Shown here in pieces: positions 1-64,000 of a DNA stretch of 64,000 bases. Each line of letters opens with the position of its first letter. Within the stretch, counting starts at the first letter, position 1. A program made the position numbers and the translations under genes. Source of the stretch: Norana najaformis (lineage: Eukaryota > Annelida > Clitellata > Crassiclitellata > Hormogastridae); NCBI GenBank assembly GCA_964023275.1, contig OZ029915.1:13832712-13896711 (forward strand), written 5' to 3'. Below the pieces are notes generated by a model. The model was not told where the DNA came from. It made no database searches and saw nothing but the letters and a program-made list of their open reading frames with translations.

Positions 1-3000
1 AGAAAAAGATGGAAAAGGAGCTGAAGAAACTGAATGTCAGCCTCCAAGAACAGAAACAAGCAACAGCTGTAGAACATAAAGAGGTATGATAATTGATAGT
101 GTCATTTGAGTGATTTTTTTCCTAACATCTGGTATCCTGCTTTGTGTATTTATTGTGCCTCTAGTTCTACCTCATTTACTCATTTCTCTCTAGAGACATT
201 GTGTCTTTTGTGGGAGGCCACTGGGTTTTATTGATATAACTCTGGCAGGTGCAGTGACTGTTAGACAAATCAAGTCAGGTTACTACTTGAGTTGGTGATT
301 ATCCATGGAAAACCACTCCAAATGGCACCCACTCAGCCCTCCATTTTTTTATTGATCAGAACCATATTTTCTGGAGTCTAAGTTGCGGCTTTTACATGAA
401 CTTTTAAGGATGCATCTTGTTGTTTGATATGCAGAAGTTTCAAAATATTTTGAACAAGCAATATTCAGCAAAGATTGATAACAGACACCCTAAATTAAAT
501 TATGCTTATTAAAGGCAAAGTTTGTGTAGTAAAGTACAGTACTAGGCTTACCATAGTACCACTTGTGCCAGATAAATAAGTATCCTTTAGTATTGACTTC
601 GATTATAATAACAGATAGACTACTATTTTTAAACCAATTTTTTTATTAACTTTTAGCCCATGCAGATAATCTTTCACATGTAGGCCGCTTTCAGCTGCTA
701 AGTTATCAAGAATATGGCCACCTTCTGTTGTACAAGAAAACAGAGCATTGCTCTCTAAGCATGAATTCACAAATTGTCAATATTGATCTGCTGTACAAGG
801 CTGCAATAATAAGCTGTACTCCTTTTTCTAAATGAATTTAACAGACTTATAAAAAAGATCCAACCTATAATAACAACATCTGATAATTAATCAAAGTAAT
901 TGAATCTCAGATCAGACTATTCATGCTTCTATATTAGCACCTGCTTTGAAGTACATACAGGTGCATAAAATCAGCAAATTTGAAGGAGATACTGAAGAAT
1001 GTTCACTAGGAGGTCAATACCATCATCAAAAATACATTAAGAATAACGACAGTTATAGCTGTATCGCCCATTTATGATTAATTTGATATAATTCTACACT
1101 TTTGCCAGATTACCCATATTAAAATCAACACCTTTATGTGACATCAAATTACATGGCCTACTACATAACTACCAAGGTCCATATTCTCTTGTACGAACAC
1201 AAGTAGTCAGGTATACCCAAGACCAGTTTTCACTCACCATCAAGAGTAAAAGTAAAGCATCAAGTCTTCTCTTTGAGTCTTCAGTTGACGGCCATGCAAA
1301 TGTGTTCGTTGGCACTGTTGACAATTGGTAAGGCTTGCTTGCATTTTGGCGTTTTATTATGATGGTTTTTGAATCCATATTGAATGGTTGAATGGGCTAG
1401 TAAAGCCTGGGGTAGCATTAATCATCATCCTCATCATCATCAGTGGCATGCTGATCTCTTCAGTGTTGCTGTTTCCATCCATAACTCTACCAACCCTTGG
1501 GCTGTGTGTAGCCCAGAGTTCAGTGGGTGAAGATCCACCTCTACTGTCCTTATCCATGTCTGCATGGCCTGTCTGATTGGTCTCTTACAACTCCTTGGGA
1601 GGGCAGAATTCAAGGCTTGAAGCGACTTGTGTCGTTCTGCCTGATATCGCACTGTGCAGTATTCAGACGAGCATTAATCTTGAGTAATAGTTTAACCAAA
1701 AGACGTAAATAAAAGATGATAAGAAGATCCTGACAACACAGATGAAGAAAGTGAGGATCCTACATCAAAATTTACCACTAACCCTACTAGAACAGTTTCA
1801 AGGTGGAACAGAAAGATGAGAATTTGATGGTTTCCACATATGACCAAAGACAAATGAACATTTTGGAAAATTTAATCAATTTATTTGTTACAAATAAACT
1901 TGTAAACTCTGCACTTATTAAGATACTTAATGGTTAACATTTTCTTTGTATCACTCGGTATAATCTTTGGATGCTTTCAGCTGGCAGAATTCATTTATTG
2001 AACCAAGTAATTAGTAATATCACAACACAAACAACAAATGTTGGAAATCTTCAATTTCAAAAGTGCAAAAAAGTTTATTTCAACAAAAATTCTTGAGCAA
2101 GCATTTGCTATTGATGGCCATTTATTTACGACTGTGATTAGCTAATGTGCTTTCTGCATTATGACCGGAAATCTGTGTATGGGTGCACCCTATGTATCAA
2201 TGCGGCCTGTGTATAGACTTTAAAAAAGTTTTTGCTGTTTTTGTGTCACTGAGACTTATAGTCCAAAAAATACGGGAATACGGTAAACATGTACCAACAC
2301 AAAAAAGGTATCTCGTCAGTGGATTGCTGTTGTGTTTGCCCAGCATCTATATTTTGAACTCGGAACTGAGGAGTTTTTATAGAGGTGCATTTACCTTTGT
2401 TTCATTTAGACATTACTTTCTGTTTGTTTTATGAAATGGGTATCTACTAATTGATTGGTATTCAAATTTGTTTTGGTGGAGGTATTGCTATAGTTTTTTC
2501 ATCAGGTGAGTTAAGTATGGTGTCACTCACTTATTACATGCCTGTATCGACAGTAGTTGTCAGAGGCTTGGTATTGGGCACAATCTTTCTGCTGAAGTTG
2601 ATCCTTGATCACAACCAGACAACCTTTGCTTGCATTACACAGCAAGAAGGTAATGGCACTAGTAGTCTTCAGATATGCCTTTCATACACCATTAGTGTTA
2701 ATGTTACTGAAGGTGTAAGCCAAAATCAAACAAGTACAGCAGAAAACACTTAACACAAATATGTTAACATGAAATATTGGTTAACACACAAAAAGGATGT
2801 TTAGTCTTTTCCAGCATCAACATTTTTAAATGTAACCCTTTATCATGAAACTGATAACACGAAAATATCAATTAAACACACAAAAATTGTCTTGTGGAAG
2901 AAAAAGCAATACGAAACTTAGGATAACATGAAAAGTTGATTTATTTTCAACAATTCATTCTGCTCGTTCAACATAAATAGTTGTATTTTGTTTCACTTTT

Positions 3001-4564
3001 GGGTCTAGGCTGGCTGCGGTTGAGACATTCAGTGCTTAAATTGATGTGACATTTATGGCCTACATGATTTATGACCTTGCCAGCTTTCAGCATCAGTGCT
3101 GACCTTTGCTATCATGGGAAAAGTTTTAATGTGAAACAGAAAATAACATGTAGCATTATAAGTACTAACCTACATAGACTTTGGTAGATATTTGCACCCT
3201 TTTGTGGCACATGTCCATGGAATCTGGACTAATATAGCAGCATAGTAACATATATTAGTAATAAAGGCATGTGATGTCATCAGATAAGACATAAGTAAGA
3301 CATTTGTTAACACGCCATTTGTCCATCGGCTGAGTGAGGAATCTGTATAATATGGTGAAAATAGACAGGTGAAACATGACCAAGCGACCAGAGGCAGACA
3401 TAGATCAAATTGCCAAACTGTGTGAAATCACTTTGGCGATATAAGAGTGCCTCCTTAAATCCAGTACAGCATATACAACTCCTAGTAGGTTTTGCTTGAT
3501 TAGTTGATCAGGTGTTTTACGTGAAATTCAGTTAACACGATTTGTTTACACCTACCCCTGCATTTCATGTTAAATGATTTGCAGTGTATGGTGAAATAGA
3601 AATGTGTCATAATTTTAGACTTCTGTTTACTTGACACACAAACATAATAGTGGTTGGTTAGAGTCAGTCTTGGAATATTGACATTGTAATGATGGTTTTA
3701 CAGGTGGCAGTGATGCTGATCAAAGAGCAGACGAAGCTGATGCAAAAGTTGGTTGAGATGCGACAACATTTGGCCTCCCTCGAGGCTGCTCTTGCTGCTC
3801 AGCAGCAGCAAGTGCGAGACCTGCAAGACAGTCTGACCAAAGCATCTCACAAATCAATGCATGTTGAAGCAGCCATGGAAAAGCAATTTAGTGAACTGGA
3901 TTTTGAATCAGAGCAGTTGAGGTCTCGAATTGCTAAGATCGAGCATCAAAATCGCGAGTTACTCTCAGAACGAGACAGAGTGCGAGGTCTGTTGGCAGCT
4001 GAACATATCGGGCGAGGAAACACGGCTGACTTTGACTCTGGCAGCTCCTCTGTGCCAATTACAGTAGCTAGATATCCACATGGCTATGTAGCTGAGCGCA
4101 CTGTGATTCCAACCCCTGTAACGACAACGGTTCGGCAAGCGAGGGCACCAAACGGGAACCAGCCTGCAAGGCCACCTCTTCGAAATAAGTCACCTGGAAC
4201 ACCACCAGAGTCTAAAAGCAATACGATTATGGCTAAGACTTTACTTGAGACTGGAGCAGCAGCAGCAGACAGCAGTGGAGGTCAGGTGGCTGGTAACGTA
4301 ACTGCTACAAATTTACCTCGTAAACTGTCACCTATTGGCCGAGGAGTTCCTCCCCCAATTCCCCCAAACAAACCTCAGATGTTTATTTCAGCACAGCAGG
4401 GACTGTTACGGCCAGCAACAGACAGCTGTCATACAGGAGGCCGTATACAGGAGACTGTTCTCATTGCAGCATTGCCTCCAGGTAACCAACCATCAAAACA
4501 CACAGTGGCTGTGGCTAAAGACTCTGTTTCCAGTTCATCTCTATCTCGCACAATTAACCAATGA
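1..4564 (+). CDS. CTTNBP2: CortBP2/CTTNBP2-like protein, 3' end (two exons)
   Basis: Coding exons are 1-83 and 3704-4564, joined in phase 0 (donor gtatga at 84, acceptor tttacag ending at 3703). The gene enters from the left edge, so this is only the C-terminal 313 residues. The first 27 residues and about 100 of the next exon form a charged coiled coil, including AMEKQFSELDFESEQLRSRI, which resembles the MEKQLSEFDTEREQLRAKL stretch of the CortBP2 N-terminal domain. The tail is low-complexity and Pro/Ser-rich and ends near GVPPPIPPNKPQMF, like the proline motifs of CTTNBP2 and CTTNBP2NL. These family members bind cortactin and join STRIPAK complexes in the actin cortex or dendritic spines; that role is inferred here. 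No ankyrin repeats are visible, which favours the short NL-type form. A filamin-A-interacting (FILIP1) relative is the main alternative. The stop is TGA at 4562-4564. Confidence 0.8.
84..3703 (+). other. Intron of the CTTNBP2-like gene
   Basis: This 3.6-kb AT-rich intron has no convincing coding sequence. The short ORFs in it lack domain similarity. Around 2105-2290 there is a stretch with words such as gcggcctgtgtatagact and cttatagtccaaaaaatacg, typical of the subterminal repeats of some old DNA transposons. From 2740 to 3560 the words ttaacac and aacatg recur without a clear unit. I see nothing else. Confidence 0.6.
2105..2290. mobile_element. Possible DNA-transposon terminal fragment
   Basis: The stretch holds several variants of a gcggcYtatg-like word and ends with cttatagtccaaaaaatacg, a phrase common in the ends of unclassified animal DNA transposons. 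No second end or target duplication was found, so boundaries are approximate and the call is weak. Confidence 0.3.
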
Positions 4565-7075
4565 ACAGTGGAAATAGGATGATACTTACATTTATCAGGA
4601 GTTTCACTGTGGAATGTTGTGCTGTAAATGTGTTTAAAGCTTTTAAAGATGTACAGTAGAAATATAACTCTGTTGCAGAATTTTAAATGTGACTGAATCT
4701 TGCATTGCTTGCTTTTTTAGTTGAAACATAAGGAGTTCATATGTTCAAAACTTCATTTATGAATATGCAGTAATTGTAATTTTTAATTTGTATAGCACCT
4801 CTTCAAGCTAAACTCACCAGAAGCGCTCTGTGCTAATGATGTTAAATGTCTTTAAGAACAGAACACTCATCCATTTGTAAACATTGCTGAGAGAACTAAG
4901 AGTCACCAGTGGCAAGCTCGCACACACACGCGGAGCCCAACCAACAGGTTCCAAGCTAGAGCTGAATGATGACAGCATGTTCACAGTTTCTGAAGCGCAT
5001 AGCATCGAGGATGAGGAAATGATGATGAGTGATGTGATCTGCTGCCGATGGCTCACAGTTCTCGCCATCCATCAGTCCCTTGTAGATGGAAGATGAAGCA
5101 GCGTCCAAATATTCCTCAATCCGACGGATATGCAGTAGGTTTGGGATGATCGATTACTTAAAAATCGGCTTAAAATGTTTGTTACATTATGTTATCTGAT
5201 TTCACCTCAGCCTTGAAAAGAGATCTGTTGAGTCATCTTGCAAATTTATTTGCTTTAAGTAGCTGTATCATTTATTTTATTCCAAACTTGGAGCAGCTCT
5301 TCCCATTTGGTACTCCCTTTTCTACTGGCAGTGTGTATCCACTGCTGAAGTTTAATTCAGGCATTTGATAATTCTCGAAAGCTTCATAGGCAAAGTACAC
5401 ATTAATTTCCAATTATGAATTACTTTAGAATTTCATATGAAAATACAAATTATGTGATTTCAGAATACTAAAATTACACAACTATCAGGAGTATGAAATT
5501 CAAACAGGAAATGCGTTGTTTTCACCTTTTTATGTTGCATTACACTATCTGAAACTATGTTTACTTAATTTTCTTCAAGAAGCAGCAGCTGTTTGAACAG
5601 TTTATCTGACAGTTGGTGTCTGTTAGGCCATACAATCATGCCTTCAAAACTAAAGTCTTTCTACTGGTGCAGACGAAGGAAGGGTAGCATTAAATAGTAC
5701 AAATAATTTCCTTACAGTTGGGCAGCTACAAAGCAGTAGTTCCTTTCTGCCATCTTCGAGATACTGCAACATTTGTAATCTGTTTTTGCTTTTGCCAAAT
5801 TTGTGGCCACTGCATACTTTTCACTGCTAAAACCAAAGAATTCATCATCTTCACTTTCACCACCACTTGTAGCCCTATTATTCTGCTTGCTACTGACAGA
5901 TGAATTATTGTTGCAAGGATCGCATTATTTACGTCTGACCTTAATTCGAGAACAGATTGAAAGACATGTTCCGATAATCCATTTTTTTATTGCTGTCATT
6001 TGGTCTCTACTATGTCACCTATTTGTTGGCCTACAGTATGTTGGGCCACCTGAGTGGCATCTGGGTAGATACCAGTTAACAAGTTCTTTAAACTTCCAGT
6101 TATCATCCACTTCACTGGTGAACTGTACATAAGAATCTTAATTATCTAGACTGTTGACCTTATAATGCTGATGGAGCATTAGCTGCACTTACTGCTGTTT
6201 AATTAACTTGAGTTTTCGATCAGTTTTTGGGGAAAACTTTGGATTGTTCAGTGCAAGACAATACTTCTCTTCACTGTATTGATTTGACTACAGAAATATT
6301 TCTGTGCAGAAAAATAAAGTAAGCTCTAATTTGTTCATTTTAGATATCAGCAGTGTTTTCCTATTCTGTTTATGTCTTGAAAGAGAAAATATATTGAAGA
6401 CAACCAATTCGTTTTCCTTTTAAATCGAATGGTTTTGCGCAGATTGGATAGCCTGGTGAAACCATTTGCTCTTGCCATGCCAATTTCTCAAAGCATATTT
6501 CCAATAAGCTAGAAGGCACATTTTAAAACTGGGCATCCATGCATAACAAAGAGCTTGAACTTATCAACATTGGATGAAATTGCAAAGGATGTGGCAAAGA
6601 TGCTGCTTAGCACAATTAAGTATTTCAGAAAGCTTGAACAGTTCTTCGCAGCTTATAAAATCTAACAGTTTTGTAGTTACAAATTGCAGTTACTTATGTA
6701 TAGGATTACCATTGTTTCAATTTATATAACTGATGTGGACTGTTTGATTTATCTTGTAGTGGTATTCACAACTGTTTGCTGGAGACCACAGACCTGAGCA
6801 TGTATACTGTGAATAATTTGGGAAGGTGCAGATGTGACAGAGGCTTAGTGTGGTTATGTGCCTATCACTTAGCAAATTATCCCCAAATAGTTTCTTTCTA
6901 TAGAAACCAACTTGGCCGTTTTAATTGTTTTTGAAAACCAAACTTAATTTTATGTAACACCATTATAATCTTTACTCATGTAATATTGCCCTTGTGTGAA
7001 ATACACTTTGATTCTATTTCAGCAGTCCTTTAAAATGTATCTGTTGGACACCTTAATTTTCTGGTAGGATAGTAC
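4565..7075. other. 3' UTR of the CTTNBP2-like gene and intergenic DNA
   Basis: The transcript must end in this stretch, but no polyadenylation signal is obvious close to the stop; an AATAAA lies near 6311. A dispersed repeat (copy D1) occupies about 4790-5150. From 5160 to 7075 I recognise nothing: the ORFs there are short, unconserved in appearance and AT-rich. Confidence 0.5.
4790..5150 (-). repeat. Dispersed repeat D, copy 1
   Basis: The stretch begins with the reverse complement of an L2-type LINE/SINE tail (tatagcacctcttcaagct) and continues through aatgatgttaaatgt, gagtcaccagtgg and ggagcccaacc. The same blocks recur in the same order near 32255-32920 and 60825-61140. The L2-type end implies a minus-oriented SINE or truncated LINE of about 350 bp. 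No coding is seen. It probably lies in the 3' UTR of the CTTNBP2-like gene. Confidence 0.65.
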
Positions 7076-7079
7076 AGTT

Positions 7080-7545
7080 TCTAATGCGCCAGTGTCTAAT
7101 GCACAAGGCATCAACCGATGGTGCACCAAAGCTAAGCCGCAATCAGGTCAGTATCCAGAAGGTCAGCCCACAAGACAGAGGGGCAGCCAATTTAAAGGTA
7201 AGTTTTAAGTTGAGAACGAAATTGCAAAAGCGACTGAGCAGAACGAACAGACACAGGGAGGGAATTCCAAAATTTAGGTCCAGCAACTGAAAAAGCCTGT
7301 TTACCCAGAACAGTTCTAGTTCAAGGTATGACCAGAGAAAGACAATCAGATGACCTTGCAGAATAATGGTAAGTCTTGGGAATAAGGACTGATTTTAGGT
7401 ATTGTGGTTGGCCATAGTTCAGTGTTTTATAAACCAATTCGAAACAAATTCTTTCCTGAACAGGAAGCCGATGTAGAGATTTAAACACTGGGGTAATATG
7501 GTCATATTTTGAAGTATTTGTTATTGTTCTAGCCAAGGAGTTCTG
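7080..7545 (-). mobile_element. L2-like LINE, 3' fragment
   Basis: The minus strand encodes the C-terminal end of an L2/CR1-type reverse transcriptase ORF: KYDHITPVFKSLHRLPVQER, then RTVLGKQAFSVAGPKFWNSL, the usual LHWLPV...RxFSxAAPxLWNSLP order. The left end carries the tail cognate (ttgtgcattagacactggcgc on the minus strand). It is 5'-truncated with at least one stop. Confidence 0.85.
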
Positions 7546-8230
7546 AACTCGAGTTTATGCATGTTTGAGTTACTGATATCAACAAGAATGGAGTTACAAT
7601 AGACTGGAGACCAATGCGTTCGTTAGCCAAGGATATTCTCGTCATGCACAGAAATATTGTATTTAATGCGTGTAAGTGAGATGCCGGGCTAGTTGCATTA
7701 GGATTATGCAGTTAAATTAGGGCAAAACTTGATTCCAAAGGACAAAGGGTTTTAAGTTGCATCGCGTTAGCGTAGTTCTATTTTTTGGAAGAAATTTCCG
7801 CGTCTGAAAAAGTAAACGCTTATCGCATGTAGTCGAGACTAAACAATAATTGTGAATGGAGCAGTAGCTCAGTTTGGCCAATTAGGAAGTTATATCAGTG
7901 TGTCTACAGAATATAATTAATGTATAAATGAACCAGCTGAAAGCGGTAATGTCGTAGCAGCCCAGTTCTATTTTTATAAATAAAATTTTTGCGTCACAAT
8001 CCAATAAGCCGTGTTGCAGCCACTGCCAGTCAAGTGACAACACATATTCATATTCACATTCAACACCACACTAATCAACTCAATCGCAATGAAACTTTGC
8101 CAGCAAAAGTTACATACTAATCCCCATCTCAAACTAAAGGGCATCAAACACCATACTCCTCACCCACATTACTACCGAAAACACCCAAAACATCTGTTGA
8201 AATCATCCACATCTCAGCTATAGCCATTTA
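7546..8230. other. Intergenic DNA, nothing recognised
   Basis: No ORF, tRNA-like or repeat end could be supported here. AT-rich, ordinary composition. Confidence 0.5.
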
Positions 8231-8235
8231 AACTT

Positions 8236-8568
8236 CCCATTTCAATGCATTGCACAGTATGGTAAGAATTATTGCAAGTTCGCGAGCAGAAATGACATAC
8301 TCATCCCTAATGGAAGCTAAAGCGCTTTACAGACAACCCATCCCACCCTTCCATAGTTCTTACCACGTAGTGCAATGCATTGAAATTGAACGTTTGAAGG
8401 CTTCCTGCTGAAATGTTGCTTAGTGTATCGGATAGCTGTTAGTCGTTTTGGATAGTGATAAGGGTGAGTGTAGTCTGAGGTGCGCCTTGGTTTCCATTCG
8501 GGATGAGTATGTCATTTCTTCTCGCGAATTTCCAATAGTTTCTACCACGCGGTTTGAGCAGGTGCTAT
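8236..8568. repeat. Composite inverted repeat
   Basis: A block of about 80 bp at 8238-8325 (containing gcagaaatgacatactcatc) recurs in inverted orientation at 8483-8568 (containing gatgagtatgtcatttcttc) with about 80% identity. Between them, 8350-8395 is an inverted copy of the first 40 bp (ttcaatgcattgcac). It resembles an old foldback or MITE-type element; no coding is present and no target duplication was identified. Confidence 0.6.
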
Positions 8569-8859
8569 GGAGACATGTTAGTGTGACCATTAGTTGTTAA
8601 GCTTTCTGCGTAGGCCAATGAAGCGCTTTTATGTCCATGAGCGCCGAGTATGTCTACGAGTAACATTTCGGTAACCAGTATGATTTCTGGACATAAGGCC
8701 TAGCATCACCCCGATTCTGGCGACTCTGAATACGAGTTCCAACTTGAGACACAATACGCGTTGGGATCTAGGAAAGTAGGTCACCCGCGAATGACTGGCG
8801 GACTTTCACAGTTATCAGTTAACTTGTTAGAAATGATGTACTTAACACGCATATTATTA

Positions 8860-9397
8860 ACATACCCGGATCATATCTAGCAACGAAGACGAGGCTACAT
8901 GCCTAGTTAGCTACATCGGTAAGTGCGTACGCCAAGGAGCCTCTGTGCGTAAGGATCCCAGGTTCGCGTCCAAGTCGTGGCTTATTTCGGAGATTTAACT
9001 CTCAGGCTAGTACGGTCCGTGCTCGGGGACCTTAAATGGCGTGGCGTCCATTCAAACGGGCAGCGGTGGTGAAGGATCTCACCAGATAAATTCATTGCAA
9101 AATGAGCAGGGTCGAGGTCATACGGTCGCTATATAAAACCTATACGTTTTACCTTGGTATCCGATATTACGTCACATGAACCAATGACAAGTTTTGGGCA
9201 GGATTTTGTTGCCGGAATTTTTCGCATTACACTGGCAGTTGCGCAACGCGTGGAAATTGCGAACAATTAGTTCGGATATTTTTAGACGAGCAGCTCCCTA
9301 TAAAACTGGTCGTTTCAAGACGGCCCGAGGAGTTGGTTTCAAAGTGAGTAGGTTATACAGGACTGATTCTTGTAAGACAGCTCTTGCCTTTTTGACG
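8860..9397 (+). promoter_or_regulatory. Probable LENG9-like promoter / 5' UTR region
   Basis: CpG dinucleotides are much denser between about 8640 and 9560 than elsewhere in the window, as expected for a housekeeping promoter. A perfect TATA-like word (tatataaaa, 9130-9138) lies about 265 bp upstream of the chosen ATG, but it belongs to the tail of a SINE. The transcription start cannot be placed from sequence. Confidence 0.4.
8885..9165 (+). repeat. tRNA-derived SINE (family A), copy 1
   Basis: The head carries a good pol III B box (ggttcgcgtcc at about 8962) with an A-box-like stretch upstream. The body has ggaccttaaatggcgtggcg and ggtggtgaaggatctcacc, and the tail ends gctatataaaac, an L2-type 3' end. 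The body or tail recurs at 31203-31285, 35995-36165 (minus) and 40110-40330 (minus). It lies immediately upstream of the LENG9-like gene. Confidence 0.75.
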
Positions 9398-12300
9398 ATG
9401 GCTTCAGCTGAAATTAGCAAATCAAGTTCGTCGTCAGAAGAAAGATTAGCGAAAGAAATAGAGCGACTGAAGACCAAATACGGAGACGAATGTCGAGTTA
9501 TCGAAAAGATCGGCGACTTCGTCTGTATCGTGCAAGTCACGTTTAGAGAATTCGACATTACAATAAAGTTCCAGGTTTCAGGTTTGTAACTATTAGATGT
9601 AGGGTGCAGTTTGTTGGGAAATGGGGAACTTCGCCACCACGGATGGCACCCTGCTTAGATGCGCTCGTGATCAGCATTAGTGAGCAAGGACATAAAGCGG
9701 CCTTTGCGACAAGTAGCCTAGGTGTAGAAATTCAGTATAGTGTAATAAAAAAAAAACATAATACCGAACAGTTTGGCTGAAACAAATTTTTTATGTAGTA
9801 ATTTTAGACAAGTTAATGCTTATGCTATGTGCTAGCACGGTCCGATTACGCGGATCTCAAATGGTTATTCACTATCCAACTGCCTATCTACTCGGTCTTG
9901 GTCATGCCTCTCTATGTCGGCCTCCAGTCTTCTTTCTCAAAGTATGCAACCACTCCTCCATCTACGCGGCACCGGTTCTTTAGAACAAACGCCCGACAGA
10001 CTTGCCAGTTGGCTTATCCCCTTTCTCGCTCGTCAGTATGCGCACTTTTCTGCTCGTCCTCTCTCCCGCAGCTGGCAATCAAGAAAACCGAACTTCTCAA
10101 GCCGAACTCCTTTGCTGTTTCTGCTTATGCACCATCTCAGTGCCACAACACCAACAATTTCCACCATAGCACCATGCCGCCCCCCCCCCGGGCTTGACAA
10201 CGGGCTTGGGTCAATTACATCAAAAATATTCCTATAAAATTAAAATTACTTTTGTATTTAAGCAATTAAATTACAATTACATCTTGTTCAGTCTTGGTCA
10301 GTTAAATTACAATTACATTAGTGTCAATTACAATTACTGTTCAGTTACACCTTAAGTTTGCATTCAGGTATTGCATTACTGCCATCCAGCACTTGTATGT
10401 TTGTTTTGTCAAAGATAAAGAGACAGTCAGCAAAGTGTAATCATTACAGTAAGTAAAATAATATTTAAGGAAGAAAGTAAATATGATAAATTTTAAGGAA
10501 TTAAGTAACAAGACCAATCGTGGGTTAGTTACCAGTAATCGCAAACATTCAATTACAACATGACAATTACAATTACACCATTCCAATTACATGTAATTGA
10601 TAGATTTACAAATCAATTATAATTACAATTACATGATCAATTTGTAATTAATTGCAATTGAATTACAATTACAATTGACCCAAGTCTGCTTGACACCTCC
10701 CAGATTCTGAACTCACCCCAAAACTGACCAGTTAACCTGGCTCTTGCAGACTTGATTTAGTATAGCACTGATGAATTAGCTGGACTCCCGACACAGCTTT
10801 GTGTGACACAGAGATTTTGGAGATCTATATTTACATTACAGCAGAGGTGTACATTGAATTTTGTATTTTGGGTTACCTGCAACCCACGAGAAGAGTCATT
10901 AGCACAGCTATGCTGGCAGAAAATCATGAGACAAAGTGCTCAGGCTCTTTCTTGTAGCTCACAGTTTCTCCAAGGTCTAGAATTTTATTGTCTGGATCTT
11001 ACATGTTCAGCTGTCAAGTTGTTGTGTTGGAGAATGCAATATGTCGGATTTTTTATTGGCTTTGGTGCATCACTGAGCAGTTGATTGGTGCTTGTGAATT
11101 ATTATAGTGGTACTACAGAAGTTGTTAGATTATGTTTGAGAAGATGACTGAAACAAAAAAAAGACAAGAGAAATACCAGTCACTAGAAGCTGGAGATCAT
11201 CTGTCTGTTCCTTACTGAGATTATCTTACTGCCTCTATTTCAAATCAGAAGATGTCTCTTTTAAATACAAGAGCTTGTTCTGATAAACTGATCAGACAAG
11301 TTGAGACAAGTTTGAGCTAATAGAAACTTTAGTTTACGACATTCACTATAAAATCACCATTATTGTCAGTTTGTTGTTCGTTGCAACAAAATGTTGATTA
11401 TATAGAATGTAAACTAATTTAAGTTATTCCTTCTCTGAAGTCCTCTTCTGACTACTTTGGAAGAAATGGACTCTTTCTCTTTTGAAAGAAGAACAGTCCA
11501 ATCAGACAGCTAGAACTGTATTCAGTTGTCGGGACAAGCCTCGTCCGAAAACGGTAGATTCCAAAAATGTAGCATTAGTTTCATGTCCTTCGTGATTAGG
11601 TGAAAATAATAACAATGAGTTAATTAATAAGAACAGTAAATATATTAACAGTAGTTTAAAAACTGTGACAAAATGTACATGTAATAGTATAGGGAACATA
11701 GGGAAATTATTCATCACCTAATTTCAGCAATGGACTGCTATGCGTGTAGATGAGGCTAGAAACTCAATAGAATTGTCTAAAATGTCATGTGTATTGCCCA
11801 GTTGCAGCATGTTACAAACACTGCTGCTATTTTGTTGTAGATGGATATCCCTCAGAACCAGTAACAGTGATTGTTACTAGTCAGAGGAGTTCAGGTGGAT
11901 TCGTTGCTGAGCTCCGCCAGTACCTAGCAGATTCCAACAAAACTGGTCTGATGACAGACTACCTTGAAATAACAACATTCTGGCTAACAGATCATCATAT
12001 ACAGTCAGTTTCTGAATTTCTTGAGCCTAAAATGAACAAATGGAAAGCACAGAAGAACAAAACAATTGCTTACACTGAGGAGGAGTCTAGAAAGAAAGTG
12101 GCTATGAAGACGGCTGAGGATGTCATTAAGCGTGTCCAGTGGGATTCAAACCTAGAGCCAGAGGCATTCACAGTAGGTTATCTTGATCGTTTTGTTGGTT
12201 TGACTGAGCAGAACTTCTCGAAATTTTCCTGGGAAGACTTGGCTTCAGTTGATTATACAGTTCTGGCAATACCTAAGCACAGAATCCAGTATTTTAAGTA

Positions 12301-12493
12301 CAAGGACGTGATAGTATGGGATAAGACAAAGCGATTGGACAATGTCTTTGGATCGACTGGAAGCAATGTCACCATCACAGATGTAATTGCTGATTATGTC
12401 GAAAAGAAAGCAAATTCTCAAGAAAATAATGCAGTCAATTGCCACAAAGAAAACTGTAATGAATGCGATGAATGTAACAGCAGCTGTAAAAAC

Positions 12494-12533
<40 letters not shown>

Positions 12534-13216
12534 GTGTTTGTGTTACGATTGAAAGCAATCAAGATGTGTATGAAGAAGCAAGTGATGAGGAGGGCAAACA
12601 AGATCTACCCTGGCAGAACAAACTCCGACCCAACTATTTCCTGTGCCAACGAATTACATCCTCAGAAGTTCTTGAAAATGTGGAAGCAATGCAGACTCGG
12701 ATCCTAGATTTGGACTCGCGTTATCTTAATGGTTGCATAAATCCTTGTATGCTTCATGTGACACTCTGCACACTTGGCTTGTACCAGCCAGAGCATATTG
12801 CCGAAGTGGCTGAAATTCTTCATCAGAACAGAAATGATCTTGCGGACATGGCTCGTTCTGGAATCAGTGTAAACGTTTCAGGAGTTGGCAACTTCTATCA
12901 GCGTGTCGTTTATGGTAAAGTGAATCACGACGAAAAGTTTATACAATTTGTTGAACACCTTAGAGCACTGATACGAGAGTCGGGAATCAACATTTGTGAT
13001 AATTATGACTTTGTTCCACACATGACAATTTTAAAAGTAATTCGGCCAGTGGCTCGGCAAGTTGGGTCTAAAAAAGTTCCTTCATGGATGTATGAGGATT
13101 TTGCACAGGTGGAATTTGGAAGGCAAGTTATTGATGGTATCTACCTTTGTGCTATGAAAGGTGAAAAAATAGCTGGACAGTTCTATGATTCTCCTGCTCA
13201 CATTAGCTTTATATGA
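9398..13216 (+). CDS. LENG9: LENG9-like protein (RWD + DUF504/MJ1316 + 2H phosphoesterase)
   Basis: Exons are 9398-9581 and 11841-13216 (519 aa). The donor after ttcag and the acceptor ttgttgtag restore a split Asp codon, giving FQVSDGYPSEPVTV. Residues about 15-125 form an RWD domain (YGDEC...DITIKFQ...GYPSEP). Residues about 150-225 are a DUF504/MJ1316 domain (AEDVIKRVQWD, GYLDRF, KHRIQYFKYKDVIVWD). Next come a Cys-rich stretch and a run of 13 Asp encoded by pure GAT repeats (12494-12532). The C-terminal 220 residues are a 2H phosphoesterase of AKAP7 type, with both H-x-T signatures intact (LHVTLCTL and PHMTILKV). Family knowledge suggests recognition or processing of RNA 2',3'-cyclic phosphate ends; the substrate is unknown. 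The reading frame is open upstream to 9194, but the ATG at 9398 fits the RWD start and a good initiation context. Both exons are uninterrupted. Confidence 0.88.
9582..11840 (+). other. Intron of the LENG9-like gene
   Basis: The intron carries a C-rich coding-looking stretch at 9830-10200 that I could not identify, a poly-C run near 10179-10189, a foldback MITE (10200-10687) and, from 10700 to 11840, nothing recognisable. Confidence 0.7.
10200..10687. mobile_element. Non-autonomous foldback/hAT-like MITE
   Basis: The ends are inverted repeats sharing cttgggtcaatt (left) and aattgacccaag (right). The interior is dominated by caattaca/tgtaattg words, so much of the 488 bp can fold back. The flanking 8-mer gcttgaca occurs at 10192-10199 and 10688-10695, as expected for an 8-bp hAT target duplication. 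No coding capacity. Confidence 0.7.
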
Positions 13217-13256
13217 ACTTATAATTACTTAACACTTGTGTGAGATAAAAATATGC

Positions 13257-13262
13257 AATAAA
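13257..13262 (+). promoter_or_regulatory. Polyadenylation signal of the LENG9-like gene
   Basis: A canonical AATAAA lies 41 bp after the stop codon. A second one (ttgaataaaag) lies near 13334 and could be an alternative. Confidence 0.65.
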
Positions 13263-13439
13263 ATTAATTATATGCAAATCAAATTAGTCCCTGTCTATTG
13301 CCATCAAGATTTGACCACTTTGTTTTCTGTTTTGAATAAAAGAGTAGAAAGTGGCAACATATATATTTTAACCCTTCAATAGTCAAAGAGTAATGAACTG
13401 TAATTTAATGCTGCTGGTCATGTCATAGTAAACAGAACT

Positions 13440-13535
13440 GATGTTGATGCAGGTAGTTCCCAACTTTGCTCCAAGTCATCTTCTGTATGATGTAACTTTG
13501 CTCTAAGTCATCCTCTGCATGATGTAATGCCTTAA
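13440..13535 (+). repeat. Short tandem duplication
   Basis: A unit of about 35 bp, containing aactttgctc and aagtcatc, is repeated twice with a few substitutions (13455-13530). No further copies follow. Confidence 0.6.
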
Positions 13536-14430
13536 AATAACCTACCAGAGGTCCTTGGACATGAAAATTGCATTTAGGTCTGCAATGTCAATTTACTATC
13601 CCCACTTCTAAGTTAAATGTCTGGCATTTGAGTTGTGAGAAATGGCTGGGGCACAGGGTTGGTTTTAAAATCCCAGCAAATCCAACAGAAGTTCAGTACC
13701 ATTAATTATTGAGTGAATGGTGCACAGCTATAAGACCAAATTGTAAGCGGCTGATGGGTACTCCCATAAAATTTTTTCAGGTTTATTCATTGAGCTTAGT
13801 ATAAGTGGCGCCACAAGACTGAGTGGTGGCGTTCGACATGCGTCTGCTGAATTCGGACTTTACACAGCCTGGTGGCATATTGTGGAAACGGCTTTGCTTC
13901 GGAGGGGGGCAGGCCATAGGTGATGTTGATCAGTATAATCTTTCAGCAGAAGGCCTGTATACAAACTCTCCATTGCAGTGCCTACACTGGCCCTACAGAC
14001 AATAGTTTGGTACTGATCTGCACATGCCAGGCTTCCGCTTATAGGACAATAACTTATTGTCCTGGGGGTTATTGTCCTTTTACCCAGGCGCCCTGGTAAT
14101 GTTCGACTCCCAGGTCAAAAGTCTAATGCCCCATTATTTATAGAAATATTCAGGCAAGGAGTATTGGTTTTGGCTCCTGGCAATTCCCAGTCATTTATGC
14201 TAGGTGGACGGCTCAACATCTTGCCCGACATTCTAAAACTGATGCTACTGGTGCAGAGATTAAGCAAGCATGGCACACAAGTCTGTGTTCAGCTAAGAAA
14301 CTGTCCCATGAGAAGGCCTCCGATTACTAGAAGTCGAAAATCATGTAAACCTGCGCAAAGAAATTTCTCGTATCTTCTTGGCAGGTCCAAAAGACAGATA
14401 TTTTCTTACCTGGTCATTTAATTCTGACTG
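13536..14430. other. Intergenic DNA between LENG9 and IQUB
   Basis: Mostly unrecognised. Near 14085-14115 a gttcgactcccaggt word resembles a pol III B box, but no matching A box or cloverleaf was found, so no SINE is called. Confidence 0.45.
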
Positions 14431-14439
14431 TTATCAGAT

Positions 14440-14935
14440 GAGGCTCACTGGACATAAACGGTTCAATGTTGTTTTCCACCTCTGGCTTGAGCATTTTAGC
14501 ATCTTTGTCTGCTTCATCTAGGCTTCATGTCTCTGGTGGCTTCGGTACTGGCAAACTAATCATGCGGCATTACCGCATATATGGCTGAAGGCAGATTGGG
14601 GTATTCTATAGATTTCTTATTTTCATCAGAGAAGCCAGAGGTGTTGATCAAACAGAAGTAACAGTCTGTCATGTGATCCTTCTGTTCTCACCATATCATT
14701 AGGAATGCAAATGGCATTGACTTCTGAGCACCTCTGAGCCAAATGCTCATATTGACAGCACATGTTGCACAGCAAATGTGAGGAGCGCAGGGTTTGTCTC
14801 GTAGAGCTCATACGCTTTATTATTAAGTGTAGTCAAGCAGTGTCTTTGAGGCTTATGTGTATACTCGCCACAAATGCAACAGAATGTATCTTGGCTGGTG
14901 CGACATTGACGAGACATTTCTGCTGTAACGAATCG
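14440..14935 (-). pseudogene. Decayed copy of the 567-codon mobile-element protein
   Basis: The minus strand reads CRTSQDTFCCICGEYTHKPQ, then (after a shift) SMPFAFLMIWWEQKDHMTDC, YFCLINTSGF and KSIEYPNLPSA. These align in order with the start of the intact protein at 17311-19014 (FCYICGEYTLKANRK, FGVPMVWREQINHFDDCYFC, KLSYPDIPSA). It is cut short after about 130 residues, with several stops and frameshifts, and is clearly a different, older subfamily member. Confidence 0.7.
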
Positions 14936-16231
14936 TCCAGATGACAATAAATGCTATTGTTAAGTACCACATATGCTGTCTATGCCTGTAAAACATGCAT
15001 CAACATACATACAAACCGTTATCAAAGTAATGCTTAGCATCTGTGCAAGCAAGCTGCTTTTATAGCCTATACTGTTGACATTCATCCATCCTAAGCATGC
15101 CCAGAGATGCATTGGCCTTAGCATTCTAGTGCACCTTTTGCAAACCTGCACTGAGTGCAAGTCCATTGTCCAAGCATGCCCGGACTAAACAAAATGGCTT
15201 ACTTTGTGGGCAGCATGGTAGTAAACTGAAAATGTGAGGGGATATCACAAAAAATCAGTATGTGATAAGAAAATTTTAAGGTGATTTTGTTGATCAGCAG
15301 CCCAAAATCCATAAGATACACTCAAAAATCAAAAATGTTCAGGAAGCAAAATCTTCATTGTCCACTGTAACACAGGTGCAGCTAGAGATCAAATGCAGAA
15401 CGTACAGCAGCATAGAGCATTTGTTATGATGTTCTGAATGGAGTGCTTGGACAAAGCTGGAGGGATAAGTTTATGCCTGAGGGGTTGGGAATACCACAAA
15501 TTGTGGTTCCATCTAAATTAAGGGTGAAGTTGCTTTATATTGTGAATGATGTCAGTTTTGGAATGTAGAAAACTCAAAACTGCCTGTTGGGGCATCTTCA
15601 GTGGCCTGAGGTATGTCAAGCTGTGAAGACATAGGGCCAACATGGTTTAGATGTGAATGTCTGCATTGAGCACACCCATCTCTTCTTGTCCGCATTTTGG
15701 TGACTCCTCCCTCCCCCTCTGCCGACAATCCCTAATTGCTCCCAATAGGCATTATAAATGTCCAGATACATACATCCATCCATTAGACTATACTTTGGGC
15801 AAATTAGGCTATGGCCTCGTAGTTAATCAAAATGCCTTAGTTAATGCTTTAATTTGCATTAATTCATGCAAACTGTTTTTAAACTGTTAGTAGCAATTTC
15901 AACTGTTGACCTTAACTGTTGACACTGCATTACTTAAACATGGATCACTCTGCAGCATCGTACTCCATTTGGGGAGGGGTACCCAATTTTGGCAGTTCCT
16001 AGAATTCTCAAGACCTTAATCTAACCCTGCTTACTTGTGGCCTACAACTAGAATCTACAGAATAAGAATAGTTTTATATTATATTAATCCAGCTGATATC
16101 AAGAAATACTTTAAATTCATTAAATTCAGTTTACGTTGCCAAGATGACAGCTTATGGATAACTTCAGTTAACAACAGAGTTTGTGGTAAGACTGTTAATC
16201 AACACATTATGGGTTCACACTAAGACATCTT
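14936..16231. other. Intergenic DNA and IQUB 3' UTR
   Basis: No gene or repeat recognised. The IQUB transcript must end here (running leftward from 16232), but no AATAAA was seen on the minus strand close to the stop, only AT-rich variants. Confidence 0.45.
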
Positions 16232-19200
16232 TTATATGCACTTGTTAGCAGTGAGGTACTTCTTCGTTAGATTCCGGATGACAGTTGTTGCATCATCAGA
16301 CGTGTTGGGCATGTATTTGACCATCGTAAGCAGGCGATAAAAGTACTTCTTTGCCAGTAAGTGCTTACAGTGAACATCATGTATGAAATCTTTACAATAA
16401 GCCTTAAAAAGAAGCATACATAAAATTTTAAAACCTTGATAATTTACTGTTTGGTATGTGGTGTAGTGATGAACTCAAGTAATGACCAAGAAGGACTGCA
16501 ACAGGTCATTATGTATGTGTGTCCACTCCATGGGGGAGTGCACACACAAGCCAATGCATGGAGCCATACGTACATGCACCCTGCAAGTTCCAAATGTACA
16601 GAGAATCATTTTAATACAAACGACCACTAGTTAAGCTACGACCTTGTAGTATGTTGTACAACAGCAGCGCTCTGGAATGGTTTCTTAAAAAGTGTAACAT
16701 AAATACACTGGCCAACAGAAAAATTTTTTTTTCTTGTTGCCTTCGGTTTTAGACCTGTTCTTGGGGTAATTTTGGGCGCTGATTCAGAAAATGTCATTGG
16801 ATTGAGTGCATCAGGTCTAGTTTCTGAGATATCGTCGATTTTGTAAAGAAAACCCAGTCCACTCTTTAAACGATGTCTTTGGCAAAACTAAAATGTCATA
16901 ATAAGCTTTATTTATGGCTAATTATAATTCTTGCTGATTCATATAATGCCTACATCCTTATAATGTAAAATCAGCATATCTTGCCGCGTGCTGAGATATT
17001 GCTGATTCAACGAAATAACTATTCCGTAGCCTACAGCTTACTCAGCACTAAATTCATGGCCTCGTTTAGAATTTATTTGTGCTTATACAGCGTTTCATGG
17101 TTTCGAACTATGTAAATAGATTATGCTGAAGTCAGCATTTATAGCCTATATAAACCGCCTCCTGAAAGCTAGAGCAGCCGCAGTCGTCTTAGGGCATATT
17201 AAGAGTTGGTCGCAAGAACAATCTGTGAATGTGAGCATTAAATAACTACATGTTCTTACTATTTTTTAGGTTAGTCATTTAATTCCTCAGATGCGAACAT
17301 CCTTAAGGTTATGGCTACTTCCAGACGGAGCTGCATTAACCATCCAGACATATTCTGCTACATTTGTGGGGAATACACACTAAAAGCAAACAGGAAACCG
17401 ATTTCTGAGTTTGTAAAAAGAGCTTATGTAGGTTATTTTGGTGTCAAACTTGGAGATCAAGATAAGCAATGGGCTCCTCATACAGTATGCAAAACTTGTA
17501 TTGAACAATTGCGCCACTGGACAATTGGAAAGAGAAGCTGCCTGAAATTTGGTGTACCGATGGTTTGGAGGGAACAGATAAACCACTTCGACGACTGTTA
17601 CTTTTGTATGGTTAATATCATAGGCATCAATCGAAATAATCGTCGCAAGTTGTCTTACCCTGATATACCTTCAGCCAGGAGACCTGTTCCGCATTCGGAT
17701 ATTGTACCAGTTCCACCTTTTCGCGAACTACCTCAGCTCTCAGACGATGAGACTTGCATGTCCAATATCGGACAAGATGACGAAAGTGAAGAAAGTGGGG
17801 GCAGTGACAGTGATTTCCAATCAACTTCACACAGTGAACGTTTTGACCAAAAAGAGTTGAATGATCTGATCAGGGACTTAAATCTTTCCAAAGAGTCCTC
17901 TGAATTGCTTGCGTCCAGACTAAAGGAAAAGAATGCACTTCAGCCTGGAACGAAAATTACAATTTATAGAAACAGAGAAAAGGATTTGCTGCCATTATTT
18001 ACCGAAGACAACAACCTAGTATTCTGTAATGACATCAGCAACTTATTGAAGAAAATTGGTCTGTCGGATTACAGCCCAGATGAGTGGCGTCTTTTTATCG
18101 ACAGTTCAAAATGTAGTCTGAAATGTGTGCTTTTAAATAACGGCAACAAATTTGGTTCTATTCCAATCGGTCACTCCACCAGGATGAAAGAAGAGTACAA
18201 TGCCATCTCTTTAGTACTGGAAAAGATAAAATACAAAGAACATCAATGGGTAATTTGTGTAGACTTGAAGATGGTAAATTTCCTCCTTGGTCAACAAAGT
18301 GGCTACACAAAGTATCCCTGCTTTTTGTGTCTTTGGGACAGTAGAGCCAAGCATGAACATTGGACAAGAAAAGATTGGCCTTCGAGGAAAGACATGGTGG
18401 TTGGAGCTCAAAATGTAATCAAGGAATCTTTGGTGGCACGAGATAGGATCATACTGCCACCACTACATATAAAGCTAGGCCTGATGAAAGAATTTGTCAG
18501 GGCTTTGAATAAAGAAGGTTCATGCTTCGAATACATAGTACACAAGTTACCAGGAATTACAATGGAAAAATTGAAGGCTGGAATCTTCGATGGTCCACAG
18601 ATCAGGCAACTTATGAATGACCCACTTTTCATACCATCAATGAATGAAATCGAATCTTGTGCCTGGTCTTCCTTTGTTCTTGTAACTAAAAATTTTCTTG
18701 GCAACAAGAAGGCAGACAATTATGCACAACTAGTAGAGGATATGCTTCTTCATTTCAACAAGCTTGGCTGCAACATGAGCATTAAAGTCCATTATCTCCA
18801 CAGTCACTTAGATCGCTTTCCAGAGAATCTTGGTGACTTCAGCGAAGAGCAAGGTGAAAGATTTCACCAAGACATCAAAACAATGGAAAATCGATATCAA
18901 GGAAGATGGGATGCACACATGATGGCAGACTATTGCTGGAATATTATGCGCGATTGTTCCGGCAGATGCCACACTCGGAAATCGTACAAAAGGAGCTTCT
19001 TCGGTGTCGAATGACTTGAAATTTTTATAACAAACTTGTTCTGTTTGGTATCATATAAGTACAGTTTCAGGTACTACCATTTTCTTTTAAGTATTTGTAT
19101 TATTATATTTATTTAGTGTATCACATAATAAATTGAGCACTACATAATTATAGCTATAGCCTTATGTTTTATCTGGAATGGTTTCTTAAAAAGTGTAACA

Positions 19201-22200
19201 TAAATATAGATGATACATACATAAATAAGCACACAGAGAGAACTTAGATAATGTATATTCAGACACTGATATATACATTTGTGTATATATATATATATAT
19301 ATACACACACACAGACATTTACAGACATTAAAAATGGTTCTTGAGATAGATGGATTCTGGCCTTAAAACTTATCAAAGACAATCCTTGTAGGACTACATA
19401 TCCTTAAAACTTTCAAATTTATTTATTTAAAGCACTTTTATGTGTGCGTAAGTCGGTAAATCTTAATCTGATTTATGTGTGCTGGGGCCAAAACTCTGGG
19501 TTAAGATGGAGTCATGCAAATGCCAGAGTAAAATAGTGATTCTTGACAAGTGATTGAAATGAAGATAGTGAGTTGGCAAGTTGGGCCTTTTGTGACTGAC
19601 AATTCCAAATCTGAGGAACACAGCAAATGAAAGCACGTGATCGTACATTTGTTCTAAACCTATGTTCTAGCAACAAGTCAGTCTTAGAAGAACACAACAG
19701 TCTAGGAGGGTCGTGTTTAAGGATATGCTGGAAGGCAGGTATTAGTGGGCTTTAAAGGTCAAGCAGGCAGTCTGAAACTTGCTCCATTCAACAGGGAGCC
19801 AATGAAGCTCATGAAAAGCATTCTAATGCATTTAATGAAGAACACATAACCACAGAAAGAGTTCTGAACCACCTGGAGCTTTTATATATTAAATGAGGAT
19901 ATAGCATATAACACTACATTGGCATGGTCTAAACAAGTATCAACAAGGGCACAATATAACTGTTTTAGCCATGCCATTGTAATCTTAAGAGCGAGATTTC
20001 TACAGCACCTGAAGAAAGCTAAGTCGCTGGAAGTAGCTCATTTACAGGTGCTCAGTCAAAACGGAATTGATAGGCAGGAAGGGTTCAGTTCTAGGTCAAG
20101 ATCCAAGAGGCAGACGGTCAGATGGCTATGGTCGATGGTGTTTGGAATTGGAGCAGCAAGAGAGATAAAGGAAAGAGTGGCAAGATAGATAAGGGAAGAC
20201 AAGACAGATAAGAGGAAGAATGCCTGATGTGATGAAGTGCCCTAAAATGGTAGAAATAAGATATGTGTGAAGTAACAGTGAGCGAGTTATCAATGGTGAC
20301 CCCAAGAGTTTTAATTTTGTCTAACGGGATTTTGGTTCCTCCAAGGTCAGAGGATAAATGTGAAAAGAAAGACTGCATACACTGATGGGTCATAAAAATA
20401 ACTGCCTCTGACTTATTTGGGTTGATACAAGGTCAATTTACACAGAACCCAATATCAACAGAGGACAAGCAGAGTTTAAGTTCAGTTCTAGCTGAGGGAT
20501 CTGTAGCAGAGAGAGCAGTGTAGAATTGAGTATCATCAGGATACTGCTGGGCCATTATAATCGCAATCATAATCCCGAGATTTCTACAGCGCCCAATGAA
20601 ATCCACATCATGGAGACCAGCTTATTCACAGGCGCTCAGTCAAAATAAAATCGATAGGCAAAAGCGTTCGGTTCCAGGTCAAGATCCAGAAGTGAGGCTG
20701 AAAGTCTCTGGAGTAAGATGTTGTGATCGATGGCGTCAAAGGCTGCTGAAATATCAAGGAGGCAGAGGCAAGAGACTTGGTGAGAGATGGCAAAAACAAG
20801 CTTGTTGTAGAGTGAAGTGAATAGGGTTTCAGTTGAGTGGCGTTTAGTAAAACCAGACTGGCATGGATTAAGGAGTGAATCTGAAGCCAGATAGTCATTG
20901 ATCCTTTCAGTTATTTAGGAAATTAAAGACAGGTTTGAAACAGGCCGGTAGTTTGAAAGGATTTCTTTGTCAAGTGATCATTTCTAGAGAAGAGGGGTAA
21001 CTTTGAAAAGAAGGGGGGAATTACCAGTAGAAAAGGAGGGGTTAACTATTTTGGTAATGATTGGAACAAGAACAGTCTTTTGTATTGTATATATACATGC
21101 ATAAATATATATAGGCAGAGAGATGGCAAGAGATAATCCTTTTGAAGTCTTGCTAGATTTTCTGCAAATCAAAATTCTTGGTTTAGTTTATTACAGTTTA
21201 CATTTGATATTAGTCTTATTGAAAAAGTCTAAAATTATTAGTGTAAAGTCAGAGAACGCAAAAGCCAGGAAAAAGCCTTGCTAGCGCTACTTCAACAGAC
21301 AGTCACAGTTTTCTTAAGTACTAGTCTGGATTCTTAAAATGAAGTCTCAGAGTCTGGCTTTCCAATACTGCGCTTCTGTGTACCAAGTTCTAGTAACTTG
21401 CAACAGATCCCGTTGTACAGCTGTGCATTCACCTGAAAAGGCTCAATGCTGTTTTAATCGGGACTGTCGTTTCAATTACCCTACTGTTTATCCTCTACAC
21501 TACCCCACTCAGTTCACTCATTAAAGCATCCTCCGTTGACCATCACCTCTATGCTGATGACACCCAACTATTCATCTCTTTCTCTCCAAATTGTTTCAGT
21601 GAGTCTACAGATCATCTTCTTTGTGTGGTTAAACAAATCTCCTCTTGGATGACATCTAATCTCTTATGCCTAAACCCATCTAAAACTGAATTCATACTTA
21701 TAGGCCTACGTGACCAGCTGAAGAAAATTCCTGACCCCTCTGTCTCCCTCAGCCTGGACTCTGCCTCCACCCACACCTTTAATACTAACTCCTCTGTCAG
21801 TAATTTAGGTGTTATTTTCGACCAGAACCTTACTTTTTCTGATCATATCACCCAACTTTCCCGCTCTTGCTTTATGCATATCCGCGACCTTCGCAGAATC
21901 CGTCCTATGCTTGACTTCAAAACCGCATCTATCATTGCCACATCCATAGTCCATGCAAAACTTGACTACTGCAATTCACTTTTCCTCAATATTGACACAA
22001 CCCAGATAAATCGCCTACAAGCTATCCAGAATGCTCTCGCACGTGCTGTCACCAAAACCCCCAAACACCATCACATCACCCCTGTTCTCAAATCACTGCA
22101 CTGGCTTAAAATACCAGAACGAATAGAGTACAGTCTTATCTCTCACCTACAACACACTTCAATCCTCCCAACCCTCCTATCTTCTTCAATTATTTACTAT

Positions 22201-25200
22201 CCAACCACTCCGTTCAACCCGCTCCTCATCTGTCCTAACACTTCTTCGCCCTCCCGTCACCTCATCCTTAAAATTTGGAAATCGCTCCATAGCCAAAGCT
22301 GCCCCACCGCTTTGGAATAAACTCCTGCCAGAATTGCGACAGTTGTCTGATCAATCATACGAACTCACCAACACTTCACCTCTTTCAGCTTCTGCGCAGG
22401 TCTTTCACTCAAGACTGAAAACACTTCTTTTCCAGAAATCTTATCCTGATTATTCCTCTTCCCCTCATCTCGCTTCTCGCTTCAATTTCAAACAGCATCC
22501 ACCGTAGCCGTCCGACTGTCTGAGTGCCTGACTCCTGGATCTTGACCCTTTTGCCTATCGATTTTGTTTTGACTGAGCGCCTGTGAATAAGCTGGTTCCC
22601 GCGACTTAGCTTTTGTTGAGCGCTGTAGAAATCTCGAGATTACGATTACGATAGAATGGGACCCATTTGACCCATTTGTTCAGCAATGATGATACTACAT
22701 CCTTTTGAATGCAACACAAAATTTAAAGAGTATCTGCAAACAATTTGGACCTGTTCAAGATTTCGGAATTTGCTGTGTGCTTGTGCCTCTTCCTTTGTCA
22801 GCAGGACACAGTTCCATGGTGACCATTCCTCACACCGATTCCAGCGCACTATCTCCAAATCATACAGGTCATCATATGCACTCAGGATGCTTTTGCTGTG
22901 CCAGATATAGACGATCAGATAGCGCAGGTCTTTCTCCTGACAACAGCAAGTCTTCTTAATAGGCAACCAGGGTCAATGTTAACACAGCACAACAGACAGT
23001 AATGTTTACATGACCATCACGTGTCAATGTAGAACCGGCTAATGCTTATCCCTGACCACGTTAACATGGAACAACAGAGGCTATGGCTGAAGTGACCATC
23101 ATCTTAACACGCTGCAACACAGGTTAATGACTGGGCTGGAAATGCTGAATAATTCTATCACAAACGGTGAAAATGTTACAATTAATTATTTAAAGATGTT
23201 AGTTTAGCGGCTACAATCGAGAAACCACAAGCTAAAGTTTACCACAGATATTACCTGACCTTAGTCGCTGTGCCTAAGGGTTGTGAGTGTGTATGAATAT
23301 AGTAAATTGGAGTGCAATTATGTGCCTTTGAGGCTGCTATCAATAGTTAAGACGAACATTTACATGACTTGGTCACGTGCATAATAATCAGTGCCTATGA
23401 CTTCAAATTAGAGCACCAAAGGGACAAGTTAAATTAAGTTTTTGTCGCAGGGCATCATAATAAAATTGGAAATAAAACTTAGACAGCAAAACTCTAAATG
23501 AAGACTTACATTTTGATAGCTAACACAAGAAGGAATAGAAATATGTAAAGAACTCATTTTTACCCATTTTATGACTACTTACTTTCTGAGTGCATTTCTT
23601 GCAAATTAAGTCTTCCAACTTTCAAGGGTTTTCTCAGGTATAGTCACAATTGTCTGTTAAGAATTTGCTCAAGGTTCCTACTCTCTTATAAGATCACACT
23701 ACAGCAACCTTTCATTCGTTGCATTGGCTTCCTGTACAATGTCAACCTTTTTCAAGCTGGCTCTTCTCATACATACAGCATGTACAACAAGCCATACTTG
23801 AACTTACTTGTCTTCCTTCCTCGTACCCTGTATCAATGTTAAAAACTGCCTCAAACTATCCAACAGCAACTTCAGGAAACTATATCGTTCCTCACACAAG
23901 TTTTCTTGTAACTGGCCAGCACTTGTTCATAGTAGCTGGAATTCTCCATTTCCTCATGTTGACAACTCTCCTACCGAGCCTATGTTTTGGCACTGCTTCG
24001 TTTACCCTAGGGGAATCGATATTCACTTGTACTGGATCACCTGGGCATTAAATCTGATTCCACCATGAATTTCTAAAAGCGTGTTCAGGCCATTTGGAAA
24101 TTTGTTCACTTTCACATACAGGACAGTGTTCAAAAAGTATATAGTAGTGGTGCCTAATTTTTGGTGCTGTATATTATGTTTCATTTCTGTTGTGTTGACT
24201 TTAACTATCATTCTTAAACTTTTTACAATAATACAGGCACTCAGAAGTGACCATCAACTGATGCCTTGTGTATTATGTTAAGCCACTATAGTAGTTTAGA
24301 ATTACTGGCATTGATGTCTTTTGGACTGTTAAATGGCTTCACAAAACCTGTCCAAGCCAAAGCATTGATAATGATTCTGACGACATCCTACCTGCATCAA
24401 ATAGGCTGTCTTTGCATTATCATTGTATAGATCTTCTGAGCGACAGAGATTTTTCAACATGTAGCGAAAAATGGAGAAGTCTTTTCTTTTGCGAGCCTGG
24501 TTATCGATTCGGTTACAAGCACGGCACCGGCCAAGCTTGCGTTGATTTGAGGCCAGGTGGAAATCATTTGGGGAAAGGTAACAATGACAACTAGGGCAGA
24601 GGTTCATGTTTCCCTTGAGTGTCAGAGGGTCAGAAGGAACCTGGCCAAAAGTAACCAAATCGGCTGGTAATTTTTAATTTAAATAGACCTACCTAAAAAC
24701 AAGCACACTGTCTAATCTTCCTCTCCAACTACTTGCTTCTGTTTTGGTGATGTTCAGTCTTGTGTGGCTAATAATAAACTTCTTTTAAATCCTCTTTTAA
24801 ATCCTTCAAACCCTTAATTTCTTCTTCTAGGCACAAACCAACAAATTCGTAAATCTGGTTACCTTACTTCTATTCAGTTGGGCATCTTGCTTGTCGATCG
24901 TACTGAATGTGCATGCAGTCTAGGCATAATATTTTACTCCAATGTCATTTTCTTATCATGTTGGCGCCATATGCAAATCAGTTCAATTTCACACAGGGTA
25001 TAGTCATAGAATCAGATCTCTTTTGCCTCATACTCTCTTAATCCTACTAGCTAATGCATTGGTTTCCAGCAGGCATGACTACTGTACTGTAACTCACTTC
25101 TTATTGGCATCACAAAGAGAGACTGCACAAACTACACATGGTTCAAAACTTTCCGGCCAGAGCCATAATAAAAACACAAGTACATGTATCATCACATTAC

Positions 25201-27250
25201 ACCAATATTGCATATGGTACACTGGTTGCCCATTCAAGCAAAGAATCCAGTTTAAAATCTGTCCTATAGTTCTCAAAGTTCTACATTTAAATCGGCTGAC
25301 CTATCTCTGTTCCATGCTCAACCGTCATATCAATAAATATTATACTCGATCAATGGACATTATGACTCTTGTTGTCCCTCTTACCAGGACAGTGTTGGGT
25401 TCTAGCGCATTCTTGGTCGCTGGTCCACGGCTTGGAATTTGTTACCAAGTTCCATTTGTTCTGTCAATTCTTTGATGTCATTCAGTTCTAAATTTAAGAC
25501 TCATCTGTTTCAACTTACTTACCCACTGTAGCCTAACTTCTGGTTTCTCTGACCTATAGGAATTCGACCTGGCTTCTCCAATGGATTGTGAGTTTATGAT
25601 TTCACTAGAAGGGATCATCAACTGATGCCTTGGGCATTATGGTAACGGGGCTTTGGGCATTATGGTAACGGGGCTACAGAAGTCATTAGATTAGCTTAGA
25701 TTACTCTGTCAGATTGGTGTTGTGTGTTTGTATTCATTTTCAACTGGAAGATTAGAAATGAGAAAATATGCTACCTTAACCTCTTCGCTGCGGATGACGA
25801 GAACCTCTCGTCATAAAATTGTAATCCCATACGCGGATGACGAGTATGTCTCGTCACAACTACAGTTCACGCCCCTGTGTTATAAATGTTGCTCAGCGTG
25901 TTGGAATACAATGTCATCGCGTATTGGAATGATGAAAAATAATAAATGAAAAATGAAAATAACATTTTATGCGGTAGATGGCGTAAATATTTTTTATGAA
26001 TTCATTGGTCTGACGTTATAGGTACTACGTCTATGTTCGCGGAATTCGGCGAAAGAGTCGGTTTTATTGCACTCAATGTCCTACAAAACCTGGACTGTGC
26101 CTGGAAAATGGATGTTTCAAGAGATATCATACTGAAGAAAACTTTGAGGAAGAGGAACTATGAGAAACTATGAATAACCATGAATAACTGATAGTTTTTT
26201 GTGTTTTCCAAACGTCATTTAGTTGTTCCATAAAATTTTTTTTTTAAATTTTACATGACGCGTGACGTAATAAACACTAGCCGCAGCGAAAGGGTTAAGC
26301 AATTATCTGTTATTTTAATAGCCTAAAGACAAACAGAGAAATCCAGAAACACTGGCAAAAGACCTGTAGCTTTATAGAGAATTTGCAGAAGAATTAGAAA
26401 TACTGGTTATTGGTGAGTCACATATACTACGTAGTGACCTTTCTGGCGACCCACTTAAATTTTCTGAAGCCTACTATTCCAAGTAAACAGCAAAGGGACA
26501 TAGCATCAGATCAGTCACAGGTACCACATATACCCATTCAACAGATAGTCAGACATCCAACTGCTATCACTAACCTTAGCAAATCTAGCAGCGGCGGGAT
26601 TGACCATGGGCAGTCTAATGTACTGAAGAAAAAGATTACTAATTCTCCTGCGAAGACCGTCCATGCTTCTGCCAGAGAATCCTCTTGCCAACAGTTCATT
26701 CTCACGATCTATCAGCTTCTCCAGTTCAGCCGACACACTACATGGATGCAGCTGCAGGCCAAAGCATACAATCAGAAGAACAACTGAATTCCACAGAAAC
26801 TTAGTTAACAAATAGAGAACTTCAGTTCTTAAGAAACCAACCACTTGATGAAGAGAATTGGGCCTATCAGTACAGAAATTACTCTTAAATTAAGTGTGTT
26901 ACTGACGCTATTTTTACACATCTCAACCTCTTGATGCTCTGTGCATTATGATGGTTGTGCTATGGAAGGCCTCAGAAATTACACTAAATGGTTGGTTATA
27001 TACCACTGAAAAGTTCTTATTAAAAGGCATTCTAGAAACGTTACTGTTTTAGAAGTATAGAACACATTTCAATCACCACCCACTGATTTAATTTCAGAAT
27101 GTTCAGATCAATATAGTGCGGTTCAGAACTAGAATAGCGTAGTAACCCAGCATCAACTCTACACTATAAAAAAGACTCTTAAACTGCATCCTTCCATCTA
27201 AGAAGTGTGCTCTTCCACCATCTTGCCTTGTAATTTAGGAAACCAGTTAC

Positions 27251-27294
<44 letters not shown>

Positions 27295-30200
27295 CATAAC
27301 AAGAACATAAAACAAACAGCATTTTACAAATGAATTATCTGACACTTTCAAGTCCTCCTAAATGCAGGCAATTATCACAATAATGTATAAAATTTCTGAA
27401 TATTTATACATGCACTGACTTTCAATGCAACACTGAGTTGTGAGAGTTCTCCTTGAAGCACAGATAACAGAACAAAGGAACTGTTCAATTCACATGACTG
27501 GATAGACGTTAAAAAGAAAAGCTGTCACGTGGAGAGGGTTTCCTATTCTTTGGCCCTTGAGTGGGCAGTGAATGAATCCCACTTGACAAACTAGGTTCTT
27601 ACATGGCAAACAGATGAAATGTTTAGGCAACTGTTGAGTTATTTGCCATTGTTGACTGGTTTTTGTGAATTTTCACAAAAAATCTCTTCACTGTGACTAC
27701 TTAGCATATATTTACGTGATATTAGGAAGATGTTGCTTCAGAACTGCAATAGAGAAAAAGTCAGTCAATCAGGCTGACCTGAAGAATGCTCTTGACAGTA
27801 ACGAGCAGATCAAGACGTTCATCTGCTGTGAGGTATTTCACGTTGAGAGTCTGAAACACATCCTTTAGTTCTTTGGCTTGCAGAGTGGAGTCATTTTCCA
27901 CAACAAAGTGATTCCTCACTGTACTAAGGTTCTTTGGAGCAACTACCTAAAATATACCCTGCAGATTTAACAATACTTTACAAAGTGATGAATTAGAGAA
28001 AATTAAACAAAAATATGATTACTTTCTAAGAATTAGGATTTCTCTTTCTTTATGACAAACATGTATTTTTTTCAATAATTAAGCAATTTTAATACTATTC
28101 AAACTTAAAATGATACAAATCAATTTCACCAGAGTATTTGGATCTAATTACTTAAGAACAACTAATGTCAATTGTCTCTAACCTTCTTAAGAAATGATTC
28201 CACAAACTGCAAATGAAGATCATCAGCAATTTCCAGCCTCCTTAGCCCAATGCAGTGGATCAACTGTGCCTGTCGGTCCATCAGATCACATAGGGCAGCT
28301 TTCCGATCAGCCCCAGAAAGAGTCTTATCAATATGATCCACTTCCTTCTGACGCCATCCTGCATCATTCCATTTAAATAAAAGTCACTTATAGTGGGCAT
28401 TATTGTGTTTGCAAAAGCAATTCACCAGCCAAAGCCATTTTGCATTGCAGTGTGATTAATTGTTGACAGGGCGGTTGAGCATTTCCTTTGTAATGCAATG
28501 TAAAGAGCAGTTCAAGCTTTGCTTGACACATACAATTGTGTAAATTCTTAATTCAAACTTGCTTAACATCACCAAGCAATGCCTCAAGTGAGCATCACAA
28601 AATAAGTAAAGTAAGTAAAGTATCCCATATCTCACAAGTGAGACGTAGGGGAGGTGCTCATCTCCTTTTCTTAGGCCCTTGAGCTGGCAATGGACGAATC
28701 TCAATGTCCAGGATATGCAACCAGTGCATCGCAGAACTTGCTGTTTACATCCCAGCTTACACCAGTACCAAATTGTACTGCCTGGTGACAGAGGCATGGT
28801 GTGCATAAACAACTAGCCCAGGGTTGTTACACAGAGTCGAACACACAACTGCATGATCACTGACCAAACATGTTACCAATAGAACACCATGCCACACAAT
28901 ATATAAATACCAGAAACTAAATTTAATTAAATCTGGTGCTCAGATATTCTAAATCATCTGTCACCTACAGATTTCTGTACTTATGTAGCCATGAATTTTC
29001 ACCAGTGTCGGTATTGTAATAATCGTTCAATGACAGGTTTAGGAAGACATTACTAGCTTTAATAAAACCAGATTTATTTATTTTGTAAGTACATACATGT
29101 TCTTGAACATTCGGATGACTTGTGTGCCCTAGACTGTGTTCTACAGTTATGTCTTCAACTTTGCCTCAGGTTTCGTTTGCCTTGCTATCAGATGTTAATC
29201 TTACACCTCAAGTCTTCAAAGCCCATCACCAAGTTAAATGGCTTGACTGTAAACAGCTTTGCATTGAGGCCAAACTTACAGCAATTTCTGTGACCAGAAA
29301 ATCATCGATTTGGTTTATCTACCTGTAAGTAAGAGCTATTTCCCATCATTTCAGTATCATCCACCTGCGCTTAACTTGTTCTTACTGAACTATATCATCA
29401 TTTACACTATGAAAGAACACCTTTAAGAAGTTCTTAGAATGTTCTATTTAAATTCCAGATACATGCATCTCTACATGCATCAAGACATTTATACAGCACC
29501 TTTCAAAAATTAAATAAACAGATCTATCAGACAGTTGTCTGAAAGATCTAAACAGGTGTGACTTACAGTATTGCAAAAAGTCCGTACAGGTGAGATGATT
29601 TTGATTCCACAAGGAGAGATGATTTTGATTCCACAAGGAGAGATGATTTTGATTCCACAAGGAGAGATGATTTTGATTCCACAAGGAGAGATGATTTTGA
29701 TTCCACAAGGAGAGATGATTTTGATTCCACAAGGAGAGATGATTTTGATTCCACAAGGAGAGATGATTTTGATTCCACAAGGAGAGATGATTTTGATTCC
29801 ACAAGGGGAGATGATTTTGATTCCACAAGAGGAGACCTGAAAGATCTGGCAAATTAGAGGCCAATCACCATGGCCTTGCGTGTTATGAGGGTCTTTCATA
29901 AGATCATGGCCACTCATTTGTCTAGTTCAATACCAATAGATCCACGGCAGAAAGTGTTCCGATCTGTTGACGGATGTGCCGATAATTTGTTCATTCTGGA
30001 TATGATCATAAAGAACAACCAGCAGTGAAGGAACCCCTCTGTGTTGCCTTTATTGATGCTGTGAAAGCCTTTCGTAGTGTGTTGCACTATACTCTGGCTA
30101 GATCCTTAAAAAGGCTAGGAGTTCCTGAACTGCTATTTGAATATGTGAGTCAGATGTATGAAAATGCATCAGCCGCTTTGAGAGCTGATGATCGTCCATC

Positions 30201-33200
30201 AAGGTGACCAACTAGTGGCAATTCTGTTTAACTGTTATAGATGAGGTGCTTGCAGGGCTGAGCATAGCTATCACATCAGAGGTAGAGCAAAACCTCATGG
30301 TGAGATGTCTTGAGTTTGCAGATGACCTCATCTTGGTGATGTCTTCTGCCAAAGGCTTACAGGACTAGATGAACCATGTCACCAAGGGTCTGCGACAAGA
30401 GGGATTGTTGACAAACTCTGGAGTATGGATCACCCGTCTTTTGGCTTTCCCATCGATGTCAGTTATCAGGGAAGCACACTTACTAAATCCTAACTCTTAA
30501 AAAATATTCATATTTTTGTTCAATTTTCTCTTCAGTTCATCACTCTGTAAAGTATTGTTAAATCTGCAGGGTATATTTTAGGTAGTTGCTTCAAAGAACC
30601 TTAGTACACTTGCTTCCCTGATAATTGACATCGATGGGAAAGCCAAAAGACGGGTGATCCATACTCCTTCCTTACTCTTGAGGATAAGGAGATCAAATTC
30701 CTTAATGTCGTAGAGACATACAAATATCTGTCCTTGCAGGTTGGACCACAGGCCCCAAGGAAGGCATACAAGAGCTTCCTGAAGGAAAAAGTGGATTGGT
30801 CAACTCACACCCTCAGAAGCCACAGCAGTGAATCTTGCGCTATAATTTTTCGCCAAGAACATTCTATGGTCCAGTTCTCAAGGAGAGTTATTCAGCTGTG
30901 CTTGAGCAGTATGACTGTATGGTTCAACAATTTATCTGAAAGTGGCTACCACTGCCTCATGACACACCCACAGCTAACTTTCGAGTGAAGGCAGCAGAGA
31001 GTGGATCAGAGATTATATTACAGTGCTACATAACTCCAGTTATTAAGAACCACAAGATGGAAAACTTGGAAGCATATGGTGACTCAGTGAAGCAATATGT
31101 GGTGATTATTTCAAGTTTCCTCAGGGCTAGAACTAGGAGTGCCAGAGCAGTCAAAGTGGCTGATCAGGTGCTGAACATGGGAAAGGATACGCAAAAGCTC
31201 TTGGTAACCCAGCTCTAATTCACTGAAAAATGAGCAGGGTGAAGGCCATATGGTTGCTATAGAAAACCGCATACATTTATATTTACACATCCTTTGACGA
31301 TCAAGGACCAAAGCAGCAGAGACAGATCCTCACCTCAGCAACTGGGTTTGTCACGGAACCACTCTGTTGAGTGGCAGAGATTATTTATACGCAGTCCAAA
31401 TGAAGGGCAATCTACTCCAGACTCACAAATGTTGGGTAGAAGGACTTTGCCTATAATTTGTATTGCAGGTTGCAATACCCAGGGAACCCTGGCACACATT
31501 TCACAGAGATGCACAAGAACTCACCGTCTACAATGTCCAAGGCATGACTTGGTTCTCGATTACATCATCACAAAGGCTAAAGTGAACAGACACTCTGTAA
31601 CTGGGTAACCAGTCATCCCTACAATGGTGCGGAGCTTTAAACCATAATTCACTGACACTTCTCCACAGGCTGGGAGTCAGTGCAAGAGATGAATCCCTGC
31701 TGTCATGCTGGTTGTTGACCTTTACATCAAACATGTTTAAGGTCTTCAATAGGTCGACAGTGAGAACGGGTGGGGCCCTGCGCTTGAACACCACTTTCAG
31801 GAGCAGCATTCATGAAAAGGTCACACCCAGGGTGGTCCTACAGAGGGATCATCCAGTGAGATCGCTAGAAAGGCGAAGATTCACAGGGAGTCAATGATCT
31901 CAACGACCCCGCAGATCACGAGGCTGAGGCTAAGCCAGCTCTGGCTCGGGCAATAACAGCAACCTAAACAGAGCGAATATACCGGGTGTACCTATGATTC
32001 AAGGTTGCACAGCACCTTAGTACAAAGGAAGTCTGGAAAACTAGCCATAATACATATACTAGTGGCATCACTAGCAATGATAATTTTCTTGTATTTATAA
32101 ACTGCCACTATCAACTAACCAGCCATCTTTTGACAGTACTTTGCAGTTATGTCAAGAACTTATTTGCTCATAGTCCATACACACTGCCCATCTCATGGAA
32201 AGTTCAAACCAGCACCTAATTATAAGTGAAATATTATTGTAATTAGAAATTTGTATAGTACCACTTCAAGAGAAATTAATCAGAGGCATCTCTACGCTAG
32301 CCTAAATGATGTTAAATGTCATTAAAAACAGAAACTTCATCAGTTAGCAAGCAATGTTCAGATAACTAGAAATGTGGCACCAGTGGTAGAACATGACAGC
32401 TATTTTGGCATGGAAGGAGAAATGAGTAGCAGCGATTGTCACTAACTACTCCCTCATTGTTGAAACATCTGTCTGTCCTGCAGGCTTCAACTTGCCTAGA
32501 TGACTATGGTATGCACTAAACCAATTTCAGATGGGCCTGGGTTGCCGTGCCTACAACCCTGCCAAACACAGACAAGCCCTTGATCTTTCATGCAGCTGTG
32601 GTGCAGTGCAGACTATGGCGTACGTAGTCGATGTCTGTCCTTTTTAATGGCGACCTACTGGCTCTTCAGTTTACTGGCATGATGCTTAAGGCTGGCTGGG
32701 CATATATTGCTTATACTAGAAGAACCAGTGGTGAGCTCCTGCACATATGCAAAGCCCAACCAATGGATTCCCACCCAGAGTTCATAACTGACACCAAAGT
32801 TCAGAGTTCGACTGCTTTGCATCACGGATAAGGAATGACAGGCAATGTGGTCTGCAGCCAGTGGCATGTAGTTGCCTCACTGTCCAGCAGTCCATCATGT
32901 GCAGTAGGTAGATGATGCAGTGTCAAGACATCTTTTCACAGTTGATGACAGCATACAGGTCAGTAGGCTCTCCTGTCCAGCTGGAAACCTGTCATCCCTT
33001 AGTAAACCGGTCCAAATGGTGGCAAGTTACTGATCAATGGGATGAAACACCAACCAAAAAACACACATAACCCACGCTGAAATCAAGGATAAAGACTGAA
33101 ATGCAGACTCAACCACAGAAGAATTTGGAATAAATAAGAACTATTAAGCAAATTTTCCACAAAATGAAAACATTGCCATGCAATTAGCCATTGCACCATA

Positions 33201-36200
33201 TAATGCAACTGCTAATTCTTTGAAGTAGTGCTCATCTAATTGTTTGAAAAGTATTCCCTTCAATTTCAGGTCACATAAGAAAGAAAATCATCATCCTAAC
33301 ATATTTGTCTTGTTTACTAAATTGTCAAAAGTTCATATGAGTCAAAACAGAACAAGAGACATACTTTCCAAATAAGTAAACAACAGATCGAAGTCTCGAT
33401 TGGTTCGAGGATGCAAACGGCGCTCATGCTCCATCTGCAGCCGCTTTCTTCTTTCCAAATCTTTTTCCTGCTCCTTCTGCTTACGTAGCTCATCCAAGCA
33501 CTTCTTCTTGGCCAGTAATGCTTCCACGTTAACTTTTGCCAGCCAACGCCGATAATATTTCTGAATTGTGATCACCTGATGGTGCAGCAAGACAGAGACC
33601 AAGTAATTTTCAAGCTTATGAACATGAGGTTTGGCAGCATTTAAAAACACCATTTAAGGCTCAACTTTTTCAATCAGACATTTTGGAAAAACCAAGTAAT
33701 ATTTTGCAAATGAACTTTCATCGAACATTTATTTAGTAGACCACAGTGTTTCTGTGGGTTACTGCTGTATAAGCACACCACTAGTAAAAACGAGAAAGGG
33801 GGATAGACAAACTGGTGAAACTCTTTCAGGAGTTCACGCCAAAAAGCTGGCACCACGTAGAATCAGAAGTGGTTGCAGAATTTCAGAAAGGAGGAGTCTG
33901 CTGGCCAAAAAAGAGAAAGGTATGAGGAAGAACAAGTAGATATGGGAGGTTGAATAATGAATAACTGGCGAATGTAAGAGGGTGAGAAGTTTGAAGGGCA
34001 TTCTGGAATGTTCTGTAGTTAAGATACAAATCAACAGTGGATGCGCTGAAAAGTGGCCTTAAGCCAATGTAGGGATCTGAAAACCGAGATCATGTGAAAG
34101 TGCTTTGGAGTTTTGGTGACTCCATGGGCAAGAGTGTTCTGGATTCTGTGAAGAAATTTATTTGTGATGAGCCATGTTATAGAAACGGGAGTTGCAGTAA
34201 TCAAGTTTGGAGTAAACAATCAATGTGGTCAATGCAGAGGCAGTTTTTTAATCAAGGATCGGGCAAGTAGCAAGATTGAGATAACTGAGTGATGTGGTCA
34301 GCAAATGTGAGGTTTTTGTTACAGATGAGTCTGAGATTACAGACTGGAGAAGAGTATGGCACACGTGAAGCGATATCCTTAGCAGAATGGTCTGGAGGAC
34401 TGGTTAGTCTGTTTATTTGTTCATGTAAGCCAAAATTAAGAAATTCTGTTTTTTAAGAGTTGAGGCACAGAAGGTTAACAGTCATCCCGGGTAACATTTG
34501 GTGATGGTGTTACACAGATGATCTAGTGTGGTTGAAAAGGAGTGAGTGGAGAAAGATATGGAGAGTTGTGTGTCATCAGCATACAGGTAATGATCAACAG
34601 GAAATGAGGAACTAAGTTTGCTGAGTGGGAAGGTGTAGAGAATTAACAGGAGAAGACACAGAACAGAATTTAAGGGTTTCCTGAGAAGTGGTTAAATGGC
34701 TGTATTTGAAGAGCATAGGGAAAGTGCTGGTCAACAGACGTAGTTTGACAATCTTGGTTATAGTAGGAATGCAAAGGGTTGAACAGACTTTGAGTAAGAA
34801 CATTGGGATTGGGTCCAGTTTTCATTGTTTGTTTGAGAGGACTGACTGAAAGCAGTGATTTTAGCTCAAAAAGGCGAAAAGATGCATTTGGGGACAGAGT
34901 TGTATCAGCACAATCACCTGAGAGTACAGAGTCAGTTTGTGTGATGGTTGAATTTGATAGGATTGGGAGGAGACTTTGTCTCAGCAAAGAAGGAAGCAGA
35001 GTCAGCAATGGATGGAGGTGTGACAGAGCTTGGGAGGAGATAAAAGGAATCTCCGAGGAGAAGATTGTTTATGATATCAAGTTTGAATGCATTAAGGTCA
35101 CAACAGCTGATGTGATGAAATGAACATATTTTGGGTGGGAGCAACAAAATGGCTAAATACTGAGTTTAGTGAATAAAGGACAGTGATTACAGGGTAAGGT
35201 GAGTTCGCAACCAAGGATTAGTGATAAGCCACGTGATACAGAAGTGGTGATTAAAAATCAAGAGTGTGGTTTTATCTGTAAGTAGAAGAAAAATATGTTG
35301 GATCAGCTTGAGTGCACTGGGGGGTAAGAAAAACTGTGATGCAAGTGAATCAGAAGGACTGTTCACATGAATGTTTAGACTACCAGTGAAGACAAAGAAT
35401 GATGTGATACGGCTGAATACCATGGCAGGCAGGTAGAGGAGAATTTAGAACAAATGGTACAGACTATAGGAAACTAGGAGGCATTAAAGGCACTAAGCAG
35501 TTAAAAGATATGGAACAAACTCACCAATTCTGAAAATTAATCCCGGAGAACTGAGATTATCTTCTTCTGACTCCCTCGTTAAATGCATTATCATCTGGCA
35601 AATGACTAAATGTGGCTCAGAATCACATTACTGTGTGGCACTGTGCATGGTACAAATTTTCATAATAATAATAATAATAAAATAATAATAATAAAAATGT
35701 CTGCATGCAAGAAAATACTTAATATAGCACCTTCTAAGTACCTTTCAAAAGCACTGCACATATGGCAACCTAACAGAGCTAAACAAGTAAGGATCTAAAC
35801 AAGTAAGTTTTTAAAACCCAATGAAATAACCAAGGCAGGGCTAAACAAGCCCAACACCATCTATTCACAACATGTTTGCCTGTTCAAATAATTAGCAGGT
35901 AGTGCTGTAGACCTATAAACTTCACTGGCCCCAAATGGTCAGTCACAGGCTGTCATAAATCGTGGCATCCACAAGAAGTGAAAATCAAATTTTGGTCTAG
36001 CAAGTATATGCTGGTTGATGTTAAAATGTAAACGTAAATGTTTATCTATAGCAACCGTATGGCCTCAACCCTGCTCAATTTTTCAATGAATTTATCAGGT
36101 GATCCCCTTCACCACCACTACCCATCTGAATGGTCGCCACGCCAGTTAAGGTCCCATGTATGGATTGCCATCAAAGCAAAATTAGTTAACAGCTGAACAC

Positions 36201-37882
36201 GTATCACCAGATGTAGCTTTCAACCTGCTGAAGCAATCGAACTTGGCGTTCATCTGCTGTAACGTATTTGCTTGGTTGGATCAATCGGTCTGCTATGTTA
36301 GGAATGTAGATTCCAATGCCTGTCATCTGAGTTGACTTATCATTCCGCGTCTGCATCAGCAGGTGCTGTTGCTCTTCGGTCTGAGTCTGGCGAGACAGCC
36401 GAAAGCCACTCCTTTCCAACCACGACTCCACACTGGGCAAGACATCATGTGTCTGTGATGATGCATTGTGGTATTCTTGGTCAGTGGTCTTGTTTCGATA
36501 GCCACCAAGAAATGGCTTCTTGCAAGACAGTCGTTCAATTTCCACCGACACATGGTAAGTCTTGCAGGCATCTAACAAATCTAAAGAAATCACACAATAT
36601 ATAACACAATGTAACTCAGTATTCATTTAATATATACTTAATTGTTACTAATATAGTATTAATTACTAATACAGAATAGTCCAGATGTTTATTTAACCAG
36701 TATTTGGAGAGAAAGAGAGTAAGAGAATGACAGGAGAGAGGGTGTCACGTTCACAGGCTTTGTCAGATGCTGCCGTCAGCACACAGGTCTGCTGGTGCCT
36801 TCTGGATGGTAGCTGAAGGTGTCAGTGGCCTGTGCAAGAAGACTTACCTCTTGAAGCCAGATTGGACTGGTCACATGGTTCAGAGGACATTCCGAGGGCG
36901 GACTTTCACAGTGCAAAATGACTACGATGTTTTGGAACGATGAAGACTCCTATCAAGACACTTTTGTTTTCTTAACAGATAGTTTCTATTTTCTTATTCC
37001 TACTATAATTATTAAAGGCTTTTGGTTAACATAGGCAAGGGTCATTTTCTTCTTATGGAATCTCTCTGTCTTGTTTTGTGGCAGCTTAGTTTACCTTCCA
37101 CTATAGTTATGCCTGTTCAGAAAGCAAACGAAAAGGCAAGAAATACCACCAAAAGAAGCAGAAATAAGCTAAGAAATCAGCTAACTGCTGATAAAACTGA
37201 CACATCTATAAATTATTAAACAAATATCTTGTGTATAAACCAGACTACCTGCTTCAGCAAATCTTGACTGTGTATCCATTTGTATGATTAAATCTCTTGC
37301 AATTTCTGGTTTACAGATGGACAGTATTTCTTCCTGAATGTTGCCACTTGGTGTAAATATAAAATCAGGCAAGTCTGGTTCAGGATAGGCTGTTGTCTCA
37401 TGAATTTCATGATCTTCATAAAGCTGCAATGTGTCCATTTTGTGCAAACTTGCAGTTGACAATAGGATGTCAGGAAAATCAGGCTCCTCCAAGTTCATAC
37501 ATAAATCCTTGCTGAAAACTGATAATCCTGACTTACTTTCTGAAACATTCGGCTCATTGATCATTTTTGTATTATCATTGTCAGATTTATTTGACAAAGA
37601 CTCCTGAGGTGAAAAAATATGCTGTGTAGAGCCTTCTTTCTCTTCTGTTTCCTTATCTGAGATCAATCCATTTGCAAATTCTCCCAACTCTCCTTCCTCT
37701 TCTCTTTCAAATGAATAAATCAAATCTTCTTCATTTGATAAATCCTGTTCTTCATGTTCAAATTCTTCATCTGAAAATTCCAGCTCATAATGGTCTTCTT
37801 CGAGCCATGATTTCTCCTGATTACTAATAGTTTCTTCCTCTGGTTGACTTTCTTTATCATTTTGATTGTCATTTTCATCCAT
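16232..37882 (-). CDS. IQUB: IQUB, IQ-motif protein of the radial spoke, nine coding exons
   Basis: Coding exons on the minus strand are 37882-37249, 36580-36225, 33575-33365, 28358-28183, 27946-27779, 26751-26575, 24640-24392, 22936-22751 and 16402-16232. All junctions are AG/GT and phases match, giving 775 aa, near the length I recall for the human protein (about 790). Landmarks in order: an acidic N-terminus; KPFLGGYRNKTTDQEYHNAS; TSTQM-like and KYVTADE stretches; an IQ motif (VITIQKYYRRWLAK, about residue 331); SGADRKAALCDLMDR; a Cys motif CPSCHCYLSPNDF...CRACN that may bind metal; and [21 protein letters not shown]. Family members sit in axonemal radial spokes of motile cilia, binding calmodulin through the IQ motif. 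The expected ubiquitin-like domain was not found. An AG acceptor lies just upstream of the chosen ATG, so a non-coding first exon is likely. The exon 8 donor (gtccaa) is weak. Confidence 0.93.
16671..19206 (+). mobile_element. Intronless element with 35-bp flanking direct repeats
   Basis: An identical 35-bp sequence starting tctggaatggtttcttaaaa lies at 16671-16705 and 19172-19206. Between them are 2466 bp holding one large ORF (17311-19014), about 600 bp of 5' leader and 155 bp after the stop with an AATAAA near 19127. The insert begins cactggccaacag and ends ttatgtttta; no terminal inverted repeats and no poly(A) are visible. The repeats look like a target-site duplication, although 35 bp is far beyond what DDE transposases usually make. 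They could instead be terminal direct repeats of the element. It sits in the last IQUB intron, antisense to the gene. Confidence 0.75.
17311..19014 (+). CDS. 567-aa mobile-element protein with N-terminal Cys domain, possible DDE-type transposase
   Basis: This is an uninterrupted 567-codon frame. Residues 16-63 hold C16-x2-C19 and C60-x2-C63, reminiscent of ZAD/THAP-type DNA-binding domains, followed by C96/C99. An acidic Ser-rich linker covers 145-180. The core has LFIDSSK (D264), WVICVDLK (D318), CFLCLWDSR, LPPLHIKLGLMK and SEEQGERFHQ (E516), an order that could be an RNase H-like D-D-E triad with a long insertion; that is inference. I recognise it as a multi-copy protein family found across animals and usually left uncharacterised. 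A decayed relative lies at 14440-14935. The clean frame suggests recent arrival. The start is the first ATG, followed by a conserved-looking ATSRRSCINHPD. Confidence 0.8.
   Translation: MATSRRSCINHPDIFCYICGEYTLKANRKPISEFVKRAYVGYFGVKLGDQDKQWAPHTVCKTCIEQLRHWTIGKRSCLKFGVPMVWREQINHFDDCYFCMVNIIGINRNNRRKLSYPDIPSARRPVPHSDIVPVPPFRELPQLSDDETCMSNIGQDDESEESGGSDSDFQSTSHSERFDQKELNDLIRDLNLSKESSELLASRLKEKNALQPGTKITIYRNREKDLLPLFTEDNNLVFCNDISNLLKKIGLSDYSPDEWRLFIDSSKCSLKCVLLNNGNKFGSIPIGHSTRMKEEYNAISLVLEKIKYKEHQWVICVDLKMVNFLLGQQSGYTKYPCFLCLWDSRAKHEHWTRKDWPSRKDMVVGAQNVIKESLVARDRIILPPLHIKLGLMKEFVRALNKEGSCFEYIVHKLPGITMEKLKAGIFDGPQIRQLMNDPLFIPSMNEIESCAWSSFVLVTKNFLGNKKADNYAQLVEDMLLHFNKLGCNMSIKVHYLHSHLDRFPENLGDFSEEQGERFHQDIKTMENRYQGRWDAHMMADYCWNIMRDCSGRCHTRKSYKRSFFGVE
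19213..19315. repeat. AT/CA microsatellite
   Basis: A (TA)n run followed by (CA)n at about 19283-19312, in AT-rich DNA next to the 35-bp repeat. Confidence 0.8.
19970..20215 (-). mobile_element. L2 tail-only insertion T1
   Basis: It matches the reverse complement of the 3' end of the LINE at 21400-22650: taatcttaagagcgagattt, tacagcacctgaagaaagct, ggtgctcagtcaaaacgg and gatcaagatcc-like blocks. About 240 bp long, with no RT coding, nested in an older L2 copy of the same orientation. Confidence 0.8.
20555..20700 (-). mobile_element. L2 tail-only insertion T2
   Basis: The same tail as T1 (atttctacagcgccc, ggcgctcagtcaaaataaaa, tcaagatccagaag), nested in the RT region of the LINE at 19418-21240 where about 60 residues of RT are missing. 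Confidence 0.8.
21400..22650 (+). mobile_element. L2-like LINE, 5'-truncated, best-preserved RT in the window
   Basis: The plus strand reads FILYTTPLSSLIKASSVDHH then LYADDTQLFISFSPN (the catalytic Y-A-D-D), SSWMTSNLLCLNPSKTEF, LGVIFDQNLTFSDHI, KLDYCNSLFLNI and VLKSLHWLKIPERIEY, in a 231-codon open frame from 21625. Downstream, after shifts, come RTRSSSVL and AAPPLWNKLLPELR. The 3' end is gagcgctgtagaaatctcga followed by (gattac)n, the source type for the tail-only copies elsewhere. It lies in IQUB intron 8, just left of exon 8. Confidence 0.9.
23690..24310 (+). mobile_element. L2-like LINE, 3' fragment
   Basis: It encodes a degraded LHWLPVQCQPFSSWLFSYIQ block and a later VTGQHLFIVAG region, and ends with the tail cognate gtgaccatcaactgatgcc at about 24247. 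Several stops. Confidence 0.75.
24840..25700 (+). mobile_element. L2-like LINE, 3' fragment
   Basis: A 177-codon frame (24942-25475) holds RIRSLLPHTLLILLANALVS, RHDYC and TRTVLGSSAFLVAGPRLGI, matching the C-terminal RT segment. The tail is atcaactgatgccttgggca. A 24-bp stretch of the tail (gcattatggtaacggggctt) is tandemly duplicated at about 25624-25675. The end is (attag)n. Confidence 0.85.
25776..26298 (+). mobile_element. piggyBac element, internally deleted
   Basis: TTAA at 25776-25779 and 26295-26298 brackets 515 bp whose ends are cctcttcgctgcggatg and ccgcagcgaaaggg, the cctttcgctgcgg-type termini of piggyBac. The interior keeps the extreme C-terminus of the transposase: YCTQCPTKPGLCLENGCFKR followed by YHTEENFEEEEL and a stop, with the CxxC...C...CF..yH pattern of the Cys-rich domain. 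The rest of the transposase is gone. A gatgacgag/ctcgtca motif is repeated near the left end. It lies in IQUB intron 6. Confidence 0.88.
27253..27289. repeat. (TA)n microsatellite
   Basis: About 18 TA units in the intron between IQUB exons 5 and 6. Confidence 0.95.
27500..27620 (-). repeat. SINE family B, body fragment
   Basis: The minus strand reads gattcattcactgcccactc then aagggccaaagaataggaaa, homologous to the body of the fuller copy at 28480-28900. No tRNA-like head remains. Confidence 0.6.
28480..28900 (-). repeat. tRNA-derived SINE (family B), fuller copy
   Basis: The minus-strand head has an A-box-like tggtgttctattggtaac and a B box tgtgttcgactct spaced as in a tRNA. The body runs through ctgggatgtaaacagc, gattcgtccattgccagctc and aagggcctaagaaaaggaga, then cacttgtgagatatgggata. 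Fragments recur at 27500-27620 and 47845-47960. No coding. Confidence 0.75.
28901..29450. other. Intron DNA (IQUB intron 3), nothing recognised
   Basis: No feature supported apart from AT-rich unique-looking sequence; an L2-type tail (catttatacagcacctttc) begins at about 29486. Confidence 0.5.
29592..29831 (+). repeat. 24-bp minisatellite, ten units, in an RT coding segment
   Basis: The unit is 24 bp, containing gagatgattttgattccaca. Ten copies are nearly identical; only the last two vary. Because 24 is a multiple of three, the array is open as (GEMILIPQ)n on + and (SLWNQNHL)n on -. ILIPQ is the start of the RT block ILIPK...RPI, so the array has grown out of the LINE's own coding sequence. 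Confidence 0.95.
30420..30667. repeat. 57-bp inverted repeats enclosing a copied IQUB intron/exon fragment
   Basis: The arms 30420-30476 and 30611-30667 are inverted copies with one mismatch (ends ggagtatggatcacccgtct and agacgggtgatccatactcc). The right arm continues the R2-like LINE frame (ASLIIDIDGKAKRRVIHTPS), so it is native; the left arm is the added copy. The 134-bp spacer contains, at about 30484-30608, a copy of minus-strand 28041-27920 with about 90% identity, that is 95 bp of IQUB intron 4, its AG acceptor and the first 27 bp of exon 5. Confidence 0.9.
31203..31285 (+). repeat. SINE family A, tail fragment
   Basis: ttcactgaaaaatgagcagg and gccatatggttgctatagaa match the 3' end of the copies at 8885-9165 and 35995-36165. 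5'-truncated insertion within the R2-like LINE. Confidence 0.7.
31620..32230. other. Unassigned intron stretch
   Basis: 31620-31990 is more GC-rich than its surroundings and looks like part of another mobile element or the LINE 3' UTR, but no domain was recognised. Confidence 0.4.
32255..32920 (-). repeat. Dispersed repeat D, copy 2, split by a LINE fragment
   Basis: 32255-32400 and 32720-32920 match the two halves of copies D1 and D3 (aatgatgttaaatgtcatta; agaaccagtggtgagctc; caaagcccaaccaatgg). The 320 bp between is foreign to the repeat. Confidence 0.65.
32400..32720 (+). mobile_element. LINE C-terminal fragment
   Basis: The plus strand reads YNPAKHRQALDLSCSCGAVQ then TMAYVVDVCPF and, shifted, GDLLALQFTGMMLKAGWAY. 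The CxC...Q...H/Y...CP knuckle followed by a Leu/Trp helix is the usual C-terminus of several apurinic-endonuclease LINE clades. It is inserted into a repeat D copy. Confidence 0.65.
33900..35480 (-). mobile_element. L2-like LINE covering endonuclease to RT C-terminus
   Basis: Minus-strand blocks from the right: VFTGSLNIHVNSPSDSLASQ (endonuclease, about 35370), FRLFELKSLLSVSPLKQTMK and GPNPNVLTQSLFNPL (34830), a degraded RT middle, then RIQNTLAHGVTKTPKHFHMI and SVFRSLHWLKATFQRIHC (34080). Many stops. It lies in IQUB intron 2. Confidence 0.82.
35661..35696. repeat. (AAT)n microsatellite
   Basis: About eleven AAT units with one interruption, near an L2-type tail at about 35721-35760 (atagcaccttctaagtacct). 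Confidence 0.9.
35995..36165 (-). repeat. SINE family A, copy 3
   Basis: The minus strand reads gggaccttaactggcgtggc, ggtggtgaaggggatcacct and gccatacggttgctatagat, matching 9020-9150 closely. The tRNA-like head is lost. Confidence 0.75.
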
Positions 37883-38689
37883 TGCTGATAGCATAAAAAT
37901 ATATCAAACGCTTTAGTCAATACTTTTTAATTATTATTTTTACAAATAGCAACACCAGGTACATATATCCTCGGCCAATAATCACAAGTGTTCAGAGCCA
38001 CAGTGCCTTGCCTTATGTAGTACCTTTCTTCATGGCCTTACAGTAGATTTTCAAAGAATTTTATTGTTAACTCCTGAGGGATCATTCCAACCTCAGGAAA
38101 ATGTAATATCATTATATTAATAAACAAATTACTCTTAATACCACAGTCAAATTTTTAAAAATGGATAATTAATCTAGAAAAATATTATTGAGGCTGATCA
38201 ACAGTTTGGTACATTCAGTCAGTTCAGTCAGCTGCATGATCATTTTCATGCTAAAAAACTAAATGCCAAAAATGAACAAATTACAAAAAATTTAACCATT
38301 GGGGTTGAATCAACACAAACAACGCTGATTCAAATAATATACAAAAACTGCATAATCTAAGAACAAGTGTTAGCAGTAACACAATTCAAGTGAAACATGT
38401 AAAACAGCAACTATTAAAAGCCAGTGCTTTTCAAACCTTATGCAGATCATCTGCCCCAGCAAGAAGGTTTCAAAAGTATTGGTGTTAAATATTTTATATG
38501 AACCATTTGTATTGTATTGCCATCAACACTCATTCTTAAACTGCACAGTTTTCACATTAACATTTGCTTTTTTATTACCACTGTAGGCAAGTACAAGGCA
38601 AGTACTGTACATCAATCCATTGCATGTATAGGCTAAACAGAAATTACTTCTCATGACATTAGTTTCACATGTCATTATGTTTAAACCAT

Positions 38690-38940
38690 CGAACAGTAAT
38701 AATTTGTATCATAATCGTAATCTTGAGATGTCTTCAGTACCAAAGAAGCTAAGTTGTGGGAACCAGCTTATTCACAGATGCTCAGCTAAAACAAATTGGC
38801 AGGAAGATAAGGTCAGGTTCAGTTTCAGGTCAACATCCGAGGGTCAGGCAGGTACACAGTCAGAACACTACAGTGGGTGGTGTTTAGAATTGGGTTAGCA
38901 AAATAGACAATTATGGAGAATAGATAAAGGATGGGAATAT
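38690..38940 (-). mobile_element. L2 tail-only insertion T3
   Basis: It begins cgtaatcttgagatgtcttc and continues with gggaaccagcttattcacag and atgctcagctaaaacaaatt, the same blocks as T1, T2 and the parent LINE tail at 22480-22650. Confidence 0.8.
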
Positions 38941-40109
38941 TCCAGCAGGATGGAATTTAGACAAGATACAGCCTCTATACAGCTACAGATGTGTACCCTT
39001 CAACATTACGACATAATAAATGTGATAAATGACAACAATCTTCTGCTGCACCTATGTACTGTTGCACTGACTCTGTTCAGCAAAAATTTTCAAACTGTCT
39101 TCACCTTTAGCCTCTTGATATTTTTAACCAGTAATCTGGCACTCCATATATTTTTTTGATTTTGATCCTAGTTTACCCCTAAAGGGTAAAAATGCAATAT
39201 ATCAGCAATCACAGAAGACAGAGTTTAACTTTAACTTTGTTCCAAAGTGAATTTTGAAAATTTTCAATTTTGTCATTTATTTGTTTGTGTATGCTTGCAT
39301 TATTTAGATATAAGTGACAAAGCATGGCGTGGCATACAACATGATGAAAAGCAACCACAACAGTCTTTTTACATTATGCCAATATTTTAAAATAAAATAT
39401 ATGTTACTAATACAGCAAAAGTGTACATAGTCTTACTTCAGTTATTATCAAGTCACATTTTACACCAGAGTTCAGATGACTGTCTTTGTCATGGCTGGTT
39501 TGGTATGCAAACCATCATTTTTGAAAGTGCCATTGCTTTCTTCAGCACTCACTTCACAAACCCAGTGGTATGCAAATCTCCAACAGTCATTGATATCAGG
39601 TAGAAGCAGCTGAACTTCGCATACAGTTACGTTTTGGAGAGACACAAGGTAAAGAAGTGGCATTGTGATTTAGGTGAAAAGACTTCTAAATTATCCCTAA
39701 CTGTCTGTGTGCCATGATAGATCTCAAGCCAGGCATCTCCAGGTACAGTTATGTGATGCAGTAACTATCGCAGAGGCATATTTACAGTTCCGTAGAGCAC
39801 AAGATAAGTGAGAAAGCACCATGTCTGCTTTGTCTAAGTCCAGGCAGCTTAGCGCTTTGTGCATTTGTGGTTGCCAAGCAATTATTATGATGATTTGGTC
39901 AGCAACAATCTTTGCTAGAAATTCTTGTTGTACAACCATAAAAATATATCAAATGCTGACAAATCTATGGTATCAGTCAGTGGGCCAACCCTTTTCAAAA
40001 AATTTTCAACTAGCCTTTATTGGAAGCAGACAAAAATGCTAGTCTTGCTGAAGCAGTGTTGCCCAACTTCACTGCTGGTATCACTTTCATTATAATCTGA
40101 AAAGTTCAG

Positions 40110-40330
40110 TATGAACACTACTTACAGTACTGTTGGTCCTGCTACTCATCCATCTGAACGGGCCTCAAGCCATTTTAGGTCCCTGGACATAGGAGCCTAA
40201 ACTCTCTGAAATATAGCCACTATTGGTATCCGAACAGACACCCTCACGCACAGTGGCGCCTTCACGTACGCTTTAACCAATGTCGTTAACCAGGTCAGAC
40301 CAGAAGTTCAATTCCTGGTATAATATCACT
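40110..40330 (-). repeat. SINE family A, copy 4 with head
   Basis: The minus strand has gcgtacgtgaaggcgccact and gtgcgtgagggtgtctgttc followed by gggacctaaaatggcttgag, colinear with 8920-9045. Divergence is high. Confidence 0.6.
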
Positions 40331-40857
40331 CCCAGGTCACGCACAGAAGTAGAGAAGAAGGCATTTGGAAAGCATCAAACTTGCTTCCATCACCTTCTAA
40401 CTTTCTGACTATCAGAGTCGTTTGAGGCTAAAGCATGCCCCGTATTAGACCTTCTGTAAAACTCTGACTAGTCCCCTCACTCTGAAAAACCGTGCCACCT
40501 CCCTTAAGCATAAAGTACCGGTATTTTGGAAATTATAGATGCCACAATGATGATCACGAAACAATACCAATGTACCTGAATGTAGCGTCTTCCTGAAATC
40601 CAAATTTCACCGAAGAGTATGCAATACGGGAACTTGCTAAATCTGCCAACTAGTATGCAATGAATATTATTATTAATCACAAATCTTTCAAATATTTTTA
40701 TTCATTTTCAGCCATGTCCCTAAGCCAGCGAGATTCCTAAACGACAGCGTCGACGATAGAATGAAACTGCGTTTAAATTTTACGTCATCAAAGTCGAGTT
40801 TTCATTTTAACGGTTCATTGTCTCTGTCACTGTTGCCCTGTGTAATGCAAATGCTTC

Positions 40858-41200
40858 TTGGTTATTCTGTATGCCAATGCTCCATCATCATCATCAATAA
40901 CCGTGGGCTCAATGCCCGTAGGTGTCCGATGCCCGTTTCACAATGTGTCTCCACTCGATTCTGTTTTGAGACGCATGTCCCAGTCTCTGCAAGTCCGCGC
41001 CACACCACTCCTCAATGTCATCCACCCACTCTCGATGTGGTCTGCCTCTCTTGTTCGTACCTTCCATAATTCCAAACATCAGAGTCTTAATATTTCTGTC
41101 ATCCTTCATTCTACAGATATGTCCAAACAATCCAAGTTTTCGCTGAATAACCTTCTGCAGTAGATTTGCCAATGCTCCGTGATTGGTTATTCTGTATGCC
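40858..41200 (-). mobile_element. LINE 3' fragment with 18-bp target duplication
   Basis: ttggttattctgtatgcc occurs at 40858-40875 and 41183-41200. The 307 bp between read on the minus strand as an 87-codon frame, LLQKVIQRKLGLFGHICRMK then NKRGRPHREWVDDIEEWCGA and a DTYGH end, the C-terminus of an RTE/L2-type LINE, followed by a (gat)n tail. A 5'-truncated, fairly young insertion. Confidence 0.85.
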
Positions 41201-41404
41201 TATTTACAGGATTTATGCTAAGTCAACAATGATTGGTTTATTAGTTGATCTTCTGTGTTACATTATCGCTAATTAGCAGATAGTAATAAGCCAATATTAA
41301 TTACGTAAACTCCATGGCCCTAGACAACGGAAATCAGTTGAAGTCTACGTAAGCCTGATCATTTGGCTTATCTGCCGTAGGCTGTCTCTGCCTTAGTGTA
41401 CTTC

Positions 41405-41640
41405 GTAATCGTAATCTCGAGATTTCTACAGCGCTCAACAAAAGCTAAGTCGCGGGAACCAGCTTATTCACAGGCGCTCAGTCAAAACAAAATCGATAGG
41501 CAAAAGGGTCAAGATCCAGGAGTCAGGCACTCAGACAGTCGGACGGCTACGGTGGATGCTGTTTGAAATTGAAGCGAGAAGAGAGATAAGAGGAAGAGGA
41601 AGAATCAGGATAAGATTATCTTCTGGATATAGGCCTAAAC
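41405..41640 (-). mobile_element. L2 tail-only insertion T4
   Basis: Very close to the parent tail: cgtaatctcgagatttctac, gcgctcaacaaaagctaagt, cgcgggaaccagcttattca and aaaatcgataggcaaaaggg. The youngest-looking of the tail-only copies. Confidence 0.85.
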
Positions 41641-41785
41641 CTGAATGCGGCTTAAATTTGATGTGCCTTCGGTTGATGTCTTGTGCATTAGGAACCGGCG
41701 CTCTAGAAGTTTCTAATTATTAATAATAATAATATTTTCCCCGAGGTACATGTATATATGATGATGATGATGATTATTATTATTA

Positions 41786-41819
<34 letters not shown>

Positions 41820-41822
41820 CGG
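41641..41822 (+). repeat. L2 tail variant followed by trinucleotide microsatellites
   Basis: ttgatgtcttgtgcattagg and ccggcgctctagaagt mark the other L2 tail subtype, ending in (taa)n at about 41720; then (atg)n and (tta)n to 41820. Confidence 0.7.
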
Positions 41823-42921
41823 TTCGACCACTTGTTGAGAGACGGTCTATCAAATATTTTAAATGTGGACCTTGGTGATGACCATTGGCAACAGGCTTCG
41901 TTGCCGGTGAGAGATGGTGGTCTGGGAATTCGCTGTGCATTTACGCTGGCATTATCCACCTTTCTGGCTTCTGCTGCAAGCACCAGTGAACTTCAGGCTT
42001 GCATTCTGCCACCGGAGTCGGCTGAGATGCCATACGAACTCGTGAGCTCAGCACTCACCGCATGGTTGGCCTTGACAGGTGCGGAGCCACCAACGGGATC
42101 AGCATCACACCGCCAAAAAGTCTGGGATACTCGTTGGACAAGCAAAGCCTGCACGGATCAGCTTGAGTCCGTTACCAGTCCGTGCGATCGCGCTCGCCTC
42201 CTTGCCTCACGAGCACCTCATTCCGGCTACTGGCTCCCTCTGTATCTGCTTTGGGACTGCGTCTCTCAGACGAGGAGGTACGGTTGGCAATTGGGGTGAG
42301 ACTGGGCACAACACTTTGCGAATCGCAATTTTGCCACCACTGCGGGGGTAAAGACGACGTCAGTGGACTACACGGTCTGGTTTGCGGAGCAGGAGGCGGA
42401 AAACAACAGCGGCACAGTATGCTGAACGACGTCATTTGGAGAGCGATGAACAGAGCCAAAATTCCTGCACAGAAAGAACCTCTTGGCCTCACGAGGGAAG
42501 ACGGAAGACGCCCTGATGGTGTGACGCTCATCCCTTGGTCGCGTGGTCGTGCCTAGCATGGGACGTCACAGTACCGGACACTATGCAGCATCTCACCTAC
42601 CTCACACATCGTTCAGAGCAGGTGAAGCTGCCGACCGTGCAGCCTCCTCCAAAGGGATGAAGTACGCCACCATCACTCGCTCTCATGCCTTTGTGGCGGT
42701 GGCCTTGGAGACCAGCGTAGCCTGGAGCAAGGAAGATCTGGAGTTCATCACAGACTTGGGAAGCCGGACAACAGATGCAACCCATGATCCTCTAGAGACC
42801 TCGTTCTTGTTTCAGAAGATTTCGGTGGCTGTTCAACGAGGAAATGCCATCTGTCTCTCCGGAACATTGCCATCATGCTCTGAACCCTCTGATGAACTAA
42901 TTTGAAGTCAACCTGCAGAAC

Positions 42922-42956
<35 letters not shown>
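41823..42956 (+). mobile_element. LINE C-terminal region with restriction-like endonuclease
   Basis: Plus-strand blocks in order: WQQASLPVRDGGLGIRCAFT, CHHCGGKDDVSGLHGLVC (zinc knuckle), [20 protein letters not shown] then [17 protein letters not shown] (RPDG...WDVT fits a PD-(D/E)xK nuclease), and LETSFLFQKISVAVQRGNAI. Two or three frameshifts (near 42240, 42545 and 42600) separate otherwise clean frames, so it is relatively young. It ends in an (ATA)n tail. The knuckle-plus-nuclease order is that of R2/NeSL-like LINEs; the exact clade is uncertain. A second, older copy lies at 50110-50690. Confidence 0.8.
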
Positions 42957-42958
<2 letters not shown>

Positions 42959-43316
42959 TGACAAACTGGGGTGCCGAATCCCCTGTCAAGGTGCTGGTTT
43001 TCTGCCACTCTACCCGAAGGCTCCCTACCAGCGCCTATCTACTGCCAGCCCGCGAGGCAAGCCCCTGAGGTCCTCAAGAGACTGAGCACCAAGTCGATCG
43101 ATCAGCTATCGCCCTTTTATTTCTCACAAAACGCTTGAATACATGTAGCATCTAACGAAACAGTCCTTACGCTAAGACTTCAGTGCCCTCCACATAAACA
43201 CACTCTCCCTTCTGCTGCTCTCTTACATAGGCGGCGAGTTCGCGTTGCGTTCCCATGCGGGAGGAGGGCGAGCGCATTGCGTTCCCTGCGTTCCCGTGCG
43301 GGGGAAGTCCGCTACA
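42957..43316. mobile_element. Possible solo LTR
   Basis: A 360-bp block starts tgtgacaaactgggg and ends ccgctaca (TG...CA ends) and interrupts the (ATA)n tail of the LINE to its left; the tail resumes at 43317, with ataa on both sides. It is GC-rich, has no coding, and is best explained as a solo LTR left by an LTR retrotransposon. Family not determined. Confidence 0.55.
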
Positions 43317-43425
43317 ATAATAATAATAATAATATAGCTTCATGCACTTTTATTATTATTAGTATTAGTATACTTGTAGTAGTAGCAGCAGCAGCAGTAG
43401 TAGTAGTAGTAGCAGTAGCAGTTTC
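43317..43425. repeat. Trinucleotide microsatellites
   Basis: (aat)n at 43317-43334, then (tag)n/(cag)n at 43378-43422. Confidence 0.9.
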
Positions 43426-43489
43426 TGTACCATAGTTAGGTGGAAACCTTTCACCATATGAGCCAGAATCAAATTTCAGTCGGCCTTTT

Positions 43490-43740
43490 TGTAATTTTAA
43501 TCTCAAAAATTTCTGAAGTGCTACTTTGAAGCTAGGCGCAGGCAACAGCCTGTTCACAAGCACTGCGTTAAATCAGAGGGGTTGTCCAAAGATACTATGC
43601 GAAGAACAGTCTGCTTGCTAGAAGACCAGAGAGACGGGGACAGAGGAGATGTTATGGTGGTTTGTGTTTAATTTGAGAGAAATGGAAGGCAGTGAAATGG
43701 ATGGATCAGGGTAAGATTTCTGGATAAGGTAAGAATTTAA
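43490..43740 (-). mobile_element. L2 tail-only insertion T5
   Basis: A divergent copy: taattttaatctcaaaaatt, ctgaagtgctactttgaagc, agcctgttcacaagcactgc, then gatttctggataaggt. Confidence 0.65.
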
Positions 43741-44439
43741 TTTTGAATGAAAACCCCAGCTAGTATCAAATTAATATAAAATTGTTTTAATTTGTTGAAA
43801 GACTACTAATCTAAGTTGCAGTCAGCTGCAGCTGAAGAATGGAGTGTATTACATTTAGCGGACGTCACAGTAGTAGCTGCAAAGGGACATAGATCTTTAA
43901 GTTAAAAAATTGTAACTTTATTACTATTTGTTATAGAATTGTGCAGTTTTCACATAATTATTGAGCAATTCCAGCTAAATCAAGTAAAGTATAAAACATG
44001 AGTTTTTTCAGGCACAGTCACAAATATGAAAAGTAAGGACTGCTTATTTGCTGGCGTATTAAGCTGTGGTTCAGTTGAGGACAATGCATACTACATGTAT
44101 TCCAATACATGTACTTTGTTTTAATTAATGACACTCACGGTTGAGAAATCAGTCTGACAGATTTATGTCAAGAGAAACAGGAGAAGTGTTTTCACAGCCA
44201 TTTTAGAAAGTTCTGGTTATTCTGTCCTAACTTTGATCTAAAAGAAAGCAAGTGATATTACAGTTTCAAAAGTCATCTTCCACCCTTTGTCAACAGCCAG
44301 CTCCAGCAATTTATCCTTGATAGCGACTCGTATCATCCGGAAAGTAAACTCAAAAACTCAGATAAATTTGTCAGATTCTCACTAATAATGTTTCGTAGAG
44401 ATTTACCTTCAGCCTCTGCCTATATCATAGATGATTGCC

Positions 44440-44752
44440 ACCAGGTTGTGAAACACATTGGAGTTTCTTAACACTTGGCTCTCGGGTCTTCTAGGTAGCC
44501 GGTCCAAAGCTTTGGATTTCACTGCCCATTTCAGTTTGTTCTGTCAATTCTCGCTGTCATTCAGGTCTAGACTAAAGACATCTCTTTCAACTTGCTTATC
44601 CACCATGGCCTCGCTTCTGGTTTCTCTGAACTCTCAGAATTCAGCCCGGCTTCTGCAACAGATTATGATTTTGACTGCAATTTTGACTTGAAACGACCAT
44701 CAACTGATGCCCTAGGCATTATAACGGCGCTGTAGAAGTCATTAGATTAGAT
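44440..44752 (+). mobile_element. L2-like LINE, 3' end
   Basis: VAGPKLWISLPISVCSILAV is read near 44500, and the tail is atcaactgatgccctaggca ending in (attag)n. Short 5'-truncated copy. Confidence 0.75.
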
Positions 44753-45611
44753 TCAACTCTTCCAGGCTTCCGGCTTTTGTTGCTGTCCATCGATTGACTG
44801 TCAGCTGATGTACAGCATGAAGTGATCCTTCCCTGCTTAAATGTGTTGAGCTCATTCAGGTGGACAAAAATATCAGCCAAATAAGCCATTTGGGTAATCA
44901 GTCCCCATTTTGAAACAGTTATGACCAATTACCCTTTGTTCTAGATAAATTCACAGAGCTCATTTTGGTGCTGAAACACTCATCAGGACTTTGCCCCTGG
45001 ATGGCCAGAGCTCTTCGTCTAGCACCACTATCATTGCACAATCCCACTGAGTCGTGAATTCAAAGCATTTGCCTTCAACTGGTTCCCAATGTTTACAAAT
45101 TTACTAAGCATGCTGTTTAGTTCTATTGACATTTTCCTCGTGGCAAGGCTTTCCCTGTGAACGAAGCAGTGAGTCAACTTGCTTTCAAGTGTTACGCTCT
45201 TGATTTAGGCAACCACTCCAGAATGCCGCCATGTCATTGTCAGCACCATGAAAACATATGCTGACACAAAACATGAAATCCAACCCACATTTTCATAATG
45301 TTGTCGTCACTTAAAACCTTGAACAAGTCTGAACTAATTGCATTTGTTGCTAGTGATTCAGAAAAGAAAAAATTGCCTCCAACTGCCCTCATGCTCAAAA
45401 TGCACATAAACCATCAGCTAATGTTTCATCAAGCTACAAATACCTTTCCTCATTTAATCTGGTTTATGCACTCATCTTTGTTTGAAAACATGAGCCAGAT
45501 CATCAATTCTTTGCAACTATACAGCACAAGTTATATTATTTTGCGGATTGGCAACCCCATGGCATGCAAATCAGCAGCGGTCTGCAGGCCACCAATTTGA
45601 GAAGCACTGCC
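44753..45611 (-). mobile_element. hAT transposon relic (ZBED5/SCAND3-like transposase)
   Basis: The minus strand reads FVHRESLATRKMSIELNSML then SKFVNIGNQLKANALNSRL and, shifted, MAYLADIFVHLNELNTFKQG, matching the C-terminal half of domesticated-type hAT transposases. The right end is a hAT-type terminus (on minus, cagtgcttctcaaattggtg) at about 45607. The left terminus is missing, apparently cut by the L2 fragment. Multiple stops. Confidence 0.8.
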
Positions 45612-47844
45612 CTATAGAATCATAGCAGTTAACAACAGTAATGTCTAAAAATAATACTCTTTATTCAAAACATGATCAGGTCTAAGATGTATGCACATCT
45701 TTTCTCAGTTTCACATAAAAAGTCAAACTACCAAAACATACCCAAAATATGTAAAAACTCCGAGATCCAGGTTTTGTCTTAAACAAATACCTTCTGTCAT
45801 ATACTGTCTTTATATCTGCATAGTTTTAAAACTAAAAAGCTTTTAAATGTTTCCTGTAGTGCAACAGAACCAGTGAATCAGTTCATAATTGATCATGCAT
45901 TTCTTAATGTTAAATGCTTTCCTCCCAGCTTAACATGTTTTTCATGAAACCAAGTTAAATAGGCAGTGGGTAAGCTACAGTTGCAAAGATGCATTTGTAG
46001 TCTACCAGTTAATTTTAAAGTGTGTTATTTTACAATGTGGAAAAATTTATTAAGTCTCGTTACATATTTTTTACTTACATATGTTCAATACCACCACAGC
46101 CCTGATGTTATTAGTAGCTCTACTGAAGTGCCTACATTTACAGCACCAATGCTCACAAACAGTCATTAAGGAATTAATGACTGACTTGAGTAACAAGCAA
46201 CTGACTTCTAAAGTGATTTAGTCATACATGTCACAAGCTATATTAGTCAGATAAGTCATATTAATGACTAAGTAAGTTGTCAGAGCTTGCAGTCAACCTT
46301 TTATGCTGGTAAGGCCCATATGTGTTGCACTTTCACTGCCGACCAGGCTACATAGCACATGATCATTCAGGCAAATGAAATAAACTGTTAATACTTAAAA
46401 GATGCTCTGAAAATTGGCAAAAAACCATTCCAAAACCCGACACAGAAGTGTTCAGCCTCCAGTACAGTACATTCAGTTTAGGGTTATAGAAAGTTCCAGT
46501 TCAGTTCTCAATTTTTTTTACAAACTTGTGACACAGACTGACAGTATAGCAGTTTTACCATTCTGTATAAACCTAATCTTAATTTAACTGTTTGACAATG
46601 TCAATATAAGGCACATGCAATCACTTTCTGCTAAAGTAGGCCTACATTGCATAATTATCATGCAGGCCTATGAATGACAACCATATTGCTCTAGGGAGTG
46701 GAATTTTTGAGTTTGACCACTTACCAATCAGAAGCAGTCCAATATGGTTGGAAACATGCTTCCAACTGGCACAAAAGCGGTGCTCTGAGTGAGAATTTTC
46801 TTGGCAAGAAAATCAAGCAGTTGAAACTTCCAAAAAACTATTAGCCTTAGATTATACTTTCCAAAGTCACAAGAATCCAATAACTGATGATGGCAACATC
46901 ATGACGAAATTAGCAACTTCAGTTGCTGACTCAGCAACTGGTTTCAACTTGAGGGCTCATCAGTGGCAATGGAAGTCCCAGGGACTAAACAGCATCAGAA
47001 AAATCCTCTGCTTTGTGTTACAAGTTGCAATACTAACAATCTTCATTGTGTTTACAACGTTGAACACTATAGGGAAATTCTGTACAGTGTTCCCTGCAAC
47101 AAGTGATACAGGCTCATTCACTCTTTGTCTAAATGCATGTTACTTACAAGTGTCATCCAAAATCCAAAGTTATGGAATCATCTGCAGTCTATGGATTTCA
47201 TTATCAGATTTCTGCCTGTATAGGTTGAATGACATATTTCATATGATAAAATGCAATCAGACATTTACACTTCTGAATTCAGAGCCTCTCAATACCTGGT
47301 TATCAAAGCTGTGGTTCAATAACTAATTCAGGTCATTCATCCAACATTTTCAATATGAAATGCATATTATACATTCAGAAAATATTGTACTGAATAAGAA
47401 TTTAGGCTTATGCATGCACAGCAGAACACAGCTTCTACAAAAGCTGTTGCAGCATAAACTTTTGTTAGAAGTGCAGATTGCAATAAAATGTTTTCAATAC
47501 TTCCAGTGCAACTTCTTGTCCTCAAGCACCATAACAAAGATACATTGATATATACCAGAACAGTGGCAGCGAAGCAGTAATAACCTGAAGCTGCATATTC
47601 GCAATAAAGATCAACGTTAAAAGCCACCGCTGGGTGCAGTGATGGCATGGTATGCAAGAAATATGGTATGGTAAAAATTCAAGCTAAACTTAATATTTTA
47701 GATTCTACCAAGTCCTCACTTGTTACCAAAAAAAAGAACAAAAAAGTGTAATATTTACAATGTTAATCGCATTTCTCATTATATTACTCTGTCATCAGTT
47801 ATAGTTATACCATAATTAAAAGTTGTATAAGTAGCTGTACATTC

Positions 47845-47960
47845 AACAGAACGTCAGCAAAGTCTCCCATATCAAACAGTCAGGCCACAGGGAAGCACTC
47901 ATTTCCTTTCTTAGACTCCTGATGAACGATGGATGAATCCCAAAGTCCTGTACTCGAACA
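47845..47960 (-). repeat. SINE family B, body fragment
   Basis: The minus strand reads gattcatccatcgttcatca, taagaaaggaaatgagtgct and tttgatatgggagactttgc, colinear with 28600-28700. Confidence 0.65.
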
Positions 47961-49079
47961 AATCATAATCATAAGTGCATATCTGTATCGCACCTCTTCA
48001 AGAAAACTCCTCACAGGTGCTCTTGAGTCGACCAAACAAGACCACGATCGAACACGATGGTCTTCAACAACTGGTGAAATAGAGGCAGAGAAAGGATAAG
48101 AAGCTAAATGTTTCACGTTGTGTGGCAGCTTGTTCCAGGAAGAAGGTTACCATGTGTTGCAGCGTGGAAGCCGATAACAGGGAACAACCAGACTGCTCTG
48201 CACCATCACCACCTGAGTGCAGTCAGAGAGGAACGAGCGCAACCACAGAACAGGACAACACACGACACTAAATGACATTTCAAAACTAAGAGGATGCTGC
48301 TACGGTCAATGCCGCCGTCATAGGCCATTCTCACATTAGAGATGAAGCAGGTTTAACCGACCCTCATCAACAGCCCCAAAAGAGATCAGTAATAATGGAA
48401 CAATGCATCGTATGACTTCTCATTTGCTTACCAACTCAAAATTTTATCAATTTACATTGCTTAGTGCAACTATCCAGATACATATATACATACAAAGGGA
48501 CAAGTGCACAATGACTTACCCAGGTTATTACACACAGTTTGCCCATTAAAACAGCATAATTGTATGGAGCATCAATATGCTCATTATAGTAACACACTGC
48601 CCATCATAATTCAAAAACACTCAAATGAAAACTGAACTTGAAACGAAGCTTAAAATGAAAAACTGATTCATCAATTGCTCTAGACTGACAGATAGTTTAA
48701 ATGGAGCAGGGCTCTTCATAAGTCCCTATCTCCTCCACTGACAACATTTGCCACGGACAACAAACACGAGAACACTAGGATGTGTAAAGGAATCAGTCAG
48801 ACAGATATCAAATTGACTAGATTTGGTATAAAGGGAATATCAATCATCCCCATAAGGAAGCGCCAGAAGTACTGGTAGCCTAGTTTGCAGTTTACTGGTA
48901 CAGGATCATAGAAGTCTGCAGCATGATTATCAATGAACTATATATACCAACCAGTAATCAAATAAAACACAACAATGCAATAAAAATTATTACACAACAA
49001 TCTACAAGTGGTGTTTTAAAACGAATGAACATAGTGAACATCCCACGCCACTCCTCTGATTTGATCATTGGTGGAAAAA

Positions 49080-50100
49080 GGCCAGAATTGTATGTTTGTA
49101 TTTCAACATTTATATAGCACCTCCAGACAGTTTTTCAAAAGCACTACTCATTAGCTTATATACACTACTGTCAAAGTTTGAGAAGAATGTTATAGTCAGA
49201 TAATAATACTTGCTAAACTATAAGTCTCTGCTGAAAAGCGCTCATAGCTCTGAAGACATCTATTCACAACTGACATCTTACCCTGTATTTACAGCCCCAT
49301 AGTCCACACTGCACTAAAGGCGGAGAATGACAACCAATGAAGCACTCAAGCTGATAGTCTAGCACGTCCAGTTCCCCGTGCCCTTATGTCTGAGCTACTC
49401 AAAGAATTCAGAGGTAGCCCAAGCAGAATGGTCGCTGACTGACTAAAAGCCTCTGTAGTGTACAATACATGCCAGTCCAAAAATTGTGACTTGACAAACA
49501 TCAAATTTTCAAATCACAAACAGCAAGTGTGAACTTGTTCAACGACCTGAACCAGTATGTTGCAAGACAGCCAGAAGCAACAATCAGTTGAACCACCATC
49601 CCAGAAGTCATCAAAAAGTTAACAGAAAACAAATTTAAGGCAGATTCAAACAACACTCCACAATACAAACTCCAGCATGTAATGTACAAAAAAGTTAGCA
49701 AGCAGCTCAGAAACAGCCAACCAAAGAAGATAGAAAACAAAAGAGAAGCCACATGGTCTCATTCCATTCTCAAATCACTCAGTAATTTGATTACTGGTAA
49801 TTAGGACAAAACCAGTGATAGAAAACCAGATAATTACAAACAAATTTTAGCGCCAATTAATGTCACCAGGCGATACAAGAACACTTTCTACAAATGAGGC
49901 TGAACAACTAGCCCCAGCATGATATGTGGAGAAGTTTCACTGAGAAATTTAAACAAAAATTAAAAGAATTAGATTGGGCATGCATTTAAGAAAAATACTG
50001 ACAAAAAAATGCTAAGTAAAACAAACCAATCCCTTGTCAAAAAAGACCTGGCAGCAATAACGGCCTATACAACATCTGCCTAAGAGCAGTTATACATCTC
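49080..50100. other. Unassigned, probably repeat-derived
   Basis: An L2-type tail (atttatatagcacctccaga) opens at 49110. 49500-49750 reads on + as NDLNQYVARQPEATIS and KLQHVMYKKVSKQLRNSQ, which looks coding-derived but was not identified. Confidence 0.35.
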
Positions 50101-50109
50101 CGCATTTGG

Positions 50110-50690
50110 GCAATTGGGTTTTGGCACTGCCCATGAGTGCCTGTGGCTTGATGATGAGGTGGTCACACTAGATGGCTCCCATGGTCTGTCACTCCACTTG
50201 TGCCTTGTTGGACCACAAGGCATACTCTTATAAATGACAACATTTGACATGCCCTCATCAAAACTGGTTCTCCTGCAACTAAAGAGTCAGCTGGTCTTAG
50301 CAGGTCCAATGGGAGACATCCACACGGCATCACCCTCATCCTGTAGGACAGTGGAAAATGTCTACCCTGGGATGCCACTGTCAAGGACATCTTGATAGAA
50401 CCTTATCATCATAGAACTGACAAGGCCACGGGTGAAGCCACTGAAATAGCAGCTGAAAGAAAGCATTGCTATTCTGCCTGCACACTGCTTGTGCCCTTGG
50501 CCTTTTAAACCCAATAAACCAAGAAGCCGTGCCTTTTCTTAACAGCCTCGGCCATCATCTTGCGCAGATAACTGGAGACACCAAGGAAACTACTTTTCTC
50601 TATCAGTGCTTATCTGTGACCATTCAGCTTTTCAGTACAGCTGATTTCCACAGCACTTTTGCCACCAAGCACATCAGCCAAGACTAGCCA
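50110..50690 (+). mobile_element. LINE with restriction-like endonuclease, older copy
   Basis: The plus strand reads SPATKESAGLSRSNGRHPHG then ITLIL and SGKCLPWDATVKDILIEPYH, colinear with [33 protein letters not shown] at 42.5 kb. Then INQEAVPFLNSLGHHLAQIT and TTFLYQCLSVTIQLF follow. Several stops and shifts. The nuclease motif is eroded (RHPHG for RRPDG). Confidence 0.75.
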
Positions 50691-51207
50691 TCCAAGAAAA
50701 AATGCCATCCTAATTTTTATATTGCTAATATGTACCTTGGGGAAAATATTATTATAACTATTATTTTTATTAGTATTAATACTGTTAATAATAATAGTAA
50801 ACACCAATAATACTAATCAGCACTGCACTGGAAGGCATGTTTGATAGAACTGCTTAAATTACATAAGCAGTCTTACATGTAAACCATCAATTCTTCTGTT
50901 TGATTAAGCTGGCAAAAACTGAATAGTGCCATAAATATCATTCCAAAGGAATATAGCAAAATTTTATACAGACAGAGTAATGTACTGCTAAATAAAACTG
51001 ATGGTAACTGCAACAAAATGCAAACAAAATATGAAGTGTGCTTCATTAATGTTGACTTTAGCTAATCACTCCTTCTGGGACAGAAGTGAAGAACAAATTA
51101 AAGCAAACAGCAACTACAGCCAGACAAGAATCACACAAGTATCACAAAAAGCTGCTAAAAAGAGACACGAAAACAGCTAAACAGACTGTCAGAGGAGAAG
51201 ACAGCCA

Positions 51208-52305
51208 GTTGTCAACAGTTTTGTGCATTACCTGAAACACATTACTATTTTTGGTAATTTTGCTGTAACTAATTACTTCTTAAAAGTAACGTGCAGCAGT
51301 AATGGATTACTTTTACAAGGTAACAGTACCACAAAATCTTGAGCTACTTTGTCTTACATTTAAACCAGCAAATCTTCACAGAGTATGGTATGTGGTGTAG
51401 GTCATGTTACAGCACTCTGTTGTAAGTATACCAGAAAGTGGTTCTATCTTTGATATGCAATTCTCTGGTAAACTGAACATTTCCACTTGTGCTCAGGTCT
51501 ATTTCATTTAATCATCGATTTCACTATGGTGGAAGCTGAAAGTTCAAGCTGAAAAAAATGCTTTCAATATATGGCACATGAAAGAATTCTTCAAATTTGT
51601 GAGCCAAAGTGACAGAAATATTTCAGCAAAATGTAAACTTTTTTGCCTTTATTGAAAGTTCTTAGTACAGCAATCAAAAGCACATCCAATTTGAAAAATC
51701 ACCTTGCAGTGTGTACGTTTTGCATTCGCTCGCCTGTTTAAAGTTTTTAAATAATTTTCATGTTCTCTACGGTAGATGAAAATTTAGGGAAAACACAAAA
51801 ACCTGTTTTCATTACATGTTTCTTCAACTATATTGAGCTAATGTTGCAAATCAAGCTGTGTTGTTTATTCAGTGTTATTTTAATTGATTTATTTGTCAGG
51901 TGATACTTTGCAATATATTTCGTGAAGAAGTTTTTGTTAAATTCAGTACTGGAATAGCATCTAGTGCACCAGTTAAGGACTTTTTAGTGAGGGTGGCCAA
52001 TACGCAATCAACTTAGCTACAATCATCTGAGATGGTTCTTTTGTTGTGAGCCTATAAGGACCAAGTTACCTCTTTTATAAATTATTATGCCAAACCACCA
52101 ATGCAGCTAAGTCTGACATTAACATTCCCACAGGTAGTAACTAAATAATAATTACCTTAGTTGTGTTGATAAAGTAACTGTAATCAGTAATTCGTTACTC
52201 TTTTTCTAAAACAACTTTATATGTTCCCAGTTGCTTTCCCTGCCCAGTAACTATTTACTGTAACTAATTACTTTTAAAAAGTAGCTATCCAACACAGGTT
52301 GTCAA
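51208..52305 (+). mobile_element. hAT transposon, 1082 bp, BED-finger remnant
   Basis: The 8-mer gttgtcaa at 51208-51215 and 52298-52305 flanks an element starting cagttttgtgc and ending tatccaacacag. Subterminal aactaattactt words occur at both ends. Near 51575-51720 the plus strand keeps a BED-type zinc finger in two frames (EFFKFVSQSDRNISAKCKLF; STAIKSTSNLKNHL). The catalytic region is gone. Confidence 0.82.
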
Positions 52306-52389
52306 GACCATCACCCACATTTAACACCTGCTTGTACAAGATACTTCATCATCCTAAATTTGAATTGGACAATGAAGGCGACAAATGTG

Positions 52390-52710
52390 GAGGCTCATAA
52401 AAGACTGAACAAAGAGGAAGATCTAACACAAACAATAACGAGATGTAAACTGGGTATGTTTGGACATATATGTAGAATGGACAATAGCAGAAAATTTAAC
52501 AAGGTGTGATGACGGGAAATATGGATGGAAATGGGCAACGAGGACGACCTAACTGAGAGTGGATGGAAGATATCAGATTGGTGCCAGAAGGATTTACACA
52601 GTTTGAGCATACTGGCACAGGGCTGCAAAGTGTGGAGACAGGTGATAACATGTGCATTGGACACCTATGGGCTTTCTGTCCATGGATCTTGATGACGATG
52701 ATGACATGCA
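52390..52710 (+). mobile_element. LINE 3' fragment
   Basis: The plus strand reads TITRCKLGMFGHICRMDNSR and, shifted, SDWCQKDLHSLSILAQGCKV with a DTYGLSVHGS end and a (gatgac)n tail, the same LINE family as 40876-41182. Confidence 0.75.
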
Positions 52711-54235
52711 GAAACACAGCAATTGGTAGTTTGTAGACAAACAAGATATGAAATCGACTGCAAAAGATAAGGTTAAACTCTGGACTGTTTTAAAGGTGAA
52801 ACGTGATGGTAGATGGTCAGATAATGTAGCACAAAATGTGTTTGCAGACTAGGAATGGCAAAAGAATATATAAGGAAAGCTGGAATGTAGTACTCTTGTG
52901 AGTTACTTAAAATGTGCCATACAAGTTTTTTGACACATACATACATGCCATGTACATATCATGGTTTTGACCCAGTGGAATACAAGATGATAGAAGTTAA
53001 GAAAATAAATCCATTCAGGACCATGTCTCTTTCAAAGAAAGAGAAACTCAAAAAACTAGTGACAAAAACACTAACAAAAAAGAGTCAAAGAATTGTTAGA
53101 CTTCCACAACATATCTACAGGGCCGGCGTTTATTTGGATCATACCCTAGGATGTATATCTATTTCAACGTAACAATGGTAAATAATGCTTAATTTTCTTG
53201 CATATAAAATTTGACCATCCACAAATATGACACCCAAACCCACAATCTTTCTCTGCAAAAAGTGGCCATAAAATGACCACATGCACAGCAAAAGATGTCG
53301 GCATTGCCTTGAAATTTCTTGGTCTTGATGGTCAAAGAAAAATTTTTTTGCAACAAGGCCTCAGTCTTCAGTTTATGGTTCAAAGGGCTTGCTAAGAATT
53401 GCAACCGTGTTACGCAGTAAGAACACTCTTGATGAGTACACTGTCAGTGGGAAGACCAATGGCGAGGGAGATGACTGGCAGCCACCTTCATTTGCCGAGG
53501 CTAAGAAAAACGAAGTCACTAAAACTTCACATTCATAGCTGCCTCTCAAGGTTAGCTTAATGGACTTAATGCTCCTGTCTATTTCACATCACAGTTTATG
53601 AAAGTTAAGAATTCAATATTATTATATTCAAGTTATATTATTATTATACATAATAACATAATTTGACATTTATAAAACCACTAAAAACACTTGTTACCAA
53701 AGAACAACAATATAAAAATAAATAAACCTGACACTTATGATGATTAAAAATGATATTACTATTTTATTATTAACTGCTGTAGAATAAAAGTACTGCTAAT
53801 TGGATATTAAATGACAAGCTCTATGAAATGTAAGTTTGCAAGGTCATGACTGTTGACTACCAGATGAAACGCAGACACTAAAATCTGTATCATCAATATC
53901 ACCATCTGCTTTTCAGCATGTATACATGAAAAGTTTTTTATCTCACAATACTCTGATCAAACAGTTAAGAGCAAAACCAGCTGCAAAGTACAAACATTGT
54001 TAAAACTCAATTTCTCACCTCTGAGTAAGAATAAACTAGCCATCATAATAAAATATATTCATTTTGTTCAATAAACAAGAACAATGTGTACGAACTGAAA
54101 TACAGGCTCAACACGAGGTTAAGCAGCTTTAAAATTCAAGCCCATGGGACGATGCTTTCTAGAAATATTTTGACATCAGTATTGTATGCTTGTATTTAAA
54201 ACTTCATAATGTTAAATTCTTTAAATTTAGCATTA

Positions 54236-54241
54236 TTTATT
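54236..54241 (-). promoter_or_regulatory. Possible polyadenylation signal of the RASSF gene
   Basis: AATAAA on the minus strand, about 320 bp beyond the stop codon; the nearest canonical signal I saw. Confidence 0.45.
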
Positions 54242-54561
54242 GCAAACTATCTAACACCTATTTACTTCTTATATTTTTTACTAATTTATTGATATCTGAC
54301 CGAGATGTGAAAACAATAGAACAGCTACAAATTCTCATTTGAAATGTTGTCCCTGTGCTGTTCTTCCCATGGGCTGAGCTTAATAGGCAATAGTACCTCT
54401 TGTTTTGCCTGCACAAACCACAAGAAAAATGATTTCTTACAGCACTATCCAAGTAGAAATACACCACCCACAGTCTCTGTCTGCAGACGAAATGACTGTT
54501 AGCTATTCAGCATCTCAAACTGCTTCCCTCAGATTGCTTCATTTGACCTTCAGGTCAGAGG

Positions 54562-57117
54562 TCATACAAAGAGAGGAGTACGCTTTTTGCTAAAAGATGT
54601 ACCAGGCTGTTTTTGCTGCAGATGCTTCTGGATTTCAATCTTGAATTTTCTGTATTTCATCTTGACCTGATCAATGTGTTCAGCTTCTTCTCGATTTAAA
54701 ACACTCAGGAAGCTCTCCAACTCAATCAGGTTAAAGGATTTCCACTAGCAAAAAAGATAATCAAAACCTTAAATCATCAAAGTTCCTATTAACAAATTTC
54801 AATAAAGTTAAAGCAGCAAAAAATAAACTTAACCAAATGAAAATCAACTGGTAACCATAAAAACAAAATCTTATTACACCATGTACAAATCCTGCATGCA
54901 CAATTCTATGCCACCAGAATGTTACAGTACAAACTGTTAAAGTTTTACTAAAAGTAACCTAGAATATACTTATCACTTAAAGATTCGGCTAATAACTGAA
55001 GACAAGTACAGGTTTTGCTACATAAACTCTGATGGTTGCAACTAGTACATTTTCTTGCATAAAACCACACACAGGTATTACCCACACAAGCAGATAACCC
55101 ACAGGAATTAGGAAAACGTGTAACAAAGTTTGGTGTAGCCTGGGCATGCATATACCCCACAAGCCCACACAGAAATAGTCTGCAAGCACTAACCCACATC
55201 TTAAAACATCAAACTGGTACACACGATTTATTTTTACTACATTCTCATTAAATTGAATGGAAAAGTGGACTGTTCAACCATTTTCTTGGTAACAGCAATG
55301 TTTCATATGCTACTGCACTTTTATGTTTAAGTCTATTAGCCGCAATGAATGGACTAGAAAAATTATGGAAAGACAAACATGTGAGCACAGACACAAAAAA
55401 AAGATTGGTGAGGGCCTTGATTATACCAACAGTAACATACGGCAGTGAGACGTGGACAATGACCAAGAAAATGGAGAAAAAAATCAATGCTTGTGAAATG
55501 TGGGTATGGAGGAAGATGCTGAGAACATCATGGACGGAGAAAAGGACTAATGAATGGGTACGCATGGCGATTGGAATTGAGCAAGATGAGACATTACAAC
55601 AAACAGTGCTAAAATCAAAGCTGAGGTTCTTTGGACATGTTATGAGATCAGACGGATTAGAAAAAGAAATGATGCTGGCTTGTGGAGAGGGAAAGAGGAA
55701 ACAAGGGAGACCAAGGAAAAAATGGATGGACAAGATACACGAAGCAACTGGAATGAACTTGGCACAACTAAGGGACGCGACATTGGAAAGAAAGAAATGG
55801 AGAAGATTGATCATGACGGTCGCTAGAGCTCAAAGAGCTGACAGCACAAGGTAAAAAGGTAACTATTATCTCTACCCGAATTAGGTGCAAAATGAATGTC
55901 TCCAATAATGAGATTGCATCAGGTACGATAACAGAAGCATTTGTTATTTCTTCAGCTTACCAAGATTTCAATTTCTCCAGTATCATTTTCTTGTAAAATG
56001 AATTTGTTGTTTTCCAGGCTTTTTATTCCTCCTTCATCGGTCCAGCTTAAGCAGATGGAAAGTGGCAATTCATTATCCTTCAACTGCCTTATAGCACCTG
56101 CAAAATCAGTTGCACAGAAAAACCCATCAGATGTATTTACACACAAATCCAATTACATCGCATCAGCTTAACTTTTCCATCCTTCATCCATCTAAGTAGT
56201 CATTGCACCGGTGAACCTTTGAATCCAGTGACAGTGACAGCCTTAAATTTACTATGGGAAATAGCACAACTGCATGAAACTGAGAAAATCACAACACAAA
56301 AATTCTAAAGAAATCAGTAATGTGCAAACACAATGTCAGACTGCACAGTAGTCTTTTACAGGTCAAAGTGACCATTGCCTTAGTAGTTTTGCATTCATGT
56401 ATTTTCTGTCAAAGACAACATTTTCTTTAATCCTGGACAAGTACAGAAAAACAGTACTCACTTTCATAAACCTTTGTGTTTACTCTGCAGAATCCTAGAT
56501 TCCCTTTTCAGTTTTTCTTCTCAATAATTCCTGTGTAAATGTTATCTAATGAGGCATGTTCCCCTATTAAGTGCTGAACTGAAAGTTCCATTTACACTTT
56601 ACAGCGCTCTTGTGAAGTTTTCAAGATATGCTATATTAAGTGAACAGATAACTAATTAACTAACTAACATCCAGAGGGCTCTGTGATATGAAAGTCTATT
56701 GTGAAGTAGATACCAAGCCAGAGAAGTTACAAGAAATTCAACAATCAGAAAATGAGGAGCAACCAATCGTTAGACAAGGACAGCTATAAGTACAGCATGA
56801 AGCATGAGCAACTTCATTTTCTTAGTCTCAGGAGTGCAAGTGGACAGCCTTCTATACCTAAGTTTCCCATCCACAGTATGCTGTCAGTGTACTCATTTTA
56901 TAACAAATACAGAAAAATTTAAGTCTAGCACACTGATATTTGCTCATTCATCAAAAATCAAAATCAATCAAAAACAGTTTAAAGCCAAACCAAACGAGAG
57001 CAGCTACCTATCTTGCCAGGTCCTTCAATCTTCTCAAATAGCACAAATTTCTCAGGATTATCTGTGATGTTGAATTTAGCAAGCAGAGCCTTTATCACCT
57101 CCTGAGTTGTATCCATA
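54562..57117 (-). CDS. RASSF: RASSF1/3/5-type Ras-association protein, C-terminal exons
   Basis: Coding exons are 57117-57008, 56097-55961 and 54744-54562 (stop TGA), with AG/GT borders and matching phases; 142 residues are visible. The first two encode RA-domain sequence (TTQEVIKALLAKFNITDNPE, KFVLFEKIEGPGKIGAIRQL, KDNELPLSICLSW, NKFILQENDTGEIEIL). The last encodes a SARAH coiled coil (WKSFNLIELESFLSVLNREE, AEHIDQVKMKYRKFKIEIQK) plus a short basic tail. RASSF proteins bind Ras-family GTPases through RA and Hippo-pathway MST kinases through SARAH. The upstream exon must end with two bases of a split codon; no such exon, nor a C1 domain, was recognised up to 64000, so the gene probably continues beyond the window. 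Intron 2 in this set holds an intact-looking LINE fragment. Confidence 0.92.
55340..55860 (+). mobile_element. LINE C-terminal fragment with intact 169-codon frame
   Basis: The frame 55345-55854 reads LEKLWKDKHVSTDTKKRLVR, TYGSETWTMTKKMEKKINAC, LRFFGHVMRSDGLEKEMMLA, KRKQGRPRKKWMDKIHEATG and ends in a basic tail: the post-RT C-terminal domain of RTE- or L1-like LINEs. It is 5'-truncated. No stop interrupts it, so it is young. Antisense to RASSF, in its last intron. Confidence 0.82.
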
Positions 57118-59390
57118 CTGTAGGCAGAAAGAAGAGCACATGTATTAATATTAGTAAGTAGACAGAACAGTACATGCATTAGTACTGACAACCAAACTTC
57201 CCAGTTAATAAAATTGCTTGCTATAGCTCCTGACTTCTCTCAGTTCATGCTTACACACAGATCTACAAGTCAGTGTATGTACGACTGCAAGCAGGACAGC
57301 TAATATGAGATACAGTATTGCTATTGCTTGGTATCACCGATACTCGTGTCAGTATAACACTGAGTATTTATTACTTGCATATTGGTGATAGTTTTTCAGT
57401 CCTTAATTCAGTGATACTCAACACTGATAAGTTTATCTGTTATATGTGGTTTCTTGTTTGACTTTCAATAACAAGCTGCGATTGAAAAAGCACAATGCGA
57501 CATTGCCAGTAATTCATAAGGCTTCTCACTCCTTCCTAAAGTCTATGGTTTCGACTGTCTATCACTGCCACCAAAGGACTGACTGGCAGCATGTCATCTT
57601 GGCTATGATGATAAAACTTGCGCTAAGTTTATTAATTTGTGTACATTCGTAGCTTTGAAATTCTTTGTGAATTTAGTTAGATACTGAAATGAGTAGGCCT
57701 ACTGAAATTAACAAAGCCAAAGCCACATCTCTGCAGAGTGACTAAATTGCTTTACCTGAAGGCATCTTCAAACACATTGGTCCTAGTCAAACTGAAGAGA
57801 ATTTGGTGCCTGAAATATCTGTGCTTGAAAAGCACCAAGGGAAAATCGTGCAAACCTTAATCATGGCAAATGTTGATTTGGTAAGTTTATATTAGCATTT
57901 TAAAATGTCTACTACTTACTTACACTGAGGCAGTAATTACTGAACATTAAACAACATGCAGTTAACGTGTGCCGCATACCGATTACAGATAAGCATCGGA
58001 CCGGGCCTTGATTTTTCGGCCAGTGCTCATCTCTAGTATAGAGATATTTACATAACATGCTGCCACGTGACTTTCTTAAAAATATATTGTTATGCTCTTA
58101 AGCAAAGCATATTCTTCTCCTGGTAAGATTTGAGAAAAATGTGGATGCCTGGTGGATTTCAGGAGACTTAGAAAAGGACTCTGGAATCAGATGACCAAAA
58201 GTCACTGCAATTAGTATGAAAGCAAACCAAAAATAATGTTTCTGTCATGCTGACACACTGTCTTCTTGAAATTCTGGCTTGGATTCAAAATTTGCTAAAT
58301 TTTGAGATGACTTAAACAGAAAAAGCTACAGCCATTACTACATTTCTATTATTCACAGGTTAAGTAGCCTGTATTCTGTGGGCTAGATGCTTTCCAAGAG
58401 GAAAAGGACATTGGGTTGGAGACAGTTGCTGAGCTTTTTAGAGCAGCCTATATGTCACTGCAACTGTGTGCAACATTAGTCAAATTCTGCTTGCCGGAAT
58501 TGAGCACACGCTCGGTGAAATTTTTTCCCTTTACATATTATTATTATTACAAAGATTTTTAACACTCACAAGGTCACATATAATGCAAATCTGAGGTGTG
58601 GTTAGTCAGTTGCTAGGTGAAAAAGTTAGATATCCAGATGTTTGAAAGCCAATGAGAAATAGCGAATTTCATGCATTTCTTGAAGGAAGAGAGTTTGAGC
58701 TTCAAAGAAACATTGGTAATCGGTTGCATTCTTTTGGGGCAGCAAGTGTGGTATGCACGAGAGCCCAGGACAGTTCTGCATCATGTCTCAGCTAGAAGGC
58801 CAGTACCCGAAGATCTTAATCTTAGACAGCGAGGAGGGGCATAAGCAGAGACTAGCGACCGAAGGTAAGTAGGAGTGCTCACAGTTAGGATTTTATATGT
58901 CAAACAGGCTAGTTTACATACATCTACAAGTGCTCAGCATGCACCTTGATTGAAATGATGGTATTCTTAAATCAGGCAAAATGGTATGTTGCATTATAGT
59001 AGCTGTACAGTAAAGTATGTACGTGATGTACGTTATATCTCGTTACCTTTCAATAACTTTATTATGCCCTGTGTCTTTTTATAGAAAATAAACTTAATAA
59101 AGGTTAAATAAAAGCTCAACAAAAAGTAATGATGGAAATATTGATACTAGTATATCAATACTCAGAAAAACAGTATTGGTATAGGTATTGTCAAAACATT
59201 TACAATGATATATTGGTATTGCTATTGGCAACACATTTTCTAGTATTGTAAACAGCCCTTATTCTATGAATGTAGCTAGCTATTTATATAGCACCTTTGT
59301 TTGCAAATGTATATGTACATATGTATGCATGGCTGTACATATGTATGTATGTATGTACATACACATGTACACATGTAAAATAATAAAAGT
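57118..59390. other. RASSF upstream intron/flank with unidentified repeat
   Basis: 57310-57430 and 59130-59240 are rich in gatac/gtatc words (ttggtatcaccgatactcg; cagtattggtataggtattg), which suggests the two ends of one mobile element. Inside, 57740-57880 reads on + as LPEGIFKHIGPSQTEENLVP then EISVLEKHQGKIVQTLIMAN, and 58610-58760 as SEFHAFLEGREFELQRNI, neither of which I can identify. A (gtat)n microsatellite is at 59310-59370. Confidence 0.4.
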
Positions 59391-60250
59391 TAAGAACTTC
59401 TATAGCACCACTGTAATAATGCTCAAGGCATTAGGCAATGGTTGCTACTAAACAAAATTGGTGTTCAAGTTAAATTCCTGGGTGAATCGGGTTAACAGCC
59501 AAAAAAGGGCATCCAAGAAGACACAAAAACAGCTTAAGGAGGAAATGATTCCAGAAGAGACAAGTCTTAGTCGAGATATGAAGGCCAAAACAGACTTTGC
59601 AGGGCAAACATGTGATGGAAGAGAATTCCAGAGTCTAGGGCCAGTGACAAACACAGCATGCCTCCCAACAGCAGTCCCTGTCCACGGCATAGTCAGATTA
59701 AGAGTCAGAAGACCTGGTCGAATACAGAAAGTGTTTGGAGTCAGCATAGCATGAAGATAGCAAGACTGGCTTAAGCGTAGAGTCTAGTATATGATTAGTC
59801 AAGTCTTGAAAATTATCTGCTTTCTTAAAGGCAGCCAGTGCAATGATTTTAGGATCAGTGATGTGTTCATATTTTGGAGTTTTAATGATATCACTACCCA
59901 AAATGCCATGGACCCTTTGTAATGTCATGAAGTTAGCTTCTGAAATGCCAGTAAGAAGCAAGTTCCAAAAGTCAAGATGGCTGGAAGCCATGGCATTAGC
60001 CAAGTAAATCAGAGTGGAAAAAGGAATGTGGTGCTTAATCTTACAGATATCATGCACCTACATATAGAATTAATGTATTTCCCCGAGTGACAGTTTGAAG
60101 TCATACAATGCACCCAAATTGCAGGCTGAACAGCTGCGTTGTATAACAAAGATGCCCAGGTGGACAGAATTCACAGTTAAACTTGTTCAGCTGCCGTGAA
60201 GTTCTAAAAATGAGAAACTCAATTTTGCATGGGTTTAAGAGCAGTTCCGT
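59390..60250 (-). mobile_element. L2-like LINE, 3' fragment
   Basis: Minus-strand blocks: DICKIKHHIPFSTLIYLANA, RVHGILGSDIIKTPKYEHIT, AVGRHAVFVTGPRLWNSLPS. The tail at 59395-59450 is a cognate of atgccttgagcattattaca plus gtggtgctatagaag. Several stops. Confidence 0.82.
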
Positions 60251-60824
60251 TTCTGCCATCCAAGACTGAACTCAGTTAAAGACATCAGATAACAGAGTGA
60301 GAGAGCTGAAAGAAGAGGAATTATTGAAGGGAGTTCAACACACTTCTCTGGATGTGTTGATTTTAATTTCTGTCTTATTTTTACATAAAATTTTCTTTTA
60401 CACACTGAAATTATCATTTTGACCTGTGAATGTAATTTTCTGGATAATTTCGTCTGCCTCTGCTGCTGAGATAAGTTTTTTAAACATTTATTTCTTGTTG
60501 GTATTGTTTTATGCCCCAATTCATGTTAAGGGCCTCGACCAACCTGCATTTTCTGTAGCTCATGATCTGCAATGGTTTTAATGGTTTTAGGTCCAAGCTA
60601 ATATTGACTGACACTCTTTTTTGCCCATGAACTGAAGAACTGCTCTTTTCTTGACTAGGTCAAGCGTTTTAACAGCTGTGCGGATTTTCCTTGTTTTCCT
60701 GTGTCTTCAGTATGTTCTGTTTTGGAGTGTGGCTTAGGCCAATTTGTACTAAATGGTTCTTGGTGCTGCCTTTTCAATTCAGTCCCATGTGCTGCTGCTG
60801 TTAGTTACTTATTTAGACATTTGA
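60251..60824. other. Unassigned stretch
   Basis: Probably further 5' L2 sequence at first (a ctgaactcagttaaagacat block resembles the minus-strand RT start), then nothing recognised. Confidence 0.35.
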
Positions 60825-61140
60825 TATGGCACCTTATAAGTAACTCACAAAAGTGCTGCCAACACTAGCCTAAATGATGCTAAATGTTGTTAAGAACAGA
60901 AAGTACATCAGCAAGCAAAATAATGAACAGATAACTAGAAGAGTCACCAGTGGAAGGCTCACGCACACACATGGAGCCCAACCCACAGATTCCTATTGAC
61001 AGCTGAAAGATGACACGATGTTCAGAGTTCCTGGACCAAGTTACATTGATGGAGTACAAAGACGATAGGTGATAGGGTCTGCAGTACATGACAACACCGC
61101 CCCCCAGCAGTCCCTCATTGGTGTTAGATTTCACAGCATC
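60825..61140 (-). repeat. Dispersed repeat D, copy 3
   Basis: atggcaccttataagtaact, aatgatgctaaatgttgtta, gagtcaccagtggaaggctc and atggagcccaacccacagat follow the same order as copy D1 at 4790-5150. Confidence 0.65.
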
Positions 61141-61289
61141 AGGATATCCCTCAAACCACTGGGTCTGAGTAGAACAGGTCAAAGGATCATTGGGGGATTG
61201 ACAGTCAAAGTAACTTCAAAAACCTTTGTTGCTCCTCCTCTTGAGAGGAAATAACAGAATAAAATCCAAAATGATTAAATATGGTGGCT

Positions 61290-62260
61290 AGATGATAATA
61301 GGAGAGCTGACAAAGTTGTGCAGCAACATGTAAACAATGGGCAGAGTGCCAACAACATGGAAAGACGGCATCATTATTCCGATCCCTAAAAAGGGAGCTT
61401 TGAGTTAATGTTCAGATTAGAGAGGCATCACTCTACTGTCAATTCCTGGAAAGATCATGGCTGAGAAAAGGCTGAGACAGGAACAGGCGGGGTTTAGACC
61501 AGAGCGACCCTGCTCTGTGCAAATTTTCGCACTTAGATAGAAAATTGAGAAGACTGTAATGTGGGAGGGCCCAGTAGTGATTAACTTCATTGATTTCAAA
61601 AAGGCCGTTGACAGTGTTCACAGGGTCACTGTGGAAGAAAATGAAGAGCTATGGAATTGCAACAAAGATAATTGATGTCGCCAAGAGCTTTTATGACAGC
61701 AGTTGATGCGCTGCGAGATACAACGGAGAGGTGGGTAAGTGGTTTCAGATTGTAACTGAAGTGCATCGTGGATTTGTCATGATGATTTTGTCTTGGCTAT
61801 GGATTGGGCAATGTCAAAAGGAATGAACGGCAGTAACACTGGACTGAAACGGATAAACGGTGATAGGCTAAGAGACCTGGACTTTGTGGATGATATCGCC
61901 CTTTGGGACAGAACTTGGAAATGCATGAAAGAACTAACATCTAAAACCCAGTAAGAGCCAGTGAAAGTGGGACTCACTATCTGTCCCAAAAAGACCATAA
62001 TCATGAAGATAGGAAAATGGAATGAAATGGACAAAATCGTGATTAACGACAAGGAAGTTGAGGTCATCAATGATTTCTGCAACCTCGGTAGCGTAATAAC
62101 AGCAGACAGCAGCTGACAGGGAGGTAAAGATACACACAGTATAGGTAAATGCTGCTTTTGGGAGACTTGAAAAGATATGGAAGAACAAATGGGTGCAGTT
62201 TGAGCACAAAGATTAGTCACACCATAGCTTCTATACTCTATGGTCTTCCTGAGTGCATAC
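61290..62260 (+). mobile_element. RTE-like LINE, RT region
   Basis: Plus-strand blocks in order: TTWKDGIIIPIPKKGALS, RGITLLSIPGKIMAEKRLRQ, EQAGFRPERPCSVQIFALR, VINFIDFKKAVDSVHR, RDLDFVDDIALWDRTWKCMK (catalytic x-D-D) and NDFCNLGSVITADSS. This order fits RTE and related clades. Multiple stops and shifts. It is followed directly by L2 fragments. Confidence 0.8.
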
Positions 62261-62660
62261 TTCTGCCCCTAACTAGAATACTGCACCATGCTGCAAGACT
62301 GTGTCTTTTATTCTCATATCAAGATCATATCACATCTGCTCTTCATTCTCTATGCTGGCGTCCTGTATGTCAGAGTATCCGCTTCAAGCTGGCACTCTTC
62401 ATATACAAAGCACAAGCAAATCATCTCCCATCCTACTTGCCTTACATGGTTACACCTTGTAACTCTGTTAAAGGCCGATCCTCTTCTTCAGTCAGCATCT
62501 GCTGGAAAGTATGTTTTTCCTGGTACACATCTAGTCTTTGGCTGGTGTTCATTCACAGTTGCTGGTCCCTCCATCCGGAACTCTCTACCTCCTCATGTTC
62601 ACAACTCTCCTACTGAAAAAACTCTGGTCCGAGCCATAACTAAACACTTTAGTATCAGCA
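62261..62660 (+). mobile_element. L2-like LINE, C-terminal fragment
   Basis: RILHHAARLCLLFSYQDHIT, SALHSLCWRPVCQSIRFKLA and LFIYKAQANHLPSYLPYM in one frame; in the next frame FTVAGPSIRNSLPPHVHNS. The usual LHWLPV...AxPxxWNSLP region. Confidence 0.85.
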
Positions 62661-62934
62661 TTTAATGCCAGTTTTGCATCCGTTGCACTGGCTACCCACT
62701 GAACAAAGAATCCAGTTCAGTTTAAAATCTGTCTCAACCATCATACCAACAAATACTGCACTCGATCAATGGACTCTAGCTGTGCCTCATTCCAGAATAG
62801 TATTGGGATCTAGATCTTTTTCAGTTGCTGGTCCATGGCTTGGAATTCTCTGCCAAGTTCTATTAGTTCTCTCAGTTCCTTTAATGTCATCATGGCTTAC
62901 TTGCTCTTTTCATTACTATTTATTATTATATTGC
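62661..62934 (+). mobile_element. L2-like LINE, second C-terminal fragment in tandem
   Basis: LHPLHWLPTEQRIQFSLK, then LAVPHSRIVLGSRSFSVAGP. A separate copy, because it restarts at the LHWLP block already passed in the fragment to its left. Confidence 0.82.
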
Positions 62935-63105
62935 ACTTATTACAAGTGCAAGATCAGTAAATCTGAATCTGAGGCACATAGCATTTGCGAGTGAAGGTCT
63001 TGCTCAAGGTCCCTACATGGTAACCATCAAAGGGGAGGCATGAACTCATACTCTCCACTTTACAAGTAGAGCGCTCTAATCAATCAGCTACTGTGCCCCA
63101 CTCTA
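62935..63105 (-). repeat. tRNA-Thr-like SINE
   Basis: 63032-63099 on the minus strand folds as a tRNA: ggggcac acceptor, D arm agctgattgattagagc, six-pair anticodon stem ctctac/gtggag around ttgtaaa (anticodon TGT), then gagttcatgcc as T arm. A body and an L2-like tail (aagtgcaatataataataaa) follow to 62935. Acceptor pairing is imperfect and the tail is SINE-like, so it is not a functional tRNA gene. Confidence 0.8.
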
Positions 63106-63379
63106 TTGTGCTGTATCTTTATCTGCTGTGCCTCTTTATCCTGTCTTTTAATTCTGTCACAGTGATTATGGCTGCTGCATTGTGTTGCTTCCTTTAGTAC
63201 TGTCTATTGTTTCTATTCCTGCTCCTTACCAAATCTGATGGAGACAGATCTGTTATTGGATTTGCACCAGCATTGCTGCATTCTGGTCTCTTTTTCACTT
63301 GGCTCGAGCCAATTCATTTCACCTAGTTCCTGGTGCTGCTTTTTCAATTCAGTCATAGTGGCTAATGCTACGTGATATA

Positions 63380-63640
63380 AAAAACATTATTTTTCATCCT
63401 AGGTTGAATGTAAATTCATGTAGAACAGCTTCAACTAACCATCATGGGCTGCCTTTTGTTCCTGCTTTGGTTTCTTCTTTTGGTTGGCAATAATGAAATA
63501 AATCCTGGATCACTTGGATTTCCGAATCTATATATCAGTCAATTAAACATTTGCAATCTGCGAAATGAAGCTGCAGCTCTACACAATCTTCTTGTGAGCA
63601 TTTATCATATGGATTGGTCAGTCTTTAGCTGTTGGCATTT
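63380..63640 (+). mobile_element. L2/CR1-like LINE, ORF2 N-terminus with 2A-like motif
   Basis: The plus strand reads LWFLLLVGNNEINPGS, then LYISQLNICNLRNEAAALHN. The hydrophobic run plus xNExNPGx is a degenerate 2A-like sequence at the start of ORF2 in several L2/CR1-type LINEs, followed by the endonuclease's first strand (xLNIRSLRNK). The copy is cut off at about 63640. Confidence 0.75.
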
Positions 63641-64000
63641 TAAGCCAAGATATTTCTTTCTCTTTACCTTTCTGTAGAACCACAGGTTGAAGTAAACTCT
63701 GATGAGTAATGCCTCAGCCCTTTGTCTCATCAAGTTCTTCACCATGACATTGCAGGATAAACAGGCTCTGAGGACAATTGAAGTCTTTGACATAGCTTGT
63801 TGACCAAATATCAAAGAGCCATATTCAAGAAACAGATTGTCTCTGGCTCTCTTAAATGACACTTTTCAAAAGTTAAGTTCACTTGCAACTATTACCTAAA
63901 AGTTTCTCTCCCTTCAACTGGTCAAATCTCAGTGCACAAGCACATGACCCAATCACTGTGAGGAACCATTCATAACTGTACAGATCGTTTTTCTCTTTTC
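63641..64000. other. Unassigned right edge
   Basis: A minus-strand frame (63862-63605) partly overlaps the LINE fragment and shows no recognisable domain. Nothing else seen. Confidence 0.4.

Follow-up and report, generated by a model that had tools for sequence, protein, structure and literature searches.

The window, a stretch of 64,000 nucleotides of Norana najaformis (contig OZ029915.1), contains a 2466-bp insert with a single long frame of 567 codons, flanked by two direct repeats of 35 bp. All features of the insert and its repeats lie on the forward strand. The left repeat copy (16671..16705) has AATA at its 3' end and adjoins the precise left terminus of the insert, CACTGGCCAACA (16706..16717), whereas the right copy (19172..19206) lies at a truncated right side and is followed by a T. 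The two copies are identical at 35 of 35 positions, which confirms the exact flanking repeats claimed in an earlier, sequence-only reading of this DNA. The insert itself occupies 16706..19171, and its ORF, translated from an ATG, encodes a predicted transposase of 567 amino acids (17311..19014). Across the 5 kb searched, the second-longest direct repeat measures 24 nt with 75% identity, and no inverted repeat joins the two ends of the insert. No poly(A) was seen in the letters at its right end, in agreement with the earlier reading.

Comparison with related copies places the window insert at positions 1–2466 of an element of 2625 bp (2467 if a shared T is counted). It lacks the right 158–159 bp, including the right inverted repeat. 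The left terminus is the perfect inverse of the right terminus of the family, and the remainder of the left inverted repeat (element positions 29–138) lies at 16734..16843. In the family, the inner inverted repeats agree at 78 of 112 columns. The "intact 567-codon element" of the sequence-only reading therefore has an intact frame but is not a complete element, and the absence of terminal inverted repeats holds for the window copy but not for its family, whose complete copies possess them.

We searched the genome (608 Mb, 17 contigs) for related copies and obtained 1277 first-look candidates, the best 40 of which were scored; these 40 are biased towards complete copies. Thirty loci cut out of the assembly, the window's own included, align across all 2466 bp. 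The other 29 do so with 99.4–99.6% identity, and all of them run on past the point at which the window copy stops. Complete copies are 2625 bp long, a few with small indels, and read CACTGGCCAACA ... TGTTGGCCAGTG, the second being the inverse of the first (CACTGG...CCAGTG inverted ends). An exact 3-bp duplication flanks the element in 40 of 48 two-ended rows, or 38 of 46 distinct loci (L047 and L050 repeat L025 and L002), and is absent from the other eight rows. The duplicated triplet is TTA in 19 rows, TAA in 9, and another in 12; the commonest context, ATTA/TTAT (A-TTA-T), accounts for 16 of the 40. The earlier reading had named other copies without direct repeats as evidence against its view. 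This does not apply here, as two-ended copies mostly have the 3-bp repeat and truncated copies have longer ones.

The termini, the target, and the protein motifs point to Chapaev3. Chapaev elements as a whole are described with 5'-CAC ... GTG-3' termini and with C(2)C, LH, and H(4)H motifs in the transposase, and Chapaev3 (Merrow, Garfield, and Conan; CMC group) with a 3-bp TWA duplication between A and T (PMC4079192). The complete copies have the CAC...GTG termini, and TWA is also the usual target here, in 28 of 40 rows versus all elements in the available text of PMC4079192. The 567-amino acid protein contains C337-x2-C340, LH at 385, and H494-x4-H499, matched by eye to the wording of that paper. 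Candidate catalytic residues, likewise assigned by eye, are D264, D318, and a glutamate within 512–516. Cysteine pairs start at residues 16, 60, and 96, and a weak zf-AD match (residues 16–70) falls below the Pfam cut-off. The element resembles Garfield_BM in size (2625 bp and 567 amino acids here versus 2289 bp and 556 amino acids; PMC4079192). Because a Pfam search returned no family above the cut-off, a PDB sequence search returned no match, and a single-sequence AlphaFold model was unusable (pLDDT 32.6), membership rests on termini, target, and motifs; a search of viral contigs for relatives found none. By these marks, and not by a tree, the element is a Chapaev3 (CMC) transposon, and we file it as a new member of that group. 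The suggestion that it falls outside the classical DNA-transposon superfamilies is not supported, and a new superfamily without terminal inverted repeats is rejected, given the inverted repeats, the mostly normal 3-bp duplication, and the Chapaev3 marks of the family.

Genome-wide, 1443 left ends (25-mer pattern, ≤1 mismatch) and 1415 right ends (26-mer pattern, ≤2 mismatches) were found. A set of 52 distinct copies shows a mean identity of 99.72% to its own majority sequence, a divergence of ∼0.28% per element copy, and 41 of the 52 keep the 567-amino acid frame. Judged by this identity, the transposon family is young. Two left ends on contig C1, at 4020208 and 4022512, have the element-adjoining flank in common and look like a local duplication. 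Four pairs of ends 4.7–5.0 kb apart were considered as possible dimers, and the candidate was rejected, as the middle 401 bp of one of them (L114) contain no element sequence.

The 35-bp repeats of the window could be parts of the element or duplicated target. All 29 other copies cut out have different flanks. A chance origin is excluded, since the repeat lies directly against CACTGGCCAACA, the exact terminus of an element present in many copies. The target of the window copy, A-ATA-T, is of the usual kind; its context AATA/ATAT occurs in 4 of the 40 two-ended rows with a target site duplication (TSD). At the far, truncated junction, 1 bp of the repeat is common to the element, a microhomology.

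Paralogous empty sites provide a further line of evidence. Eight loci were included in a genome-wide test (the window copy, L004, L051, L059, L067, L069, L071, and L073; L010, L021, and L044 lay outside it), and five of them (L004, L051, L059, L067, and L069) have single-copy paralogous empty sites. When the flanks of L004 were joined with one repeat copy, 38 of the best 40 matches were contiguous across the joint, and the other two were L004's own flanks; further matches to this empty site lie within the window at 4898–5017 (89%) and 60934–61033 (79%). The remaining loci except the window copy were searched jointly, with 40 scored matches. Contiguous single-copy sites were found for L051 at C5:2367793 (96%), for L059 at C1:1881140 (96%) and at three more places (86–89%), for L067 at C1:9551346 (89%), and for L069 at C3:31844816 (78%) and two weaker places. 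The letters at one site for each of these four loci contain a single repeat copy. Among the same 40 matches, L071 and L073 had no contiguous single-copy site. An empty site of the window copy was not found genome-wide, where its flanks hit the two halves of the locus itself and otherwise simple repeats or weakly similar places. The different flanks and the five empty sites of other loci support the proposal, left as one of two options by the sequence-only reading, that the window repeats are duplicated target next to the precise end and not parts of the element. Its further claims of a recent insertion and an unusual integration route are both supported.

Other copies share the anatomy of the window copy, and some are its mirror image, with a precise right end. 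Among the best 40 copies, four are right-truncated (the window copy, L004, L010, and L021) and 36 are two-ended. A sample not picked by score consisted of 39 exact left ends from the part of C1 below 52.2 Mb, as far as the listed right ends reach, out of 44 listed on C1 and 373 exact left ends genome-wide. Twenty-nine of the 39 paired with exact right ends, one pair spanning merely 1884 bp. The 10 unpaired ones were read: in four, both ends are present but one carries a mutation or a small deletion, and six are right-truncated. All six of these right-truncated copies (of 39 sampled left ends) have a repeat, that of L065 being diverged. The first 10 right ends listed on C1 comprise seven copies with both ends and three left-truncated ones (L085, L091, and L093). 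In seven further unpaired right ends, L106 and L110 are two-ended, L108 and L100 are left-truncated, L104 reads as an internal deletion that keeps CAC, and in L098 and L102 the 265 bp read first contain no element, which suggests that loss on the left side may sometimes go deeper.

End positions were taken from the first 100 places listed per pattern, and part of the ∼1400 copies was read. Among the matches listed, a larger pairing of 100 left and 95 right ends gave 76 pairs; 11 of the 24 unpaired left ends (two more by the left flank alone) and 10 of the 19 unpaired right ends were read. With L044 (left-truncated) and L051 (right-truncated), and excluding L098, L102, and L115/L116, 17 one-ended copies were analyzed. 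Either end can be lost, the right one in 11 copies and the left one in six. Each of the 17 has a single precise end at the usual target and has lost the other end; the precise end lies at TTA or TAA in 14 copies on recount, and at ATA, TAG, or TAT in the other three.

In 14 of the 17 copies, an ungapped direct repeat with a score of at least 7 is anchored at the precise end. A control with mismatched pairings never reached this score (0 of 140; maximum 6). Including shared bases, the repeats are 7, 9, 9, 15, 15, 20, 23, 24, 24, 32, 34, 35, 36, and 42 bp long (median 23.5). The remaining three copies are L065, with a 75-bp repeat that has six mismatches (8% diverged) and a 2-nt gap, L093, with a gapped repeat interrupted by an AT tract in an AT-rich stretch, and L100, which lies in a repetitive stretch and has no clear repeat. 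In the 16 copies with readable structure, the other flank begins n bases further out, as a duplication, and no target deletion was seen. The 14 ungapped repeats contain six mismatches in 325 bp (roughly 2%), more than expected from an element divergence of ∼0.28% per copy. Polarized against paralogs, the changes fall in the left repeat copy at L051 (one) and L069 (two) and in the right copy at L021 (one), so that mismatch polarity gives no direction for the newly made copy.

The junctions at the lost ends show microhomology of 1–6 bp in 14 of 14 cases, 35 bp in total. Random junctions within the last 360 bp gave 10.5 ± 3.8 bp, with a maximum of 27 in 2000 simulations. For L044 and L059, manual values of 6 and 3 replaced the computed 7 and 7, as the BLAST alignments extended across a gap; the uncorrected total is 40 bp. 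Breakpoints differ between copies and cluster near the lost end. On the right side they lie at positions 2273, 2351, 2448, 2467, 2479, 2481, 2532 (about 2529 with BLAST's gap discounted), 2558, 2567, 2569, and 2601 of 2625, so that all 11 right-truncated copies stop at most 352 bp from the lost end. Five of these breakpoints come from searches that favor long matches, and the six from C1 are free of this bias. On the left side they lie at positions 21, 48, 64, 91, 115, and 132.

Taken together, the window element is probably a right-truncated copy of a young Chapaev3 DNA transposon that arose by one-ended insertion. In a normal insertion, the two strand transfers occur 3 bp apart. In the one-ended case, the transposase would join a single end at a normal target, and resection would remove tens to hundreds of bp, up to ∼350 bp, from the free transposon end. 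The single strand transfer would free a target 3'-OH, whose extension by n bases into neighboring target DNA would create an end able to pair with the shortened transposon end via 1–6 bp, giving a microhomology-mediated repair joint. The n extended bases would appear as the long "TSD", which would therefore be a product of host repair rather than of an unusual transposase stagger. We infer the action of the transposase at one end, and the timing and template of target copying, from the sequences of these products; among the copies read, none is an intermediate. Extension in cis and copying of an allelic empty site are indistinguishable in these copies, and an allelic template or error-prone synthesis would account at least equally well for the raised mismatch rate of the repeats (6 in 325 bp). 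Evidence weighed against the one-ended reading comprises the diverged, gapped repeat of L065, the gapped repeat of L093, the lack of a clear one at L100, the perhaps deeper left-side loss at L098 and L102, and the missing paralogous empty sites of the window copy, L071, and L073. It is possible, although we consider it doubtful, that a sizeable share of Chapaev3 insertions (6 of the 39 sampled C1 left ends and 3 of the first 10 listed right ends) is finished in this way, by extension of the target 3'-OH and microhomology capture of a resected end instead of a second strand transfer. Such a DNA-only target-primed route would give a cut-and-paste transposon a LINE-like anatomy with a precise end, a truncated end, and a variable TSD.

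Among the rivals, failed excision with a copying step that uses an uninserted allele is the strongest. Here, a two-ended insertion would later be cut at one end, synthesis-dependent strand annealing on the uninserted homolog would add to the cut flank n bp copied across the insertion point, and a microhomology joint to the resected end would follow. The final structure would be identical, usual targets and microhomology included, the raised mismatch rate between repeat copies would represent allelic polymorphism, and microhomology-guided gap filling is known for animal elements with terminal inverted repeats (PMC8277862). We nevertheless regard this origin as rather unlikely, given that it predicts frequent direct joining and hence truncated copies without a long repeat; no such copy occurs among the 11 truncated on the right (the repeat of L065 being gapped and diverged), while on the left side the repeat status of L100 is equivocal.

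Replication-based template switching at a one-ended joint (MMBIR or fork stalling), in which the element is copied before a jump back to upstream target, fits the junction microhomology and the target duplication as well. Aborted copying should truncate the element anywhere in its 2.6 kb, but the 11 right-side breakpoints all fall close to the end, including the six C1 ones that are free of the long-match bias affecting the other five, making template switching improbable. Long variable TSDs and one truncated end are usual in LINE-made copies, and an mRNA copy of this type, or an already truncated element inserted via a cryptic internal end, would make the 35 bp a true long TSD. Both are very improbable. 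The left terminus of the insert is the DNA terminus CACTGG common to two-ended copies, and the insert has no poly(A), which argues against a LINE-mediated, target-primed retrocopy as well as a cryptic end. The latter would also require repeated use of one internal end and is contradicted by the differing truncation points.

One-ended insertion with variable TSDs, single-ended joining, and one-ended events have been described for Helitron2, piggyBac, and Dada, respectively. The one-ended Helitron2 insertions CRe-1/2/3 of Chlamydomonas resemble the copies described here in that one end is kept, the other is truncated, and TSDs vary in length (∼7–19 bp, some 44–443 bp, mainly on truncated copies), according to the available text of PMC3627910. 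In contrast to Chapaev3, CRe-1/2/3 are rolling-circle elements that keep the 3' end, whereas either end is kept here, and their exact-5'-end insertions make no TSD (PMC3627910). In single-ended transposition of the DDE element piggyBac, explained by a "lariat" model, one end is likewise joined at a normal target, but this was a plasmid assay in cultured cells, and no long target duplication is described in the portion of PMC3952818 consulted. "One-ended transposition" of Dada, which its authors compare to V(D)J recombination, also joins a single end with a foreign other flank; as far as the accessible part of PMC3706591 describes them, the Dada copies have both termini, flanks from different genes, and no local long repeat. 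Gap filling in Pack-TIR elements shares the microhomology-guided repair joints, but its breakpoints lie towards the inside of the element and the termini are retained (PMC8277862, in part). For Chapaev3 itself, the available text of PMC4079192 describes normal insertions and makes no mention of truncated copies with long repeats. Among the open-licence papers listed by a literature search, titles and abstract openings likewise showed none on truncated Chapaev/CMC copies with long repeats. We file the Chapaev3 pattern as a variant form of a known aberrant insertion that was not met in the Chapaev/CMC literature searched.

A copy without terminal inverted repeats but with a long flanking repeat would normally suggest a LINE or a new superfamily during annotation; in this case, the long repeat probably marks a half-completed cut-and-paste insertion. 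Because the family is young (99.7% identity in 52 copies) and has ∼1400 ends of each kind, it forms a natural record of failed DDE insertions, in which the repair route can be tested through breakpoints, microhomologies, and repeat lengths. Chapaev transposases and RAG1 have a zinc-motif spacing in common, so that joins of a single end may also be relevant to aberrant transposition by RAG.

One Chapaev3 copy on contig C1 of the searched genome has altered ends (loci L115 and L116, G000:C1:908971-909041 and 911331-911731). The last 12 bp are missing from the right end of this copy, and its left end is preceded by 17 bp that match the right end of the family in inverted form. One terminus has apparently moved to the opposite side.

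The flanking repeat of the right-truncated copy at L065 (G000:C1:8426223-8426353) and L066 measures 75 bp, with 6 mismatched bases and a 2-nt gap between its two copies, a divergence that possibly reflects another template or an older tandem repeat. Despite the diverged flanking repeat, the 223 bp read of the element itself show 100% identity to the reference copy.

The right junctions of the two-ended copies L006, L009, L023, L031, L033, and L038 can be interpreted as carrying 1–3 additional A/T bases after the right end, ahead of the 3-bp duplication that would be expected; these bases are perhaps donor flank brought along. The exact duplication is likewise absent at the two-ended copies L015 and L024. 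Some end patterns on G000:C1 are spaced below the normal distance, at 1884 bp (two pairs) and 2322 bp (one pair). The corresponding copies are probably internally deleted and are candidates for non-autonomous derivatives.

The window also contains copies of dispersed repeats (4898-5017, 60934-61033, 7079-7188, and 41639-41722) of the kinds that host the Chapaev3 transposon elsewhere, at L004 and L021. A 475-amino acid ORF at 11789-13216, with MJ1316 and AKAP7 2'5' RNA ligase-like domains (Pfam), is likely a host gene.
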